Positions 1 through 64,000 of a DNA stretch of 64,000 bases are shown here, one piece after another. The position numbers and the translations under genes are program-made. Positions within the stretch are counted from its first letter, which is position 1; each line of letters starts with the position of its first letter. Under the pieces are notes generated by a model that saw nothing but the letters and a program-made list of their open reading frames with translations, ran no database searches and was not told where the DNA came from. Source of the DNA: Pedosphaera parvula Ellin514 (GTDB lineage: Bacteria; Verrucomicrobiota; Verrucomicrobiia; Limisphaerales; Pedosphaeraceae); the NCBI RefSeq assembly GCF_000172555.1, contig NZ_ABOX02000002.1, positions 186,001-250,000 on the forward strand. Reading direction: 5' to 3'.

Positions 1-1
1 G

Positions 2-328
2 CATGGTGTGATGCGCGCCAACCGCTCGTTCGATGAGAATATTTTTGGAACGAGCAAACGTTTGGAGGGTGTCTCGGTTGATGAATGTTACCTGCAAGCG
101 GGCAGCCTGGTCCTGATTCGACCAAAAGCCCGCGCTGATGCGATCGATATGATGCTTGCCGGTAAAACCGCAGTGATCGAAGCGGTCGAACAGGATGCCG
201 AAGGTAATATCCATCTGGCTTTGGTGTTGCGGGATGATCCGGGAAAAGATTTGGGGCTGATGCGCCAGCCTGGTCACCGCTTCTTCTACCGATTGGACGA
301 AATTCAACCGCTACAGGAGGCCAAATGA
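2..328 (+). CDS. Hydrogenase-operon hypothetical protein (5' end uncertain, possibly partial)
   Basis: The frame is open from the left edge, so this may be the C-terminal part of a longer protein. If complete, it starts at GTG 8 or ATG 11. About 106 residues are visible, soluble and mostly beta-rich, with acidic patches such as DDPGKDLG and a conserved-looking GHRFFYRLDEIQPL end. From memory, similar sequences lie just before the maturation protease in actinobacterial group 1h hydrogenase operons, but I cannot name a function. Its stop codon overlaps the start of the protease gene (ATGA), so the two are translationally coupled. The link to hydrogenase maturation is inferred from position. Confidence 0.7.
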   Translation, partial: HGVMRANRSFDENIFGTSKRLEGVSVDECYLQAGSLVLIRPKARADAIDMMLAGKTAVIEAVEQDAEGNIHLALVLRDDPGKDLGLMRQPGHRFFYRLDEIQPLQEAK

Positions 329-837
329 GCAAACGAATCCTGATTGCAGGGGTTGGTAATATCTTTTTTGGCGACGACGCTTTCGGTGTTGAAACCGCAC
401 GCCAGTTGATGCAATGCCCCCTGCCCGAAAGCGTCCGCGTTATTGATTTTGGAATTCGCAGCCATGATTTGGCCTACACCATCACGGATGGCTACGACAT
501 CGTCATTCTGGTCGATGCGACCGCCCGCGGAGCCGAACCAGGCACGGTTTATTTGATCGAAGCTGATGTGAACGATTTGAGAGAGCCCGATCATGAAATG
601 GCGAATGCCCACAGTTTGAACCCCGCTGGAGTGCTGCAAATGGTCAGCTCACTCGGTGGCTGGTCAGGGCGGTTGTATATCGTCGGCTGCGAGCCGGCCG
701 TTTTGGAAACGGAGGATGGTGAAATCGGCCTGAGCACGAGGGTTCAGGCGGCTGTTCCAAAAGCGATTGAAATGATTCGGTTACTGCTTGGCGACCTGGC
801 ACGTGAAGAAAAGGAACCCGGCCTCGTAGAGGCCTAG
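325..837 (+). CDS. [NiFe] hydrogenase maturation endopeptidase (HyaD/HupD/HycI family)
   Basis: This 170-residue protein has the family's N-terminal signature, IAGVGNIFFGDDAFGVE, with the G-N and D-D-x-x-G positions that mark hydrogenase maturation proteases. The conserved acidic residue in the middle (LVDATARG) fits the second metal-binding region. The family removes a C-terminal peptide from the large subunit once nickel is inserted. The large subunit encoded at 2240 carries such an extension after its last metal-ligand motif, so it is the likely substrate. Length is normal for the family (about 150-180). ATG 325 overlaps the previous stop codon. It acts in the cytoplasm. Confidence 0.92.
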   Translation: MSKRILIAGVGNIFFGDDAFGVETARQLMQCPLPESVRVIDFGIRSHDLAYTITDGYDIVILVDATARGAEPGTVYLIEADVNDLREPDHEMANAHSLNPAGVLQMVSSLGGWSGRLYIVGCEPAVLETEDGEIGLSTRVQAAVPKAIEMIRLLLGDLAREEKEPGLVEA

Positions 838-853
838 ATGAGGAATTAATCAT

Positions 854-964
854 ATGAGTAACAAAAAACAAGTTGTCCTGACACTCTCGTTACTGGCAAT
901 GGCCGCTGCTTTCGTCGCCAACCTGCCGGAGCTTCGTCGCTACATCAAAATTCGCGGAATGTAA
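854..964 (+). CDS. 36-residue single-span membrane peptide of the hydrogenase operon
   Basis: This small gene encodes MSNKKQVVLTLS followed by a hydrophobic stretch (residues 7-23) and a basic tail ending RRYIKIRGM. ATG 854 has a purine-rich AGGA about 9 nt upstream. It sits between the maturation protease and the small-subunit gene, on the same strand and with short gaps. From family knowledge, very short proteins with one hydrophobic segment and an RRY-basic end (I believe annotated DUF6893) occur beside group 1h hydrogenases in actinobacteria; I could not check this. A role in anchoring the soluble enzyme near the membrane is inference only. Confidence 0.7.
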   Translation: MSNKKQVVLTLSLLAMAAAFVANLPELRRYIKIRGM

Positions 965-1059
965 ACAAGGGGAAACGAAAGATTCCAGGAATTGATTGCC
1001 AGTGCCGGCAAGATGGCTGCCCCGCTGCAAAAGGATTTAAAGAAAGGAAAACGAATTTT

Positions 1060-2133
1060 ATGAAAACCTCGGAAGTCCTGGCCAATCGGCTGCCGGACGT
1101 TAAAGAAATCCACATTGTTTGGATGACTAGTGGTCTGAGTTGTGATGGAGACTCCATTTCCACCACTGCCGCCACACTGCCCAGCATTGAGGATGTTGTC
1201 ATGGGAAACATTCCGGGACTGCCGAAGGTGCATCTGCACAATCCGGTTCTGGCCTATGAAGTGGGCGGTGATTTTATGAAGTACTGGCACATGGCGGCCC
1301 AGGGAAAACTGGATCCCTTCGTGCTGGTGCTCGAGGGTTCGGTTCCTAATGAGAGTATTAAAGCGGAAGGCTACTGGGCCGCCATGGGCACTGATCCCCA
1401 TACGGGTCAGCCCATCACGACCAACGAATGGATAGATCGATTGGCGCCCAAGGCTCTCGCCATTGTTTGCGCGGGCACGTGTGCCACCTATGGCGGTATT
1501 CATGCCATGGAAGGCAATCCCACCGGTGCGATGGGGCTGGCTGATTATCTCGGTTGGAACTGGCGCTCAAAGGCTGGATTGCCCATCGTGAATGTGCCCG
1601 GCTGCCCGGTTCAACCTGACAACATGATGGAGACGTTGCTCTATCTTCTTTATCAGGTCGCGGGCCTCGCACCGATGATTCCGCTGGATGAACAGTTAAG
1701 GCCCACCTGGCTTTTCGGTAAAACCGTTCACGAAGGCTGCGATCGCGGCAGTTACTATGAGCAGGCTGACTTTGCGCACGAATACGGCTCGCCCAAGTGC
1801 CTGGTCAAGGTCGGTTGCTGGGGACCGGTGGTGAATTGCAATGTGACCAAGCGGGGTTGGATGGACGGTATCGGTGGCTGCCCAAATGTCGGCGGTATTT
1901 GTATCGGCTGCACCATGCCCGGCTTCCCGGATAAGTTCATGCCTTTTATGGATGCGCCACCAGGAGCATCACTTTCAACCTCGGTTGTTGGAATGTGGGG
2001 CGGCGTAGTGCGAAAATTGCGCGCCATCACCAACCGCACGGTGAATAAGGAACCGAAATGGCACCATCGAGGACCCGAACTTACGACAGGTTACAGGCCC
2101 AAATATTATGGCAATGGCCATGGCCGGGGATAA
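1060..2133 (+). CDS. hhyS: [NiFe] hydrogenase small subunit, group 1h (Hhy type)
   Basis: This 357-residue subunit carries the iron-sulfur relay that takes electrons from the active site. No Tat signal peptide is present, which fits the cytosolic-facing group 1h enzymes rather than classical uptake hydrogenases. The proximal-cluster motif reads GLSCDGDS: the second cysteine of the usual CxxC is replaced by aspartate (Cys28, Asp31). A [4Fe-4S] cluster with three Cys and one Asp is known from the structure of the Ralstonia eutropha actinobacterial-type hydrogenase. Further cysteines lie in VCAGTCATYGG, NVPGCPV, HEGCDRG and the CPNVGGICIGCTMPGF region. ATG 1060 follows an AAAGGAAAA ribosome binding site. 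The gene pairs with the large subunit 106 nt downstream. Confidence 0.95.
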   Translation: MKTSEVLANRLPDVKEIHIVWMTSGLSCDGDSISTTAATLPSIEDVVMGNIPGLPKVHLHNPVLAYEVGGDFMKYWHMAAQGKLDPFVLVLEGSVPNESIKAEGYWAAMGTDPHTGQPITTNEWIDRLAPKALAIVCAGTCATYGGIHAMEGNPTGAMGLADYLGWNWRSKAGLPIVNVPGCPVQPDNMMETLLYLLYQVAGLAPMIPLDEQLRPTWLFGKTVHEGCDRGSYYEQADFAHEYGSPKCLVKVGCWGPVVNCNVTKRGWMDGIGGCPNVGGICIGCTMPGFPDKFMPFMDAPPGASLSTSVVGMWGGVVRKLRAITNRTVNKEPKWHHRGPELTTGYRPKYYGNGHGRG

Positions 2134-2239
2134 CAGCAATTTAATCCCTGAATCTGGAAATTGCGGCAGCGCCGCCAATCAAGGATGCGGCAGGAAATCA
2201 AAACTGAGGATTTAACAATCAAAATAGAGGAGAGCTTTT

Positions 2240-4054
2240 ATGGCCGAAGCAATTGCAACTCAACCGAGACAGACGACACCCGGTAAACGTGGTGAAATCG
2301 TCGAAATGTCCTGGGACCCAATTACCCGTATTGTTGGCAGTCTGGGCATTTTTACCAAGATCGACTTCGAAAATAAAAAGGTTGTCGAGTGCCATGCCAC
2401 CTCATCCATCTTTCGCGGTTACAGCATTTTCATGCAAAACAAGGACCCGCGCGACACGCACTTTATTACCAGTCGTATCTGCGGCATCTGTGGTGACAAT
2501 CATGCCACTTGCTCGGTTTATGCGCAGAACATGGCTTACGGCATCAAGCCACCGCCACTGGCTGAGTGGATCATCAATCTGGGTGAAGCCGCCGAATACA
2601 TGTTCGATCATTGTATTTATCAAGACAACCTTGTGGGTGTGGATTTCTGCGAAATGATGGTGCGGGAGACCAACCCTGGTGTCTGGGAAAAAGCCAAGGT
2701 GACTGCTGCGCCGCACGCCAAGGATCATGGATATCGGACCATCGGCGAAATCATGACCGCCCTTAATCCGTTTGAGGGTGAATTCTACCGCAAAACTTTG
2801 CAGATGAGCCGCGTGACTCGCGAAATGTTCTGTCTCATGGAAGGCCGTCACGTACATCCTTCAACCCTTTATCCGGGCGGGGTTGGCACAGTCCCCTCGA
2901 TCCAGACCTTTACGGATTACCTGACGCGGTTGATGAATTATGTCGAGTTTATGAAGGCTGTTGTACCACTGCACGACGACCTGTTTGATTTCTTTTACGA
3001 AGCACTGCCGGGTTACGAGAAGGTCGGCCAACGGCGTGTGCTGCTCGGTTGCTGGGGTTCCTTCCAGGACCCTGATGTGTGTGATTACAATTACAAAACC
3101 ATGGACGAATGGGGCAGGGCGATGTTTGTCACACCCGGCATCATCGTCGATGGCGAACTTGTCACGACCAACTTGATCGACATCAACCTCGGCATTCGCA
3201 TTCTGTTGGGTTCCTCCTACTACGAAGACTGGCAGGATAATGGGAAAACTTTTGTTAAACAGGACCCGTTGGGCAATCCGGTGGACAAACGACATCCCTG
3301 GAATCAGACCACCACGCCAAGACCGCAGAAGCGTGACTTCGACGATAAGTATACCTGGGTAATGTCGCCGCGTTGGTTTGATAAGCGCTCGGGCGATCAT
3401 CTTGCATTGGACACCGGTGGTGGCCCCATCGCCAGGCTTTGGACAACCGCACTCGCCAATCTCGTGGACATCGGCTACATCAAAGCCACCGGCAACAGTG
3501 TCAAAATTCGCCTGCCTAAGACGGGGTTGAAGCCCGAAGTCGAGTTGGAGTGGAAGGTTCCAAAGTGGAGCAACGCCATCGAGCGCGACCGTGCCCGGTC
3601 TTATTTCCAAGCCTATGCAGCGGCTGTTGCCCTCTACTGCGTAGAACAGGCCATGAAGGAAGTGCTCGCCGGCCGGACGCAAACATTCACGCCCTTCAAA
3701 GTGCCGGAGGAGGCCATTAGTTGTGGTTTCCACGAAGCAGTGCGCGGAGTGCTTTCACACCATATGGTCATCAAAAATCGCAAGGTGGCAAACTATCATC
3801 CTTACCCGCCCACCCCATGGAATGCCAGTCCGCGTGACAGTTACGGCACGCCCGGGCCTTATGAAGATGCCGTCCAGAACACGCCAATCTTCGAGGAGAA
3901 CGGCCCCGATAAGTTCAAGGGCATCGATATTATGCGGACGGTCCGCAGTTTCGATCCCTGCCTGCCATGCGGCGTCCATATGTATCTCGGCAAGGGCAAG
4001 CTTCTTAAACAACTTCATACTCCCACGGCTTTCGCTCCGCTCGCTAAAAAATAA
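2240..4054 (+). CDS. hhyL: [NiFe] hydrogenase large subunit, group 1h (Hhy type)
   Basis: This 604-residue catalytic subunit holds the Ni-Fe(CN)2CO centre. The N-terminal nickel-binding motif is RICGICGDNHATCS (Cys81, Cys84) and the C-terminal one is DPCLPCGVH (Cys574, Cys577). Both fit group 1h signatures as I know them. After His580 there are 24 further residues, the usual place for cleavage by the maturation protease encoded at 325. AGAGGAGAG lies just upstream of ATG 2240. Members of this group oxidise H2 at very low, even atmospheric, concentrations and feed the respiratory chain; that activity is inferred from the group. The neighbouring hyp genes supply the cofactor. Confidence 0.96.
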   Translation: MAEAIATQPRQTTPGKRGEIVEMSWDPITRIVGSLGIFTKIDFENKKVVECHATSSIFRGYSIFMQNKDPRDTHFITSRICGICGDNHATCSVYAQNMAYGIKPPPLAEWIINLGEAAEYMFDHCIYQDNLVGVDFCEMMVRETNPGVWEKAKVTAAPHAKDHGYRTIGEIMTALNPFEGEFYRKTLQMSRVTREMFCLMEGRHVHPSTLYPGGVGTVPSIQTFTDYLTRLMNYVEFMKAVVPLHDDLFDFFYEALPGYEKVGQRRVLLGCWGSFQDPDVCDYNYKTMDEWGRAMFVTPGIIVDGELVTTNLIDINLGIRILLGSSYYEDWQDNGKTFVKQDPLGNPVDKRHPWNQTTTPRPQKRDFDDKYTWVMSPRWFDKRSGDHLALDTGGGPIARLWTTALANLVDIGYIKATGNSVKIRLPKTGLKPEVELEWKVPKWSNAIERDRARSYFQAYAAAVALYCVEQAMKEVLAGRTQTFTPFKVPEEAISCGFHEAVRGVLSHHMVIKNRKVANYHPYPPTPWNASPRDSYGTPGPYEDAVQNTPIFEENGPDKFKGIDIMRTVRSFDPCLPCGVHMYLGKGKLLKQLHTPTAFAPLAKK

Positions 4055-4071
4055 CCCGCCACTTACCGAAT

Positions 4072-4767
4072 ATGATACCTACAATCGAAGCCTCACCCGA
4101 AGAAACTTACGACATCGAACTGGAACAAACTCTGCTCCAAGCCAACGCCAAACTGGCCAGGGAAAACCGCGCACAGTTGGACCACTATGGCATAACTGCC
4201 ATTGACTTCATGGGCGCCATTGGCTCCGGTAAAACGACGCTGATTGCCCGCATGGCCGGGAAATTGAAGGACCGGTTAAATCTGGCTGTATTCAATGGTG
4301 ACGCCACCACAGTCGACGACGTCAACCTCATCGCCATACAGGGCGTGCCGACCGTTCAACTCGCCACCATCAATGGGTGCCATCTGGACGCAAATCTGGT
4401 GGGCAAGGCGTTTCTCAAAATCGACCTCAAAAAGGTGGACCTGATCTTCATTGAAAATATTGGCAATCTCATTTGTCCTGCCGAGTTCCCGCTGGGATCC
4501 CGGAGTCGCGTCGTCGTTGTGAGCGTGACGGAAGGCCCGTATATGGTGAAGAAACATCCACACATGTTTCTGGGGGCGGACATCGTGGTAATCAATAAAA
4601 TCGACCTGGCGGACGCGATGGGTGTCAAGGTGGAGAGCCTTGTCCATGATGTTCACACGCTGAAGCCTGATATCAAGGTGATTCCCACCAGTTGCAAGAC
4701 CGGCGTCGGATTGGACGAGGTCGCTGCTGCGCTGCTGGCGGGCAAAGAACTGCACGCCGATGCATGA
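4072..4767 (+). CDS. hypB: Hydrogenase nickel incorporation GTPase HypB
   Basis: This 231-residue GTPase drives nickel delivery to the large subunit together with HypA. The P-loop is GAIGSGKTT, the metal-binding NGCHLDA motif of the G domain is present, and NKIDLAD is the guanine-recognition motif. The N-terminal CxxCGC site and the His-rich stretch of some HypB proteins are absent, so nickel storage is unlikely. The gene starts 17 nt after the large subunit and overlaps hypA by 8 nt, which indicates coupled translation. It acts in the cytoplasm. Confidence 0.95.
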   Translation: MIPTIEASPEETYDIELEQTLLQANAKLARENRAQLDHYGITAIDFMGAIGSGKTTLIARMAGKLKDRLNLAVFNGDATTVDDVNLIAIQGVPTVQLATINGCHLDANLVGKAFLKIDLKKVDLIFIENIGNLICPAEFPLGSRSRVVVVSVTEGPYMVKKHPHMFLGADIVVINKIDLADAMGVKVESLVHDVHTLKPDIKVIPTSCKTGVGLDEVAAALLAGKELHADA

Positions 4768-5131
4768 GCTTTCGATCGTCTCCGGGATAGTCGAGAGCGT
4801 TTTGGACTTTGTGGAGGCGCGTGAAATCAAAAAGGTTCTCGGCGTGAGGTTGGCGGTGGGCGAATTAACTCACCTGGAGATTGAGCAGTTACAGTTTTGC
4901 TACACGGCCTTGGTTGAGCAAACAGCCGTTCAAGGCTCAACCCTGGAAGTCGATGTGGTGCCTGCAAGAGTGAGTTGTCCGCACTGTTTGTACGAAGGGT
5001 TGCCGAAATATTGGGAAGATGCCTTGTCCATGGCGCCGGTTCCAACCCTGCAATGCCCTCAATGCGGGAAGGCAACAGAGGCAACTCAAGGACATGAATG
5101 CGCAATCAAAACCATAAAGTATGTCACTTAA
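4760..5131 (+). CDS. hypA: Hydrogenase nickel metallochaperone HypA
   Basis: This 123-residue protein begins MHELSIV, and the His2/Glu3 pair is the nickel-binding site of the family. A structural zinc site is formed by two CxxC pairs, CPHC and CPQC, in the C-terminal half. Length is typical (110-120). The start overlaps the end of hypB, and its own stop overlaps the start of the NifU/Rieske-like gene, giving a chain of coupled genes. HypA hands nickel to the large-subunit precursor with HypB. Confidence 0.95.
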   Translation: MHELSIVSGIVESVLDFVEAREIKKVLGVRLAVGELTHLEIEQLQFCYTALVEQTAVQGSTLEVDVVPARVSCPHCLYEGLPKYWEDALSMAPVPTLQCPQCGKATEATQGHECAIKTIKYVT

Positions 5132-6038
5132 TCCAGCTACGCACGATCACACGAATCCAGTCAGCCAGACTATCCCTCCTAAATCGAACGGCGCGGTGCG
5201 GCCAATCGATGAACTGAATGAGCAGGGCAGGCGCGTTCAGGAATTGGTTGACCAGGTCGACGCCGTGGCCGACCCGGCGACACGCGCACTGCTGCAGGAT
5301 TGTTTGCAGTCAGTGCTGGCGCTCCACGGTCAGGGCCTGGCGCAGGTGCTGCAGGTTGTGCAGGACTCCGGCTACGAGGGACAAAAGGTTTTCGACCGGC
5401 TGATACACGACAGCGTGGTTCGCCGGTTGCTGCTTATTCATGGGCTGCACCCGGTGAATCTTGAGGCCCGTCTGCTTGAGGCTTTGGACAAGGTCCGTCC
5501 TTACATGGAAAGTCACGGTGGTAATGTTGAGCTGATCAGCCTCGTAAACGACAAGGCTTGTTTGCGTTTGCAAGGCACGTGTAAAAGCTGTCCTTCCTCA
5601 GCCATAACTTTGGAGTTGGCGGTGAGACATGCCATCGAAGAAGCCTGTCCCGATCTGATAGGCTTCGAGGTGGAGGGAGCGGTCGAGCCAACCACACTGG
5701 ACCAAACGTCCTCCGATGCAAAGTTTCAACCGGCATCGTGGACTTTACTTGAAGACCTTGCTCAGCTTAACAATGACAACCTGCGGGTGATCGAGACTAA
5801 GGGCATTTCGCTCCTTATTTGCAAGGTGAACGAAAATCTTTACGCCTATCGCAATCTTTGTCCTGCGTGCGGTCTGGCTTTCAAATCCGATGGACTTGAG
5901 GAAGGCCAGCTTAAATGTCCGATCGGTCATCGTTATGATGCACAACGCGCAGGTGCTGGCGTTCACAACCTGGATCTCCATCTCGACCCATTCCCGCTGC
6001 TGGTGGAAAATGGCCGGGTCAAAGTCTCCTTGAGGTGA
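5121..6038 (+). CDS. NifU-like and Rieske-like fusion protein of the hydrogenase operon
   Basis: This 305-residue protein has a helical N-terminal region (about residues 25-110), then a NifU C-terminal-type domain with the cluster-binding motif GTCKSCPSSA (about 152-161), and then a Rieske-type fold (about 205-300). The Rieske ligand set is unusual: CPAC then CPIGH, so the expected C-x-H of the first loop reads C-x2-C. Such fusions accompany group 1h hydrogenases in known operons and are thought to carry electrons or assemble clusters. Whether the C-terminal domain binds [2Fe-2S] or another metal is unclear. ATG 5121 overlaps the hypA stop. Confidence 0.85.
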   Translation: MSLNPATHDHTNPVSQTIPPKSNGAVRPIDELNEQGRRVQELVDQVDAVADPATRALLQDCLQSVLALHGQGLAQVLQVVQDSGYEGQKVFDRLIHDSVVRRLLLIHGLHPVNLEARLLEALDKVRPYMESHGGNVELISLVNDKACLRLQGTCKSCPSSAITLELAVRHAIEEACPDLIGFEVEGAVEPTTLDQTSSDAKFQPASWTLLEDLAQLNNDNLRVIETKGISLLICKVNENLYAYRNLCPACGLAFKSDGLEEGQLKCPIGHRYDAQRAGAGVHNLDLHLDPFPLLVENGRVKVSLR

Positions 6039-6041
6039 ACC

Positions 6042-6833
6042 ATGATGACTCTGCTCTCCTTCCTTTTCCTGGGATTCTTCCTTGGCATGCGTCATGCCAT
6101 GGATGCAGACCACGTTGTTGCTGTCACCACAATCGTGAGCCGGGAGCGCACTATCCGCAATGCGGCGATGATTGGCATTGTGTGGGGGATCGGCCATACA
6201 CTCACGTTATTATTGGCGGGGGGAATGATCATTTTCCTGGGCGTGGTTGTTCCCACCCGGCTTGGTTTGTCTTTGGAGTTTTCCGTGGCATTAATGCTGA
6301 TTCTGCTCGGCTTTTTGAACTTTAAAAATTTCGCGGCGTCGCTCACGCGATCCACCGGGATGGATGGCATGCGCCCCAATGAGTTTAAGCCTGGTGATGT
6401 CGCTCAGCATGAGGGTTTTGCTTGTGATCATTTGCGCGAAGCCGAATTGCAAGCATGCGAAAATAGGGTTTCCGGGTGGCGTTTCCTCGGGTTGGAATTA
6501 AAATGGGGGCATCTGAGTTCCTACCAAACATTGCGTCCGCTCATTATTGGCATCGTTCACGGTTTGGCGGGCTCGGCGGCTGTAGCACTGCTGGTCTTGC
6601 CACTGATCCAAAAGCCGTTTTGGGCCATTGCTTATCTCATGATCTTTGGCGGTGGGACGATTGGCGGCATGATGCTCATCACTGCCGCCATGGCGTTGCC
6701 CTTCAGCCGCACGGCGCGACGTTCGCCTGCTTTCCATCGCAACCTCGGCCTTGCGACGGGCTTCCTCAGCATTGGGTTCGGTCTCTTTCTCGTTTATCAA
6801 ATCGGCTTTGTGGAAGGCCTTTTCACCAAATGA
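6042..6833 (+). CDS. High-affinity nickel/cobalt permease (NiCoT family)
   Basis: This 263-residue integral membrane protein has several strongly hydrophobic segments and the NiCoT signature RHAMDADHV in its first transmembrane helix, with a GIGHTLT second motif. The family imports Ni(II) or Co(II). Its place between hydrogenase maturation genes points to nickel supply for the active site. A soluble loop of about 70 residues (near 105-170) contains His, Cys and Glu residues. The start lies 3 nt after the previous gene, and the stop overlaps hypF by ATGA. ATG 6045 is an alternative start. Confidence 0.9.
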   Translation: MMTLLSFLFLGFFLGMRHAMDADHVVAVTTIVSRERTIRNAAMIGIVWGIGHTLTLLLAGGMIIFLGVVVPTRLGLSLEFSVALMLILLGFLNFKNFAASLTRSTGMDGMRPNEFKPGDVAQHEGFACDHLREAELQACENRVSGWRFLGLELKWGHLSSYQTLRPLIIGIVHGLAGSAAVALLVLPLIQKPFWAIAYLMIFGGGTIGGMMLITAAMALPFSRTARRSPAFHRNLGLATGFLSIGFGLFLVYQIGFVEGLFTK

Positions 6834-9205
6834 GCTGTGAGCGTGCAAAAATCATGGTGCGCGGCGCGGTGCAGGGGGTTGGCTTTCGGCCTTTTGTATA
6901 TAAGCTGGCTACGGAGCTTCGTCTCAATGGCTGGGTTCTCAATTCATCGCAAGGCGTGCAAATAGAAGTCGAAGGTGGGTGGCCAACTCTCCAGCAGTTT
7001 CTGCTCCGGCTTGAAAAGGAAAAGCCACCGCACGCTACAATCCATAGTCTGGAGTACTCACTGCTGGATGCCGTCGGCCATGACGGTTTTGAAATCCGTC
7101 ACAGCACTGAGGGAGGTGCCAAAGTCGCAGTGATTTTGCCGGATCTTGCCACTTGCCCTGATTGTCTGCGCGAGGTTTTTGATCCCCATAATCGCCGCCA
7201 TTTATATCCGTTTACCAATTGTACCAATTGCGGTCCTCGTTTTAGCATCATCGAAGGGCTCCCTTACGATCGGTCGAATACATCGATGAAAGAATTCACG
7301 ATGTGCGCCGAGTGCAAAGCCGAATATGATAACCCCGGCGACCGCCGCTTTCATGCGCAACCCAATGCCTGCCCGAAGTGCGGCCCACATTTGGAGTTGT
7401 GGGATGTAGCTGGCCGTGTGCTTGCCAGGAATCACGACGCCTTGTTGCAGGCGGCTTCAGCGGTACGACATGGTGAAATTCTCGCGCTCAAAGGACTTGG
7501 AGGTTTTCATTTGATTGTGGATGCTCGCGCCGAGGATGCAGTTCTGCTCTTGCGGAAGCGAAAACGGCGCGAAGACAAGCCGTTTGCGTTGATGTATCCA
7601 TCTCTGGAAGCAATCAGGCTGGGTTGTGAAGTCTCCGAACTTGAAGAGCGTTTGCTGAGGTCCTCCGAATCACCCATTGTTCTTTTGGAACGCCATTCTG
7701 GAGTGGCTGAAGCACAAGCCGCGACGAATAAGGAATCCATTGCTTCGTCGATCGCCCCGCACAATCCCACCTTGGGGGTGATGTTGCCCTATACCCCATT
7801 GCATCATCTGCTCCTGCGGGAACTCGGTTTCCCCGTTGTGGCCACCAGCGGTAATTTAACCAATGAACCGATTTGCATTGATGAACGGGAAGCATTGGAG
7901 CGATTGCACGGCGTGGCCGATTTGTTTTTGGTCCACAACCGCCCGATTGCACGGCATATGGATGATTCCGTGGTGCGGATCATGCTTGGACGCGAGTTGG
8001 TATTGCGACGGTCCCGCGGTTACGCCCCGTTGCCTGTGCATCTCAAGGAGCAACTACCCAACATTCTTGCAGTCGGGGCTCATTTGAAAAATACCGTGGC
8101 TCTGAGTGTCGGCAGCGACATTTTTATCAGCCAGCATATCGGCGACCTGGAGACCAAGGAGGCATATTCGGCTTTCAGCAAGGTCACTGCGGATTTGCAA
8201 CGCTTGTATGAGATCACGCCAGAGTTCACCGCGTGCGACCTGCATCCGGACTTTCTCTCATCCAAATTTGCACAACGAACCAATGCTGTCATCGTGCGGG
8301 TGCAGCATCATTATGCACATGTGCTGGCTTGCATGGCGGAGAATGAACTGGAAGCGCCCGTGCTCGGTCTGGCTTGGGACGGCACTGGATACGGCGCGGA
8401 CGGTACGATCTGGGGTGGTGAATTTCTGCTGGTGGGGGAGGACTCGTTCGAACGTGCGGGCCACTTTCGTCCATTTAGATTGCCTGGTGGCGAAGTGGCG
8501 ATCAAACAGCCGAGACGCAGTGCGGTGGGCGTGCTTTACGAAATCTTTGGTGACAAATTATTCGAACGTGCCGATCCTGTGCTGCTCGCAAACTTTTCAA
8601 ATAGCGAACTCTCCGTTTTGCGACAGGCGCTGAAAAAGCAAATCAACACACCGCGGACCTCCAGTGTTGGCCGGTTATTTGATGCCGTAGCCTCGCTGGT
8701 TGGCTTACGACAACGGGCGGGCTTTGAAGGACAGGCGGCCATGGATTTGGAATTTGCCATCCGCAAGGGAATTGAGGATGCGTATTCCTTCGAGGTTAAG
8801 ACCAATGGGACATTGGTTGTTGATTGGCAACCGATGATCCTTGAGATCATAAAAGAGGTGCGGCGTGAAGAAGCAGTGGGAGTGATCGCCGCCAAATTCC
8901 ATAACACGCTCGCCGAAGTAGCTGCAGAAATGAGTCATCGAGTTGACAACCTGCACGTGGTTTTAACCGGAGGCTGTTTTCAGAACAAATATCTCCTCGA
9001 GCGAACGGTGCAACGATTACGGGAGGAAGGCTTTCGGCCTTATTGGCACCAACGCGTGCCGCCCAATGATGGCGGAATTGCGCTTGGTCAGGTAATGGCG
9101 GCAGTGCGTGCTTCTGTCGCTGCCAAAGTCGTCGCGGAGCCATGCGTGCAGCCTGAGTTAATTCATTGGAACAGTGGAGCCTTGCCTGACAGCTCCAGTA
9201 GTTAA
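6830..9205 (+). CDS. hypF: Carbamoyltransferase HypF
   Basis: This 791-residue protein makes the thiocarbamate on HypE that becomes the cyanide ligands of the active-site iron. Domains in order: acylphosphatase (VRGAVQGVGFRPFVYKL), two zinc-finger motifs (CPDC...CTNC and CAEC...CPKC), a YrdC-like domain, and a Kae1-like domain with HHYAHVLACMAEN and GGCFQNKYL. ATG 6830 overlaps the permease stop codon and puts the acylphosphatase at the N-terminus, as expected. A longer in-frame start at 6476 lies inside the permease gene and is not credible. Length matches the family (about 750-800). Confidence 0.96.
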   Translation: MSCERAKIMVRGAVQGVGFRPFVYKLATELRLNGWVLNSSQGVQIEVEGGWPTLQQFLLRLEKEKPPHATIHSLEYSLLDAVGHDGFEIRHSTEGGAKVAVILPDLATCPDCLREVFDPHNRRHLYPFTNCTNCGPRFSIIEGLPYDRSNTSMKEFTMCAECKAEYDNPGDRRFHAQPNACPKCGPHLELWDVAGRVLARNHDALLQAASAVRHGEILALKGLGGFHLIVDARAEDAVLLLRKRKRREDKPFALMYPSLEAIRLGCEVSELEERLLRSSESPIVLLERHSGVAEAQAATNKESIASSIAPHNPTLGVMLPYTPLHHLLLRELGFPVVATSGNLTNEPICIDEREALERLHGVADLFLVHNRPIARHMDDSVVRIMLGRELVLRRSRGYAPLPVHLKEQLPNILAVGAHLKNTVALSVGSDIFISQHIGDLETKEAYSAFSKVTADLQRLYEITPEFTACDLHPDFLSSKFAQRTNAVIVRVQHHYAHVLACMAENELEAPVLGLAWDGTGYGADGTIWGGEFLLVGEDSFERAGHFRPFRLPGGEVAIKQPRRSAVGVLYEIFGDKLFERADPVLLANFSNSELSVLRQALKKQINTPRTSSVGRLFDAVASLVGLRQRAGFEGQAAMDLEFAIRKGIEDAYSFEVKTNGTLVVDWQPMILEIIKEVRREEAVGVIAAKFHNTLAEVAAEMSHRVDNLHVVLTGGCFQNKYLLERTVQRLREEGFRPYWHQRVPPNDGGIALGQVMAAVRASVAAKVVAEPCVQPELIHWNSGALPDSSSS

Positions 9206-9226
9206 AGAGATTGGAACTAAAACAAT

Positions 9227-9493
9227 ATGTGTCTCGCAATTCCTGGAAAAGTAATAGAGATCGAGGAAGACCCGCACGGCGTGAAGATGGCCAAGGCGAA
9301 CTTTGGCGGCATCGTCAAACAAGTTTGCCTGGAATATACCCCTGAGGTTCAACCCGGGGATTATGTTTTGGTACATGTCGGATTTGCGCTGGGCATAATA
9401 AACGAAGCCGAAGCCACCCGTACGTATAAGGCGCTCGAAGCGATACAGCAACTGGGGGAACTGGAAGTTCCAGAAGTCAGCCTGCCAACGTAA
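9227..9493 (+). CDS. hypC: Hydrogenase assembly chaperone HypC
   Basis: This 88-residue protein begins [12 protein letters not shown]. Cys2 is the conserved residue that holds the iron-cyanide intermediate in complex with HypD and then passes it to the large subunit. Size and motif are typical. It lies 21 nt after hypF and 32 nt before hypD. Confidence 0.95.
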
Positions 9494-9525
9494 CTCAAGA
9501 TTCATACGATAATAGGAATGTTCCC

Positions 9526-10665
9526 ATGAAATACCTCGACGAATACCGAAACGAAGCGATGGCGCAAAAGCTGTTGAATGAAATCCGGCGCATTCTCACC
9601 AAACCATGGGTCTTGATGGAGGTGTGCGGCGGCCAGACTCACACCATCGTAAAGTATGGACTGGATAATTTACTGCCGCCCGAGGTCGAGTTGGTGCACG
9701 GTCCGGGCTGTCCAGTTTGTGTCACCTCGCTGGAGATGATCGACAAGGCACACGCGATTGCCAGCCGACCTGATGTCATCTTTTGTTCTTTCGGCGACAT
9801 GTTGCGCGTGCCCGGTTCTGAAGCCGACCTGCTTATTCTCAAATCCCGGGGAGCTGATATTCGGGTTGTCTATTCGCCCATCGACTGCTTGAAAATCGCG
9901 CGTGCAAATCCAGACAAGAAGGTGGTTTTCTTCGCCATTGGTTTTGAGACCACCGCTCCTGCGAACGCCATGTCCGTCTGGCAGGCCCGGCGTCAAGGGA
10001 TAGACAACTTTTCCATACTGGTTTCGCATGTTCTTGTGCCACCCGCCATGGCCTCCATTTTGCAGTCGCCGTTGAATCGGGTGCAGGGATTCCTGGGCCC
10101 CGGTCATGTTTGCACAGTCGTGGGTTGTCATGAATATGAACCCATTGCAGCGCGCTATCATGTCCCAATTGTGATCACCGGCTTTGAGCCGATCGACCTG
10201 CTTGAAGGTGTGCTGATGACCGTTCGCCAACTCGAAGCGGGGGAGGCACGGGTTGAGAACCAATATGGCCGCGTAGTCAATCACCAGGGGAACCGGGTGG
10301 CGCAAGACATCATTAATCAGGTCTTTGAAGTGTGCGATCGAAAATGGCGCGGCGTCGGTTCAATCCCTAAAAGCGGTTATAAACTGCGTTACGAATTTCG
10401 CGCTCACGATGCGGAGCGATTATTCGAAACCCGGGAGATCGATACCCAGGAGTCGGCCCTGTGCATCAGTGGGTTGGTGCTTAAAGGGGTGAAGAAACCG
10501 CATGATTGTCCGGCTTTTGGCAAGGAATGCACTCCGCTTCATCCTTTGGGCGCGACGATGGTTTCCGCCGAGGGCGCGTGCGCTGCCTATCATGCTTATG
10601 GCCGTCATTTGCAGTTTCAGAAGGAGTCCAAACAAGCAAAAGCCATGGAGACGGTTTCGCCATGA
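9526..10665 (+). CDS. hypD: Hydrogenase formation protein HypD
   Basis: This 379-residue scaffold protein is where the Fe(CN)2CO group is assembled with HypC and HypE. It shows the family motifs [20 protein letters not shown] and GFETTAP, and the C-terminal cysteine region [17 protein letters not shown] followed by [14 protein letters not shown], which binds a [4Fe-4S] cluster. Length is normal. Its stop overlaps the start of the next gene (ATGA). Confidence 0.96.
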
Positions 10666-11279
10666 ATGCGATCACCACGACCAGGTCCGAAGAAACGTAT
10701 CGTGATAAGATTCTCCGCAAGTGCGCCGAGAGCGTGGAGATGAAGCAGAAATTTTTTAATGAGTATGCCAACCAGATTGAAGCCATGGCTAAAGATATGG
10801 CTGGGCGATTTCAGCAGGGCAACAAACTGCTGGTCATGGGCAATGGCGGCAGCCTGTGCGATGCCCTGCATTTCAGCGTGGAGTTCACCCATCCAATCAT
10901 CGAGAAACGACTTGCGTTTCCAGTGATTCCGCTGATGACCGATATTGCCACGATGACCGCCATCAGCAACGATGTTGATTCCAGTCGAGTTTTTGTCAAT
11001 CAGCTTCGACTGCACGGCAAACCGGGCGACATGGCATTGGTCGTGAGCACCAGCGGTAAATCACCCAATCTGATTTATGCACTCGAAGAGGCGCGTAAGA
11101 AGGAGATGCTGACCATTGCCTGGGCAGGCAAGGACGGCGGGCGTTTCCCGCAGCTGGCAGACTATTGTTTTATCGTCCCTTCTTACAGCATTCACCGAAT
11201 CCAGGAGGTCCACGCGACGCTGGTTCATGTGGCCTGGGATTTGATTCACATCGCGTTGGGAGCCGAAGATGTCATCTAA
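10662..11279 (+). CDS. SIS-domain phosphoheptose isomerase-like protein (GmhA-like) inside the hyp cluster
   Basis: This 205-residue protein has a SIS (sugar isomerase) fold with the phosphosugar-binding motifs [16 protein letters not shown] and STSGKSPN, close to sedoheptulose-7-phosphate isomerase GmhA. ATG 10662 overlaps the hypD stop. The open frame extends further upstream, but only inside hypD. It is flanked by hypD and hypE with 3 nt to hypE, so it is clearly part of the operon. GmhA normally serves LPS heptose synthesis, and no other heptose gene is next to it. A role in hydrogenase assembly is possible but unproven. Confidence 0.88.
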
Positions 11280-11282
11280 TTT

Positions 11283-12383
11283 ATGATAACCGTGGCAAAG
11301 GAAAGAAACGGCGTTGGCCTGGCGAATGACGTTGAACCCGGCATAGCCTTTGGCTCCTGTCCATTGCCCATAATGAATCACAAGGAGATTGTAATGGCAC
11401 ATGGCAGTGGTGGAAAGCTCACCCAGCAGCTGATTCAAAAAATGGTGCTGCCGCAGTTCAAGAATGAATTGCTCAATCCTCTGCACGACGGGGCGATGTT
11501 TTCGATTAATGGCGCGAAGCTTGCCTTCAGCACCGATTCCTTCGTGGTGAACCCGATTTTCTTCCCTGGAGGGGATATCGGCGATCTCGCGATTAACGGC
11601 ACTGTCAATGATCTCGCGATGTGCGGCGCCCGACCTCTTTATCTTTCGGCAGCATTTATTCTCGAAGAAGGTTTTCCGATGCCCGAATTCTGGCGTGTCA
11701 TCCAATCGATGCAGCGCGCGGCACACACTGCGGGCATCAGCCTGGTGACCGGAGATACCAAGGTCGTTGATCGCGGCAAAGGGGATAAGATATTTATCAA
11801 TACTTCCGGAATTGGGATTATTGAGCCTGGAGTGAATATTCATCCCAGGCGTGCGGAGGTGGGTGATAAAATTATCATCAACGGCCCGATGGCTGTCCAT
11901 GGCATTGCCATCATGTCAGTGCGCGAGGGCCTTGAGTTCGAAACGGAAATAGCGAGTGATACCGCGCCGCTTAATGGACTCGTGCAAGCCATGCTTGCTG
12001 CCGCCAGGGATATCCATGTCCTTCGTGACCCGACTCGCGGAGGCATCACCAGCACTCTCAGCGAAATCGCTGAGCAGGCGAAGGTGGGTATCCGGCTTGA
12101 GGAATCTTGTATTCCCATCAGTGAGGAAGTCAAAGGGGCTTGTGAAATTCTTGGTTTGGACCCGCTTTATGTCGCCAACGAAGGCAAGCTTCTCGCCTTT
12201 GTTAAGCCCAGGGAAGCTGACCTTTTATTATCAGCTATGCGCGCTTATCCCTTGGGCAGGGAGGCCGCCATCATCGGTGAGGTTGTCAACGAACATCCCG
12301 GCTACGTCACGATGAAAACCCGCGTCGGCGGCACCCGGGTGGTTGACATGCTTTCCGGAGAACAATTGCCTCGCATCTGCTGA
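11283..12383 (+). CDS. hypE: Hydrogenase maturation protein HypE
   Basis: This 366-residue protein dehydrates the thiocarbamate carried on its C-terminal cysteine to a cyanide group for the active-site iron. The C-terminus ends LPRIC, the invariant cysteine-terminated tail. The N-terminal half has MAHGSGGK and the PurM-like ATP-binding motif AFSTDSFVV followed by GDIGDLAINGTVNDL. The start may be ATG 11283 or a later Met such as MNHKEI near residue 31; most family members begin close to the latter. It is the last gene of the operon: 234 bp without a gene follow. Confidence 0.96.
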   Translation: MITVAKERNGVGLANDVEPGIAFGSCPLPIMNHKEIVMAHGSGGKLTQQLIQKMVLPQFKNELLNPLHDGAMFSINGAKLAFSTDSFVVNPIFFPGGDIGDLAINGTVNDLAMCGARPLYLSAAFILEEGFPMPEFWRVIQSMQRAAHTAGISLVTGDTKVVDRGKGDKIFINTSGIGIIEPGVNIHPRRAEVGDKIIINGPMAVHGIAIMSVREGLEFETEIASDTAPLNGLVQAMLAAARDIHVLRDPTRGGITSTLSEIAEQAKVGIRLEESCIPISEEVKGACEILGLDPLYVANEGKLLAFVKPREADLLLSAMRAYPLGREAAIIGEVVNEHPGYVTMKTRVGGTRVVDMLSGEQLPRIC

Positions 12384-12617
12384 TATTACCGACCGATTTC
12401 TCATGTTGATTGACACCGGTTGCGTTTGCTGGCAGCTGATCCTCGACCATGGTAGCTCCATAACCTCCTCACACTCATTTCTTTCGGGAGCAGGCCAATG
12501 ACCTCGTATTCTCAAGCCATGTGAGGTGTTGAGGCGCACAACAATTGTTCACTTATATCATTACTGGCTGGCATGGAACCGCCGTTTATATATGCTGAGA
12601 CTGCAAAGTTAAAACAT

Positions 12618-15600
12618 ATGAAATCCAGACTTTTGTTCGGCATTTGCATTTTTGTCGCGATGGGTCTGTTCGCAGGACCGACTTACGGCGACACAAACCG
12701 GTTCGCGGGCGAGATGTGGGCATTCGTGAACCCGAATAAGGTCCTGACTGCCGCAGCTGAAATCACCCTTGCGAAATATCCGGATTGTGACGAGGCAACG
12801 GTGGAACAGAAAATGGTGCGGGTTTACCGTCCCGACGGCACTGGCGAGGGGCAGGACGAAACCTTTGTCAAAGTGCTCACGGAAAAAGGCAAACGTAATA
12901 ACCGGACGCTTTCCCTGTACTTCACGCTACCATATTCGACGGAAGAGGTTGTAAAAATTGAGGTGATGAAACCTGACGGCGAAACCTTCCTGGTGGACGT
13001 GGCTGCAAATTCGAAGGAGATGATTAATGACAGCCAGATGCAGATGAACATTTACGATCCCAACAGCCGTGTTTTGAGGGTGAACATTCCCAAGGTTGAA
13101 ATTGGTGACGTGATTCATTCCATCACGCGGCAGAGGATACAGCGTCCTTACATTCCGGGTGAATTTGCAGAGGAGAACATTTTTGAAGGTGACGGTTACA
13201 TTCGCCATCTCTCGTATGAGGTTCATTCGCCGGTCGATCGCCCCTTGAAACGTATCGCATTGAGGAACGAGGTCCCCGGCACGGTTCGTTACACGAAACA
13301 AGAGGGAGAAGACCATTCGCTGGTCCATCGCTGGGAGGTGGATAATGTGCCGCGCATGTTCACGGAGCCTTCGATGCCATCGTACGGGATGGTTCTACAG
13401 CGGTTGCTGATCAGCACGACGCCCGATTGGTCGGCAGTATCGAAATGGTACTGGGAACTGAGCCGCCCGCATCTCGAGGCAATCACTCCGGAGATGAAGA
13501 AGACGGTGGAAGAACTGATTGCCGGCGCGAAAAGCGACACAGACAAGATCAAGGCGCTGTTCTATCACGTTTCTAAAAATATTCGTTACATGGGGCTGAC
13601 GCCGGAAAAGGATTGCCCCGGTTTTGAACCTCATGACGTAAAGATTACCTTCGATAAAAAGTATGGGGTTTGCCGGGACAAGGCGGCGCTGCTCGTCGCG
13701 CTGTTGAGAAGTGCCGGGCTGAATGCCTATCCCACGCTGATTAGCGTTGGTGCGAAGAAGGACATTGAAGTGGCGGATCCATTTTTTAATCATGCCATAG
13801 TGGGTGTGGAACTGAAGAAGGGAGAATACGTTCTCATGGATCCGACTGACGAACACACCCGCGATTTGTTGCCCTCGGGCGATTGTGATCGCAGTTACCT
13901 GGTGTGTCGTCCCGATGGGGAAGATCTGAAAGTGAGCTCGATTCAGCAGGTGGAGGAGCATTTGATGAGGATTAAAACTGCGGGGATATTAAAAGCTTCC
14001 GGCACGCTCGAAGCGAAATCGGAATTATTGTTTGAAGGGGTCAATGACGATGCGTACCGGAATATGTTTTCCCACATGAAACCTGATGATAAGCGGAGGT
14101 TCTTTGAAGGCACTCTCAAGCATGCAATTCCGGGCGCCCGACTGAAGTCGCTGAAACTCACACCAGAGGACATGCTTGATGTGTCTTCGGGGGTGCGGGC
14201 AGAGTTGGAATTTTCCGTTGAAGGGATGACGGTTACCGGCAGCGGTAAATCCATGGTGAGCGTCCCGTGGATCGGAGAGAAGCTCGGCATGATTAATTTT
14301 ATCCTCGGAGGCACTGGTTTGGAAAAAAGGAAGTATCCGCTGCAGACACGCGTCGTTTGCGGTCTGAAAGAAGAGATATCACTCAAGCTGGATGACGGCT
14401 TCGCGGAAGCAGTATCATTGCCCTCCTGTTCACTTGTGGATGACGAGCGCCTGAGCTACCGGCAAAATTTCGATTTCAAGCACGGAGTCTTGGAATGCTC
14501 TCGCGACTTAAAGCTCAAAGCGGTCGAGTTTACGCCCGAACAGTATTTGAAGCTTAAGAAGACACTGAAATCCCTGGAATGCGACGAGCGGAAAGTACCT
14601 GTGCTGGCCAACTCAGAGAGCACGATGGCCAGTTCGGCTGAGAGTCTTGATACTGATCCAGCGCCGTCCGTCGAATCGAATGCGAGGATTTTGGAAAGCC
14701 GCAAAGAATTGTGCGTAACGGATGCTCACACCGCCTTATATAAAGTGAAATACTCCAAGCAAATTCTCAGTTATGCCGGGAAGATTAGAGAGGCCGAGGT
14801 CAAGATTGCCTACAATCCCGCCTGCCAGGAGGCCAAACTAATCCATGGCATCGTGATCTCCAAAACCGGACAGCGCCAGGAAATCTCCACCAACGAAATC
14901 AATTCAATGGATGCCAGTTGGAATGCCTCCGCCAAACGTTACACAGGAGGAAAGATACTGGTTGCCAACCTGCCTGGAGTGGATATTGGATCTACCATCG
15001 AGGTGGAGCTTGAGATAGCCAGCAAAGGCAAACCATTCCTGTCAGGATTTGAGTCATTCCGGTTGGCTGATGAATTGGAACACAAGTCATTTCAGTTGAG
15101 TGCTCCGAGGGACCTTCAAATACAAAAGCTTGCCTGCTGGAAAACGGGCAATATCAAGGAAGAGGCGGAGACCAACAGCAATAACCAGATGTTCCGCTGG
15201 CAAGCCGATAACATCAAAGCCTTGCCTGCGGAATCGCAGCTTCCTCCGGAATGGCTTTATAACGACGGCGTGGGTTACTTTATCGGCGACCTGAAGTCTT
15301 ATTTGAAGGAACTCAACGACACGATGCTGAACCGGTCCCAACAGCGTGCCAAAACCATTACGCTGGTTCAGCAGTTAACCGGTCAGGGCAAAAGCAGGCT
15401 GGAGGAGGTAAAGGCTATTCGTGATTTTGTCGCCAAGTCCATTCGTCAGGCCGGGCCTGCTTTCACCGAACTTTCATTGACTGAACTCTCACCTGCGGAC
15501 ACGACGCTGGCGGATGGTTACGGGCATGCGGCCGATCGAGCAATTCTTTTACATGCAATGCTGTCCGTCGCCGGATTCCGGCCCGAATTCGTTCTAGCCT

Positions 15601-16454
15601 CGGCCTTGCCGCCAATCGCAAGCATTACAAATGTCGCCATGTCATTTCCGCTGCCTGAATCCTTTCACTGGCCTCTGGTCAGAATCACACTGGACGGAGA
15701 AATATATTATCTCAACGATACTGACCAATATGCCGACTTAGGTTCCACTTCCTCCGACGGCAAGCTGGGCCTTGTACTCTCCAGTCGGACTAGTGAAGTG
15801 ATCAAGGCTGCCAAAGGACACGAGGATAGGACGGAAACAGATTATACGGTATCCATCTCTGAAGATGGCAAGACCCGGCTCGGAATGGCGCTCCACTACT
15901 ACGGCGGAAATTATAGTGCGTGGAATCGGTATTTTTCAGAACTGCCGCCGGAGGAGAGGAAACGTTACTATCAGGAGATGGTTGCGCAGGTGGCCCAGGG
16001 TGCGCGACCGGTAGGCGATTTGAAGACTCAGTTTGATACCTATCCCGGCCTTCAGCAATTCATGGTGGAGATCGATAACTATGGCATCATCGATGGGAAA
16101 TACCTTTATTTCGACCTTCCCTTTACTCCTTCCATATTCTCCGTTGGAGCGGATCGACGCACATTGCCCTTATTCATTTCGCACAAAAGTGATAATACCA
16201 CCCGCACTGAGATCGATCTGCCGGCTGGCTATCGCCATCTTGTTATCACTCCAAAGAGCGAAAGTCTCGACGCACCTGAGGGGGCAGGGATAGTTCGGAT
16301 CACCTCAACGAATCTGGTTGGCAAATATGTAATGACCCATGAATTTGAGACTTCCCCCGCCATCGTAAATCCCAAGGGGTATTCTGAAATGCTCAAGGTG
16401 GAGGCCAGGTTGGGCAGAAAGTCTTCGAGGGTCTTCCTATTGGAGAAGGACTGA
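12618..16454 (+). CDS. Secreted tandem DUF3857/transglutaminase-like protein with a degenerate second copy
   Basis: This protein of about 1278 residues starts with a signal peptide (MKSRLLFGICIFVAMGLFAG), which is why ATG 12618 is preferred over 12573. It has two successive DUF3857 plus transglutaminase-like units. The first has a full catalytic set: Cys352 in KYGVCRDKAALL, His392 in FNHAIVGV and Asp408 in MDPTDE. In the second unit the matching stretch reads YGHAADRAILLH, with Ala971 where Cys should be, so that half should be inactive. The family is common in Bacteroidota and Verrucomicrobiota with uncertain substrates. It is probably periplasmic or exported. A long stem-loop follows its stop. 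Confidence 0.88.
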   Translation: MKSRLLFGICIFVAMGLFAGPTYGDTNRFAGEMWAFVNPNKVLTAAAEITLAKYPDCDEATVEQKMVRVYRPDGTGEGQDETFVKVLTEKGKRNNRTLSLYFTLPYSTEEVVKIEVMKPDGETFLVDVAANSKEMINDSQMQMNIYDPNSRVLRVNIPKVEIGDVIHSITRQRIQRPYIPGEFAEENIFEGDGYIRHLSYEVHSPVDRPLKRIALRNEVPGTVRYTKQEGEDHSLVHRWEVDNVPRMFTEPSMPSYGMVLQRLLISTTPDWSAVSKWYWELSRPHLEAITPEMKKTVEELIAGAKSDTDKIKALFYHVSKNIRYMGLTPEKDCPGFEPHDVKITFDKKYGVCRDKAALLVALLRSAGLNAYPTLISVGAKKDIEVADPFFNHAIVGVELKKGEYVLMDPTDEHTRDLLPSGDCDRSYLVCRPDGEDLKVSSIQQVEEHLMRIKTAGILKASGTLEAKSELLFEGVNDDAYRNMFSHMKPDDKRRFFEGTLKHAIPGARLKSLKLTPEDMLDVSSGVRAELEFSVEGMTVTGSGKSMVSVPWIGEKLGMINFILGGTGLEKRKYPLQTRVVCGLKEEISLKLDDGFAEAVSLPSCSLVDDERLSYRQNFDFKHGVLECSRDLKLKAVEFTPEQYLKLKKTLKSLECDERKVPVLANSESTMASSAESLDTDPAPSVESNARILESRKELCVTDAHTALYKVKYSKQILSYAGKIREAEVKIAYNPACQEAKLIHGIVISKTGQRQEISTNEINSMDASWNASAKRYTGGKILVANLPGVDIGSTIEVELEIASKGKPFLSGFESFRLADELEHKSFQLSAPRDLQIQKLACWKTGNIKEEAETNSNNQMFRWQADNIKALPAESQLPPEWLYNDGVGYFIGDLKSYLKELNDTMLNRSQQRAKTITLVQQLTGQGKSRLEEVKAIRDFVAKSIRQAGPAFTELSLTELSPADTTLADGYGHAADRAILLHAMLSVAGFRPEFVLASALPPIASITNVAMSFPLPESFHWPLVRITLDGEIYYLNDTDQYADLGSTSSDGKLGLVLSSRTSEVIKAAKGHEDRTETDYTVSISEDGKTRLGMALHYYGGNYSAWNRYFSELPPEERKRYYQEMVAQVAQGARPVGDLKTQFDTYPGLQQFMVEIDNYGIIDGKYLYFDLPFTPSIFSVGADRRTLPLFISHKSDNTTRTEIDLPAGYRHLVITPKSESLDAPEGAGIVRITSTNLVGKYVMTHEFETSPAIVNPKGYSEMLKVEARLGRKSSRVFLLEKD

Positions 16455-16512
16455 TCACTCTGGAATCCTCAGGCTACTTCCACTGGCTTGCGAGGAAGTT
16501 AGCCGAGTGTGA
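16455..16512 (+). terminator. Long imperfect stem-loop after the transglutaminase-like gene
   Basis: Right after the stop codon, GGCTACTTCC at 16472-16481 pairs with GGAAGTTAGCC at 16494-16504 (one bulged T). An outer arm TCACTC at 16455-16460 pairs with GAGTG at 16505-16509. There is no T-run, so it is not a textbook intrinsic terminator. Its position suggests transcript-end formation or 3' protection. Confidence 0.5.
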
Positions 16513-16591
16513 TTGATCCCGAGCCAAGGTGAAGCACGGTCGCCTGAATAGCTTCCAAATGCAGTGGTTTGACTCAACATGTTTTCAATCC

Positions 16592-16607
16592 TCCCCGCTT
16601 TAGGGGA
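16592..16607 (+). promoter_or_regulatory. Inverted repeat TCCCC-N6-GGGGA upstream of the GH87 gene (site 1)
   Basis: The sequence reads TCCCC GCTTTA GGGGA, followed by TGT. It lies 122 nt before the GH87 start. Near-identical elements occur before the GH71/99-like gene (22489-22504) and the carbohydrate-binding gene (25242-25257), in the same orientation relative to each gene. Binding by the response regulator encoded at 24445 is an inference from proximity. Confidence 0.65.
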
Positions 16608-16729
16608 TGTCCTCCAATTTTCTGTTGTGCAATGCTGCTCAACATTTGACCCATAAAATAAATTCTTTTGTGATTTACGTTTTTCATCCCATGCAATCCC
16701 TCCGGGCTTGGAGGGAGGCGGTTCGAGAG

Positions 16730-19700
16730 ATGAAGAACTACCTTGGATATTTCTGTCTACTGAGTATTGCACTTTCGCTGATGGGTCTCGGAAATAAGGT
16801 TTATGCCATTGTTGGAGCAACCACGCCGTTCATAAGTTTTGAGGCGGAGGCAGGAACATTTGGCGGCGGCGCAGCCATAGTCTCCCTGGTGTCGCCCCCA
16901 ACGACGCCGTACTCAAGTCCGCAACTTGAGGCATCGGGGCATGCTTACGTTCAGCTCACCGCTACAGGCCAATATGTGGAATGGGTGAATAACACCGGCC
17001 AAAGCATCACAGCGATTAATGTGCGCGAATCGATTCCAGACGCTCCAAATGGGGGAGGGATTACAGCCACATTGAATCTATACGTGAATGGAGTTTTTCG
17101 CCAGAGCCTCAACCTCAACTCAATGCAAACCTGGTTGTATGAGAACAGCACCAACTACAATGGCAACGACCAGAATCCGGCAGACGGTAGTCCACGTGTG
17201 TTTTTTGATGACGTACATACATTTATTGCGGGTGGCGCTGTCACACCGGGGAGTACGATCAGGCTGCAGAAGGATTCCACCAATTCGGCGGCATTCTATT
17301 ACATCGATGTGGTTGATTTGGAAACCCCTCCCGCTGCCTTAACCCAGCCTGCCAATTCTCTTTCGATTTCTGCTTACAATGCGATTGCCAACAATAGTAG
17401 TGTGGATAATTCTGCAGCCATTCAGAATTGCATCAACGATGCCCAAACTCAGGGGAAAAGCGTTTGGATACCCGCCGGCACCTATTATGTCAGAACGATG
17501 GGTGGGCTTACTGCGACAGGAATAACAATCCAAGGGGCAGGGATATGGTATAGCACCATATATCGCAACATGCCGCTTCCCAATCCCTCTCCATTGGGTG
17601 CCATATTTAATCTCACTTCCTGCACGGTACGAAATTTTTCCCTCGATGCGAATGCCACCAGCAGGGCAGTTGTTGACGGTTGCGGTGGTGCGATGGATAC
17701 CAGCGGTAATAATTGGCTGGCAGATGGGATTTGGACGCAACATACCATGTCCGGTTTTTGGGCGTCCGGCACCGGCGGAACGGTTCAGAATTGCCGACTC
17801 ACCAGCATCTGGGCCGATGGGATTAACCTCAACAACGTCAGTCTGAATGGAACCGTTGGAAACAATCTTACCAATCGGAACAACTTTGTCAGAGGCACCG
17901 GTGATGACGCCAATGCCATTAACTCAGTCAATTACAATGGCAACCAATACTACGCGCCGATGAATGGTGTTGTCATCATGAATACGACGGCAATTGCGCC
18001 GTGGGGCGGGAAAGGAGTCGCCATTTACGGTGGGACTGGTCACCTGGTGGAGAATAATTTTATGTCCGATACAGCGAGGTATGTTGGCCTGGGGGTGATG
18101 AAATTTGGCGTGAACGGATCGGACCTACTTTCCGCAACCGTTACGGGCAACACCGTCCTGCGTTGCGGCGGCAATGGCTACAGCCAACAGCAGCAAGCCA
18201 TGATGATCGGCAATGGCGGGGACGGTCAGAGCGTGGGAACCGTCGCGAATGCCTATGTCGCTTCGAACAACATAATTGATTCCTTGTACAGTGCGGTTGG
18301 TTTCTCAACCGGCACGAACACAGTTTTTCAGTACAATACGATCATCGCTCCCGGACTTGATGGTATCGCGATTGGTCCGCCTTCGTTAGGAGCGGGTGTC
18401 TTGGGAACCGCAATTATCAAATCAAATATTGTGACTGGCCTCAATCCCGGAAGGTTGGCACTTACCAATAGTTCCATCGATTATGAGGTTATTACTCCGA
18501 TTCCAGCTGCCAATTACAATGGCACGTTGGGTGTGGCGATTGAGACCTGCGATGAAGGTGGACAGAATATTGGCAATATTTCTTCTGGCGATTGGACAGC
18601 CTACAACAATATCGATCTAAGCGGATTGAATACATTTGTCGCCAGGGTGGCCAGTGCCGGTTCGGGAGGGAATATTGAGATCCACCTCGACAGCCCTGGA
18701 GGGACGATGATTGGAACTTGTGCGGTTGTGGGAACAGGTGGATCTCAAACCTACCTGAACATGTATTGCGGCATCACTAACACAAGCGAGAGCCACAATA
18801 TTTATTTGGTATATAGCGGGGGCAGCGGAATCCTATTCAACCTGCAATTCCTTGGTTTTTATTCCGCCCCATCCATGCTCTCCCATCAATTGGTGGTCGG
18901 CAATACCTATTCCCTGAAGGCATTGGCCAACGGCAAATTTGTCAGTGCACCCAATGGTGGAACCAACGCATTGATCGCCGGGAGCGCCTCGGTCGGCGTA
19001 ACCGAGCAGTTCCAGGTGGTTGATGCGGGAGGCGGTAATATTGCCCTGCTTGCCATGGCAAACAACCAGTATGTTTGTGCGGACAATAACGGTGCCAGCC
19101 CATTGATTGCCAACCGAACGTCCTTCGGCAGTTGGGAAACATTTACAGAATTTGATGCGGGCGGCGGTAACATTGGCCTTCGTGCCATGAACAATGGGAG
19201 GTATGTTACCACAGGCAATGGTGGCACCAATGCTCTCATTGCCCAAAGCACTACCATTGGCACATCGGAATCCTTTACCGTGGGATTCGTCAGTGGCGTA
19301 CCGCCGGGAGCGCCACTTGGGCTGATGGCAACGGCAGGAAACTTTCAAGTGGCCTTAAGTTGGGCAGCCTCCGTGGGTGCGACCATCTATAATATCAAAC
19401 GTTCCCTCACCAGCGGCGGGCCCTATACCATCGTTGCAACCAACGTGACGGATTTGGCTTATACCAACACCAGCCTGGCCAACGGAACAACGTATTTCTT
19501 CGTCGTGTCCTCTCAGAACTCTGCTGGTGAGAGTGCCAATTCCTCTCCCATTATCGCCACACCCGGGACGTTAGACCGCACGGGTTGGGTAGTCGCGTCG
19601 AACACTTCTGGCAGCGATGCGCCGGCCAACGCAATTGATTTGGATCTAAACACACGCTGGTCAACAGGTGCATCCCAGACCGCCGGACAGTGGTTTCAGG

Positions 19701-20455
19701 TGGATATGGGATCAGCCAGGACGTTTTACAAGATTGTTCTGAATACCGTGAATTCGTCCGGCGATTACCCACGCGGTTATCAGGTCAACGTTTCCAATGA
19801 TGGACTCGCCTGGGGCAGTCCCGTGGCGACCGGAACCGGAGCCTCGGCCATTACTACTATAACCTTCGCAACCCAGGCAGCGCGTTACATCCGAATAACA
19901 CAGACCGGCAGCGCGCAAGGGAGTTATTGGAGTATCCATGATTTCAACGTTTATGGAACACCGCCGTTGGCCCCGCTCGGAATTACGGTTACGAACGCCA
20001 CCAGCAATCAGATCGGCCTGTCGTGGACCGCCAGTGTGAGTGCGACCAGTTACAATGTAAAGCGAGCTGCCACCAGTGGTGGACCTTATATAAATGTGGC
20101 AACAAATCTGATCGGATTTACCTATACTGATACTGGTCTAACCAACGGGACGATCTATTACTACGTCGTTTCAGCAGTTAATTTATTTGGTGAAAGCGCC
20201 AATTCGGTTCAAGCCAGTGCGCGTCCCGTGGCAATAACTGTTCCTCAATTACACTTCGGGATGAGCAGCAGTCTTATGCAGTTGAACTGGCCTCAAGATC
20301 ACACCGGTTGGCGGCTCGAATCCCAGACCAATTCAATTGGTGCCGGGTTGAGCACGAATTGGTTTACAGTTTCAAGTTCGGGCGCCACGAACCAGATTTT
20401 CGTCCCGGTAAGCACTACCAATGGCAGCTTGTTCTTTCGCCTCGTTTATCCGTGA
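16730..20455 (+). CDS. Secreted GH87 alpha-1,3-glucanase (mycodextranase-like), multi-modular
   Basis: This protein of about 1241 residues starts at ATG 16730, after GGAGGGAGG, with signal peptide MKNYLGYFCLLSIALSLMGL. Approximate modules: CBM35-like (30-195), GH87-type right-handed beta-helix (205-590), CBM6-like (600-710), fascin-like beta-trefoil with three LKALANGKFV-type repeats (715-850), FN3 (855-940), discoidin/F5-8C (945-1075), FN3 (1080-1165), and a C-terminal tail ending FFRLVYP. In the helix domain WADGINL (Asp363) and RGTGDDANAIN (Asp392, Asp393) resemble the three catalytic aspartates of GH87. APWGGKG and NGSDLLSATV are also typical. Expected substrate is alpha-1,3-glucan or mixed alpha-glucan of fungi or biofilms, acting outside the cell. 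Confidence 0.88.
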   Translation: MKNYLGYFCLLSIALSLMGLGNKVYAIVGATTPFISFEAEAGTFGGGAAIVSLVSPPTTPYSSPQLEASGHAYVQLTATGQYVEWVNNTGQSITAINVRESIPDAPNGGGITATLNLYVNGVFRQSLNLNSMQTWLYENSTNYNGNDQNPADGSPRVFFDDVHTFIAGGAVTPGSTIRLQKDSTNSAAFYYIDVVDLETPPAALTQPANSLSISAYNAIANNSSVDNSAAIQNCINDAQTQGKSVWIPAGTYYVRTMGGLTATGITIQGAGIWYSTIYRNMPLPNPSPLGAIFNLTSCTVRNFSLDANATSRAVVDGCGGAMDTSGNNWLADGIWTQHTMSGFWASGTGGTVQNCRLTSIWADGINLNNVSLNGTVGNNLTNRNNFVRGTGDDANAINSVNYNGNQYYAPMNGVVIMNTTAIAPWGGKGVAIYGGTGHLVENNFMSDTARYVGLGVMKFGVNGSDLLSATVTGNTVLRCGGNGYSQQQQAMMIGNGGDGQSVGTVANAYVASNNIIDSLYSAVGFSTGTNTVFQYNTIIAPGLDGIAIGPPSLGAGVLGTAIIKSNIVTGLNPGRLALTNSSIDYEVITPIPAANYNGTLGVAIETCDEGGQNIGNISSGDWTAYNNIDLSGLNTFVARVASAGSGGNIEIHLDSPGGTMIGTCAVVGTGGSQTYLNMYCGITNTSESHNIYLVYSGGSGILFNLQFLGFYSAPSMLSHQLVVGNTYSLKALANGKFVSAPNGGTNALIAGSASVGVTEQFQVVDAGGGNIALLAMANNQYVCADNNGASPLIANRTSFGSWETFTEFDAGGGNIGLRAMNNGRYVTTGNGGTNALIAQSTTIGTSESFTVGFVSGVPPGAPLGLMATAGNFQVALSWAASVGATIYNIKRSLTSGGPYTIVATNVTDLAYTNTSLANGTTYFFVVSSQNSAGESANSSPIIATPGTLDRTGWVVASNTSGSDAPANAIDLDLNTRWSTGASQTAGQWFQVDMGSARTFYKIVLNTVNSSGDYPRGYQVNVSNDGLAWGSPVATGTGASAITTITFATQAARYIRITQTGSAQGSYWSIHDFNVYGTPPLAPLGITVTNATSNQIGLSWTASVSATSYNVKRAATSGGPYINVATNLIGFTYTDTGLTNGTIYYYVVSAVNLFGESANSVQASARPVAITVPQLHFGMSSSLMQLNWPQDHTGWRLESQTNSIGAGLSTNWFTVSSSGATNQIFVPVSTTNGSLFFRLVYP

Positions 20456-20507
20456 GCCAGACCTGGGTTATCGATTGAAAACAACTTTGCACCGGCTCAA
20501 CGATGGA

Positions 20508-22410
20508 TTATTCCGTGTGCACAACTGATGATACCTTTTCTACCACCGGAGTATCTCCACGAATCAACCTGGTTCCCGCACCAACCAGTTTCAGATAATA
20601 ATCGCTTGGCAAACCTTCAAAGGTTATAAATTTTGATTTTTCGCCGATTGGAACGTCATTGACACACTTGAAAATGGCCGTGGCTTCATCCACTTCATCA
20701 AACATGGCGACGTATACCATCGAAGCATTGACTCGTTTCGCTGCACAAAATTTGCGACCATAAAAACTGTCCATGCAATCTTGGGATTTGATCCGATGGC
20801 TTGTCGTACATGTTGTGCCAGCTAAAGCCTGGGAAAACCACGGGCAAACATTCAATCCCGCGTTCATGACACCAAACCAGATCCGGTTTTAAAGAATGTT
20901 CGGCGTAGCTGGCTGCGTCCTCCGGATTGGTATAGCGCCCAACCGTCCATGGACTGACGATATCCGCCATTGCTACTATGTCGAGTAAGAGCGGATCGTT
21001 CACGGCATCGGCTTTCAATTCGCGCCAGTGCGCGGGAACTCCCAACATGACGGTGCAGCCTCCAGCTTCAGGATCATGTTTCAAAAACTCAATGAAGCGA
21101 CGGCATTCCTCGAGAGAATAATCACGATGGTCGTTAAAACCGACGCCCCAAACGGCGACCACCGGTTTGCCACGATGGTGAAGATAAGAGGAATCGTCCG
21201 TGATAACCATTTCTCTTCGAAGTGCGCGCCAATCGTTAATGACCTCATCAATACGGCCGGAGCGAAGTCCGCTGAGATCATACATGACGGCATAAGCCCG
21301 ACCATTGAGGTTGGCTCCCTCACGACAGTTGGCCAGAACCGTATTGCAATACTCTCGTGTGGATCGATTCTGCAATCCGTTTGCGAAGCGTTGAACGAAA
21401 ACCCCATCGATGCCATAGTCCTTCATCCAGTTGAAATGCCGTAAGACAGTTGGCTTTTGAAAGGAACTGAAAACTTCTGCCGTCCGGCCATCCGGGAGTT
21501 TGAAGTCGGTGAGAAAACGCTCCGTTGCGTTTAATTCCGAAACGTCTGGCCACAAATCCACTTTCGCATTGCCATCAGCAAGCGGGCCACGTTGTTTGGT
21601 CCAATGCCGCCAACCCCTTTCCGGGTTGCCATCACCGGGGGCGCCAAACCAGCCTTGATAACCGCACATGACTTTTCCAGACAAGGTTGTGGCATCCACA
21701 CCTTTCATGACAGGTCCTTTGTACGGCGTGATTTCGCAAATAGTTACTTCAGCCACATCGAAACCAGCATTGCTGTCGCGGGTATTGGTGAAAGCAAAAT
21801 GACGCGCTGGTTCAAGTCTGGAGCCGGAACCTTCAACGTAAATCAGGTTCGTTGCGGGAGTGACGACCTTATTTCCATCTGGCAGAGAAAGTTGCAAACT
21901 GAAACATGCCCTGGCGCCACCCCAATCACGTCCAATAAAACGAAGGCGATACCACGAGTCCGGGGTTATGTTCGGCAAACCGGCGATGGGCTGCCAGGAA
22001 GCATACTCCTTGTCACCAAGACAAAAACCCCATCCTTTTACTCCGTCGCAATAAAGATTTATTGCAGATGCCGAGAATGGGGAGTTGGCATCCTTCAGGC
22101 TGGAAACTTGAAAATGGAACTGACGATTTGTGGCGTCACCGGTCCGAAAAGAAAATTCAATATAAAAGTCAGAAAGTCCGTTGGAAGCCAGATTTCCCTG
22201 CAGCTGGCTGCCTGCAGAGCCAAAATGGGCAAATCCATGCGTTGGCTCAGCGCCACCTTTGGTTTGGATAACCACCTTGTTTGTCTGTGTCCATATCGGG
22301 GAGAATATCGGAGCCTCGAAGGTTTCCTGCCCGATCACCCCGCCAACCACACTACCCGTGACGGCAAGGAAAGCGGCCATGCGACTGACCAACGGAATTA
22401 CGTGTCGCAT
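20508..22410 (-). pseudogene. GH71/GH99-like secreted glycosidase, interrupted by a single-base frameshift
   Basis: On the minus strand from ATG 22410 there is a signal peptide (MRHVIPLVSRMAAFLAVTGS), a lectin-like beta-sandwich (about 30-240) and a GH71/99-like catalytic region (GYQGWFGAPGDG, MKDYGIDGVFVQRF, MYDLSG, FPGFSWHNM). After FLWSQ the frame goes out of register and stops at 20698. The expected continuation, FCAAKRVNASMVYVAMFDEV, is in the next frame and runs to 20508, ending in a normal GLPSDYYLKLVG tail. One extra base in the TTT of 20751-20753 (plus strand) explains it. It could be a sequencing error or a recent mutation. GH71 members cleave alpha-1,3-glucan and GH99 members alpha-mannan; this subgroup's activity is unknown. 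Site 2 lies 78 nt upstream. Confidence 0.78.
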
Positions 22411-22488
22411 CAGTTCAAACGGACCAAGTCTGCATGTTCCAAATGTCAAAACTTGTGTAATCGTAGCCCGCTGCATTTTATACTAACA

Positions 22489-22504
22489 TCCCCTAAAACG
22501 GGGA
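22489..22504 (-). promoter_or_regulatory. Inverted repeat TCCCC-N6-GGGGA upstream of the GH71/99-like gene (site 2)
   Basis: Read on the minus strand it is TCCCC GTTTTA GGGGA followed by TGT, matching site 1 at 18 of 19 positions. A TATAAAAT stretch follows about 8 nt later and could be a -10 element, placing the repeat at an activator or -35 position. It lies in the divergent spacer between this gene and the histidine kinase gene, so it could affect both. Confidence 0.65.
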
Positions 22505-22627
22505 GGCAGCCACTTGAAAAGAGTCGTTGACATCAAAGGACGGTTGTATTGCGATAGGATGTGAGAAAATAACATGACAATATTGAGTATCTAAGTCGCT
22601 TTCGGAATATCCCAGTAATCCCAGTCA

Positions 22628-24382
22628 ATGCCCATCAACTCAAATCATCACCTCGAAAGAAACGTCCCCATACGGCCAGTGAGACGTCGCCTGCTGATGA
22701 TAGCGACCTCAATCCTTCTGCCAATCTGCCTCTGCACTGCGCTGGCAATGAACGGTGTGGGTGCCAGCGGGAAATCCGACGCTCTGAAGATTCAATCATT
22801 AACTGTCGATGGAAAGCAGGTTTCACTGCAGGGCGGGCAAAGCAAAAGTCTTGGACTGTTTCCTGAGAGTGTTTCCTTCGGCTTCGGTTCCACCACCAAT
22901 TCCGGACAAAAAGCCGTTCGAATCCGCTATAAATTGGAAGGTTACGACGTGAACTGGCATGAAGGACTCGGAGAGATGTACGTGATGATTCGGTTTTTCA
23001 ATGATGCTGGAGATCAGATTGCTGAAAACCGTTACAAGGTGAATGGAGAAAGCATGGGGTGGAATGGTTCGTTGACGACTTCTCCGCTCGCTCATCGGCG
23101 CGAAACCATCGTTGTTCCACGGCAGGCCTCCCGATTTTGGGCGGTCATTTCTTCTGGTGGTCCTCCCGCAACCGTGGGCATTTATGTGGTGGCCAATCTG
23201 GTCGTGTCCAAGTCCTCCGGCAATTCGGCCTCAGTTGAATTGATTCATTCTCCTTTTGATCAGCGGCTGAATAACGGATTTACCAATCAGACACCACCTG
23301 GCTGGATGCCCGATGGCAACCACTCAAGCATGGCAAAGATTGTCGACTTTGGCCAGCATCCGCAGACCAAGGCGTTCGCCATCCTGGATGAGGACCCAAT
23401 CAGTCATGCGGAATGGCATATGATCAAGGAAACTGCGCCCGCAGTCACTCCCGGGGACAACATGGTGGTGGAGTGGGATGAAATGTATAGCATCGGGATG
23501 GGGGATTTTCTGGAAGCCAGATATGAAAAGCTGCCAGTGGGCCACTTTTTATTTAGGGTGTCCGGGGTTGATGTGATGGGAAATCCGACCGGCGAGGAAA
23601 CTTCATTGGCTGTTTTGGTGCCGCAACCGTTTTGGAAGACTTATTGGTTTTTGGGCGCGGCTTTCAGTGTTCTGACTGCTGCCATGATAGGAAGTGGACG
23701 CTATTTTGTGTGGCAGAGAATGCAGCGTGAAATGTTGCGTCTAAAACATCAAGGGGCGTTGGAACAGGAACGATTGCGCATTGCTCATGATATTCATGAT
23801 GATCTGGGAGCCCGCGTGACCCAGATATCGTTGGTGAGTGCCATGGCGCAGGATAATCCCACTTTTCCGGAAAAGGCGCGCGCTGATTTCGATAGGATTT
23901 CGAAAATGTCCCGGGAATTGGTGGCTGCGCTTTATGAAACGGTTTGGGCAGTGAATCCGGAGAACGATAATCTTGACGCACTGGGCAATTATATCTGTCA
24001 AATGGTGAATCAACTGTGTGAACGGACTCAGCTCCGTTGCCGTTTTCATGTGCTTGATTTGCCACATGAAGTCCAGGTTTCAAGCCAAACACGTCATAAC
24101 ATCAGCATGGCGGTAAAGGAAGCAGTGCATAATGTGATAAAACATGCCAGGGCTTCCGAAGTCACCATCCGCATGGCCTTTGAACAAGGCTCTCTTACCG
24201 TCACGGTCCAGGATGATGGCTGTGGTTTTCAACCTCATGCTGGCATGGCGGGGAATGGACTGACCAATATGAAGCAGCGCCTGAAAAATATCGGAGGCCA
24301 TTGCCTGTTCGAGAGCAAAACAAATCATGGCACAACGGTTTCCATGCGATTATTCGTTAAACCAGCCGACCAATGCTTTTGA
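22628..24382 (+). CDS. Membrane sensor histidine kinase (NarX/HisKA_3 type)
   Basis: This 584-residue protein has an N-terminal hydrophobic anchor (about 21-43) and an extracytoplasmic region of roughly 290 residues that includes a Y_Y_Y-like beta-sandwich just before the membrane. A second membrane span is near 338-360. The kinase core has a HisKA_3 phosphoacceptor region, RIAHDIHDDLGARV with His390, then an ATPase domain with HNISMAVKEAVHNVIKHA, DDGCGF and GNGLTNMKQR. It pairs with the response regulator 62 nt downstream. The sensor region may detect sugars from the polysaccharide enzymes around it (inference). ATG 22628 is the first in-frame start. Confidence 0.9.
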   Translation: MPINSNHHLERNVPIRPVRRRLLMIATSILLPICLCTALAMNGVGASGKSDALKIQSLTVDGKQVSLQGGQSKSLGLFPESVSFGFGSTTNSGQKAVRIRYKLEGYDVNWHEGLGEMYVMIRFFNDAGDQIAENRYKVNGESMGWNGSLTTSPLAHRRETIVVPRQASRFWAVISSGGPPATVGIYVVANLVVSKSSGNSASVELIHSPFDQRLNNGFTNQTPPGWMPDGNHSSMAKIVDFGQHPQTKAFAILDEDPISHAEWHMIKETAPAVTPGDNMVVEWDEMYSIGMGDFLEARYEKLPVGHFLFRVSGVDVMGNPTGEETSLAVLVPQPFWKTYWFLGAAFSVLTAAMIGSGRYFVWQRMQREMLRLKHQGALEQERLRIAHDIHDDLGARVTQISLVSAMAQDNPTFPEKARADFDRISKMSRELVAALYETVWAVNPENDNLDALGNYICQMVNQLCERTQLRCRFHVLDLPHEVQVSSQTRHNISMAVKEAVHNVIKHARASEVTIRMAFEQGSLTVTVQDDGCGFQPHAGMAGNGLTNMKQRLKNIGGHCLFESKTNHGTTVSMRLFVKPADQCF

Positions 24383-24444
24383 ACCATCAAGTGGCGGCAT
24401 ATCATTAGCAAGCAGGGATCTCCAAAGTTTATTACAAATAGCAT

Positions 24445-25077
24445 ATGAAAAAATCAGTAGTTGTGGTTGAAGACGACCGGGGCTTGCGGGAGCAACTTGT
24501 TCAGATTCTTGAAACCGCTTCAGACATCAAATGCTTCGGTGCATTTGCTTCCGCCGAGGAGGCATTGCCGCAAATTCTAGACAGAAATCCTGATGTCGTG
24601 CTCATGGACATCAAACTGCCGGGCATGTCGGGTATTCAATGTGTGGCTGAAATCAAGAAGGTCACCCCAGCCATGCAGGTGATCATGGTCACAGTTTATG
24701 AAGACAGTGAACGTATTTTCAGGGCACTGAAAGCTGGCGCCAACGGTTATCTGGTAAAGTCGAGTCCGCCGGAACAGTTGCTTGAGGCCATACGTGACGT
24801 CTATAAGGGCGGTGCTCCGATGTCGAGTCATATAGCAAGCAAGGTGGTGAAGCATTTCCATTTGATAGGCAGTTCTCCCAGGGAAGCTGAGAATTTATCC
24901 CCCCGGGAACAGGAGGTGCTCGAATTATTGGCTCTGGGTTTTATCTACAAGGAAATCGGCGACAAGCTGAACATCGGAACTGAGACCGTGCGCACCTACG
25001 TTAAAAACATTTGTCAGAAAATGCATGTGCGCAGCCGGCTTGAAGCCGTGGCCAAACATCGCGCGGAAGCTTATTAA
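24445..25077 (+). CDS. NarL/FixJ-family response regulator
   Basis: This 210-residue regulator has a receiver domain (1-120) with acidic residues VEDD, phosphoacceptor Asp55 in VLMDIKLPGMSG, and the conserved Lys in YLVKSSP. A LuxR-type helix-turn-helix (about 148-205) reads LSPREQEVLELLALGF and TVRTYVKNICQKMHV. It follows the histidine kinase gene and precedes the secreted carbohydrate-binding gene, which has an inverted repeat in front of it. LuxR-type regulators bind inverted repeats as dimers, so the TCCCC-N6-GGGGA sites are natural candidates. Confidence 0.93.
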   Translation: MKKSVVVVEDDRGLREQLVQILETASDIKCFGAFASAEEALPQILDRNPDVVLMDIKLPGMSGIQCVAEIKKVTPAMQVIMVTVYEDSERIFRALKAGANGYLVKSSPPEQLLEAIRDVYKGGAPMSSHIASKVVKHFHLIGSSPREAENLSPREQEVLELLALGFIYKEIGDKLNIGTETVRTYVKNICQKMHVRSRLEAVAKHRAEAY

Positions 25078-25241
25078 ACCTTTGCAAAGGCCTGTGTGCC
25101 TGAAGTCCATCCGCTGCCTTTTTACCTATCTTTTGAGTCGTCATGGGAATTCCTTGACGTCATTCAGATCCATGCCGGAAAGGTGGATGAATCATCTTCT
25201 TCATTGCTCAATCTCGTGCTGTCAAGGATGGCTCCATTGCA

Positions 25242-25257
25242 TCCCCACTTTCGGGGA
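25242..25257 (+). promoter_or_regulatory. Inverted repeat TCCCC-N6-GGGGA upstream of the carbohydrate-binding protein gene (site 3)
   Basis: The sequence is TCCCC ACTTTC GGGGA followed by TGG, matching site 1 at 16 of 19 positions. It ends 55 nt before ATG 25313. The second two-component module of the window has its own, different inverted repeat at almost the same distance (57 nt) from its secreted-protein gene. Confidence 0.65.
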
Positions 25258-25312
25258 TGGCAGCGGGATGGTTGCGGGTCTATTGTGAACCTCGTTAACC
25301 CCTGGCAAAACT

Positions 25313-28267
25313 ATGAAATACAAAAACCTTCAAGGTTGTAATTTGAGCGCAAAGCTTCTGGCCTCAGCGAAGGCGGCGTTTGCGGCTGCCTGCATCACGA
25401 TGTGCGGCGATTTGGCACAAGCGAGCCCTGTAATTAGCAACATCCATCCGGACGGCACATATCTGTTCCAGTCGTCAGGTGCCCTTTCTTTTACGGCCGC
25501 TTCTTCAGCGGCCATCACGAACATCTCGGTGCAATTAACCAGTACTACCCTGCCGGGGCAGAGTTTTCTGAAGGTGTTAACACTTACGCATGGATTGACT
25601 GTGACCGGCCCATCCAATAATGAAGGCGTTAGTGCCGCGTTGACAACCAATATGCTTTACACGGCCGTGATCCAGGTAACCGATGCCAACGGCCAGGCGA
25701 CGAGTTCCAGCGTATCTTTTGACACCATTGTTCCTGCTTTGACCTTTGAAGCGGAGGACTATGATTATACCAGCAACGGGGCGTCCGGGCTATTTATTGA
25801 CGGCCCACAAACGAATGCTTATCGGCATCTGGATGCGACTGAAGGGGTTGATTACAGCAGTCTCAATAATAACCACCAATTCGCATATCGTGGCGGAAAT
25901 GACAATGGCCTAAACACCGAAACTGTCGGTGATACGCCCCGGGCGCCGTATGTCGGAACGACGAATGTGGATTATGACGTGGGTTTCAATAACGGTGGCA
26001 ACTGGGCAAATTATACCAGGACCTATCCCGCAGGTGTTTACAATATCTACATGCGTGGCGCGGATGGGAATGGCACCCAGGCGGATGCAGCCAGTCTCTC
26101 GTTGGTAGTTGGTGGATCACCCAGCATCCTGGGTACGTTCTCCGTTCCCGCAATTGGAGGCTGGCAAAAATATAGTTGGGTGCCATTGAAGGACAGCGGT
26201 AACAATTTGGTCCAGTTTACCACCGACGGTTCCGTCCAAACCTTGAGAGTAACGACTGATCAAGGGAATTATAATGCTAATTTTTATTTGCTGGTGCCGG
26301 CAGACACCAATCCGCCGAATACCAGTGTCACCATTACCAATGTTTATCCGGATGGCTCGACAATGTTCCAGTTGAACAGCAACTTCTCCTTCACGGCCAG
26401 CGCTTCTGCCGGCATTGATCCGAGCGACATCACCGTGCAATTGGCTGCCACCAACCTGGCCGGCGTGGGATCGATAACGAATTTAACGGCTGGCAACGGG
26501 CTCACTGTGACAGGTTCGTCCACAAGTTGGAGCGTAAGCACTTCGTTGACCAGCAATATGGTTTATACTGCCTTCATTCAAGTAACTGATGGGAATGGCG
26601 GTTCATCGAGTTCGACCACATCCTTTGACACAATCATACCTGCTTACACTTTTGAAGCGGAGGATTTTGATTACGGTGGCGGGCTGTTCTTTGATAATCC
26701 GCAAACCAATGCCTACACCTTAAATGACGGCGTGAGCGGGATGGATTTTATCAACAACAACCCGGCGGCATACGCTTATGCGCGCATTGGTTTAAGCACG
26801 GAAACCGCCAGTGATACGCCTCGTTTGACACATGCGGGTTTTCAAGATTACGATCTGGGGAATGCTGTCGGTGGTAACTGGGGGAATTACACCCGAACAT
26901 ATCCTGCCGGTATTTATAATATCTTCCTGCGTGCTGCGGATGGCAATGGCAGCACCACGGACAGTGCCAGCATGTCTTTGGTGACCAGTGGGCTTGGCAC
27001 GAGCAGCCAGACAACCTCAAAATTAGGAACATTCTCCGTGCCTGCCACGGGCGGTTGGCAAAAATATACCTGGGTGCCGTTGAGAGATGTTGCTGGAAAC
27101 CTCGTGCAATTTACTGGCGGCTCGGTAAAGACCTTGAGGTTTACCACGGATAACGGAAATTATAACGCGAACTTCTTCCTGCTCATGCCGGCGATTCCCA
27201 TCGTCAGTGATTTTCAACCGGACGGCACAGCGTTATTCCAATACACGAATGCGTTGAGTTTCGTAGCCCATTCTTCGGTCGGAATTACTGCCAGTAATAT
27301 CATGGTTAATCTGGACGGAGTGAATGTCACTGGTCTGGTTCTTGGTGGCTCCTTGACCAGCCGGACGGTGAGTTATCCCGTGTCAGTAAACACGTATCAT
27401 ACTGCAATCGTCACCCTGACGGACAGCGTCGGTACCACCACTTCAACGAACAGCTTCGGCACCTTCAATTCAACCAATTATACGTGGGAGGCGGCGGACT
27501 ATGACTACGGCGGTGGGCGATTCTTCGACAATCCGCAGGTTGGCTCCTATGCCGGCTTGTCTTCCGTGCCGGGTGTGGACAATCATCAATCGGATTTAGG
27601 TGCGCAGCCATTCAACTATCGTCTCAATTCTCCCGCTCCATCAACCACACCTTCTGGTGATTTGCCAAGAGATCAGTTTGGGCCGGGAACAACCAATTAC
27701 AATATTGGATTTTTCGGCGGCGGCTCATGGTGCAACTATACCCGGCATTATCCAGCCGGAACTTACTACGTTATCGGACGGTTTGCAGAAGGAGCAGCAC
27801 CCACCGAAGCCATCCTGTCGCAGGTGACTAGCGGTTTTGGCACCAGCACGCAAACGACGAACTTCCTGGGTAATTTCTCCATCCAGGTTGGCGGATGGTC
27901 AACCTGGGAATGGGCTTCCTTAAAGGATGGAAATGGCGACCTGGTCAAACTCACGCTTGATGGTTCGACCAATACACTCCAACTGAGTGGCTCGCCGGTG
28001 ATTGGACATCCGGAAGTCAACGTGAACTTCCTCATGTTGGTGCCAACCACCCCGGCACTTAAGCTCAAGATGTCGGTCAGCGGCGGAAACGTTGCGATTT
28101 CGTTCCCGACGGTAACGGGATCGACCTATCAGGTTCAGTACAAGAACCATTTGACTGACGCAACTTGGAGTTCGCTCGGCTCATCTGTTTCCGGCAATAA
28201 TGCCGTTAGAACCGTTAACGACACGGTTGGTGGGGGCAGCCGCTTCTACCGCGTTCAGGTTCAATAA
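25313..28267 (+). CDS. Secreted protein with three Ig-like/CBM6-like repeat units
   Basis: This 984-residue protein has a signal sequence (hydrophobic segment near residues 20-38, cleavage near AQASP). Three repeat units follow. Each is an Ig-like stretch beginning with an HPDGTYLFQ or YPDGSTMFQ-type motif, then a CBM6/35-like module with FEAEDYDY, GGNWANYTRTYPAGVYNIY and GWQKYSWVPLKD. The units start near residues 40, 340 and 635. The C-terminus is a beta-rich tail (STYQVQYKNHLTDATWSSLG) ending FYRVQVQ, as in other secreted verrucomicrobial proteins. No catalytic domain is visible, so it probably binds carbohydrate at the cell surface. It lies between the response regulator and a pseudopilin gene. 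Confidence 0.82.
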   Translation: MKYKNLQGCNLSAKLLASAKAAFAAACITMCGDLAQASPVISNIHPDGTYLFQSSGALSFTAASSAAITNISVQLTSTTLPGQSFLKVLTLTHGLTVTGPSNNEGVSAALTTNMLYTAVIQVTDANGQATSSSVSFDTIVPALTFEAEDYDYTSNGASGLFIDGPQTNAYRHLDATEGVDYSSLNNNHQFAYRGGNDNGLNTETVGDTPRAPYVGTTNVDYDVGFNNGGNWANYTRTYPAGVYNIYMRGADGNGTQADAASLSLVVGGSPSILGTFSVPAIGGWQKYSWVPLKDSGNNLVQFTTDGSVQTLRVTTDQGNYNANFYLLVPADTNPPNTSVTITNVYPDGSTMFQLNSNFSFTASASAGIDPSDITVQLAATNLAGVGSITNLTAGNGLTVTGSSTSWSVSTSLTSNMVYTAFIQVTDGNGGSSSSTTSFDTIIPAYTFEAEDFDYGGGLFFDNPQTNAYTLNDGVSGMDFINNNPAAYAYARIGLSTETASDTPRLTHAGFQDYDLGNAVGGNWGNYTRTYPAGIYNIFLRAADGNGSTTDSASMSLVTSGLGTSSQTTSKLGTFSVPATGGWQKYTWVPLRDVAGNLVQFTGGSVKTLRFTTDNGNYNANFFLLMPAIPIVSDFQPDGTALFQYTNALSFVAHSSVGITASNIMVNLDGVNVTGLVLGGSLTSRTVSYPVSVNTYHTAIVTLTDSVGTTTSTNSFGTFNSTNYTWEAADYDYGGGRFFDNPQVGSYAGLSSVPGVDNHQSDLGAQPFNYRLNSPAPSTTPSGDLPRDQFGPGTTNYNIGFFGGGSWCNYTRHYPAGTYYVIGRFAEGAAPTEAILSQVTSGFGTSTQTTNFLGNFSIQVGGWSTWEWASLKDGNGDLVKLTLDGSTNTLQLSGSPVIGHPEVNVNFLMLVPTTPALKLKMSVSGGNVAISFPTVTGSTYQVQYKNHLTDATWSSLGSSVSGNNAVRTVNDTVGGGSRFYRVQVQ

Positions 28268-28295
28268 ATTCCTGAGTAAAGTCGCATGAAGTATC

Positions 28296-28334
28296 CTCTT
28301 CCAGCAGCCGGCGATCGCGTGGCTGCTGGAAGAG
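28296..28334 (+). promoter_or_regulatory. Perfect 14-bp hairpin in the leader of the pseudopilin gene
   Basis: CTCTTCCAGCAGCC (28296-28309) and GGCTGCTGGAAGAG (28321-28334) are exact inverted repeats with an 11-nt loop. The ribosome binding site AAGGAG follows directly and the start codon is at 28358. No T-run follows. It may reduce read-through from the upstream gene, stabilise the downstream mRNA or regulate translation. An analogous hairpin precedes the second pseudopilin gene at 50298. Confidence 0.75.
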
Positions 28335-28357
28335 ATTCAAGGAGAGAAAAAATTAGT

Positions 28358-29239
28358 ATGAACATGCCAAACAGTTTTATTGGTCATTTCCGTAGTGAGG
28401 CTGTTGCCAAACGGAATGGTTTTACCTTGATTGAGTTACTGGTGGTTATCGCCATTATAGCCATACTTGCGGGTTTGCTCCTGCCCGCGTTGTCTAAAGC
28501 AAAGATCAGGGCTCAGGGAACCTCATGTCTCAACAACATGAAACAGTTGCAGTTGGCCAGCATCCTTTATGCTGGTGATAACGACGATATAATACCGTAC
28601 AATGAGGGACATCCGGATGGCGCTGGTTCGATCATTGGTGTTGCTCCGAGCAGCCCAAACTGGGTTGCGGGAAGTTTTGCGTTCAGCGGTGGTGGTGGAT
28701 CTTCTCCTGCTGGAGCAGAAACCAATACGTTTCTTCTCGGAGTGCTGGGGAATAGCGATCCGACCATTGGACAATTAGTGGGGTCCATTGGGAGCTATGC
28801 AAAAAATGCCGGCGTGTATCGTTGCCCCGCAGACCATAGTCTAGACCCGGTGTCCAAGCAACCGCGCGTGCGGTCTTGTTCGGCAAACTGCTATGTTGGA
28901 ACATCGCCCTTTGCCAAGAAATACGATCCCGGTGAGATCCTCCCTGCATACACTGTGTTCTCGAAATACTCTGATTTCAACTCCAAATTAGGCAGTTCAG
29001 ACGCCTTCGTTTTCCTGGACGAAAATCCGTTGCTGCTTAACGATGGTTTCTTCCTGGTCCGTCCAACGAGTCTCAACGACCGGCCCGCTGTAAATCACGG
29101 CGATTCCACTTCGTTCACATTTGCTGACGGTCATGCCCAGCTTAAAAAATGGAAAAATGTGTTTTTAACTCCGAACAGCACGGACGGAACCGCCTCAGAT
29201 AACCAGTGGCTGATAAGCCATGCCACGGTTTTGCAATAA
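28358..29239 (+). CDS. Pseudopilin-like protein (prepilin N-terminal methylation motif, H-x9-DG)
   Basis: This 293-residue protein begins at ATG 28358 with AAGGAG upstream; the longer frame from 28286 crosses the hairpin and is unlikely. After a short basic leader it has the type IV prepilin motif [20 protein letters not shown], cut by a prepilin peptidase before Phe. The rest is a soluble domain with [15 protein letters not shown], the H-x9-DG signature common in Verrucomicrobiota, Planctomycetota and Lentisphaerota. Such proteins are numerous in these phyla and their function is unclear. Here the gene sits beside polysaccharide-binding and sensing genes. Confidence 0.9.
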
Positions 29240-29461
29240 CCCAGCCAGTCGGGCGGCAGGCACTGCCCCATTACTTGAGCGAAAAGTGATCCGAGGAGAC
29301 TTTCCGCAAAGATTGATTCCATCTGCAAAAGAAGCCTTTCAAGGAACTTGTTCCAGCCTAATCTGAAACGGTCGCGGCCTCTGGGCTAACTGCATTGTCA
29401 GTTTCAAGACTGATTGCGCATGCTTGTGTGGCAATGCAGATGCAAGCGTGTGTTTAAGCGC

Positions 29462-29478
29462 CAAAGGTTTGACCTTTG
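29462..29478. promoter_or_regulatory. Short palindrome upstream of the DUF2760/Hsp70 cassette
   Basis: CAAAGGT-TTG-ACCTTTG is an exact inverted repeat with 7-bp arms, 29 nt before the DUF2760 start. It could be an operator or a leader hairpin for the cassette. No recurrence was noticed elsewhere. Confidence 0.35.
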
Positions 29479-29507
29479 CTTTAGACGCAGTAACTTATGC
29501 TTCCTTT

Positions 29508-30059
29508 ATGGAAGATAAGAACCAGTCTGAACCCTCGTTTTTTACTCGTTTGGGCACGGCCATGAGCTGTTTTTGGCGGGCCCTGTCCAACCCGACTTTT
29601 GCGCGGCAGGTTGCTCTGTTGCTGCGTGAACCAGAGAAAACCGCCCAGCCGAAAGTAGCAGAGCGACCGCCTGAACAGGTCCACGCTTCGGGCCTTTTCA
29701 TGTTGTCGATGCTCCAGCGTGAAGGTCGCCTGATTGATTTTGTCCAGGAGGATGTGGCGACTTTTTCTGATGCCGACATTGGTTCCGCAGCACGGGTGGT
29801 GCATGCAGGTTGCCGCAAAGTATTGTCAGAATACCTCGCGCTCGAACCGGTGCTGAAGCAGGCCGAAGGGGACAGTGTGACCGTGCCGGCTGGTTTTGAC
29901 GCGCAACGTATCCGGCTCACCGGCAATGTAGCAGGCCAGCCGCCGTTTCGTGGAGCGCTCAAACACCACGGCTGGGTGACGACGGGAGTACGCCTGCCAA
30001 AGGTATCCGAAACACTAGACCCGCGCGTGCTCGCACCGGCGGAAGTGGAACTTAGCTAG
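29508..30059 (+). CDS. DUF2760 domain protein of the Hsp70 cassette
   Basis: This 183-residue protein starts at ATG 29508 (MEDKNQSEPSFFTRLG); the open frame extends to 29424 but without a better start. Its body (SGLFMLSMLQREGRLIDFVQ, then FRGALKHHGWVTTGVRLPKV) matches what I know of DUF2760, which is found with pairs of unusual Hsp70 proteins. The stop is 9 nt before the first Hsp70 gene, so the three genes form an operon. Function is unknown. It is predicted to be cytoplasmic. Confidence 0.82.
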   Translation: MEDKNQSEPSFFTRLGTAMSCFWRALSNPTFARQVALLLREPEKTAQPKVAERPPEQVHASGLFMLSMLQREGRLIDFVQEDVATFSDADIGSAARVVHAGCRKVLSEYLALEPVLKQAEGDSVTVPAGFDAQRIRLTGNVAGQPPFRGALKHHGWVTTGVRLPKVSETLDPRVLAPAEVELS

Positions 30060-30068
30060 GAGATTTTC

Positions 30069-31907
30069 ATGGCTCATTATTCAATTGGCATCGACCTGGG
30101 CACCACGAATAACGCGGTGTCCTACCTGAACCTCGAGGAAGGCAAAGCGCGCGGACGGGACCAGACCATGCTTTCGCTCGCACAAGTCACGTCGGTTGGC
30201 AGCGCGGAAGAAAGAACTTTGCTCCCGTCGTTCCTTTATCTGCCCAACGAACAAGAGTTTCCCGCAGGCAGTCTCGCGTTGCCGTGGGACAAGAAAAGGA
30301 AGGACGAGATCATTGGCGAATTTGCACGCACTCACGGTGCCAAGGTTCCGATGCGCCTGGTGTCGTCGGCCAAGAGCTGGCTGTGTCATTCGGGCGTGGA
30401 TCGTTTAAGTGCCATCCTGCCATGGCAGGCACCGGCTGATGTTAAACGTATGTCTCCGTTGGAGGTGTCTGTCCGTTATCTCAGCCACATGCGCGAGGCC
30501 TGGGATCATCAGTTCAAGAAAGATCCGCTGGCGGAACAGGAAGTCGTCCTGACCGTGCCAGCCTCCTTCGATGCTGCGGCGCGCGAACTCACGCTCAAGG
30601 CGGCGGAACAAGCTGGTTTGCCGCACGTCACTCTCATCGAAGAACCACAAGCTGCGCTTTACGCCTGGTGCGAAGCGATGGGCGAAGGGTTTCGTAAACA
30701 GGTGCGTCCCGGCGAAGTGATCCTCGTCGTGGACGTCGGCGGCGGCACCACGGACCTCTCGCTGATTGCCGTGGCGGAGAAGGATGGCGAAGTGCAGCTT
30801 ACCCGGGTGGCGGTCGGCGATCATATTTTACTTGGCGGCGACAACATGGACCTCGCACTCGCGCATCCCATCAGCCAGCGTCTGGCTGCAGAAGGAAAGA
30901 AACTCGATGCCTGGCAATTCAATGCGCTTACCTTCGCGTGTCGCCAGGCCAAGGAGCAGATGTTTGCGGACGCGAAATTGAAAAAAGTTCCGCTCGTCAT
31001 TCCCGGACGGGGGTCGTCGCTCATTGGCGGCACGATCAAAGCCGAGTTGACCCGCGAAGAGTTGACGCAGGTCCTGACCGATGGATTTTTTCCAAAAACA
31101 GCGGTTACGGAGCTACCGCAAACTGCCCGTCGCACCGGCCTCACGCAGATGGCATTGCCGTATGCTCAGGATGCCGCCGTTACACGTCATCTGGCAGCCT
31201 TTCTTACCCGTCAGGCCCGGGCGCTTGCGACCGCGCTAGATTCGCCGGTGAAGGTGACCGGACAGACATTCGTCCATCCGACGGCTGTGCTTTTCAATGG
31301 AGGCGTTTTCAAAGCCACTCCGCTCAAGAATCGTGTCATTGAAGTCCTCAACCAATGGCTTTCGGTCGATGGAGGACAATCGGTGAAGGAGTTGGAAGGG
31401 GCGGATCTGGATCTGGCCGTTGCCCGGGGTGCGGCCTATTACGGTTGGGTAAAGCAGGGCCACGGCTTGCGCATTCGTGGAGGGACTGCGCGCGCTTATT
31501 ACGTTGGGGTGGAGACGGCGATGCCGGCTGTTCCGGGCATGGAGCCGCCCGTCAAGGCGCTTTGCGTCGCGCCGTTCGGCATGGAAGAGGGCACTTTGGC
31601 CGATGTGCCGCCGCAAGAGTTTGGCCTGGTTGTTGGGGAACCGACACGCTTCCGTTTTTTCTCCAGTTCAGTTCGCCGCGACGACCGGGTTGGAACCATG
31701 ATCGAGGATGTTGCCGACAACGATGAACTTGAGGAAGTCGCGCCGATCGAAAGCACATTGCCATCTACAGCAGGCAATGAAGGCAAACTGGTGCCGGTGA
31801 ACCTGCAAGCTGCCGTCACGGAGATCGGCACTCTGGAGTTGCGTTGCCTTGAGAAGGGCGGAGCAGGGCGATGGAAGCTGGAGCTGAATGTCCGGCTAAA
31901 GGAATAG
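30069..31907 (+). CDS. Hsp70-family ATPase, non-canonical (first of a pair)
   Basis: This 612-residue protein has the Hsp70 nucleotide-binding signatures IGIDLGTTNNAVSY, VVDVGGGTTDLSLI and a late VLFNGGVFK motif, followed by a shortened beta-sandwich region. It lacks the long helical lid and C-terminal tail of DnaK, and no DnaJ or GrpE gene is nearby. GGAG 9 nt upstream of ATG 30069 serves as ribosome binding site. The next Hsp70 gene begins 20 nt after it. The substrates of this cassette are unknown; a specialised chaperone or polymer-assembly role is possible. Confidence 0.88.
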   Translation: MAHYSIGIDLGTTNNAVSYLNLEEGKARGRDQTMLSLAQVTSVGSAEERTLLPSFLYLPNEQEFPAGSLALPWDKKRKDEIIGEFARTHGAKVPMRLVSSAKSWLCHSGVDRLSAILPWQAPADVKRMSPLEVSVRYLSHMREAWDHQFKKDPLAEQEVVLTVPASFDAAARELTLKAAEQAGLPHVTLIEEPQAALYAWCEAMGEGFRKQVRPGEVILVVDVGGGTTDLSLIAVAEKDGEVQLTRVAVGDHILLGGDNMDLALAHPISQRLAAEGKKLDAWQFNALTFACRQAKEQMFADAKLKKVPLVIPGRGSSLIGGTIKAELTREELTQVLTDGFFPKTAVTELPQTARRTGLTQMALPYAQDAAVTRHLAAFLTRQARALATALDSPVKVTGQTFVHPTAVLFNGGVFKATPLKNRVIEVLNQWLSVDGGQSVKELEGADLDLAVARGAAYYGWVKQGHGLRIRGGTARAYYVGVETAMPAVPGMEPPVKALCVAPFGMEEGTLADVPPQEFGLVVGEPTRFRFFSSSVRRDDRVGTMIEDVADNDELEEVAPIESTLPSTAGNEGKLVPVNLQAAVTEIGTLELRCLEKGGAGRWKLELNVRLKE

Positions 31908-31927
31908 TCGCTCAGTTTGGTTCCGGC

Positions 31928-34714
31928 ATGACTCAGGCTCCATACATTATCGGAATTGACCTCGGCACCACGAACTGCGCATTGGCATCCATACAGGTGG
32001 AGCAGGGCGCGGACGTGCCGGTGCTTGACTTTCCGATTCCACAATTGCAGCGGCCAGGAGAACTTGTAGAGCGACGGTTGCTGCCTTCCTGCTTGTATGT
32101 TCCCGGCGAGCACGAGCTGCCACCCGGTTCAACCAGCCTGCCTTGGGGCGAGTCGCCCAAACTGATCGCTGGTGAGTTTGCGCGTTGGCAAGGCTCGCGT
32201 GTGCCGGGGCGGTTGGTGGCATCCGCAAAAAGCTGGCTTTGTCATCCCGGCGTGGACCGCTCGGCTCCAATACTGCCTTGGGGCGCGCCAGCCGAGTTGC
32301 ACAAAATCTCGCCGGTGGAAGCTTCCGCCCAATTGCTTGCGCATTTGACTGCAGCTTGGAACTTCGCCCATCCCAACGCACCCTTGGCGGAGCAGGAAGT
32401 CGTTATTACTGTGCCTGCATCATTCGACGAGGTGGCTCGTGCCTTGACAGTTAGCGCCGCGCGGCAGGCTGGGCTCGAAAAATTCACGCTCGTGGAGGAA
32501 CCGCAGGCTGCATTCTACGATTTTACCGCCCATCATCGACGCAATCTTGCCGACGCATTAAAAGATGTTCGCCTGGTGTTGGTGGTGGATGTCGGTGGCG
32601 GCACCACGGATTTCACCCTGATTCAAGTTGGCATTACCCCTGAGGGACCGGGTTTACGGCGCATTGCGGTGGGCGATCATCTGATGCTGGGCGGAGATAA
32701 CATGGATGCCGCGCTGGCTCGTTTGGTCGAGGAGCGATTAGTCGCTGGTGGCCGAAAGCTCAGCGCCACTCAATGGACACAGTTGGTGCAAGCCACGCGC
32801 GACGCAAAGGAATCGCTGCTCAGCGCCAGTGGCCCCGAACGACACGGCATTGCACTCGTCGCTGAAGGCAGCCGCCTGTTAGGCGGAACGCTTTCGTCCG
32901 AACTCCGGCGAGACGAAACGGAACGCCTGATCCTGGATGGCTTCTTTCCCGCGTGTGCCCCCGATGAAGCGCCACGGCGCGCAGCCCGAGTGGCTTTGCA
33001 GGAATTGGGATTGCCTTACACACAAGAGCCCGCGATCACTCGTCATCTGGCTGCATTCCTTCGCCAACATGCGAAGGCGGGTTTCAGTGCACTTGGCGAA
33101 ATGGTGTCAACGGCTGCGCTTCCCCGGCCGGATGCGATTTTGCTCAACGGTGGCGCATTCAATTCACCTAAGATTGCCGAGCGCCTGTTGGAGGTGGTTT
33201 CCTCGTGGTGGCCGGATGCGCCGCGCATTCGCTTGTTGCCGCATTACTCGTTGGAAATGGCCGTCGCCCGGGGAGCGGCGTATTACGGACTCGCCCGGCG
33301 GGGCTTGGGACAACGCATTGGAGGCGGAGCAGCCCATGCGTTTTATGTCGGGCTGGCAACGGAAAAGGAAGAAACCACGCGACACGCACTCTGCCTCATC
33401 CCAAGAGGGCATGAGGAAGGCCAGCCGGTGGACCTGGCTGCGCAACCGTTTACGCTGACACTGGGACGACCAGTGCAATTTCCACTTTTTTCCACCACCG
33501 CAGACCGCATTGACCGACCGGGCGACCTGGTTGAAATCAGCGAGGAATTCCGCGCCCTGCCACCCATTCACACACTGCTTAAAGATGCCGGCGGAAAGAC
33601 CGCGTCAGTGCCGGTGCATTTGCGTGCGATGCTGACGGAATTGGGCACGCTGGAGTTGTGGTGCGTTTCAGATGCCACGAATGGGCGCTGGCGTCTGGAG
33701 TTTGAGTTGCGCGGGGCAGTGGAGAAACCGGTCACGACCGTAACCGAAGCCATGCCCGCCCGTTCGGAAGAAGCGCGTGAAATCGTTGAACGCGTCTATG
33801 GACAGCACGCGCCGCCGGGAGGGCAAAAAGAGGCGAAGCAACTCAGCCGAACTTTGGAAGGTGTCATTGGTCCGCGAGAGACGTGGAGATTGCCACTCCT
33901 GCGTGAGCTGTGGAGCACGCTTCACGCTGGCGCAAAGCGACGTCGGCGTTCCGTGGACCATGAGCGCGTCTTCCTTCAATTGATGGGTTACAGCCTGCGT
34001 CCCGGATTTGGGTACGCACTTGATGATTGGCGATGCGAGGAGACTTTCCGGCTTTTCGGAGACGGTGTCACATTTCATGCGGCGCAACCGGTATGGAACG
34101 AGTTCTGGATAATGTGGCGTCGTGTTGCCGGTGGACTGAACGAAGCGCAACAACTCGAAATGTGGAATTATCTTAAACCGCATCTCGCCCGGAGCATTCC
34201 GCCAGACGCTCCAAAATCACTACCGAAACTTAAGGGCGTTCAGCCGCAAGGCCTGGAAGAGATGGTCCGAACCGCGGCGTCACTTGAGCATCTTCCACCT
34301 GCGGAAAAGGTGGAGCTCGGCAATTGGATTGCATCGCGGTTGAAAAATCGAGCCGCCACTGCCGGCCCATGGGCATGGGCATTGGGCCGACTCGGCGCGC
34401 GTGAGCCGATTTATGGGAGCAGTCATAAAACCGTGGAACCTGCGCAAGCGGCGGAATGGCTGTCGCTCTTATTGGAGATCGGGCTGAGCAGTGCTGACGG
34501 CACGGCGTTTGCGGTTGCACAACTGGCACGGTTGACCGGAGATCGTGCCCGCGATCTCGATGAAAGCATCCGAGCGAGGGCGGCAGAGGCACTCAAAGCT
34601 GTGAGCGCACCGGAACCGTGGCTGCGGATGATTACGGAGATTGTCATTATGGAAGCGGCTGATGAGGCACGAGCTTTGGGAGATAGCCTGCCGCTCGGTC
34701 TACAATTAAGGTAG
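31928..34714 (+). CDS. Hsp70-family ATPase with C-terminal DUF3731-like domain
   Basis: This 928-residue protein starts at ATG 31928 (MTQAPYIIGIDLGTTNCALA). The first 600 or so residues resemble the preceding Hsp70 (VVDVGGGTTDFTLI, ILLNGGAFNS), showing an old tandem duplication. From about residue 620 a helical extension (REIVERVYGQHAPPGGQKEA, RRRSVDHERVFLQLMGYSLR) corresponds to DUF3731. A longer in-frame start at 31871 would overlap the previous gene. It is probably co-transcribed with the DUF2760 and first Hsp70 genes, a set I recognise from several phyla but with no assigned task. Confidence 0.87.
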   Translation: MTQAPYIIGIDLGTTNCALASIQVEQGADVPVLDFPIPQLQRPGELVERRLLPSCLYVPGEHELPPGSTSLPWGESPKLIAGEFARWQGSRVPGRLVASAKSWLCHPGVDRSAPILPWGAPAELHKISPVEASAQLLAHLTAAWNFAHPNAPLAEQEVVITVPASFDEVARALTVSAARQAGLEKFTLVEEPQAAFYDFTAHHRRNLADALKDVRLVLVVDVGGGTTDFTLIQVGITPEGPGLRRIAVGDHLMLGGDNMDAALARLVEERLVAGGRKLSATQWTQLVQATRDAKESLLSASGPERHGIALVAEGSRLLGGTLSSELRRDETERLILDGFFPACAPDEAPRRAARVALQELGLPYTQEPAITRHLAAFLRQHAKAGFSALGEMVSTAALPRPDAILLNGGAFNSPKIAERLLEVVSSWWPDAPRIRLLPHYSLEMAVARGAAYYGLARRGLGQRIGGGAAHAFYVGLATEKEETTRHALCLIPRGHEEGQPVDLAAQPFTLTLGRPVQFPLFSTTADRIDRPGDLVEISEEFRALPPIHTLLKDAGGKTASVPVHLRAMLTELGTLELWCVSDATNGRWRLEFELRGAVEKPVTTVTEAMPARSEEAREIVERVYGQHAPPGGQKEAKQLSRTLEGVIGPRETWRLPLLRELWSTLHAGAKRRRRSVDHERVFLQLMGYSLRPGFGYALDDWRCEETFRLFGDGVTFHAAQPVWNEFWIMWRRVAGGLNEAQQLEMWNYLKPHLARSIPPDAPKSLPKLKGVQPQGLEEMVRTAASLEHLPPAEKVELGNWIASRLKNRAATAGPWAWALGRLGAREPIYGSSHKTVEPAQAAEWLSLLLEIGLSSADGTAFAVAQLARLTGDRARDLDESIRARAAEALKAVSAPEPWLRMITEIVIMEAADEARALGDSLPLGLQLR

Positions 34715-34805
34715 GCACGCTTCAGACTTGATGCGGTTCTTCGTGTTGCTTTCCAACAACCACCAAAATCTTTCAATAGCCACGAAAAGGCACAAAAACC
34801 GCAAA

Positions 34806-34874
34806 AGTAACTGGCATCGGATCGCGAAAGGGGGGAGGATTTTTGCTTTGATATACAACGGCTGGTTCGGATAT
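34806..34874 (+). repeat. About 69-bp dispersed repeat, copy 1
   Basis: This copy lies directly upstream of the small gene at 34886. It matches 35741-35809, with an identical 25-bp core (34832-34856 and 35768-35792) containing TTTGCTTTGATATAC, and diverged flanks that include GGTTGGTTCG-like ends. The core could carry a promoter -10 (GATATAC). The preceding DNA (34770-34806) is A-rich and repetitive in character. Confidence 0.7.
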
Positions 34875-34885
34875 TAGAAGCGGGT

Positions 34886-35350
34886 ATGAATAGTTCGGCA
34901 TGTATGAGAGTAGTCACTTTTCTAGTGCTATTGGTTTTCACGGGACACGCCGAAGAACGCTCCCCGGACGGAATGATTCCGGTAGCCAAATTTGTTGTCT
35001 CAGCACCTGCGTCCGGCAAATACGTACCGTGGCGTGATCCCAAAGATTCCCCAAAATGGTATGCGGGCGAGCTGGTCGTCATCAGTGAATCTTCGTTCCA
35101 TTATTCTCAGTTTTCAGATGCCATCGATCCTAATCGGCCCGAACGTGACTATTCCGGCAAGCTGTCTGTTTTCAAAGACCACATTTACCTAGACCATCCC
35201 GGCGTTCCTTTTCCTTATCGGATATCGGGAGTGGCTGACGGAGTGCAAGTTTTGTTGACTTGGGAGGGTTATGAGCAATGGAAACGGACGAAGAAGGTTT
35301 TTGAGTTGAACCTATTATATCTTGAGAAAACTCCGAAGCCGAAGAAATAA
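34886..35350 (+). CDS. Small exported hypothetical protein
   Basis: This 154-residue protein has a likely signal peptide (MNSSACMRVVTFLVLLVFTG, cleavage near HAEE). I do not recognise the mature part. It is beta-rich with aromatic and proline clusters (GKYVPWRDPKDSPKWYAGEL, HYSQFSDAIDPNRPERDY) and ends in a basic KPKK. The start lies 11 nt after repeat copy 1, with GAAGCGGG upstream. It stands alone between the Hsp70 cassette and another unknown gene. Confidence 0.6.
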   Translation: MNSSACMRVVTFLVLLVFTGHAEERSPDGMIPVAKFVVSAPASGKYVPWRDPKDSPKWYAGELVVISESSFHYSQFSDAIDPNRPERDYSGKLSVFKDHIYLDHPGVPFPYRISGVADGVQVLLTWEGYEQWKRTKKVFELNLLYLEKTPKPKK

Positions 35351-35916
35351 GTTATATGCCTAACCATGCCGCTACAGTGATAGTTGAAGCCATGTAAGGT
35401 GAGTCCAAATATTGGCAAGAATAAGGTGGGGGGGGCGAATGCGCTGGATTGCGCTGGTGGTTTCGCTTCGGATTGCGTGTCTTGAGCTGTTTAAAATCCC
35501 GGGCCGAAGCGGGGATTGTTTTTGGGATTGGCCGCTATAAACAGGCCGGCCGCTACGGGCCTTAAGCAGGTCGCTGGTTTGCCCCAAATAAGATGAGTAA
35601 ATATGGGCAGGAATGACGGTTTGACGAAAGCTATGCGCCAGCCTCTCAAATGGCCTTTCTTGCCTCAACTTTCCCAAATTCCCTTAGTCCGGATAAAGCT
35701 TCCTCAACAAAGCGACATCATGGACTCCGAGATTCTAGCCGTAAGTCGCATTGGATTGGGAAAGGCTGGGGAGGATTTTTGCTTTGATATACCACGGTTG
35801 GTTCGTATAAAGGTGTTGTGGATGATAAACCACTGCCGAGGGTCGCAAACGGTTAAATTTAACGGTTCAACATACGAACCGGGGTTGCATATTAATAGTT
35901 AGGCCATCCACCGCTT
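35351..35916. other. 566-bp region without a credible gene
   Basis: No convincing coding sequence is visible; a 99-codon open frame at 35603 has no family features and overlaps the repeat. The region holds a run of eight G (near 35428), a CG-rich stretch with GGCCGGCC, repeat copy 2 (35741-35809), and a motif at 35849-35867 in which AACGGTT occurs twice around AAATTT and contains the palindrome GTTAAATTTAAC. The last could be an operator for the gene at 35917. Confidence 0.5.
35741..35809 (+). repeat. About 69-bp dispersed repeat, copy 2
   Basis: This is the second copy of the element at 34806-34874, about 935 bp downstream and in the same orientation. The shared core is 35768-35792. It lies 107 nt before the gene at 35917. 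The two copies may be duplicated promoters or the ends of a degenerate element that brackets the small exported-protein gene. Confidence 0.7.
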
Positions 35917-36510
35917 ATGCTCGATACACTCACTAAACTTTTGGAAAAGTTCATCAAGCTCGGCGAAGTGCGGGAGGCAAACCAGCAACGATACGTTGAC
36001 CGCTACGTGACGCCTCTCTATTCGGTCGCCGAGGCGATTTACAAGGACTATTCGTCCACTTTACGTGAGCTTCGTCGGAAGGTAAAAACCGGACGTAAGA
36101 CCATGCCTCTAATCCAGTTCTTAGAGCAGAGACGACTAGAACAGCTACCCGCCCGCATGAAGATTCGTGCGGTTCTGCGCACAATTCCAAAACGCAATTG
36201 GACTCGCTTTGAGCAAGGAGTTCTTGGCCTTATCCACGGTTGCCTTTCCGATTTTGACCGTCACCAATCCATTTACCCCATCGGTCACGGGGATCACACG
36301 CTCTACGATATGATCCGCTATATTGAAAGTCGTGGGGAGCCTGAGTTGGCTCCAGACCGCGGTCGCCTACTCTCGGCGATCGAGCGGCAAATACAGGGAA
36401 TCGACAAAGCTTGGGAGTTTGTGTGTGTGGGTTACGCGGACCTGCAGCGCATTACAGTTCCTGACATCACAGTTCCCAAATCCTACGTTTATGAGCGGTC
36501 AGGGGATTAG
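35917..36510 (+). CDS. Hypothetical cytoplasmic protein
   Basis: This 197-residue protein is basic and mostly alpha-helical, with no signal peptide or membrane segment. An N-terminal amphipathic helix (LTKLLEKFIKLGEV) is followed by a Lys/Arg-rich section (LRELRRKVKTGRKT) and a middle part with IHGCLSDFDRHQS and YPIGHGDHTLYDM. I recognise no domain. A reading frame of this length with ordinary codon use supports a real gene. It is isolated, downstream of repeat copy 2. Confidence 0.6.
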   Translation: MLDTLTKLLEKFIKLGEVREANQQRYVDRYVTPLYSVAEAIYKDYSSTLRELRRKVKTGRKTMPLIQFLEQRRLEQLPARMKIRAVLRTIPKRNWTRFEQGVLGLIHGCLSDFDRHQSIYPIGHGDHTLYDMIRYIESRGEPELAPDRGRLLSAIERQIQGIDKAWEFVCVGYADLQRITVPDITVPKSYVYERSGD

Positions 36511-36699
36511 ACACCAATGGCCTCACCATGCGCGTTTGAGGCTTTGCGATATGGTTCGCTATTTTTGAGAGCGCATCGCCGGCGGGATGTTGGTCGTACT
36601 GCCACGAGAGACCTTATCCCACCTCAAAACTTCAATAAATGACATGCATTTTGGTGATTGTTATGGATGGATGACAGCAGTCATTATCCACTCAAACCT

Positions 36700-39600
36700 A
36701 TGTCCAAAATAAATCCAAACAAAACCTGGTGGAGTCAACTTGTGCTCGTTTGGTTTCTCGGTTTTGGATTGCCATTCTGGACGATGGCGGCAGATGCGGG
36801 TTTGACGACGAGTGCGAATGTCATGGTTGAAGTATCGTTTACCGCAAACCGTACTTACAGCGATCCATTCAACGAAGTAACGCTTGATGTCACTTTCATC
36901 GATCCAAAAGGGCAGGAGTTGCGCGTGCCGGCATTTTGGGCGGGAAAAAATGTTTGGAAAGTGCGCTATGCGTCGCCGGTAGTCGGAACCCACAGTTTTC
37001 AGAGCGAGTGCTCGGAGGCGGGAGACAAGGGGCTGCATGGCATTCGGGGTAAAGTCGAAGTAAAGCCTTACTCTGGGCAGAATCTTCTTTATGTGCATGG
37101 TCCGATTCGGGTGGCGGCCAATCATCGATTCTTTGAACACGCGGATGGGACGCCGTTTTTCTGGTTGGGGGACACGTGGTGGATGGGACTCTCAGGCCGG
37201 TTGCATTGGCCGGAGGATTTTCAAAAGCTGACGGCCGATCGGAAGGCGAAAGGATTCAATGTGATCCAACTGGTCGCGGGGCTTTTTCCAGACATGCATC
37301 CATTCGATCCGCGTGGAGCCAACGAGGCTGGTTACCCGTGGGAAACCAATTATACGAGGATTCGCCCGGAGTATTTTGATGCAGCAGATAAGAGAATGAT
37401 GCATTTGGTGGATCAGGGTTTTACGCCATGTATTGTGGGAGCATGGGGTTATTTTCTACCGTTGATGGGAGTGGACAAAGCCAGGGCGCATTGGCGTTAT
37501 CTTATCGCACGGTACGGCGCGTTGCCGGTGGTTTGGTGCACGGCGGGCGAGGCGAACCTGCCCTGGTATCTGGCCAAAGGTTTTCCTTACGATGATCGAA
37601 AACAGGTGAAAGGTTGGACTGAAGTCACTCGTTACATGCGCGCAACTGATCCTTTTCACCGGCCCATAACGATTCATCCAACGGGGATCGGGAGGCTGAG
37701 TGCGCGCCATGCGATGGATGATCTTTCGCTGATTGACATCGATATGCTGCAAACCCCACATGGGCAGCGTGACGCCGTGGCGCCAACGGTGCATACCATG
37801 CGCGAATCGTATGCGGACAAGCCGGTGATGCCGGTGATTAATGGCGAAGCCAGCTTTGAGATGTTGAGTGACAGTCTGCCAACTGAATGGACGCGCCGGA
37901 TGTTTTGGTTGTGTCTCATGAATGGCGCAGCAGGGCACACTTACGGAGCGAACGGCATCTGGCAGGTGAACCGTCGTGGCGATCCGCATGGTCCATCACC
38001 GCATCATAACGGCGGTAACGGCTACGGCGTAATTCCGTGGGATGACGCGATGAATTTGCCCGGCTCGGGGCAAGTTGCGTTTGGCAAGAAGTTGCTTGAA
38101 CAGTATCCGTGGCAACAGTTCCGTCCACATCCAGAGTGGGCGGCATTTGCCAATAAGGCTTCCCTGAGCTTTGAAGGTTGCCGGTGGATTTGGTTTCCAG
38201 AAGGTAATCCCGCCCAGGATGCACCGGCGGAAAAACGGTTTTTTCGTAAGAGCTTTGTGTTGCCCGAGGGCAAGGTTGTAAAGAGCGCCCAACTGCGTGT
38301 CTCTGCTGACGATCAATTTATTGCGCGACTGAACGGGAAAGAGGTCGGCGCTTCCAATAGCGGAGCTGAGACCTGGAGGGTCGGGAAGCAATTCAATGAC
38401 TTTTCGAACTGGTTGAAAACGGGCACCAACGTGCTTGCGATCATGGCGCAAAATATGCCGGCCACAGGAGCCAATCCCGCCGGGTTGATTGGCCGTTTGG
38501 AGATACGGTTTACCGATGGTGAGTTGTTGACGGTTGTTTCGGACGACACATGGCATTCCATGAAGAGTGAAGTTGCAGGGTGGGATGCCACCGGCTTTGA
38601 CGATAGGATGTGCGAGCGGGCTAAAGTGGTCGCGAAATACGGAGATTCGCCGTGGGGGAATCTTGATCCGTTGAATAACGACGATGTTTTCGGTCCGCAA
38701 TCCGCGGGTGTTCCCGGAGTTGTAAGAATCATTTATGTGCCGGATTGCGAATCCATCGTAGTGAAGAACCTGGGACGGGACGCCGAATATGCTGCGACGT
38801 ACTTCGACCCGGTTGATGGCACGAAGACTCAGGCCACACCTGTCCGTGCTGACAATACGGGTTCGTGGATCTGCCCCCCGCCCGGTGGAGTGGCTCACGA
38901 TTGGGTTTTGATCCTTGAAGGAAAGTCAAAAGGAGATGCGTCTTATTCAAAGCAGAAAGCAGGTATCTCGAATACGCGTCAACTGACTCTTGCGAATGAC
39001 CAACTCGCCTGGTATTTCGATTGGAATGATGGCCATCTCAGCAGCAGATACTTTGAGAATAAGCTTTCGCATCACCGGTTCGGTTTGTCTGGTGTCCAGG
39101 AACTCTCGTTGAATTTTTCGGCGTCCCTGGACAGTGTGGCGCAGCCGTTCGTTCGTCTGACCGATTTCCAAGTTGAAGGGGCGCAGTTGGCTGATTCGCA
39201 TCATGCCATATTTAAACTGCGTAGTCCATCGTTGGCGGTGGAAGCTGATGTCCATTTCGAACTCGATGGACCGACCCGCCGCAAATGGGTGGAAGTGACG
39301 AACAAGACCGGTAAGGAACTGCTGCTCCTCGATGTCGAACTTGATGATTTCACAACGGATGGAATCGCTTCGGGTGGAGGCGAGGGCGCACCGGTGTTTG
39401 TGGAAGGAGAGTTCTTTGCCGCCATTGAGCATCCAGCGGGCGTAAACCAAGGTGACAAAGGCCGCGTTCAACTCGCGCATTATCCCGGACGTCGATTGGC
39501 ACCGGACGCGAGTTTCCGCAGTCATGTTGCGCTCGTGAGTGTGGCCAAGGCGGGGCAGGCAGAAGAGCATTTTGTCTCGTACATCCAGGCGAAGAGTCTT

Positions 39601-41457
39601 CGGCCAAAGAAGGCGATTTCTGTCTATACGCCATTTGGGATTAACAATCTTTGGGGTGGGTGTCCGGCTCTGGACGACGAGCAAACTCTCGACGTCTTGA
39701 GTGTGTTGGAAAAATGGCAGAAAAAGGGAATGCGCTTCGACTATTTTACCCTCGATACCGGCTGGGTGGATCCGACATCGGATCTGACGCGGTTCCGCCC
39801 CACCTGTTACCCGAATGGTCCGGGAAAAATCGTGGACCGCGTCACGGGATTAAACATGAAATTCGGACTTTGGTTTGCGACCAGTTGGGGCGCGCAATCG
39901 GCATGGGATTATCCTCCTGCATTTCCCGATGGTCATCCGCCTGGGTTACCGTGGCGCGAGGGATACCCGATTACAAGGGAAGGAATCACCTTTTGCCTGG
40001 GGACAGAGCAATATCATGGAATGTTAAAAAAGGCGGTGCTCTATCACATCAAGGAAAATCACCTCCGGCTGTTGAAGTTTGATGGCGGCGATTACTTTTG
40101 CGACCATGCCGAGCACGGGCATTTGCCAGGTAAGTATTCGGTCGAGCCGAGGTTTGCGAATCTGATAGACATCGCGAACTGCGCTCGCGAGGCCGCGCCG
40201 GATGTTTTTATCATGTGGTATTGGGGATTGCGTTCGCCGTTCTGGGCGCTGTATGGTGATATGCTTTTTGAGTCCGGGTTGCACATGGAAGGCTCGGCCA
40301 CCAGTTCTTTTCCCACGCTTTACTATCGCGATTCCGTTTCGCTGGCGCAGGATCAAAACGCGCAATATGCCAAAACCATTCCGCCCATCGTCAAGGACAG
40401 CCTAGGGGTCTGGCTGGCGGATGATCGCTGGGGAAATTTCATGGGCAAAGAGCGTTGGCGGGAGGCGCTGGTGATGGATCTGGGGCGGGGGAATTTATTT
40501 CTCCCGAATCTCTGGGGCGACCTTTACTTGCTGAACGATGAGGATATAAGTTTCATGGCGCGGATCACGGCCCTCGCCAAAAAGCACGAGTCGATGATGC
40601 TTCACCGTCGGAACATTTTGGGCGATCCCTTCCGAAACGAAGTTTATGGTTACGCTTATGGTCAGGGTGCGCACGGTTTGCTCTTTCTAAATAATGATCA
40701 TTTCGCCTCACGCCGTGCGGAACTGCGGCTCGACGCCAGTATTGGGATTGAAGCGAAGCCAGGGACAACGCTTCATGTCGTTTCGCATTTTCCCAACCAG
40801 ACTCGGCTGCTCCGGCCTGATGGTAAGCCGTTCAAGGTGGGCGATTCACTTGGGATGTGGTTGCGGCCTTTTGAATTTTTGATGTTGGAAGTGACGCCGG
40901 ATGGAAAGGAAGGGAAGGGCCTGCCCACACGGTCCATTACAAGGCAGCAGGCTGCCGATCTCGGTGTGTTGCTAACCTTGAAGCCGCAGCCGCTGGATGC
41001 GCGGATGGATATTCGTTTTGCGGATGCCAATCAATTTGAGGGACAAAAATTCAAGAAGAAGGTTTATGCTTTTGAAACCACGCTACCGGCGTTGGAGGGA
41101 GATCAACCAATTCTTGCAGTTGCCATTCGTCTGCGGAAAGGCGGAGCGGAGTGGCGTTATGCGCCTACTGTTGTTCGGGTCGTGCAGGCATTGGCACGGA
41201 TTGGGGACCAGAATGTCCAAATGGTTCCCGTCCCAGACAGTCGCCAGTATGGCAATACACAAGCCGAAGGTTGTTCGTGGGTAGTCTACAAGGTCCGCCT
41301 TAGTTCCAAGTGGTCGCATACGCAATTAAAAATCGCAGTGCAGGCCTATCTCCCTGATGGAGTGGAAGCAGAAATTGAGTCATGGGTCGTAAAACGCTGG
41401 TGGCAGGAGGACGCGCGTCCCGCAAGCGATGGATATTTTACAGATGAACCGTCGTGA
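36700..41457 (+). CDS. Secreted fusion glycosidase: DUF4038/GH140-like plus GH36/GH27-like
   Basis: This very large protein has about 1585 residues from ATG 36700, which begins a signal peptide (LVLVWFLGFGLPFWTMAADA). Approximate order: DUF5060-like sandwich (30-115), DUF4038 apiosidase-like barrel (about 125-450; FFEHADGTPFFWLGDTWW, MNGAAGHTYGANGIWQ), a galactose-binding-like sandwich (500-640), a collagen-binding-like domain (665-760), then a clan GH-D-like half. That half has FDYFTLDTGW (Asp1019) and LLKFDGGDYF (Asp1128, Asp1131), resembling the nucleophile loop of alpha-galactosidases. Two catalytic modules in one chain suggest attack on a branched plant pectin-type glycan, but substrates are unproven. 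An upstream TTG start at 36658 is less likely. Confidence 0.82.
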   Translation: MSKINPNKTWWSQLVLVWFLGFGLPFWTMAADAGLTTSANVMVEVSFTANRTYSDPFNEVTLDVTFIDPKGQELRVPAFWAGKNVWKVRYASPVVGTHSFQSECSEAGDKGLHGIRGKVEVKPYSGQNLLYVHGPIRVAANHRFFEHADGTPFFWLGDTWWMGLSGRLHWPEDFQKLTADRKAKGFNVIQLVAGLFPDMHPFDPRGANEAGYPWETNYTRIRPEYFDAADKRMMHLVDQGFTPCIVGAWGYFLPLMGVDKARAHWRYLIARYGALPVVWCTAGEANLPWYLAKGFPYDDRKQVKGWTEVTRYMRATDPFHRPITIHPTGIGRLSARHAMDDLSLIDIDMLQTPHGQRDAVAPTVHTMRESYADKPVMPVINGEASFEMLSDSLPTEWTRRMFWLCLMNGAAGHTYGANGIWQVNRRGDPHGPSPHHNGGNGYGVIPWDDAMNLPGSGQVAFGKKLLEQYPWQQFRPHPEWAAFANKASLSFEGCRWIWFPEGNPAQDAPAEKRFFRKSFVLPEGKVVKSAQLRVSADDQFIARLNGKEVGASNSGAETWRVGKQFNDFSNWLKTGTNVLAIMAQNMPATGANPAGLIGRLEIRFTDGELLTVVSDDTWHSMKSEVAGWDATGFDDRMCERAKVVAKYGDSPWGNLDPLNNDDVFGPQSAGVPGVVRIIYVPDCESIVVKNLGRDAEYAATYFDPVDGTKTQATPVRADNTGSWICPPPGGVAHDWVLILEGKSKGDASYSKQKAGISNTRQLTLANDQLAWYFDWNDGHLSSRYFENKLSHHRFGLSGVQELSLNFSASLDSVAQPFVRLTDFQVEGAQLADSHHAIFKLRSPSLAVEADVHFELDGPTRRKWVEVTNKTGKELLLLDVELDDFTTDGIASGGGEGAPVFVEGEFFAAIEHPAGVNQGDKGRVQLAHYPGRRLAPDASFRSHVALVSVAKAGQAEEHFVSYIQAKSLRPKKAISVYTPFGINNLWGGCPALDDEQTLDVLSVLEKWQKKGMRFDYFTLDTGWVDPTSDLTRFRPTCYPNGPGKIVDRVTGLNMKFGLWFATSWGAQSAWDYPPAFPDGHPPGLPWREGYPITREGITFCLGTEQYHGMLKKAVLYHIKENHLRLLKFDGGDYFCDHAEHGHLPGKYSVEPRFANLIDIANCAREAAPDVFIMWYWGLRSPFWALYGDMLFESGLHMEGSATSSFPTLYYRDSVSLAQDQNAQYAKTIPPIVKDSLGVWLADDRWGNFMGKERWREALVMDLGRGNLFLPNLWGDLYLLNDEDISFMARITALAKKHESMMLHRRNILGDPFRNEVYGYAYGQGAHGLLFLNNDHFASRRAELRLDASIGIEAKPGTTLHVVSHFPNQTRLLRPDGKPFKVGDSLGMWLRPFEFLMLEVTPDGKEGKGLPTRSITRQQAADLGVLLTLKPQPLDARMDIRFADANQFEGQKFKKKVYAFETTLPALEGDQPILAVAIRLRKGGAEWRYAPTVVRVVQALARIGDQNVQMVPVPDSRQYGNTQAEGCSWVVYKVRLSSKWSHTQLKIAVQAYLPDGVEAEIESWVVKRWWQEDARPASDGYFTDEPS

Positions 41458-41592
41458 TGAATTGGTCGCGCCCCTGATAAGGTGGCAAGTTGGAGACGCC
41501 GCCGTTCCCTTGGCACTTCAATCACCTACGACGATGGAACCATATGATCGAGTTTCGCCGGCATATTTCAGTTGCGTCACGCGGGATGTGAA

Positions 41593-44067
41593 ATGAAAAT
41601 GGGAGTAGTGGCAGCAATGAGTAAGCCGGTTTTTTCAGTTCGGGTGCGTGACCTGGTCCAGTTTAGTTTGCGCAGTGGCAATCTGGGCGGAGAACGAGAT
41701 TTCGTGGGTTCTGATCGTGCCCTGGCAGGCACGCGTGGTCATCATAAGATACAACGATCACGGCCATCCGGATATCAAAAGGAAGTGCCTGTTTCGTACG
41801 ATATAGAGACGAACGATCTCATTTTGCGCATTCGTGGACGCATTGATGATTTATTCGTGAACAGCAGGGAAGTGTTGCTTGAAGAGATAAAAACCATCCA
41901 GGGAACGTGGGATCGCACCGCAGATCCCTTGCACTGGGCTCAAGCAAAAATCTACGCCTTCATTTACGCTCATGAGCAGGCTTTAAAACATATTAACATT
42001 CAGTTGACCTATCTGAATTTGGACACGGATGAGGTGACAGAATTGCGTGAGGTTTTTTCGTTTTCAAATTTATCCTTATTCTTTGAGGCTGTCGCCACAG
42101 TTTACGTGGAATGGATTCAGGAACGCTTCCAGTGGTGCCGGGAACGGGACCGGTCCATTCAAGCACTGGCATTTCCATTTTCAAATTATCGTACTGGCCA
42201 GCGCGAGATCGCGGTAGCCGCTTACAAAATAATGGCCCGCGGTGGCAGACTGTTCATCGAAGCGCCCACGGGGATTGGCAAGACTATTTCCGTTATTTTC
42301 CCGGCCATAAAGGCCATGGCCGAACGAAAGTTGGAGCGCATCTTCTACCTGACCGCCCGAACCATAGGTCGTGCAGTGGCGGAAAAGGCATTTGCCGATC
42401 TGCGAGGAAAGGGCCTGCAACTTCGAGTCGTAACACTCACCGCCAGGGAGAAACTCTGTATTCGAGACGGGAAAGCTTGTGAGTTGAGCACCTGCCCCTT
42501 GGCTCAGGGTTACTATGATCGCTATAAACCGGCGATGCGCGAGGCCTTGGGACGACAAGAGATTAACCGTCGGGTTTTGGAGGAGGTGGCTCAAAGGCAT
42601 CAAGTGTGTCCTTTTGAGTTGTCCCTGGATATCTCTTCCTGGGTGGATGGGATCATTTGTGATTACAATTATGTTTTTGATCCCAAAGTCTATCTTCGGC
42701 GCCACTTTGCAGATGAAGCGGGTGATTTTGCCTTTCTGGTTGATGAAGCCCACAACCTCGTGGACCGCGCCCGGGAAATGTTCTCCGCTGACATCAACAC
42801 ACGTGAGCTTGTGGAGGTCAAACAAGCGATCAAGCGGGAGGTGCCCGGCTGTGCCAAGGCAATCACACGGCTAAACGTCGGGATAAAGAAACTTATTGGC
42901 AAGGTTGGTGCGGAAGCAGAGAGCTCAGCGGATTTCCCGGATGAGATGGATTTGTTCTCGGCTGGAGCAGTTACCAAAACTAAAAACATTCCATCGGCCA
43001 CTACTCGCACACTCCCGCAAGCAAGGGGGGACATGGGCATTTTTAAGGAATTTCCCTCATCCCTGACAATGCTCGTGGAGGACGTGCTGGAGACGGCTGA
43101 AACGTGGCTGACAAGGAATGAGGCTGCGGAGTTTCGTGACGACCTGCTTCAGCTTTACTTCCGTCTCCTTTCATTCCGGCGCACGGCTGAACTTTACGAC
43201 GAACGTTACGTCACCCTGGTGGAAGCCGCGGAGTCTGTGCGGGTGCGTCTCTTTTGCCTGGATCCTTCTTTCCTGCTCCAGCAGGCATTGTCACGTGGAA
43301 AAGCCGCTGTCTTTTTTTCCGCCACTCTAACGCCCATTAACTACTACCGCGAATTGCTGGGCGGCAACCAGGAAGATCCGGTTTTACAGTTGAACTCGCC
43401 TTTCGACTCTGAACATTTGGCACTGCTGGTGCACGGGCGCATTCGCACGGATTTTAAAGCTCGCAGGCAAACTCTCTCAGAAGTGGTCCACGCGATTGCC
43501 ACCCTCGTGCAGGAGCGTTCTGGCAATTATCTCGTTTACTTTCCTTCGTTCTTGTACTTAAACGCCGTGCTCGAACTGTTTCAGTCGCTCTATCCGACGG
43601 TGCCGGTTCTCACCCAGCGTCCTGGCATGGCCGAATCTGAGCGAGAAACGTTTTTAGCGGCATTCTCTGTCGAGCACGGTCAAACATTGGTAGGGTTCGC
43701 CGTTTTAGGCGGCATCTTTGGCGAGGGGATTGATTTGGTTGGAGACCGGCTTATCGGGGCGGTGATCATCGGTGTGGGGTTGCCACAATTGTGCGCGGAA
43801 CGGGATCTTATTCGTGACTATTTTCAAGAAAAGACGGGCGCAGGATTTGACTATGCCTATACATTTCCAGGCATGAACCGTGTCTTGCAGGCTACCGGCC
43901 GTGTGATCCGCTCGGAGACCGACCGTGGAATTGTCCTGCTCATAGACTCGCGTTTTGATGAGTGGCGGTATCGAAAACTTTTCCCGAAATGGTGGCATCG
44001 CAAACAAATTGGAAATGAACACCAGCTTCGCGAAGCGGTCCAGGACTTTTGGCGCTCAGTTTCTTAA
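41593..44067 (+). CDS. XPD/DinG-family Fe-S DNA helicase with N-terminal PD-(D/E)xK-like nuclease domain
   Basis: This protein has about 824 residues. The first 150 resemble a RecB/Cas4-type nuclease core: RGRIDD, then LLEEIKT, then HWAQAKIYAFIYA, the D, E-x-K and Q motifs. The helicase part has Walker A APTGIGKT (Lys230), an Fe-S cluster motif of four cysteines (Cys289, Cys296, Cys301, Cys339), the DEAH box in LVDEAHNL (Asp384), and late motifs VFFSATL, GEGIDLVG and QATGRVIRS. It probably acts in DNA repair as a 5'-3' helicase. The start is uncertain: ATG 41593, or ATG 41617 (MSKPVFSVRVRDL). No repair or defence genes flank it. Confidence 0.87.
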   Translation: MKMGVVAAMSKPVFSVRVRDLVQFSLRSGNLGGERDFVGSDRALAGTRGHHKIQRSRPSGYQKEVPVSYDIETNDLILRIRGRIDDLFVNSREVLLEEIKTIQGTWDRTADPLHWAQAKIYAFIYAHEQALKHINIQLTYLNLDTDEVTELREVFSFSNLSLFFEAVATVYVEWIQERFQWCRERDRSIQALAFPFSNYRTGQREIAVAAYKIMARGGRLFIEAPTGIGKTISVIFPAIKAMAERKLERIFYLTARTIGRAVAEKAFADLRGKGLQLRVVTLTAREKLCIRDGKACELSTCPLAQGYYDRYKPAMREALGRQEINRRVLEEVAQRHQVCPFELSLDISSWVDGIICDYNYVFDPKVYLRRHFADEAGDFAFLVDEAHNLVDRAREMFSADINTRELVEVKQAIKREVPGCAKAITRLNVGIKKLIGKVGAEAESSADFPDEMDLFSAGAVTKTKNIPSATTRTLPQARGDMGIFKEFPSSLTMLVEDVLETAETWLTRNEAAEFRDDLLQLYFRLLSFRRTAELYDERYVTLVEAAESVRVRLFCLDPSFLLQQALSRGKAAVFFSATLTPINYYRELLGGNQEDPVLQLNSPFDSEHLALLVHGRIRTDFKARRQTLSEVVHAIATLVQERSGNYLVYFPSFLYLNAVLELFQSLYPTVPVLTQRPGMAESERETFLAAFSVEHGQTLVGFAVLGGIFGEGIDLVGDRLIGAVIIGVGLPQLCAERDLIRDYFQEKTGAGFDYAYTFPGMNRVLQATGRVIRSETDRGIVLLIDSRFDEWRYRKLFPKWWHRKQIGNEHQLREAVQDFWRSVS

Positions 44068-44278
44068 AGCGAATCATTTGGTTGACGGCTATAATTTATC
44101 AGCCGGCATGACCTGAACACTTTGCAGGCCATTTTTAGCCATGAGGAGTAATGGACTCTGAAAGATTCTCTGGTGCGGAGAATCATTGCCGTTGCAACAA
44201 TGGCCAGGAAACAAAACAGGCTGTTCAGAGACTGTTCCTTGCTTGTCTTCAGGCTTAGCTTCGTGCAAGATTGGGGTA

Positions 44279-47200
44279 ATGCCCCGTTACTCTTTCAGCC
44301 AAACCTTAGGCGGTTGGTTGTATTTGGCGCCCTCCAGACAAAGGGGTTTTGCCAAGATCCTCTCGAGTTGGCAGCTGCTGATCAGAATGGCACTGGGCTT
44401 TGCCGTGCCCGCACGTGCTGCGATTCTTTGGAGCGACTTGGGGGCGACGTTGGCGCATGAATCTGGCGTGGGTGATGACATTCTCGGCGGCGCCGTCAAA
44501 CGCAGCAACTCCTCAAGCGATGCGCTTTATTTTAAATTTCACATAGATCCGCTTTCGGATGTAGCCACGGAGGAGTATTTTGCAGCCTTCCAACTTTTCG
44601 CGGGTGACAAGGAAGGACTGGCAGTGGGCAACTCCTTGAAAGCCTGGGGTTATAGCGCGTTTAATGCGGCTCAGACCGGTGAGTCCAACAAGGTTTTTGG
44701 AGATTGCGATTTGCATTCCTCTCGACTCGAGGCCTCCGGTGCCGTGGGAACCTTTTTGCCTTATGAGCTTCCCCGACGGGGAATTGAAAACACCATCGTC
44801 TTCAAGGTGCAGTACGTACCTGGCAGTAATGATCTGGTGACAGTCTGGATGAACCCGGATCTTGGCCCTGGTGCGAGCGAGGCAAGCCAATTGGCAAGTT
44901 CGACGACCTTTCTCCAAGCGGACGCTTCATTCGATCAAATCCATCTTAGACATGGGGGCGGCGGCGGCGGTTGGACTTTTAGTGACATGGCCATCGCTAC
45001 TTCATTCAGCGATTTTGTAACGGCCAGCGGCATCGAATCGGAGGCGGCACCATTCGACACCCCGCATGACATGCTACCGTTTAGCTTCCGATCCTGGCAG
45101 AGAGAACAAGGATTGCCGCAGAATTCGGTGCGTGCACTAGCCCAGACGCGTGATGGGTATATCTGGGTAGGCAGTGATGGCGGAGTGGCACGTTTCGATG
45201 GCTTGCGTTTTGTTTCCTTTGGCCTGCGAGAGGGATTAGGCAGTGGACCGGTGCGCACGCTCTTCGGAGATACTCGCGGGACACTTTGGATTGGAAGTGC
45301 GGGCGGGGGACTAACCTCCTATCGAGACGGACAATTTACTACTTTTACCATCCGGGATGGTCTGCCTGCCGACTCCATTACAGCGTTAGCTGAGGATAGT
45401 CAGGGGCGTCTTTGGGTGGGCACCGAAGCGGGGTTGGTGCTCTGGCAGGACAATCGACCAGTATCTTTAAGCGGGATCGAGGAATTCAAGGGGAGGGCGG
45501 TTACCACGCTTTTCAAAGACCGGCATGGCACCATGTGGCTGGGAGCCAGAGGCGTGGGTATTTTTCGCCTTTTGAATGGGCAGCTTGCACACTATTCCGA
45601 TCCATCAATGGAAAGCCTGCTTCAAGATCCTCATTGTCTGCTGGTGGACCGAGCCGGCAGAGTTTGGATTGGGGTGGGCGATGACTTGGTGCTCTGTCAA
45701 GACGGTGACCAGTGGCGGCGCTACAGAATTCCCCGTCATCTGACTAGGCCGTACGTAAGTGCCTTGGCAGAGGAACCAGACGGAACAGTTTGGGCCGGAT
45801 CGGTGAGCGAGGGTTTATTTCGATTCAAGGATGGAAAGCTGACGACAGTTACCGCCAGCAGTGGGCTTTCAGACAATTTGGTTGAATCTTTGCTGATCGA
45901 TCGCGAGGGAAAGCTATGGGTGGGCACGGGTGCTGGATTGAACCGATTGCGAACCAAGAAGTTTTCCTCCTTCGGGCCAGGTGAAGGATTAGGATATGGC
46001 GCAGTACAAGGTCTGGCAGAGGTTGCGCCAGGTGTGATATGGGCGGGCAAGCCCGGGGATGGATTGTATCGATGGGAAGGGAGAAACTTCAGCCGCATCA
46101 CCCCGGCAGGTCTGCCTCGGAAGGATCCTCAGGCGAACTCTCTGCTGCTCGCTGGGGACGGAAGTTGCTGGGTTGGAGGAGAACAGGGCTTAGTACATTT
46201 TAAAAAGCCTAACTTGCCAGCAGAGGCAGCAGGACCGCCAGCTCTCGCAAAGCTGAACATCAGCGCGTTAGCTGAGGACGGTTCAGGAGGGGTGTGGGTG
46301 GGAACGCACGAGGGAGAACTTTGGCACCAAATCAAAGGTAGATGGCTGCCGCAGACCAATCTCATACTGGGACATGCCATTACTGCGATTGTGCCGGATA
46401 AGAAAGGGCTGACGTGGATTGCAACGGAAGGAGAGGGACTTTATCAATACAGCACCCTCGTGCAGGCGCATTATGATAAGAGCAGCGGTTTGTTAAGTGA
46501 CTTTATCCGCACACTCTACCTGGACGCCGAAGGCGCACTTTGGATTGGCACAGCGGGAGGCGGTTTGAGCCGCATGCGCAACGGGATTACCGCAACCTTC
46601 ACGACGCGTGAGGGATTGTCTGAAAATACAATTTCACAAATTCTTGAAGACGATGAGGGGCGACTTTGGCTGGGCGGCAACCGTGGCATTGCCGCCGTAA
46701 GCAAACATGAACTTGATGAATTGGCAGCCGGGAAAATTTCTGCTGTTTATCCACAGGCCTATGGACGGGCCGAAGGCATGTTGTCTGAGGAATGCACCGG
46801 GGGTTTTTTTCCAGCGGGGTTGAAGACCAAGTCCGGCTTGTTGTGGTTCTCAACTTCGAAAGGAATAGTCGTAGTAGATCCGCGCCCCCGACCGACAGGT
46901 TCACCTTCGCCGTCGACTGTAATCGAGGAAGTGTTACTGGACGGCGTGGTTGGGGCCGAATTCCGGAGTTCAGTTCATGGAGTTGATGGTGGCGCAGGAA
47001 ATTCCCGGGAAAAGGAACAGGAGATTTTGCGAATCCCGCCTGGCAAACACCGGCTCGAACTTCGATATACGGGACTTAGTTTTAATGCACCGGAGCGGGT
47101 GCGATTTCGATATAGGCTCGCAGGACTGGACCCTGATTGGATGGATGCCGGGACGCGGCGCACAGCATTTTACAGTTATGTTCCGCCGGGTGATTACTCA

Positions 47201-48052
47201 TTTCGAGTCAAGGCGTGCAACAGTGATGGGGTTTGGGACGCGACCGGGGCCGGTCTTGGGTTGAAGGTATCACCTCACTTTTGGCAGACGTGGTGGTTTA
47301 TGGGGATTTCGGCCATAGGACTTTTGGGTGCCGTGGGCGGTGTGGCCCGAGTCGCTGAAAAGAGAAAACTGCAACGTCGTCTGGCAAATCTGGAACAGGA
47401 GCGAACCTTGCAACGAGAGCGGGAGCGAATAGCACAGGATTTGCACGATGATTTAGGATCCTCGCTTGCGCGCATATCATTGCTGAGCGGCCTGGCAAAG
47501 GCCGATAAGGATCATCCGATCCAGCTTGAGACACATGTGAACAAAATTGCACAATCAGCCAACGAAACGGTGAAGGCATTGGAGGAAATCGTTTGGGCAG
47601 TGAGGCCGGATAGCGACTCATTACAAAGTCTGGTAGAGTATATTGCGCACTTTGCCAACGAATTATTCGAAGATGGCAATGCGCGCTGTCGCCTTGATTT
47701 GCCACACAACCTGCCGACGGTTCCCATGCCGCCGGAAGTCAGGCACAATATTTTTCTGGTTGTGAAGGAAGTGCTGACCAATTCCTTTAAGCATGCCTGC
47801 GCGAAGGAAATTAGAGTGCGAGCCAAGGCATCATCGAATTCACTTGAAATTGTAATGCAAGATGATGGCAAAGGTTTTGATGTGGCTGCGCTGTCCGGAC
47901 TGGAAAAGAGGAATGGTTTGACAAATATGCGCCAGCGCACTCTTTCCGTCGGCGGAAATTTGGCGGTTAAAAGCGAAATTGGAAAGGGGACGATGGTCAC
48001 ATTGTCAGTGAATTGTCGCCCCGAAACGGTAACAAAGATAATCAGGGAATGA
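44279..48052 (+). CDS. Large sensor histidine kinase with two-component regulator propellers
   Basis: This protein has about 1257 residues from ATG 44279, chosen because an export signal follows (ILSSWQLLIRMALGFAVPAR); the frame is open from 44186. It has an N-terminal lectin-like module (about 45-260), about a dozen Reg_prop propeller repeats (DGYIWVGSDGGVARFDG type, 280-900), a Y_Y_Y sandwich (about 930-1000), one membrane span (WWFMGISAIGLLGAVGGVAR), and a kinase core with His1056 in RIAQDLHDDLGSSL, HNIFLVVKEVLTNSFKHA and DDGKGF. Such sensors often respond to polysaccharide fragments in Bacteroidota. The cognate regulator lies 63 nt downstream. Confidence 0.9.
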   Translation: MPRYSFSQTLGGWLYLAPSRQRGFAKILSSWQLLIRMALGFAVPARAAILWSDLGATLAHESGVGDDILGGAVKRSNSSSDALYFKFHIDPLSDVATEEYFAAFQLFAGDKEGLAVGNSLKAWGYSAFNAAQTGESNKVFGDCDLHSSRLEASGAVGTFLPYELPRRGIENTIVFKVQYVPGSNDLVTVWMNPDLGPGASEASQLASSTTFLQADASFDQIHLRHGGGGGGWTFSDMAIATSFSDFVTASGIESEAAPFDTPHDMLPFSFRSWQREQGLPQNSVRALAQTRDGYIWVGSDGGVARFDGLRFVSFGLREGLGSGPVRTLFGDTRGTLWIGSAGGGLTSYRDGQFTTFTIRDGLPADSITALAEDSQGRLWVGTEAGLVLWQDNRPVSLSGIEEFKGRAVTTLFKDRHGTMWLGARGVGIFRLLNGQLAHYSDPSMESLLQDPHCLLVDRAGRVWIGVGDDLVLCQDGDQWRRYRIPRHLTRPYVSALAEEPDGTVWAGSVSEGLFRFKDGKLTTVTASSGLSDNLVESLLIDREGKLWVGTGAGLNRLRTKKFSSFGPGEGLGYGAVQGLAEVAPGVIWAGKPGDGLYRWEGRNFSRITPAGLPRKDPQANSLLLAGDGSCWVGGEQGLVHFKKPNLPAEAAGPPALAKLNISALAEDGSGGVWVGTHEGELWHQIKGRWLPQTNLILGHAITAIVPDKKGLTWIATEGEGLYQYSTLVQAHYDKSSGLLSDFIRTLYLDAEGALWIGTAGGGLSRMRNGITATFTTREGLSENTISQILEDDEGRLWLGGNRGIAAVSKHELDELAAGKISAVYPQAYGRAEGMLSEECTGGFFPAGLKTKSGLLWFSTSKGIVVVDPRPRPTGSPSPSTVIEEVLLDGVVGAEFRSSVHGVDGGAGNSREKEQEILRIPPGKHRLELRYTGLSFNAPERVRFRYRLAGLDPDWMDAGTRRTAFYSYVPPGDYSFRVKACNSDGVWDATGAGLGLKVSPHFWQTWWFMGISAIGLLGAVGGVARVAEKRKLQRRLANLEQERTLQRERERIAQDLHDDLGSSLARISLLSGLAKADKDHPIQLETHVNKIAQSANETVKALEEIVWAVRPDSDSLQSLVEYIAHFANELFEDGNARCRLDLPHNLPTVPMPPEVRHNIFLVVKEVLTNSFKHACAKEIRVRAKASSNSLEIVMQDDGKGFDVAALSGLEKRNGLTNMRQRTLSVGGNLAVKSEIGKGTMVTLSVNCRPETVTKIIRE

Positions 48053-48115
48053 TCCAGACACCTCGCACATTCATGCGGTTGCCACGAGGCATGAAATTTT
48101 GTGAATTAATGTCGC

Positions 48116-48766
48116 ATGCACGCCAACCCTGCAGAAGAAATGCAAATTAAAGTCGCAATTGTGGAAGACGATGAAGGAATTCGGTTAAGTCTCGCGACGC
48201 TCATCCGTCGCGCTCCGGCGCTCCGGCTCGTGGGCGATCATGCCGACGGAGAAACGGCTCTAAAAGAGATTCCTCGACAGCTTCCTGACGTGGTTCTCAT
48301 GGACATAAACCTGCCGGGCATGAATGGAGTGGAATGCGTTCGTCAATTGAAAGGGGTTGTTCCTTCGGTGCAGTTTTTGATGCTAACGGTTTATGAAGAT
48401 AGCGAATCACTTTTCAATTCCCTCAAAGTCGGGGCCAGCGGCTACCTGCTGAAACGTACTGCCACCTCGCGGTTGATTGAGGCAATATTCGATGTTCACG
48501 CGGGAGGCTCCCCCATGACTCCGCAACTTGCCCGGCGTGTAGTTCAGTTTTTCTCGAAACCCACTGGCGACACCTCACCGGTGGCTCGATTGACTCCTGG
48601 GGAAAAGGAATTTCTTGATCAGCTGGCAGCCGGTTATGCCTACAAGGAAATCGCCGAGCGCATGAGGATCAGCATCGATACAGTGCGGAGCTATGTACGG
48701 ACAGTTTATGAGAAGCTGCACGTGCACTCCCGAACAGAAGCGGTGGTGAAATACTTGAAGGGCTGA
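48116..48766 (+). CDS. NarL/FixJ-family response regulator (second module)
   Basis: This 216-residue regulator has a receiver domain with VEDDEG, phosphoacceptor Asp63 in VLMDINLPGMNG and Lys in YLLKRTA, and a LuxR-type helix-turn-helix with LTPGEKEFLDQLAAGY and TVRSYVRTVYEKLHV. It closely resembles the regulator at 24445, so the two are paralogues. ATG 48140 (MQIKVAIVEDD) is an alternative, perhaps better, start. A perfect inverted repeat at 48795-48814 lies between this gene and the next and is a likely target. Confidence 0.92.
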   Translation: MHANPAEEMQIKVAIVEDDEGIRLSLATLIRRAPALRLVGDHADGETALKEIPRQLPDVVLMDINLPGMNGVECVRQLKGVVPSVQFLMLTVYEDSESLFNSLKVGASGYLLKRTATSRLIEAIFDVHAGGSPMTPQLARRVVQFFSKPTGDTSPVARLTPGEKEFLDQLAAGYAYKEIAERMRISIDTVRSYVRTVYEKLHVHSRTEAVVKYLKG

Positions 48767-48794
48767 TTGGCTCTCCTTTGCAACGATGCGGGAC

Positions 48795-48814
48795 TACCGC
48801 ATATACATGCGGTA
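48795..48814. promoter_or_regulatory. Perfect inverted repeat TACCGCAT-N4-ATGCGGTA before the secreted protein gene
   Basis: Both 8-bp arms match exactly around ATAC. It ends 57 nt before ATG 48872. A single ATGCGGT half-site also occurs at 48073-48079, upstream of the regulator gene. A palindrome at this position behind a LuxR-type regulator is a good candidate operator. There is no T-run, so it is not an intrinsic terminator. Confidence 0.65.
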
Positions 48815-48871
48815 TCTTTCCCCCGGCGAGACTAGTAAGCTCTAAGAGTTCACCCATAAAAGTTGACAGAA

Positions 48872-50236
48872 ATGAACTCTATGAATTCATCGTTTATAAC
48901 CAAAGCCCAGCGCCAGGGGCTCTGGGCCGGCGTACTGCTTGGCACAGCTCTGGCAGCACAGGCGCAAGTCGATGTGACCTTCCAGGTAGACATGACGGCG
49001 CAGGTCGTCCAGGGAAAGTTCAGTAATGGGACAGACACTGTGGAAGCGAGAGGCTCCTTTCAAGGCTGGACCGGAGGGTTTTCTTTGACCAACAGTCCCG
49101 GCGATTCCAATATTTATACCGGTACTTATACGGTTACCGATGCCGCTGCCACAGTCGAGGAGTATAAATTCGTGGTTGATGGTGGAAATGGTCTGTTAGG
49201 CTGGGAAAGTCCCTCCAGCACAGGGGGGAACAATCGTCAGTTTACTCTGACGACCAATGGAACCACGCAAACGCTTCCAGTTGTCCTCTTTAATGATCAG
49301 CCAGTTCCGTCCAGTACCAATAATGTCACCTTCCAAGTTGACATGACGGTGCAAGTCTTGAAGAACAATTTCGTTAACGGAGTTGACACGATTGAAGCCC
49401 GCGGTTCCTTTCAAGGGTGGACTGGAGGATTCCCTTTGACCAACAATGCCAGCGGTGCGAACACCAATCTCTACACGGGTACTTATCCGGTTTCCGATGC
49501 GGGCGGGACGGTCGAACAGTACAAGTTTATAGTGGATGGTGGAAATGGAAATCTGGGTTGGGAAAACCCTGCGAGCACCAGCGGCAATAATCGTTCCTTC
49601 ACCCTGGCATCGGCCACGGCGCAAACGCTGCCGGTGGTTTACTTCAATGACCTAGCTTTGAGCGATGTTCTAGCCGCGGACACTCTGGTAACTTTTAGTG
49701 TCAACATGACGAATGCAGTTGGCACTGACGCGCATGCGTTCGATCCCGGCTCGGACAGTGTTTATTTGAATGGTGTCTATAATGGTATCCCAGGATCGTT
49801 CTGGGGTTGGGGCCTGTTCCCGCCAGTGCCGGCCATGACAAATAATCCACCCAGCCTGATTTACTCGACTCAGGTGTTGATCCCTGCGGGCAGCCCATTA
49901 TCAGTCATTTATAAATACGGAATTAATGGTGCTGACAACGAAGCTGGCTTTGCACAAAACCATCTTCGCTACGTCCGCACAACCGGCACTTATGTCATGC
50001 CTGTGGATACATTCGCCAACCAGCTTGCCGAACCCTCCTTCGGTAATTTGAATGCAGGAGCCGTGTCAGCGGGCCATGTTCCTGTCACGTGGTTGGGCAG
50101 GCAGGGCGTGCAACTACAGACCAGAACCAGTCTAACCGAAGGCTCATGGGTTGCTCATCCCGAAACTGATGGGCTCAGCTCGACCAACTGGCCTACTGCT
50201 GGAGGAGTGCTGTTTTTCAGATTGGTGAAGCCTTGA
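48872..50236 (+). CDS. Secreted protein with tandem starch-binding-like (CBM20/48-type) repeats
   Basis: This protein has about 454 residues with a signal peptide ([16 protein letters not shown]). ATG 48872 is preferred over the upstream TTG 48863. Two clear repeats follow, each beginning VTFQVDMT, with [26 protein letters not shown] and WE, typical of carbohydrate-binding E-set domains. A third, more distant unit begins [10 protein letters not shown]. The end ([12 protein letters not shown] to FFRLVKP) is the secretion-associated tail seen in other window proteins. No enzyme domain is present. The arrangement parallels the carbohydrate-binding gene at 25313. Confidence 0.82.
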
Positions 50237-50246
50237 GATTGATTTA

Positions 50247-50295
50247 GCAGGTCTCAACAAACCTGCCCGACCGGACAGCATTTGTCCGGCCGGGC
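50247..50295 (+). promoter_or_regulatory. Two adjacent, mutually exclusive hairpins before the second pseudopilin gene
   Basis: GCAGGT (50247-50252) pairs with ACCTGC (50261-50266). Then GCCCGACCGGACA (50265-50277) pairs with TGTCCGGCCGGGC (50283-50295), with one A-C mismatch and a 5-nt loop. The two stems share bases 50265-50266. The second ends 2 nt before ATG 50298 and would cover the ribosome binding region. No T-run follows. Confidence 0.7.
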
Positions 50296-50297
50296 GG

Positions 50298-51152
50298 ATG
50301 GATAAAAATATGTTTTCAGTTTTTTTTAAACGGAGGTCGGTAACGAGCCTTCCCAAGGCGGCTTTTACCCTGATTGAACTTCTGGTCGTGATTGCCATTA
50401 TTGCCATTCTGGCGGGCTTATTGCTTCCCGCCCTGGCCAAGGCAAAGCAGAAGGCACAGGCGGTTGCCTGCATGAACAACAACAAGCAGCTCGGTCTGGC
50501 CTGGATGATGTATGCCAACGACAACGGTGACACTTTGGCGATAAGCTCTGATCAATCGACTGCATTCAATGGTACTCCTTCCTGGGTCGAGGGAATTTTG
50601 AGTTGGGATGCCAACAACACTCAAAATACAAACACGCTGTATCTTACCGATGAGAGAGCATCAACCCTGGCTCCATACACCAGCAAAAGTACCAAGGTTT
50701 ACTGGTGTCCGACCGATACCTATCTATCCTCTGCGCAACGCGCCAAAGGCTGGCCGAACCGAGTTCGGAGTGTCTCCATGAATGCGGCGATGGGTGACGG
50801 TGTCAAATATAATTTTGGTTGGGGCACCTTCTTCTTCGCCAGGAAGATGAGCGAGTTGACGACACCTGGTCCCTCACAAAGTTACGTCTTCACTGATGAA
50901 CACCCTGATAGTATCGATGACGAGCTGCTTTACACCAATCCCGCTTACACCAATGGTACAGGTGTGTTTACGGAGCTGCCTGCCAGTGACCACAACGGTG
51001 CCTGCGGAATGAGTTACGCCGATGGACACTCGGAAATCCACAAGTGGGTGGATGCGACCACCGTTCATCCGGTCAGATATACGACAGTGAACCAGGTGAG
51101 TGTTTCAAACAACAAGGATTTGGCCTGGCTCGCAGCCCATACCCCGCGTTGA
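50298..51152 (+). CDS. Pseudopilin-like protein (H-x9-DG), second module
   Basis: This 284-residue protein has a short basic leader and the prepilin motif [20 protein letters not shown], then a soluble domain with [15 protein letters not shown], an exact H-x9-DG. It is a clear paralogue of the protein at 28358 (both have [15 protein letters not shown]-type and KYW/YRCP-type stretches). No good ribosome binding site precedes ATG 50298, and the strong hairpin ends 2 nt before it. ATG 50310 is an alternative start. Confidence 0.9.
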
Positions 51153-51588
51153 AACGTCAACGTCTGGAGGATTTTGAGGGCCGTCATCTGCGCTCAACCG
51201 CAGCCTTCCACCTTCTACCGGAGGGAAATTTCCAACTTTCTTAATCAAACAATCTTTTTGAGGGGCGATGCATCGTTCAGTCGGGCTTGAGATTCGCCTT
51301 GAGATGTGGGTTAAATTTTGTTCCATCCAGGTTGAAGAGGTAGCTTCCTGGACAAAATGGGCCCGAGCCCGGTTACGATTGTACGGTGGTATTAGATTGG
51401 CCAAACGGCCAGGAGCAAAAGTGGAGTTTCAAGGCATTGTCGATTTTCAGAAATGCCAATCCTGGAAACCATCCTTGAATTTGGTCGTGTGCTACAGCTC
51501 GTTTAGGGCATAGCCAGGTTGGAAATTGATTAGTTTTTGTAATCTTCTCTTCTATTTTGTATTGTGATTCAATGGGTTACACAAAATG
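51153..51588. other. 436-bp region without a credible gene
   Basis: The region between the pseudopilin gene and the sigma-factor promoter contains an 81-codon open frame at 51268 with no family features, which I do not accept as a gene. A weak inverted repeat, TCCAGG...CCTGGA (near 51327-51353), is present. The last 50 bp are AT-rich and lead into the promoter-like element at 51589. Confidence 0.5.
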
Positions 51589-51617
51589 TTGAAAGATTTC
51601 ACCTTTTAGCAACGTAT
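51589..51617 (+). promoter_or_regulatory. Promoter-like element A (TTGAAAGAT ... ACGTAT) of the sigma factor gene
   Basis: TTGAAA (51589-51594) and ACGTAT (51612-51617) are 17 nt apart, the spacing of a -35/-10 pair, and the -35 is extended by GAT. The start codon of the sigma gene is 30 nt downstream. The same element, with the same spacing, occurs at 58942-58970 and 59225-59253. Autoregulation by the encoded sigma factor is inference. Confidence 0.6.
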
Positions 51618-51647
51618 ATATAATGGATAGAGAAGATATAAGATATA

Positions 51648-52274
51648 ATGAACGATTTGAAAGATTTCATCCCGACCCGGCAATCGCTGTTAAGCCGTCT
51701 GAAGGATTGGAATGATCAGGAAAGCTGGAAGGTGTTTTTTGATACCTATTGGAAACTCATCTACACAGCGGCCTTAAAAGCCGGCTTGAATGATGCCGAG
51801 GCCCAGGATGTGGTGCAAGAGACCGTCCTTTCAGTTCTCAAGAGCATGCCTACTTTCGAATACGATAGCAAGAAGGGGTCTTTCAAAGGATGGCTATTGC
51901 GACTGACCAACTGGCGGATTACCGACCAGATGCGCAAGCGTGAGCGCAATCCTGAGTTCAAAATATCTGAAACAGATTTTTCCACGGACATTGAAGCCTT
52001 GGAGGCTCTGGCCCCTTCGGTGCCGATGGAACTGGAATCCATATGGGAAGAAGAGTGGGAGAGAAACCTATTGGAAGCAGCAACAGAAAGGGTAAAGAAA
52101 AAAGTTGATTCCAAGCAGTACCAAATTTTTGATCTTCATGTTCTAAAGGACTGGCCGGTTATCAAAGTGTCACGCTTCTTGAAAATTAATCCGGGAAAAG
52201 TGTATTTGGCAAAACACCGGATAGGAAAACTTATCGCCAGGGAGATTGAGATTCTACAAACAAAACCGCTTTAA
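51648..52274 (+). CDS. ECF-type RNA polymerase sigma factor
   Basis: This 208-residue protein has sigma region 2 (residues about 20-95: WKVFFDTYWKLIYTAALKAG, DAEAQDVVQETVLSVLKSM, FKGWLLRLTNWRITDQMRKR) and a region 4-like C-terminal helix-turn-helix (DSKQYQIFDLHVLKDWP, LKINPGKVYLAKHRIGKL). The short two-domain layout is that of extracytoplasmic-function sigma factors. No classical anti-sigma gene follows. Instead come two tiny ORFs, a three-domain glycosyltransferase and a Ser/Thr kinase. In Planctomycetota and Verrucomicrobiota, ECF factors are often linked to such kinases. Confidence 0.9.
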   Translation: MNDLKDFIPTRQSLLSRLKDWNDQESWKVFFDTYWKLIYTAALKAGLNDAEAQDVVQETVLSVLKSMPTFEYDSKKGSFKGWLLRLTNWRITDQMRKRERNPEFKISETDFSTDIEALEALAPSVPMELESIWEEEWERNLLEAATERVKKKVDSKQYQIFDLHVLKDWPVIKVSRFLKINPGKVYLAKHRIGKLIAREIEILQTKPL

Positions 52275-52304
52275 CGGCGAAGCACGCTCAAGCAACCAAC
52301 ATCT

Positions 52305-52502
52305 ATGAAAGAACGTCATTCAAACAAACCATCATCGGGTCGCCACGGTCCTTTCGCGGTCACTGAAATTCCTCTTCTGGGCCACGACCGTATTATGGAA
52401 ACCAAGAGGAGCATCCTTAAAAAACTATCTGCCCGTATAAGGCAGGAGAGTTGCTTTGTCAAAAAAGGACATCAGTTTTTGATTGAGAAAGCAGAGCTTT
52501 AG
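52305..52502 (+). CDS. Small hypothetical protein (65 aa) behind the sigma factor
   Basis: This is a basic 65-residue ORF with no recognised domain, signal peptide or membrane segment. The middle (ETKRSILKKLSARIRQESCF) could form an amphipathic helix. There is no clear ribosome binding site at ATG 52305. It lies 30 nt after the sigma gene and 26 nt before the Ser-Pro-repeat ORF. It could be a peptide substrate, a small regulator of the sigma factor, or spurious. Confidence 0.4.
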   Translation: MKERHSNKPSSGRHGPFAVTEIPLLGHDRIMETKRSILKKLSARIRQESCFVKKGHQFLIEKAEL

Positions 52503-52528
52503 CCCCTAGAATCGGAAGGAATAAATTT

Positions 52529-52720
52529 ATGCCCACAACTACTAAGCCTAATGGCTCTATCGGAGTACGAATTGAGCCTTGTTACAGCCCCAAACCCGTA
52601 AATCGCTTGAAGCGGGTATTAATTGCCGAAGACTCTCCCAGCCCGAGTCCCAGTCCGAGTCCAAGTCCGGGCCTGCTGCCTGTGTCTCCAAGTCAATCGG
52701 CGCGTCTTTCAAAAAAATAA
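52529..52720 (+). CDS. Small Ser-Pro-repeat peptide (63 aa)
   Basis: This 63-residue ORF has a strong ribosome binding site (GGAAGGA) 8 nt before ATG 52529. The first 35 residues are basic (NRLKRVLIAED); then comes a run of six Ser-Pro pairs (SPSPSPSPSPSP) followed by GLLPVSPSQSARLSKK. The coding DNA of the run is an imperfect hexamer repeat of AGTCCG type. Ser-Pro repeats are classic O-glycosylation targets in eukaryotic glycoproteins. The next gene encodes a three-domain glycosyltransferase, so this may be its substrate. That link is inference. Confidence 0.55.
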   Translation: MPTTTKPNGSIGVRIEPCYSPKPVNRLKRVLIAEDSPSPSPSPSPSPGLLPVSPSQSARLSKK

Positions 52721-52746
52721 ACGACTGGATCAAAATTAGGTTCGTA

Positions 52747-52805
52747 CCACTAACGAGCGTTGCAATGTGTTATTAGTGGAATGCGCACGCATTCTGCGTG
52801 TGCAT
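52747..52805 (+). promoter_or_regulatory. Tandem hairpins in the leader of the glycosyltransferase gene
   Basis: CCACTAA (52747-52753) pairs with TTAGTGG (52773-52779). Directly after, ATGCGCACGCA (52781-52791) pairs with TGCGTGTGCAT (52795-52805) through a 3-nt loop, with one G-T pair. The ribosome binding region GGGGTGA and ATG 52813 follow at once. The structure could lower translation or end part of the upstream transcript. Confidence 0.6.
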
Positions 52806-52812
52806 GGGGTGA

Positions 52813-55377
52813 ATGAAAAAGTTGCTCCTCAGATGTGATTTTTCGCCGGGGGATATAGTCATGTTGACGGCGGCGGTCCGGGATTTGCATTTCTGTTATC
52901 CCGGGCAGTTTTTAACCGATGTGCGGACTTCGTGTCCGGACATTTGGGACAACAACCCGCATATCAGCCCTCTCCGGGAGGAGGATTCGGAGGTCCAATC
53001 GTTGGATTGTACCTATCCTTTAATCGATCGTTGTAATGAGACTCCCTACCATTGTTTGCATGGCTTCATTGAATTCCTTAACGAGAAACTTGGTTTATCA
53101 ATAAAGCCGACGGCTTTTAAAGGTGATATTCATCTCAATGAGCAGGAGAAAGCGTGGTACTCCCAGGTTCATGAATTAACAGGACACGATACGCCTTTTT
53201 GGATAGTGGCTGCAGGGGGGAAGTACGACGTCACCATCAAATGGTGGGAAACGAGCCGTTATCAGGAAGTTCTAGACTATTTTCGAGGAAAGATTCAGTT
53301 TGTGCAAGTTGGGAGCTCCGGACATCACCATCCCAAACTGCAAGGGGCGATTGATCTTCGCGGGCGGACCACGCTCCGAGAATTGATTCGGTTGGTCTAC
53401 CATGCTCAAGGTGTGCTTTGCCCGGTGACGGGTCTGATGCATCTGGCTGCGGCAGTGGAAACCAAAAACAGCTCAATTAATCGCCCCTGTGTCGTTGTGG
53501 CTGGTGCACGTGAGCCTGCCCACTGGGAGGCCTATCCTGAACACCAGTTTATCCACACCAACGGCATCTTGTCCTGTGGTTCGAATGGTGGGTGTTGGAA
53601 GGACCGCGTTTTGCCTTTGAGGGATGGTAATGAACGGGACAACCCGGAGCGCTTATGCACCAACGTGGTGGGGGAACTTCCCCGGTGCATGGACATGATC
53701 ACATCCGTTGAGGTTGTCCGTCGAATCGAGTTATACTTTTCCGGGGGAAAGATCGACTATCTTTCCAGCAAACAGCGAATTGCTGCCAGACGTGGAGTAA
53801 TCAAGACCCACAGGGACGCTTTTGATCAGGAGTCATTAAATCTTCACAATGCTGGAATGGCTTGCGATCGGTTTTTAAATCAGATCGTCTCATACCCTGA
53901 TCGGTTTTCAGGGCGGGGCATTGTCATCTGTGCCGGGGGGGTGAGGTATTTCACAAACGCCTGGGTCTGCATTCACATGCTAAGGCTCCGGGGCTGCAAG
54001 TTGCCAATACAAGTCTGGCATTTGGGAGAGAAAGAGATGGACCCCGAGATGGCAAATCTTCTGCTTCCTCTTGGAGTTAAATGCATTGATGCATACAAGA
54101 TGCGGGAACGATTTCCTGCTCGAATTTTGAATGGCTGGGAGCTTAAAGCGTATGCGATGCTTCACTCCCCATTTGAGGAAGTCCTTTTTTTGGATGCCGA
54201 CAATGTTCCGATAGTCAACCCGGAATTTCTGTTCGATACGCCACAATACCGGGAAACGGGTGCGATTTTTTGGCCTGACTATGACCAGGGGAAGAACGAA
54301 AAGAAACAAACGATCTGGAAAAGTTGTGGGTTGCGCCAGCCACAAGAACCGGAATTTGAAACCGGCCAGATGGTGGTCGATAAAAAACGCTGTTGGGTTG
54401 CGCTCTCGTTATGCATGTGGTTCAACGAGAATTCTGATTTTTATTATAATTATATTTATGGAGACAAGGAGACTTTCCACCTGGCCTTCAGGAAAGCAGG
54501 AAAATCCTATGCTTTGGTGCCCAAGCCGGTTTATTCGCTGCAAGGGACAATGTGTCAGCACGATTTTAAAGGGCGACGCATATTTCAGCATCGAAACTCC
54601 GATAAATGGGATTTGTTTCTCTGGAACCAATGCATAAAGGGTTTTCGATTCGAAAGGGAATGCCTGGGTTTTTTAGCCAACCTGCGGAAGGTTTGGGATG
54701 GCAGATCAGGGGCAACCAACAAAGCAATGCTGAAGGCACTGCGGCCTGCCAGGCGCAAACATAAAAATTTGAGCATGGAGGCCGTAATGATTTCGTTCGA
54801 GGAATCGAAACGGTGCCGGAGGCAGTCGCTGCAAAATCTCGATGCCACGGATTGGGCTCGCGGAGTTGTGCATGTGCAAATCGAGAAATCCCGGGACAAT
54901 CATAATTGTGAACAAAGGCTGGCTGACTGTGCCTATCTGGCCTTAAAGGAAAGTTTGCGCAGAAATGCTGATTATATTCTTCTGCTGGAAGATGCGGTGG
55001 AGTTTAATCTCCATATCAGGCATAACCTGGAGCAGTGGAGCTTTTTGAAATCTGGATTGATTGCCGTCGCTGGCTTGTGCAATCCGGGAGTTAGAGAGCT
55101 GGCGTGCGATATCCAAAACAACGCCCGCATCGTTGATTCGGATCGTCACTTTGAAAGTGCGGCCTTTCTCTTTTCAAGAGAGGCCGTGGTTCACCTCGTC
55201 ACTCACTGGAAAGAAGTAAACGGGACGTGGCACAATAAAATTGCCTATTTAGCAAGCGAGTTCAAAAAACGAATTTTGTTCCACGTTCCGTCACTGGTTC
55301 AGCGAATCGTCCGCGAACCAGCCCAGGGTAGAGTTTTGAAGCCAGCAGTGGATTTTGATTTTAATTGGAAAGCGTAG
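52813..55377 (+). CDS. Three-domain glycosyltransferase (GT9-like, GT71/GT8-like, GT25-like)
   Basis: This 854-residue protein has no signal peptide and appears to fuse three transferase domains. Residues 1-310 resemble GT9 heptosyltransferases (CDFSPGDIVMLTAAVRDL, GVLCPVTGLMHLAAAV). Residues about 350-640 resemble MNN1-like GT71 or GT8 enzymes, with the metal-binding DxD in LFLDADNVPIVNP and an ETGQMVVDK motif. Residues about 650-854 resemble GT25-type enzymes (MISFEESKRCRRQSLQNL, LLLEDAVEFN). It is preceded by the Ser-Pro peptide ORF and followed by a Ser/Thr kinase gene. A cytoplasmic enzyme building a short glycan on a peptide or lipid is possible. Domain family labels are from memory of motifs. 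Confidence 0.72.
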   Translation: MKKLLLRCDFSPGDIVMLTAAVRDLHFCYPGQFLTDVRTSCPDIWDNNPHISPLREEDSEVQSLDCTYPLIDRCNETPYHCLHGFIEFLNEKLGLSIKPTAFKGDIHLNEQEKAWYSQVHELTGHDTPFWIVAAGGKYDVTIKWWETSRYQEVLDYFRGKIQFVQVGSSGHHHPKLQGAIDLRGRTTLRELIRLVYHAQGVLCPVTGLMHLAAAVETKNSSINRPCVVVAGAREPAHWEAYPEHQFIHTNGILSCGSNGGCWKDRVLPLRDGNERDNPERLCTNVVGELPRCMDMITSVEVVRRIELYFSGGKIDYLSSKQRIAARRGVIKTHRDAFDQESLNLHNAGMACDRFLNQIVSYPDRFSGRGIVICAGGVRYFTNAWVCIHMLRLRGCKLPIQVWHLGEKEMDPEMANLLLPLGVKCIDAYKMRERFPARILNGWELKAYAMLHSPFEEVLFLDADNVPIVNPEFLFDTPQYRETGAIFWPDYDQGKNEKKQTIWKSCGLRQPQEPEFETGQMVVDKKRCWVALSLCMWFNENSDFYYNYIYGDKETFHLAFRKAGKSYALVPKPVYSLQGTMCQHDFKGRRIFQHRNSDKWDLFLWNQCIKGFRFERECLGFLANLRKVWDGRSGATNKAMLKALRPARRKHKNLSMEAVMISFEESKRCRRQSLQNLDATDWARGVVHVQIEKSRDNHNCEQRLADCAYLALKESLRRNADYILLLEDAVEFNLHIRHNLEQWSFLKSGLIAVAGLCNPGVRELACDIQNNARIVDSDRHFESAAFLFSREAVVHLVTHWKEVNGTWHNKIAYLASEFKKRILFHVPSLVQRIVREPAQGRVLKPAVDFDFNWKA

Positions 55378-55485
55378 GTGGTTTTCTCACCAGATAATCT
55401 GTCGGCAGCCGGGGCCTGGAAAATAGTGTTGCAGTTGGGTTCAAGCACGATTTAACTCTGTTCAGTCCACCGCTGCGAAAAGGGA

Positions 55486-58380
55486 ATGGATTCAAAAGCA
55501 CATTTCATAGGTCAGCAGCTTGCAGGCAAACTCGAGGATAATAATCCGTCGGGAGAGGACTGTCAGCAGCCTGTCACCGTTCCTGACCATACATTGCTCA
55601 AGTGTATTGGTCGCGGAAGTTATGGAACGGTGTGGCTTGCGCGCAACATGATGGGCAACTTTCGCGCGGTAAAGGTGGTTTTCCGGAGTTCCTTTCAGAA
55701 TCAACGACCCTTTGAGAGAGAATTGGCAGGGATTAGAAAATTTGAACCCATTTCGCGTTCGTACGAAGGCTTCATCGATGTGTTACACGTGGGTATCAAT
55801 GAGAGTGAAGGGTACTTTTATTATGTCATGGAACCCGGAGATGACATGGTTTCAGGGCAGAATATTGACCCTGAAAAGTATGTCCCTAAAACTCTCAGCA
55901 AAGAAATTTCGCTGCGTGGAAAATTACCAGTGGAGGTTTGTCTGCAGAGCGGATTGGCGTTAAGCCAGGCGTTATGGGAACTTCACAAGCATGGGCTTGT
56001 CCATCGCGACGTAAAGCCGGCGAATATCATTTTCGTAAACGGTGTGGCCAAACTGGCGGATATCGGACTGGTGGCGGAGGCCAAAGAAGCCCAGTCCTAT
56101 GTTGGTACAGAAGGCTTCATTCCACCGGAAGGTCCTGGTACACCTCAGGCGGATATTTTCAGCCTTGGCAAGGTGCTTTATGAGGCGGCTACGGGAAAGG
56201 ATAGACAGGATTTTCCAGAGCTTCCCACCAGGGTCGATGAATTGCCTGATGCGCGTGGTTTTCTTGAGCTCAACGAAGTCATTCTTCACGCATGCAAACG
56301 TGACAGATCTGAGCGGTACCAATCTGCGTGGGATATGCATGCGGACCTGGTGGTGCTGGCGAACGGAAAATCGGTTAAACGACTGAAGCAGTTGGAAAGG
56401 CGAGTCACCGTCTTAAAACGGGTTGCGGGAATTTCAAGCCTGGTTCTGCTGCTGGTATTTGCTGTAAGTTACCAGGCGTATCGTGAATGGGCCAGGGTGG
56501 TCGAGAATCGTGAACGTCAGGTGGGCGCCAATGTGGCCTATGGCAATCGGGCAATGGATTCCGGTGATTTGCTCCATGCTTTGCCATATTTTGCCGAAGC
56601 TCTGCGGTTGGACGAGCACGGGAAGCAACAAAATATTCGCGATCGTCTGAGATTTGGGGTTGTGCTGGCGCATTGTCCGAAGCTCACGCAGCTATGGTCT
56701 GAAGGCCAGGAGATCGATGATGCCGAATTCAGTTCGGACGGAAAAAGGATCGTGGTTGCGGAGTATAATGGAGCAGCGAGGATTTACGAGCTTCCGACTG
56801 GAGGAACTTCTGGCAAGACGTGTGGAGCAGGAACCCGGCTGAGGAGTGCAGCCTTCAGTCCTGATGGAAAGTATATTGTTACGAGTGGGGAGGATGGTTA
56901 TGCAAGGATCTGGGATGCCAATAATTTGGAGAGAATCGACGACTTGCCCCATCCAGGTCCAGTCTATCATTCAAGTTTTAATTTCGATGGCTCAAGGCTG
57001 ATTACTGCGTGCGGTGATGGTAACGCCCGTGTATGGAATTTCAAAACCAGGAAGCAAGACCTCATCATCAAACATGGCACAAATGACGTATGTTTTGCCG
57101 CTTTTAGTGGTGACGGACGGTTGATTGTAACTACTGGCTATGACTATACCGCCCGAATTTGGGATGCGGTGGATGGACATGCCAAAGCCCCGCCGTTAAG
57201 ACATAAAAGCTGGGTCATCTACGCTGCCTTCAGCCCCGATAACGAAAAGTTGGCAACTGCATCCTGGGACCGTTCAGCACGTGTCTGGGAAACTGGAACG
57301 GGCAGGCAAATTTTGCCAGACATGAACCATCTTGACGGAGTAGGCAGTGTGGAGTTCAGCCCCGATGGCAGAATGATCCTGACTGCCAGTTTTGATGGTA
57401 CGGCGCGGCTCTGGCATGCCGATACCCTCGCACCGCTGGGTTCGAATCCACTGCTACGCCACCGGCAACGCGTTTCGCGTGCTTCTTTTGGCCATGATGG
57501 ACACACGATTTTAACGGCTTCCATCGATGGTACAGTGAGAATTTGGGATCTGGCTTCAGGCGCGCTGCCCATTCCGGTTCCTTCTGTTTCGTTGAGCGAT
57601 GATGGCAGTCGATACCTGGCGGTCACCAATGGCATTTTTCAAGTTCGGGAGACCATTTCTGACCGCCCTATTTCGACCCTGGTAAACACTGGCCATGCCG
57701 TGGACAAGGCTGAACTTGGTTGCCATGGATATTTTGTCCTAGGCATGTCGGAAATCCGGAGCAACTCCGCTTCAACCAATCACCTGCTTCAATTTTGGGA
57801 CGCAAACACTGGACAAGTCCTCGCTTCCGGGCTTGAACTCACGAATTCCTTTTCAGGAATGGCGTTTAGTGGCGAGGGGAAGCGCCTGGCCATTTTTAGA
57901 GAAGGTTCAGCGCAAATCTGGGATATTGTCACACGAAAGCCAATCTCTCCCTGGTTGCAGCATGACGAAAGAATCAGTTCCGCCATTTTTAATTCGGATG
58001 CAACTCTCCTGGCGACTGTCAGTGGAAGCAAGCTCCGGTTGTGGAATGTTCAAAGTGGCAAACTACTGTTTGAACCGTTGAAGCATCTGACCCGGGTAAA
58101 ATTTGCGGAGTTCAGTCCCGATGGATCCCTGATTATAACAGGTTGTCAGGACGATCAGTTCACGAAGTGTTATGCACAGGTGTGGAGCGTTGCCACCGGA
58201 CTGCCCGTCGGACCCCAGCTTGGGCACAACGATGGTGTGATTTCCGCATCTTTCAGTCCTGACGGACGACGGGTGGTGACCGGCAGCGAGGACTTCACAG
58301 CCATGGAATGGGACTTTGCAACCGGTCAAAAACTCATACCCGATCTTCGTCACGAAATCAGTCAAAAGCGCGGATTTTAG
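55486..58380 (+). CDS. Membrane Ser/Thr protein kinase with C-terminal WD40 propeller, 3' end disrupted
   Basis: This 964-residue protein has a Hanks-type kinase domain (about 35-290): glycine loop GRGSYGTV, Lys63, catalytic loop HRDVKPAN (Asp175) and ADIGL (Asp192, in place of DFG). A membrane span lies near 312-332, then a short tetratricopeptide-like stretch and about ten WD40 repeats (DARIWD, ARVWETGTGR, FSPDGR), probably outside the membrane. The frame stops at 58380 inside what should be another repeat. Typical family tail sequence continues in shifting frames to 58842. The kinase half is intact. Pairing with the ECF sigma factor upstream is typical of the phylum. Confidence 0.85.
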   Translation: MDSKAHFIGQQLAGKLEDNNPSGEDCQQPVTVPDHTLLKCIGRGSYGTVWLARNMMGNFRAVKVVFRSSFQNQRPFERELAGIRKFEPISRSYEGFIDVLHVGINESEGYFYYVMEPGDDMVSGQNIDPEKYVPKTLSKEISLRGKLPVEVCLQSGLALSQALWELHKHGLVHRDVKPANIIFVNGVAKLADIGLVAEAKEAQSYVGTEGFIPPEGPGTPQADIFSLGKVLYEAATGKDRQDFPELPTRVDELPDARGFLELNEVILHACKRDRSERYQSAWDMHADLVVLANGKSVKRLKQLERRVTVLKRVAGISSLVLLLVFAVSYQAYREWARVVENRERQVGANVAYGNRAMDSGDLLHALPYFAEALRLDEHGKQQNIRDRLRFGVVLAHCPKLTQLWSEGQEIDDAEFSSDGKRIVVAEYNGAARIYELPTGGTSGKTCGAGTRLRSAAFSPDGKYIVTSGEDGYARIWDANNLERIDDLPHPGPVYHSSFNFDGSRLITACGDGNARVWNFKTRKQDLIIKHGTNDVCFAAFSGDGRLIVTTGYDYTARIWDAVDGHAKAPPLRHKSWVIYAAFSPDNEKLATASWDRSARVWETGTGRQILPDMNHLDGVGSVEFSPDGRMILTASFDGTARLWHADTLAPLGSNPLLRHRQRVSRASFGHDGHTILTASIDGTVRIWDLASGALPIPVPSVSLSDDGSRYLAVTNGIFQVRETISDRPISTLVNTGHAVDKAELGCHGYFVLGMSEIRSNSASTNHLLQFWDANTGQVLASGLELTNSFSGMAFSGEGKRLAIFREGSAQIWDIVTRKPISPWLQHDERISSAIFNSDATLLATVSGSKLRLWNVQSGKLLFEPLKHLTRVKFAEFSPDGSLIITGCQDDQFTKCYAQVWSVATGLPVGPQLGHNDGVISASFSPDGRRVVTGSEDFTAMEWDFATGQKLIPDLRHEISQKRGF

Positions 58381-58842
58381 TCCTAATGGCAATGGATTCT
58401 GACCGCCAGCCAGATAGACGGCCCGCCTTTGGAGTTGCGCAGACGGGTGATCCAATGACTCTCTTTCCATCATTTATCACCTTGGTGAATCAAAATTCCT
58501 GGGTGATGGTGTACGGTGCTCACGTCAGATATCCGCGGCAGGAGTTGGGTATGGCATCTTCCGAGCATCTCCATTCCAACGGCCGATCTAAGAGATTTGG
58601 CGCGACTACTCTCCGGGGATACCGTCAGTTCATCCACTTCGATGGAGGGTGCTCCTCTGAGTCAGTTGGAGCTGTGGCAAAGGTTGCGGAGCAAATATCC
58701 TTCCTATTTTGTGACGACTACTGGAGATGTGAAGGCATGGCATGAATTTCAACTGGCGGAGAGCGAACTTGAAGAGAATTCTCTCGGTTCAAACTTTCAT
58801 AAGAGCCGACTCTCAGCCCTTTTATTTAATGGCAATCCCTGA
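58381..58842 (+). pseudogene. Out-of-frame remnant of the kinase C-terminal region
   Basis: Family-like sequence continues past the kinase stop in alternating frames: ADFSPNG (frame +2 relative to position 1), WILTASQIDGPPLELRRRV (kinase frame), LVNQNSWVMVYGAHVR (third frame), then HLPSISIPTADLRDLARLL and LWQRLRSKYPSYFVTTTGD back in the kinase frame to 58842. About four single-base changes in some 180 bp, with net shift zero, explain this. The final piece alone forms an open frame from GTG 58516. Real decay and poor sequence quality are both possible. Confidence 0.75.
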
Positions 58843-58941
58843 TTTCGAGGTGTCAACCTCCGGGATCACTGCATCCAGGGAAGGTGGCACTTTGAACTTA
58901 TTTACTTCCCATTCCACCCAATCGCAAAAAGTTAAAAATAA

Positions 58942-58970
58942 TTGAAAGATCAGGGCTGTCTGGAACGTAT
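58942..58970 (+). promoter_or_regulatory. Promoter-like element C (TTGAAAGAT ... ACGTAT), non-coding
   Basis: TTGAAA (58942-58947) and ACGTAT (58965-58970) are 17 nt apart, with GAT extending the first hexamer and TATAGATAAC after the second. This matches elements A (51589) and B (59225). No gene follows before the terminator at 59300, so a transcript from here would be non-coding, about 360 nt long. Confidence 0.55.
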
Positions 58971-59224
58971 TATAGATAACGAGAATTGCAGACTTGAAAT
59001 GCCATCGGTCCGGTTTTGTTGGCAACCAACGCATATTGCAGGGCTAGAGGCTGCAGGAATTGAAGGTTTTTAGTCGGCAACGCCAGGGAGGTGGGAACAA
59101 AATTAAACCACCGTTCTATTCTGGCCGGGAGTTTCTGGTTTTGGCTTCCTAAACCTGCAGAATTTTCCGAAAACAGTTGGGCTGGGCTATTTTTTTAATG
59201 TTTTGTGAAAATATTTTCATTTTT

Positions 59225-59253
59225 GTGAAAGATTGCAGCTTTTCAACACGTAT
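59225..59253 (+). promoter_or_regulatory. Promoter-like element B (GTGAAAGAT ... ACGTAT) in front of a candidate small RNA
   Basis: GTGAAA (59225-59230) and ACGTAT (59248-59253) are 17 nt apart. The stretch shares CTTTT and flanking bases with element A as well. Upstream lie a second TTTTGTGAAA exactly 20 bp away (59201-59210 and 59221-59230) and the 14-bp palindrome TGAAAATATTTTCA (59206-59219), which could be a regulator site. Confidence 0.6.
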
Positions 59254-59259
59254 TAATAT

Positions 59260-59334
59260 TAACGCGGGATATTCCTAAATTTCTCCCGCAAATAACAATG
59301 GCCAGCTTCCAAGGAGGCTGGCCTTTCATTTTTT
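59260..59334 (+). ncRNA. Candidate small RNA of about 75 nt with two hairpins
   Basis: A start about 7-8 nt after the ACGTAT of element B and the terminator at 59300-59334 define a transcript of about 75 nt. It has a first hairpin GCGGGA (59264-59269) / TCCCGC (59284-59289), an A-rich single-stranded link (AAATAACAAT), and the terminator hairpin. No open frame fits. It lies between the broken kinase tail and the DAHP synthase gene, which is on the other strand. Confidence 0.55.
59300..59334 (+). terminator. Intrinsic terminator
   Basis: GGCCAGC (59300-59306) pairs with GCTGGCC (59317-59323); TTCC and GGA bases inside extend the stem. The T-rich run TTTCATTTTTT follows directly. The orientation is plus strand. 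No protein gene ends nearby, which supports a non-coding transcript upstream. Confidence 0.85.
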
Positions 59335-59591
59335 GGGATCATTGAGCTTTGAGCCAGGCTCGATATGTTTGTTCTTCTGGTAAACAATCCATTGACATGC
59401 ATTCAGCCTGGTTAATCGATTTGTGCATGGTTCTGCTATACGATGGCAGCGACCTCGTACAGGTTGCATAATTGCCAGCAACAAGTCCAAGGTGTGGAAT
59501 AGATCGCGAACAACATTCCCATTGATGGACAGCGATTCTTCCGGGTGAAGATTGTGCCTTGAGCAGGAGAGGGGTTGTTGATCAACTTTTG

Positions 59592-59617
59592 GGCTCAGGT
59601 GTTTGTGCACCTGAGCC
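59592..59617 (-). terminator. Perfect 10-bp hairpin behind the DAHP synthase gene
   Basis: GGCTCAGGTG (59592-59601) and CACCTGAGCC (59608-59617) are exact inverted repeats with a 6-nt loop, 33 nt after the DAHP synthase stop codon on the minus strand. No T-run follows, so it may end transcription with help from a factor or protect the 3' end. The stretch from here to 59335 shows nothing else. Confidence 0.6.
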
Positions 59618-59650
59618 TTGCTACCAGGAGTGAATTGGCAGGATAAATGG

Positions 59651-60724
59651 TTATGCGTACTCGCTTTGCTGCTGCTTCGCCCGAACATTTTGGCCAGCCG
59701 CCCAACGAATCATTCTTTCCGTTGCATCCCAGCCGAGACAGGCGTCGGTAACGGAGACTCCGTACTTTAGTTCGTCCAGGTTCCTGGGAATCGACTGGCT
59801 TCCTTCCTGCAAATAGCTTTCGACCATCAGAGCCACCACCGAGCGGGTGCCGGTTGCCCGTTGTTCAATCACACTGCGCCATACGTCCTCCTGCCGGGCA
59901 TGTTGTTTGCCCGAGTTAGCATGGCTGCAATCGACCATCATCACTGGAGGAAGTCCGGCTTTTACCAGGCTTGCCTCTGCGTCACGGATACTTTCGGCGT
60001 CGTAGTTCGTGCGCAGCCGGCCGCCGCGGAGGACAACGTGACCGGCAGGATTGCCGTTCGTGCGCACGATGCCGGTAAAGCCATCCTGATCGATGCCAAG
60101 AAAACTGTGAGGTCGCATCGCTGCACCCATTGCATCAATGGCAATTTGCAAGCTCCCGTCAGTGCCATTTTTGAAGCCGACCGGCATTGACAGACCGCTC
60201 GCCATTTCGCGATGGGTTTGGGACTCCGTTGTGCGTGCGCCAATGGCGGCCCAACTGATCAAGTCAGCGATGTATTGGGGAACAATGGGATCGAGAAATT
60301 CAGTGGCAGCAGGGAGCCCCATGCTCGTGATTTCGAGCAGCAGCTGTCGTGCCTTTTTAAGCCCCGTCTCAATGTCATAGGTGTTGTCGAGCCGGGGATC
60401 ATTGATGAGCCCTTTCCAGCCGACCGTTGTGCGCGGTTTTTCGAAATAAACGCGCATAACAATTTCCAGATGTTCCGCAAGTTCCTGGCGCAGAACATTC
60501 AGCTTGCGGGCATATTCCAAGGCGCCATCGACATCGTGAATGGAGCAGGGGCCCACAACCACGAGCAGCCGCGAATCTTTTTGTTGGAGTATGGCTTCAA
60601 TGTTTTTACGACCGCGCAAAACAGTCGAGTTTGCAACTTCGGTCGCCGGCAGCTGCGCCTTCAATGCGCGCGGTGGTGACAACCGGACTATTTCTTTAAC
60701 ATGCAAATCTTGAGTCGGAACCAT
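59651..60724 (-). CDS. 3-deoxy-7-phosphoheptulonate (DAHP) synthase, class I
   Basis: This enzyme of about 357 residues condenses phosphoenolpyruvate and erythrose 4-phosphate, the first step of the shikimate pathway to aromatic amino acids. It has the AroF/AroG/AroH signatures [67 protein letters not shown] and [11 protein letters not shown]. Start ATG 60724 ([12 protein letters not shown]) is preferred; the frame is open to 60745. Length is normal (about 350). It is monocistronic. Feedback specificity cannot be read from the sequence. Confidence 0.97.
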
Positions 60725-60821
60725 CAGCCAAGTGTAGCATGACAATAAATCGATGAAAGCCCTAACATATGTTTTCTAACAATCTCCTCCCCTCGGTGGT
60801 AAGCTGTTCATAGAGAAAATA

Positions 60822-61181
60822 TTACGCTCCGCCACGCCGATCCTTAAGAACTGCATATTTGACAGTATTGAACCGAGCGAATTCCAAAAGTTGGAGTGGG
60901 TGAAACTCCACAATTGATACTGATTGACCTGTCTTGGGAGATACAACGAAGGTTGCCGCCATTTTTGCCACCTCTGGTGGTATTTTTGGTTCAGCAGGGC
61001 GCAGCAAAACTGGCCTTGCCAAATGTATTGATACCAAGGGTAAACTACGGACAGTTTCCAACCAGCTTTGGGGCAGAACTTTCAGAGTTTGCCGGCAAAT
61101 AATAAATACTTCGCCAGTGCCTTGCGCTCTCACCTGGCAAGGTAAAGCGGCAGGAAGGATATCAATGGAGTTGTGTGGCAA
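60822..61181 (-). CDS. Uncertain small ORF behind the receiver gene
   Basis: This 119-codon minus-strand frame overlaps the end of the receiver gene by 20 nt. It has no recognised domain; the middle (LETVRSLPLVSIHLARPVLL) is hydrophobic, and the end is basic (YAVLKDRRGGA). An opposing plus-strand frame of 86 codons covers part of the same DNA, so neither is certain. Overlap with the receiver and shared strand favour this one slightly. It may be non-coding. Confidence 0.25.
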   Translation of the reverse strand: MPHNSIDILPAALPCQVRAQGTGEVFIICRQTLKVLPQSWLETVRSLPLVSIHLARPVLLRPAEPKIPPEVAKMAATFVVSPKTGQSVSIVEFHPLQLLEFARFNTVKYAVLKDRRGGA

Positions 61182-61584
61182 TATTGTTGATTAAACATGC
61201 GAGCAGATCAGGATTTTCGATTTTGCGGACCCAGGCTTGCGCCCCCAGCTGAATCAAGTGGTTGCAATAATCGGACATGAAGACGCCGCCCAGAACAATT
61301 ACTTGCATGGTCATTTCAGGGTGATTTCTTACCCAATTCAACACACCTGGAGCCTGCCCCCCAGGCAGGATGGCATCCATCAGGAGGAGATCCGGAAGGA
61401 GGTGTTGGGATCGATTGTGGTATGGAATTTCACCTTGCAAATAGGCCATGAGTGCATCGTTTGAGTGGACCTCACCCACCAGCCTCCACTTCGAATACTG
61501 GTGAATAGCAGTTTTCAGCATGCAGCACTCTTGGTCTGCGTCATCCGCGATGAGAACATGATACGGTTTTTCTGTATGGTTCAT
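61162..61584 (-). CDS. Single-domain response regulator (receiver only)
   Basis: This protein of about 140 residues is a stand-alone receiver: acidic pocket IADDADQE, phosphoacceptor in DLLLMDAILPGG, Thr/Ser-type position replaced in VIVLGGVF, and Lys in AWVRKIENP. There is no DNA-binding output domain, so it may work in a phosphorelay or by protein contact. ATG 61584 is chosen; GTG 61602 extends the frame by six codons and overlaps the AAGGAG sequence. No kinase gene is next to it. Confidence 0.8.
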   Translation of the reverse strand: MNHTEKPYHVLIADDADQECCMLKTAIHQYSKWRLVGEVHSNDALMAYLQGEIPYHNRSQHLLPDLLLMDAILPGGQAPGVLNWVRNHPEMTMQVIVLGGVFMSDYCNHLIQLGAQAWVRKIENPDLLACLINNIATQLH

Positions 61585-61602
61585 GGTAATTTTTTGTTTC
61601 AC

Positions 61603-62094
61603 TCCTTACCTTGAAAATCACGTTGGTTCAGCGGCAGAGAACCGGCTATTGGGGGAATGGCCCTAGAAATCTCGGAGAAAGCCATACCGCTCCCAGACGG
61701 TCCTTCAAACGAAGCAGTTTATTGGATAATCAGAAAAAGTAATCGATGGAATTAAATATGCTTTACTTTTGAAAAGTTACTACTATAGTCCATCCGACCA
61801 TCGGACGGATAATAATATACCGCGCTGAAAAGAAATCGATAAAGAGGCTCGCCCGACTTTCCCATATGTAAGGAGTACGTGCAACTGGTTGTCTTGCCAA
61901 GCCGGTCCTCTAGGACTGCCTTAGGGTTGTGTAATAAATTTTAAGGCGGTTAATTACATGTGCCAGGCATGCAGGTTGGAGGAGAGTTGGCATCTGTGGG
62001 TTCAATAACATTTGCTTGCAGTCGATTGTTGTTCTGACGATTTGCGGAGCCAGGTTGACATCTAACTAATCGATTTGAGCAAGACCTTGCCAAC
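61603..62094. other. 492-bp divergent spacer without a gene
   Basis: The spacer lies between the minus-strand receiver and the plus-strand beta-helix gene and should hold both promoters. It is AT-rich in the middle (61720-61830) and includes an imperfect inverted repeat ATCCG...CGGAT at 61794-61812. I see no open frame of note and no riboswitch or tRNA that I can name. Confidence 0.5.
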
Positions 62095-64000
62095 ATGCCT
62101 TCAGCACTCATTCTACTATTGGGCCTTCTTGTTTGCATTCCATTGTCGGCGTCCGATTTCTACGTTTCGCCAGGCGGCTCGCCAAAAGGGAATGGAACAA
62201 TGGTAAGCCCGTGGGATTTGCAGACCGCTTTGAATCAACCATCCGTTGTAAACCCGGGTGACACAATCTGGTTGCGTGGAGGGACGCATTCCATTTCCAA
62301 TCGTCCAACAAAATTCATCAGCCAATTGTCAGGGGCTGACGGCCAGCCGATTACCGTCCGTCAATATCCGGGCGAACGGGCAACCGTGGATGGCAACATC
62401 ATGCAGACGTCCGGTGGCTGGGTGAACTATTGGGGCTTTGAAATAATGAATTCCCAACAGTTTGGACTTACTAATTTTCCCACCCGGCTCAGCCCGCAAC
62501 CCGGACCGTTTCCGACGACCTGGTATATAAACTACAATGGCCGAATACTCGATTTCACGGTGAGCGGATTCGATCTTCGGGCGCCCAACTGCAAGCTGAT
62601 CAACCTCATCGTACACGATAATATTGGCGGGGGGATTGGCATAGACATTGCCGCCGGGAATACTGAAACCTACGGTTGCCTTTCCTATTTCAATGGCTGG
62701 CAAGGACTCGACCGCGCTCATGGGCACGGGCTCTACGGGCAAAATGCAGATCCGGCTCAGAAGAGTGTGACCGACTGCATAGTGTTCAATAATTTTGCAT
62801 TAGGCATGCAGGCAACGGGAGCCGGTCCGACTCCCATTGCCGATAATTTTGATATTGAGGGAAATGCTTTCTTTCTGAATGGCGCGCTCGCGGCCAGCCA
62901 TCAAGCCAACCTGCTGGTTGGTCCCTTTCAAGGTGTCGCGAAAAATCCAGTCATTCGCACAAATTTTATTTACGATACCCAGGGAACCGGATCGGATTTT
63001 AATCTCGGCAATTCTGCTGGTGCATTGGTGCAAGGCAACTATTTTCAAACCAGCGTAATGCTTTCGACAAATATCAATTTGATTATGGAAGGGAACACCT
63101 TTGTCAGTGGCATTCTTCGCGTAGACCCGTGCACTTATCCAAATAACAGCTATTTAATTAATCTGCCTACCTCCAATTTTATCGCTATTCGACCAAATAA
63201 ATATGAACCCGGCAGGGCCAATATAATCGTTTACAACTGGGAGAACCTTAACTCAGTCTCAGTCGATGCATCGGGTTTTCTTCCCATCGGCACTGCCTTC
63301 GAAGTTAGGAACGCCCAGGATTTTTTTGGCTCTCCCGTTTTAACGGGCACGTACGACGGCACTCCTTTGGACATTCCGCTCACGGGATTATCAGTAGCTC
63401 AACCAATCGGCATCGCTCCTCCACCGTCTTCAGGGCCGGCATTTGGGGCTTTTATAGTTCTCCCGCTGAATGCCGCGAACAGTGCCTTGCCCAGGACCTC
63501 AAAAGCGAAGACCAGTCAAAAGGTTTATATTCCTGTCGAAGCTGGAGCAGGGAAGGTTACGGCTCCCATGCGCCTTGTTCGCAATACTTCGTCCCCTGCA
63601 CGCCAGTTTGCATCCTCTCGCACTGCAAAGCAGGGAAGTATTGTGTTCAACATCGAGATCCCAGTTTCGGGAACTTACGTAATTTGGGCCAAAGTTTTTT
63701 CGCCCACACCTGCACATGGCTCGTTCTTCGTCTCAGTAGACGGAGGGAGTGAAGACCTTTATGACAACTTGGAAGGCAAGTGGTCCTCTGCCTGGCCATG
63801 GACTCTGGTCAATAGTCGCGGAAGCAAGGCGGCTGTAAGCCTGGATGGAAGAAGGTTCGATCTGGTCCAGGGACCTCACTCGATCACGTTCCGTGCCCAG
63901 GAGGCAGCATCAGCCCTGAACCGTATTCTGGTAACCGATGATCTGGCTTTTATGCCCAAGGATATTGTGGCTCCGACTCAGACACTTCCTGCGCCCGCGA
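62095..64000 (+). CDS. Secreted right-handed beta-helix (pectate-lyase-like) protein, 3' end beyond window
   Basis: From ATG 62095 the frame stays open to the window edge, giving at least 635 residues. A signal peptide (MPSALILLLGLLVCIPLSAS) leads into DFYVSPGGSPKGNGT, the usual start of verrucomicrobial parallel beta-helix proteins. A helix region runs to about residue 370 (LINLIVHDNIGGGIGIDIAA, GLYGQNADPAQKSVTDCIVF, NFDIEGNAFFLNG). Then come a linker and, near 480-620, a beta-sandwich (IPVSGTYVIWAKVFSP, GPHSITFRAQEAASALNRIL) that resembles a carbohydrate-binding module. Polysaccharide binding or cleavage is likely, but no lyase active site can be assigned. It is truncated by the window. Confidence 0.85.
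   Translation, partial: MPSALILLLGLLVCIPLSASDFYVSPGGSPKGNGTMVSPWDLQTALNQPSVVNPGDTIWLRGGTHSISNRPTKFISQLSGADGQPITVRQYPGERATVDGNIMQTSGGWVNYWGFEIMNSQQFGLTNFPTRLSPQPGPFPTTWYINYNGRILDFTVSGFDLRAPNCKLINLIVHDNIGGGIGIDIAAGNTETYGCLSYFNGWQGLDRAHGHGLYGQNADPAQKSVTDCIVFNNFALGMQATGAGPTPIADNFDIEGNAFFLNGALAASHQANLLVGPFQGVAKNPVIRTNFIYDTQGTGSDFNLGNSAGALVQGNYFQTSVMLSTNINLIMEGNTFVSGILRVDPCTYPNNSYLINLPTSNFIAIRPNKYEPGRANIIVYNWENLNSVSVDASGFLPIGTAFEVRNAQDFFGSPVLTGTYDGTPLDIPLTGLSVAQPIGIAPPPSSGPAFGAFIVLPLNAANSALPRTSKAKTSQKVYIPVEAGAGKVTAPMRLVRNTSSPARQFASSRTAKQGSIVFNIEIPVSGTYVIWAKVFSPTPAHGSFFVSVDGGSEDLYDNLEGKWSSAWPWTLVNSRGSKAAVSLDGRRFDLVQGPHSITFRAQEAASALNRILVTDDLAFMPKDIVAPTQTLPAPA

Follow-up and report, generated by a model that had tools for sequence, protein, structure and literature searches.

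Analysis of the window, the whole 64,000-nucleotide stretch of DNA studied here (from a 7.41-Mb Verrucomicrobiota genome), points to a small O-glycosylation cassette in which a short Ser-Pro peptide would serve as the acceptor for a three-domain glycosyltransferase encoded beside it (probability about 0.6). The gene order, its conservation, the translation signature of the peptide, the co-segregation of peptide and transferase, the transferase folds, and a link between stand-alone GT9 genes and poly-Ser proteins are established and form the basis of this reading.

A conserved five-gene order

ORF coordinates and domain searches confirmed the existence of five same-strand ORFs as described in the initial annotation, encoding a sigma factor, ORF1, the Ser-Pro peptide, the transferase, and a WD40 kinase (Table 1). 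The described stretch starts at position 51589, which lies 59 nt before the start codon of the sigma factor gene. Among loci whose transferase is full length or of the GT9-GT71 form and whose upstream sequence extends far enough, most show the same order of sigma factor, ORF1, peptide, transferase, and kinase, and among these cassette relatives the sigma factors are 37-69% and the kinase domains 42-73% identical to the proteins of the window. A comparison of the neighborhoods of related loci revealed no further gene conserved around the cassette.

Table 1. Features of the cassette, with positions in the window
Feature	Position	Strand	Evidence
ECF-type sigma factor, 208 aa	51648..52274	+	Sigma70_r2 E 1.8e-10; sigma70-ECF E 7e-17
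ORF1, short, weakly conserved protein (65 codons, 65 aa) with basic amphipathic segment KRSILKKLSARI	52305..52502	+	
Ribosome binding site GGAAGGAA of the peptide gene	52514..52521	+	Sequence
Ser-Pro peptide, 63 aa, putative glycan acceptor	52529..52720	+	
Conserved peptide core PCYSPKP (family consensus PGFSPKP)	52577..52597	+	
(Ser-Pro)x6 tail, peptide residues 36-47	52634..52669	+	
Three-domain glycosyltransferase, 854 aa	52813..55377	+	PF01075 E 9.9e-9; PF11051 E 2.8e-41; both above cut-offs
GT9-fold domain, about residues 1-332, constant module	52813..53808	+	
Region with Cys 255, 261, 282, and 292, all four conserved; putative TibC-like metal finger	53575..53688	+	
GT71 domain, about residues 364-633, DADN motif, MNT2-like	53902..54711	+	
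Third domain, transferase-like (GT-A type), about residues 654-854; closest to POMGnT1/GnT-I (GT13)	54772..55374	+	
Ser/Thr kinase, 964 aa, with N-terminal kinase domain and C-terminal WD40 propeller	55486..58380	+	PF00069 E 5.5e-21
Single hydrophobic/transmembrane segment of the kinase	near 56425-56470	+	

The Ser-Pro peptide gene and its pairing with the transferase

The 63-codon ORF holds exactly six consecutive Ser-Pro pairs, and GGAAGGAA sits seven bases 5' of its ATG, in agreement with the earlier description of six pairs and a strong ribosome binding site. Thirteen aligned peptides have S-P-x-P in common, in most cases within PGFSPKP, and a tail rich in Ser-Pro comes after it. A six-frame reading of 613 kb of related loci gave 21 small ORFs with [FY]SP[KRQS]P, and of these 18 belonged to the cassette, next to the transferase gene. 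Where Ser and Pro of the motif are invariant, their codons differ freely at the third base, a hallmark of sequence that is translated and under selection. Judged from these sequences, the Ser-Pro ORF is a conserved gene present in at least 15 genomes; a chance repeat as its source was rejected in view of this conservation and the silent changes in its codons. No signal sequence is evident in the peptide, nor was a linked exporter found.

Relatives were sought in 196 genomes of the order, and the transferase, whole or in part, was recovered from 52 of them. A profile of the peptide family gave 15 matches at E≤1e-5 across the 196 genomes, every one at a transferase locus, counts that are not independent because many of the loci are MAG contigs from related organisms. 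This bears out the pairing of peptide and transferase proposed in the initial annotation. Relatives without the small ORF, named beforehand as the observation that would speak against the pairing, did not occur for the full-length cassette; at some loci (L044, L047-L050, L052, and L054-L056) a transferase is present without a recognizable FSPxP peptide.

A wider sigma factor, ORF1, and kinase module

The sigma factor family was found in 107 of the 196 genomes, in up to 11 copies and mostly with no transferase nearby. None of 20 sigma/kinase loci without a transferase (kinase in view at 11) held an FSPxP peptide, while short ORFs with the ORF1-type basic segment lay between sigma factor and kinase at several of them. 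Since the sigma factor, ORF1, and the kinase occur without the transferase, and then without the peptide, they constitute a general module, and the absence of the peptide from these loci argues against it being a mere part of the kinase circuit. The suggestion that the peptide has its own sigma factor was therefore abandoned, the sigma factor belonging to a wider module that usually lacks both transferase and peptide; as far as gene neighborhoods indicate, peptide and transferase are the cargo of that module at this locus.

The pairing of an ECF sigma domain and a neighboring kinase gene was found across genomes. In ECF43, the acidic DxxD residues of region 2.2 are lost (PMC13147305). Most cassette sigma factors keep DAEAQDVVQET or close variants in this region, and an ECF43-type phospho-switch was rejected on the grounds that the acidic residues are kept.

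Domains of the glycosyltransferase

The GT9 part scored 35.3 bits against PF01075 (Pfam gathering score, 22) and gave weak NCBIfam matches to LPS heptosyltransferases. This part came out poorly in a whole-protein AlphaFold model with 16 sequences and was solved by using a 57-sequence alignment of the domain, which yielded a model with a pLDDT of 95. The structures matching this model were 3tov (GT9; Z 24.2), WaaF 1psw (Z 21.3), and TibC 4rap (Z 20.2; rmsd 2.7 over 257 residues), and with the Pfam score and the modeled GT-B fold in accord, residues 1-332 are assigned to GT9. The GT71 part scored 142 bits against PF11051 (gathering score, 22), its model matched yeast MNT2 (7xjv) at Z 22.9, and DADN at residues 461-464 was invariant in 16 relatives; the Pfam score, the DxD motif, and the predicted MNT2-like fold together place residues 364-633 in GT71. 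Sequence-profile searches of the PDB returned MNT2 as the only credible relative, and the GT9 part alone matched nothing there.

The third domain (residues 654-854) had no Pfam match to GT25 at E up to 1 and none to GT13. Its model is of a GT-A type, for which POMGnT1 (Z 15.7 over 177 residues) and GnT-I (Z 15.6) were nearest, and the GT25 protein COLGALT1 gave a poor two-domain alignment with an rmsd of 16; the domain thus appears GT13-like rather than clearly GT25. These structure matches bear out the claim that the C-terminal parts are transferase folds and, from the original GT9/GT71/GT25 assignment, retain GT9 and the MNN1-type GT71 of the middle part and replace GT25 with GT13 as the nearest fold. 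The window reads LLLEDA, not LLLEDD, in this domain, with EDD in most relatives, and the substitution of LEDA for LEDD means that the third domain of the window may be idle.

Relatives of the enzyme keep the GT9 domain and swap the remainder, which may be GT71 with the third domain, GT71 alone, GT71 with GT34, GT34 alone, or nothing. As the constant part, the GT9 domain is the natural candidate for acceptor recognition.

Relation to autotransporter heptosyltransferases

TibC glycosylates autotransporters, binds iron through Cys 339, 342, 358, and 370, and includes Thr226 and Lys230 among its donor-site residues (PMC4358343). In the GT9 domain described here, Cys255, 261, 282, and 292 along with T141/K143 are all retained by at least 90% of 57 relatives. 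In an alignment, the four Cys fall in the same order as their counterparts in two true TibC/Aah-type heptosyltransferases (BAHTs) from Caballeronia and Paraburkholderia genomes, with a different spacing and a weak whole-profile score (P 0.012). TIGR04414 was not matched by the window's transferase at E up to 1 or by the 57 relatives at E up to 0.01, and the catalytic fold begins at residue 1 and aligns from TibC residue 96 on, such that the N-terminal domain is absent. For these two reasons, the GT9 domain is regarded as a relative of the BAHTs and not as a member. Further traits of BAHTs are a dodecameric assembly and the use of ADP-heptose as donor. TibC was also not the top structural match, as a GT9 enzyme and WaaF scored higher. 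The genome has a heptokinase-like gene for ADP-heptose, which scored 333 bits, just under the cut-off of 345, and whose presence favors the O-glycosylation reading.

Stand-alone GT9 genes and poly-Ser proteins

A stand-alone GT9 domain, about 58-69% identical over some 320 residues, was found in many phyla, with genomes labeled as Gemmatimonadota, Acidobacteriota, Planctomycetota, Bacteroidota, Armatimonadetes, Burkholderiales, Pseudomonas, and others, many of which are MAGs whose taxon labels may be wrong. Poly-Ser tracts, defined as 18 or more Ser in 30 residues, were present at 25 of 39 stand-alone GT9 loci and numbered 44 in 435 kb, compared with a single one across the cassette and control loci (727 kb), although the Gemmatimonadota and Acidobacteriota loci are interrelated and the counts therefore overstate the number of independent events. 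At 12 of 42 loci, a tract lay within 300 nt of the stand-alone GT9 gene. Long runs of poly-Ser are rare genome-wide (the search pattern also picks up Asp-rich or Leu-rich stretches in other reading frames), and six of seven regions picked for such a run held a GT9 gene, adjacent or within about 3 kb; a Ser/Thr run at L174 had no GT9 gene on its 7.8-kb contig. Several of the poly-Ser proteins resemble Tat-type lipoproteins (RRxFL...AC...SSSS).

FSPxP peptides were not found next to stand-alone GT9 genes in other phyla, where poly-Ser proteins occur instead, and a plasmid collection gave no GT9 match. Kinases adjoin some of the stand-alone genes (L109 and L151). Searches of the open-licence literature yielded no account of a poly-Ser/GT9 or Ser-Pro/GT9-GT71 system, an absence that counts as weak evidence, and a GT9 family linked to poly-Ser or Ser-Pro chains is apparently undescribed. 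At roughly even odds, these loci belong to a widespread and undescribed class of O-glycosylation, in which TibC-like GT9 enzymes would act on poly-Ser or Ser-Pro chains in many phyla and which in Verrucomicrobiota would comprise a combinatorial multi-domain enzyme (GT9 with GT71, a GT13-like domain, or GT34), a dedicated miniature mucin-like peptide, and a sigma/kinase switch.

Proposed mechanism and alternatives

In the proposed mechanism, the ECF sigma factor and its linked WD40 Ser/Thr kinase would control two cargo genes, those for the peptide and the transferase. The cytosolic GT9 domain would recognize the peptide and add the first sugar to Ser, within the conserved GFSPKP core, within the Ser-Pro tail, or in both. 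The glycan would then be lengthened by the GT71 domain, in a mannosyltransferase-like step, and lengthened again by the GT13-like domain. We infer the transfer onto the peptide, the Ser used, the sugars, the order of the steps, the regulation by sigma factor and kinase, and the biological role.

Ser-Pro is a classic kinase motif. The WD40 kinase might accordingly have the peptide as its substrate or ligand, in which case the peptide would be phosphorylated at Ser-Pro and regulate the sigma/kinase circuit, leaving the transferase with another target. Several arrangements would suit such a role: peptide and kinase share one cassette, the gene order at L060 is sigma factor, peptide, kinase, GT9, and kinases adjoin two stand-alone GT9 genes. 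We consider this unlikely, given that all strong peptide matches fall at transferase loci and that sigma/kinase loci without a transferase have no such peptide. Another possibility, which we regard as doubtful, is that the transferase makes an envelope or storage glycan in the manner of WaaC/WaaF-type GT9 enzymes and that the peptide is only its translational partner, activator, or chaperone. The top fold matches, which are LPS heptosyltransferases and a GT9 enzyme, are consistent with this function, as are the weak NCBIfam matches; however, the stand-alone GT9 genes lie near poly-Ser proteins and not LPS genes, polysaccharide genes are not conserved around the cassette, and retention of a Ser-Pro tail would be unexpected in a mere partner peptide.

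A short precursor-like ORF adjoining a dedicated glycosyltransferase also recalls glycocins, and the peptide could be a secreted antimicrobial of that kind. This is highly improbable, as genes for an exporter, a protease, or immunity are not conserved near the cassette, the 13 aligned peptides have no conserved Cys or Cys pair, and the transferase is from a different family. If the O-glycosylation reading is correct, it would explain what poly-Ser tracts and Ser-Pro mini-proteins do in soil and uncultured bacteria and would define a family of protein O-glycosyltransferases that databases place near LPS heptosyltransferases. It would also provide a simple pair of acceptor and enzyme genes, the enzyme adding perhaps up to three sugars, that might serve glycan building on short peptides.

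Comparison with known systems

In serine-rich repeat glycoprotein systems, the first enzyme is GtfA/GtfB. The cassette resembles these Gram-positive systems in its Ser-rich low-complexity chains, its clustered transferases, and the cytosolic sequential glycosylation proposed here from the genes (PMC6973325). They differ in that serine-rich repeat systems modify large adhesins and use accessory Sec export, whereas the cassette has a peptide of 44-90 residues and one fused enzyme, and no accessory Sec genes were found with it. A short peptide ORF with its own glycosyltransferase is shared with glycocins (PMC6405829), which are set apart by a Cys-rich core, an exporter, and another transferase family. 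With its GT71 middle domain matching yeast MNT2, the enzyme is similar to fungal O-mannosylation with MNN1/MNT2-type extension, but it is a soluble bacterial fusion in which the first sugar would come from a GT9-type domain and not from a membrane PMT enzyme. As with kinase-linked ECF sigma factors (ECF43 and others), the sigma and Ser/Thr kinase genes stand in one cluster (PMC13147305), while the retained acidic residues of region 2.2 separate the cassette sigma factor from ECF43, such that the phospho-switch of the latter is not indicated.

The closest parallels are drawn with TibC/Aah, which have the GT9-like GT-B fold, the four Cys in iron-finger order (putative here), the T/K donor-site residues, and an acceptor Ser in a simple repetitive protein (PMC4358343), the acceptor being putative in our case. 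Unlike in TibC/Aah, the putative acceptor is a poly-Ser or Ser-Pro chain and not an autotransporter, and the GT9 domain is fused to two further transferase domains.

Serine-rich proteins and kinases beside stand-alone GT9 genes

Protein kinases immediately follow stand-alone GT9 genes, relatives of the transferase's first domain, in two compared loci (L109 and L151; one kinase carries an FHA domain), thus indicating that GT9, kinase and Ser-rich chain recur jointly outside Verrucomicrobiota. A poly-Ser protein directly adjoins the GT9 gene in L118, L119, L135, L143, L148, L150 and L151, spanning several phyla, and several of these proteins are Tat-lipoprotein-like (RRxFL...AC...SSSS). Ser-rich insertions were also observed in two further GT9-locus proteins, one of them judged contractile-tail-sheath-like by eye and returning no match in a Pfam search; both may belong to contractile injection systems and be sites of glycosylation there. 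Moreover, PPYPPFPPYPP repeats open two long proteins in Caballeronia and Nitrospira records, with GT9 and Ser-rich genes nearby.

Features in the compared loci (positions within each locus)
Locus	Positions	Strand	Feature
L059	7712-7978		variant peptide
L064	from 9575	-	variant peptide
L057	from 10692	-	variant peptide
L133	7948-8919		sheath-like, Ser-rich insertion
L145	352-4050		DUF6519, Ser-rich insertion
L128	9649-12969		PPYPPFPPYPP protein
L125	10989-14174		PPYPPFPPYPP protein
L109	4829-5653		kinase
L151	7096-8166		kinase

Variation in the cassette and its GT9 fold

Three variant peptides, accompanied by GT9-GT34 or GT9-GT71 enzymes, carry GYSPSP/GYSPRP, after which comes a segment resembling I-x-I-x-L/I-x-P-G-Q; two of the three also contain Asp-Ser-Pro repeats. 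The peptide's place upstream of the transferase is held in L049, L050 and L061, which lack the sigma factor, by another conserved ORF of 114-172 aa with LPPGDxGPxCxYSPxCSP-like sequence. The transferase gene itself decays in some lineages, as its copies in L039, L042 and G020:C38 are truncated or broken: the third domain is missing or no longer in frame, or a GT9 fragment carries several stops.

By structure comparison, the predicted GT9 domain (m896431133268) matched subunits of plant NDH-PSI supercomplexes (7f9o, 7wff, 9grx) at Z 17, an odd instance of the GT9 fold being reused.
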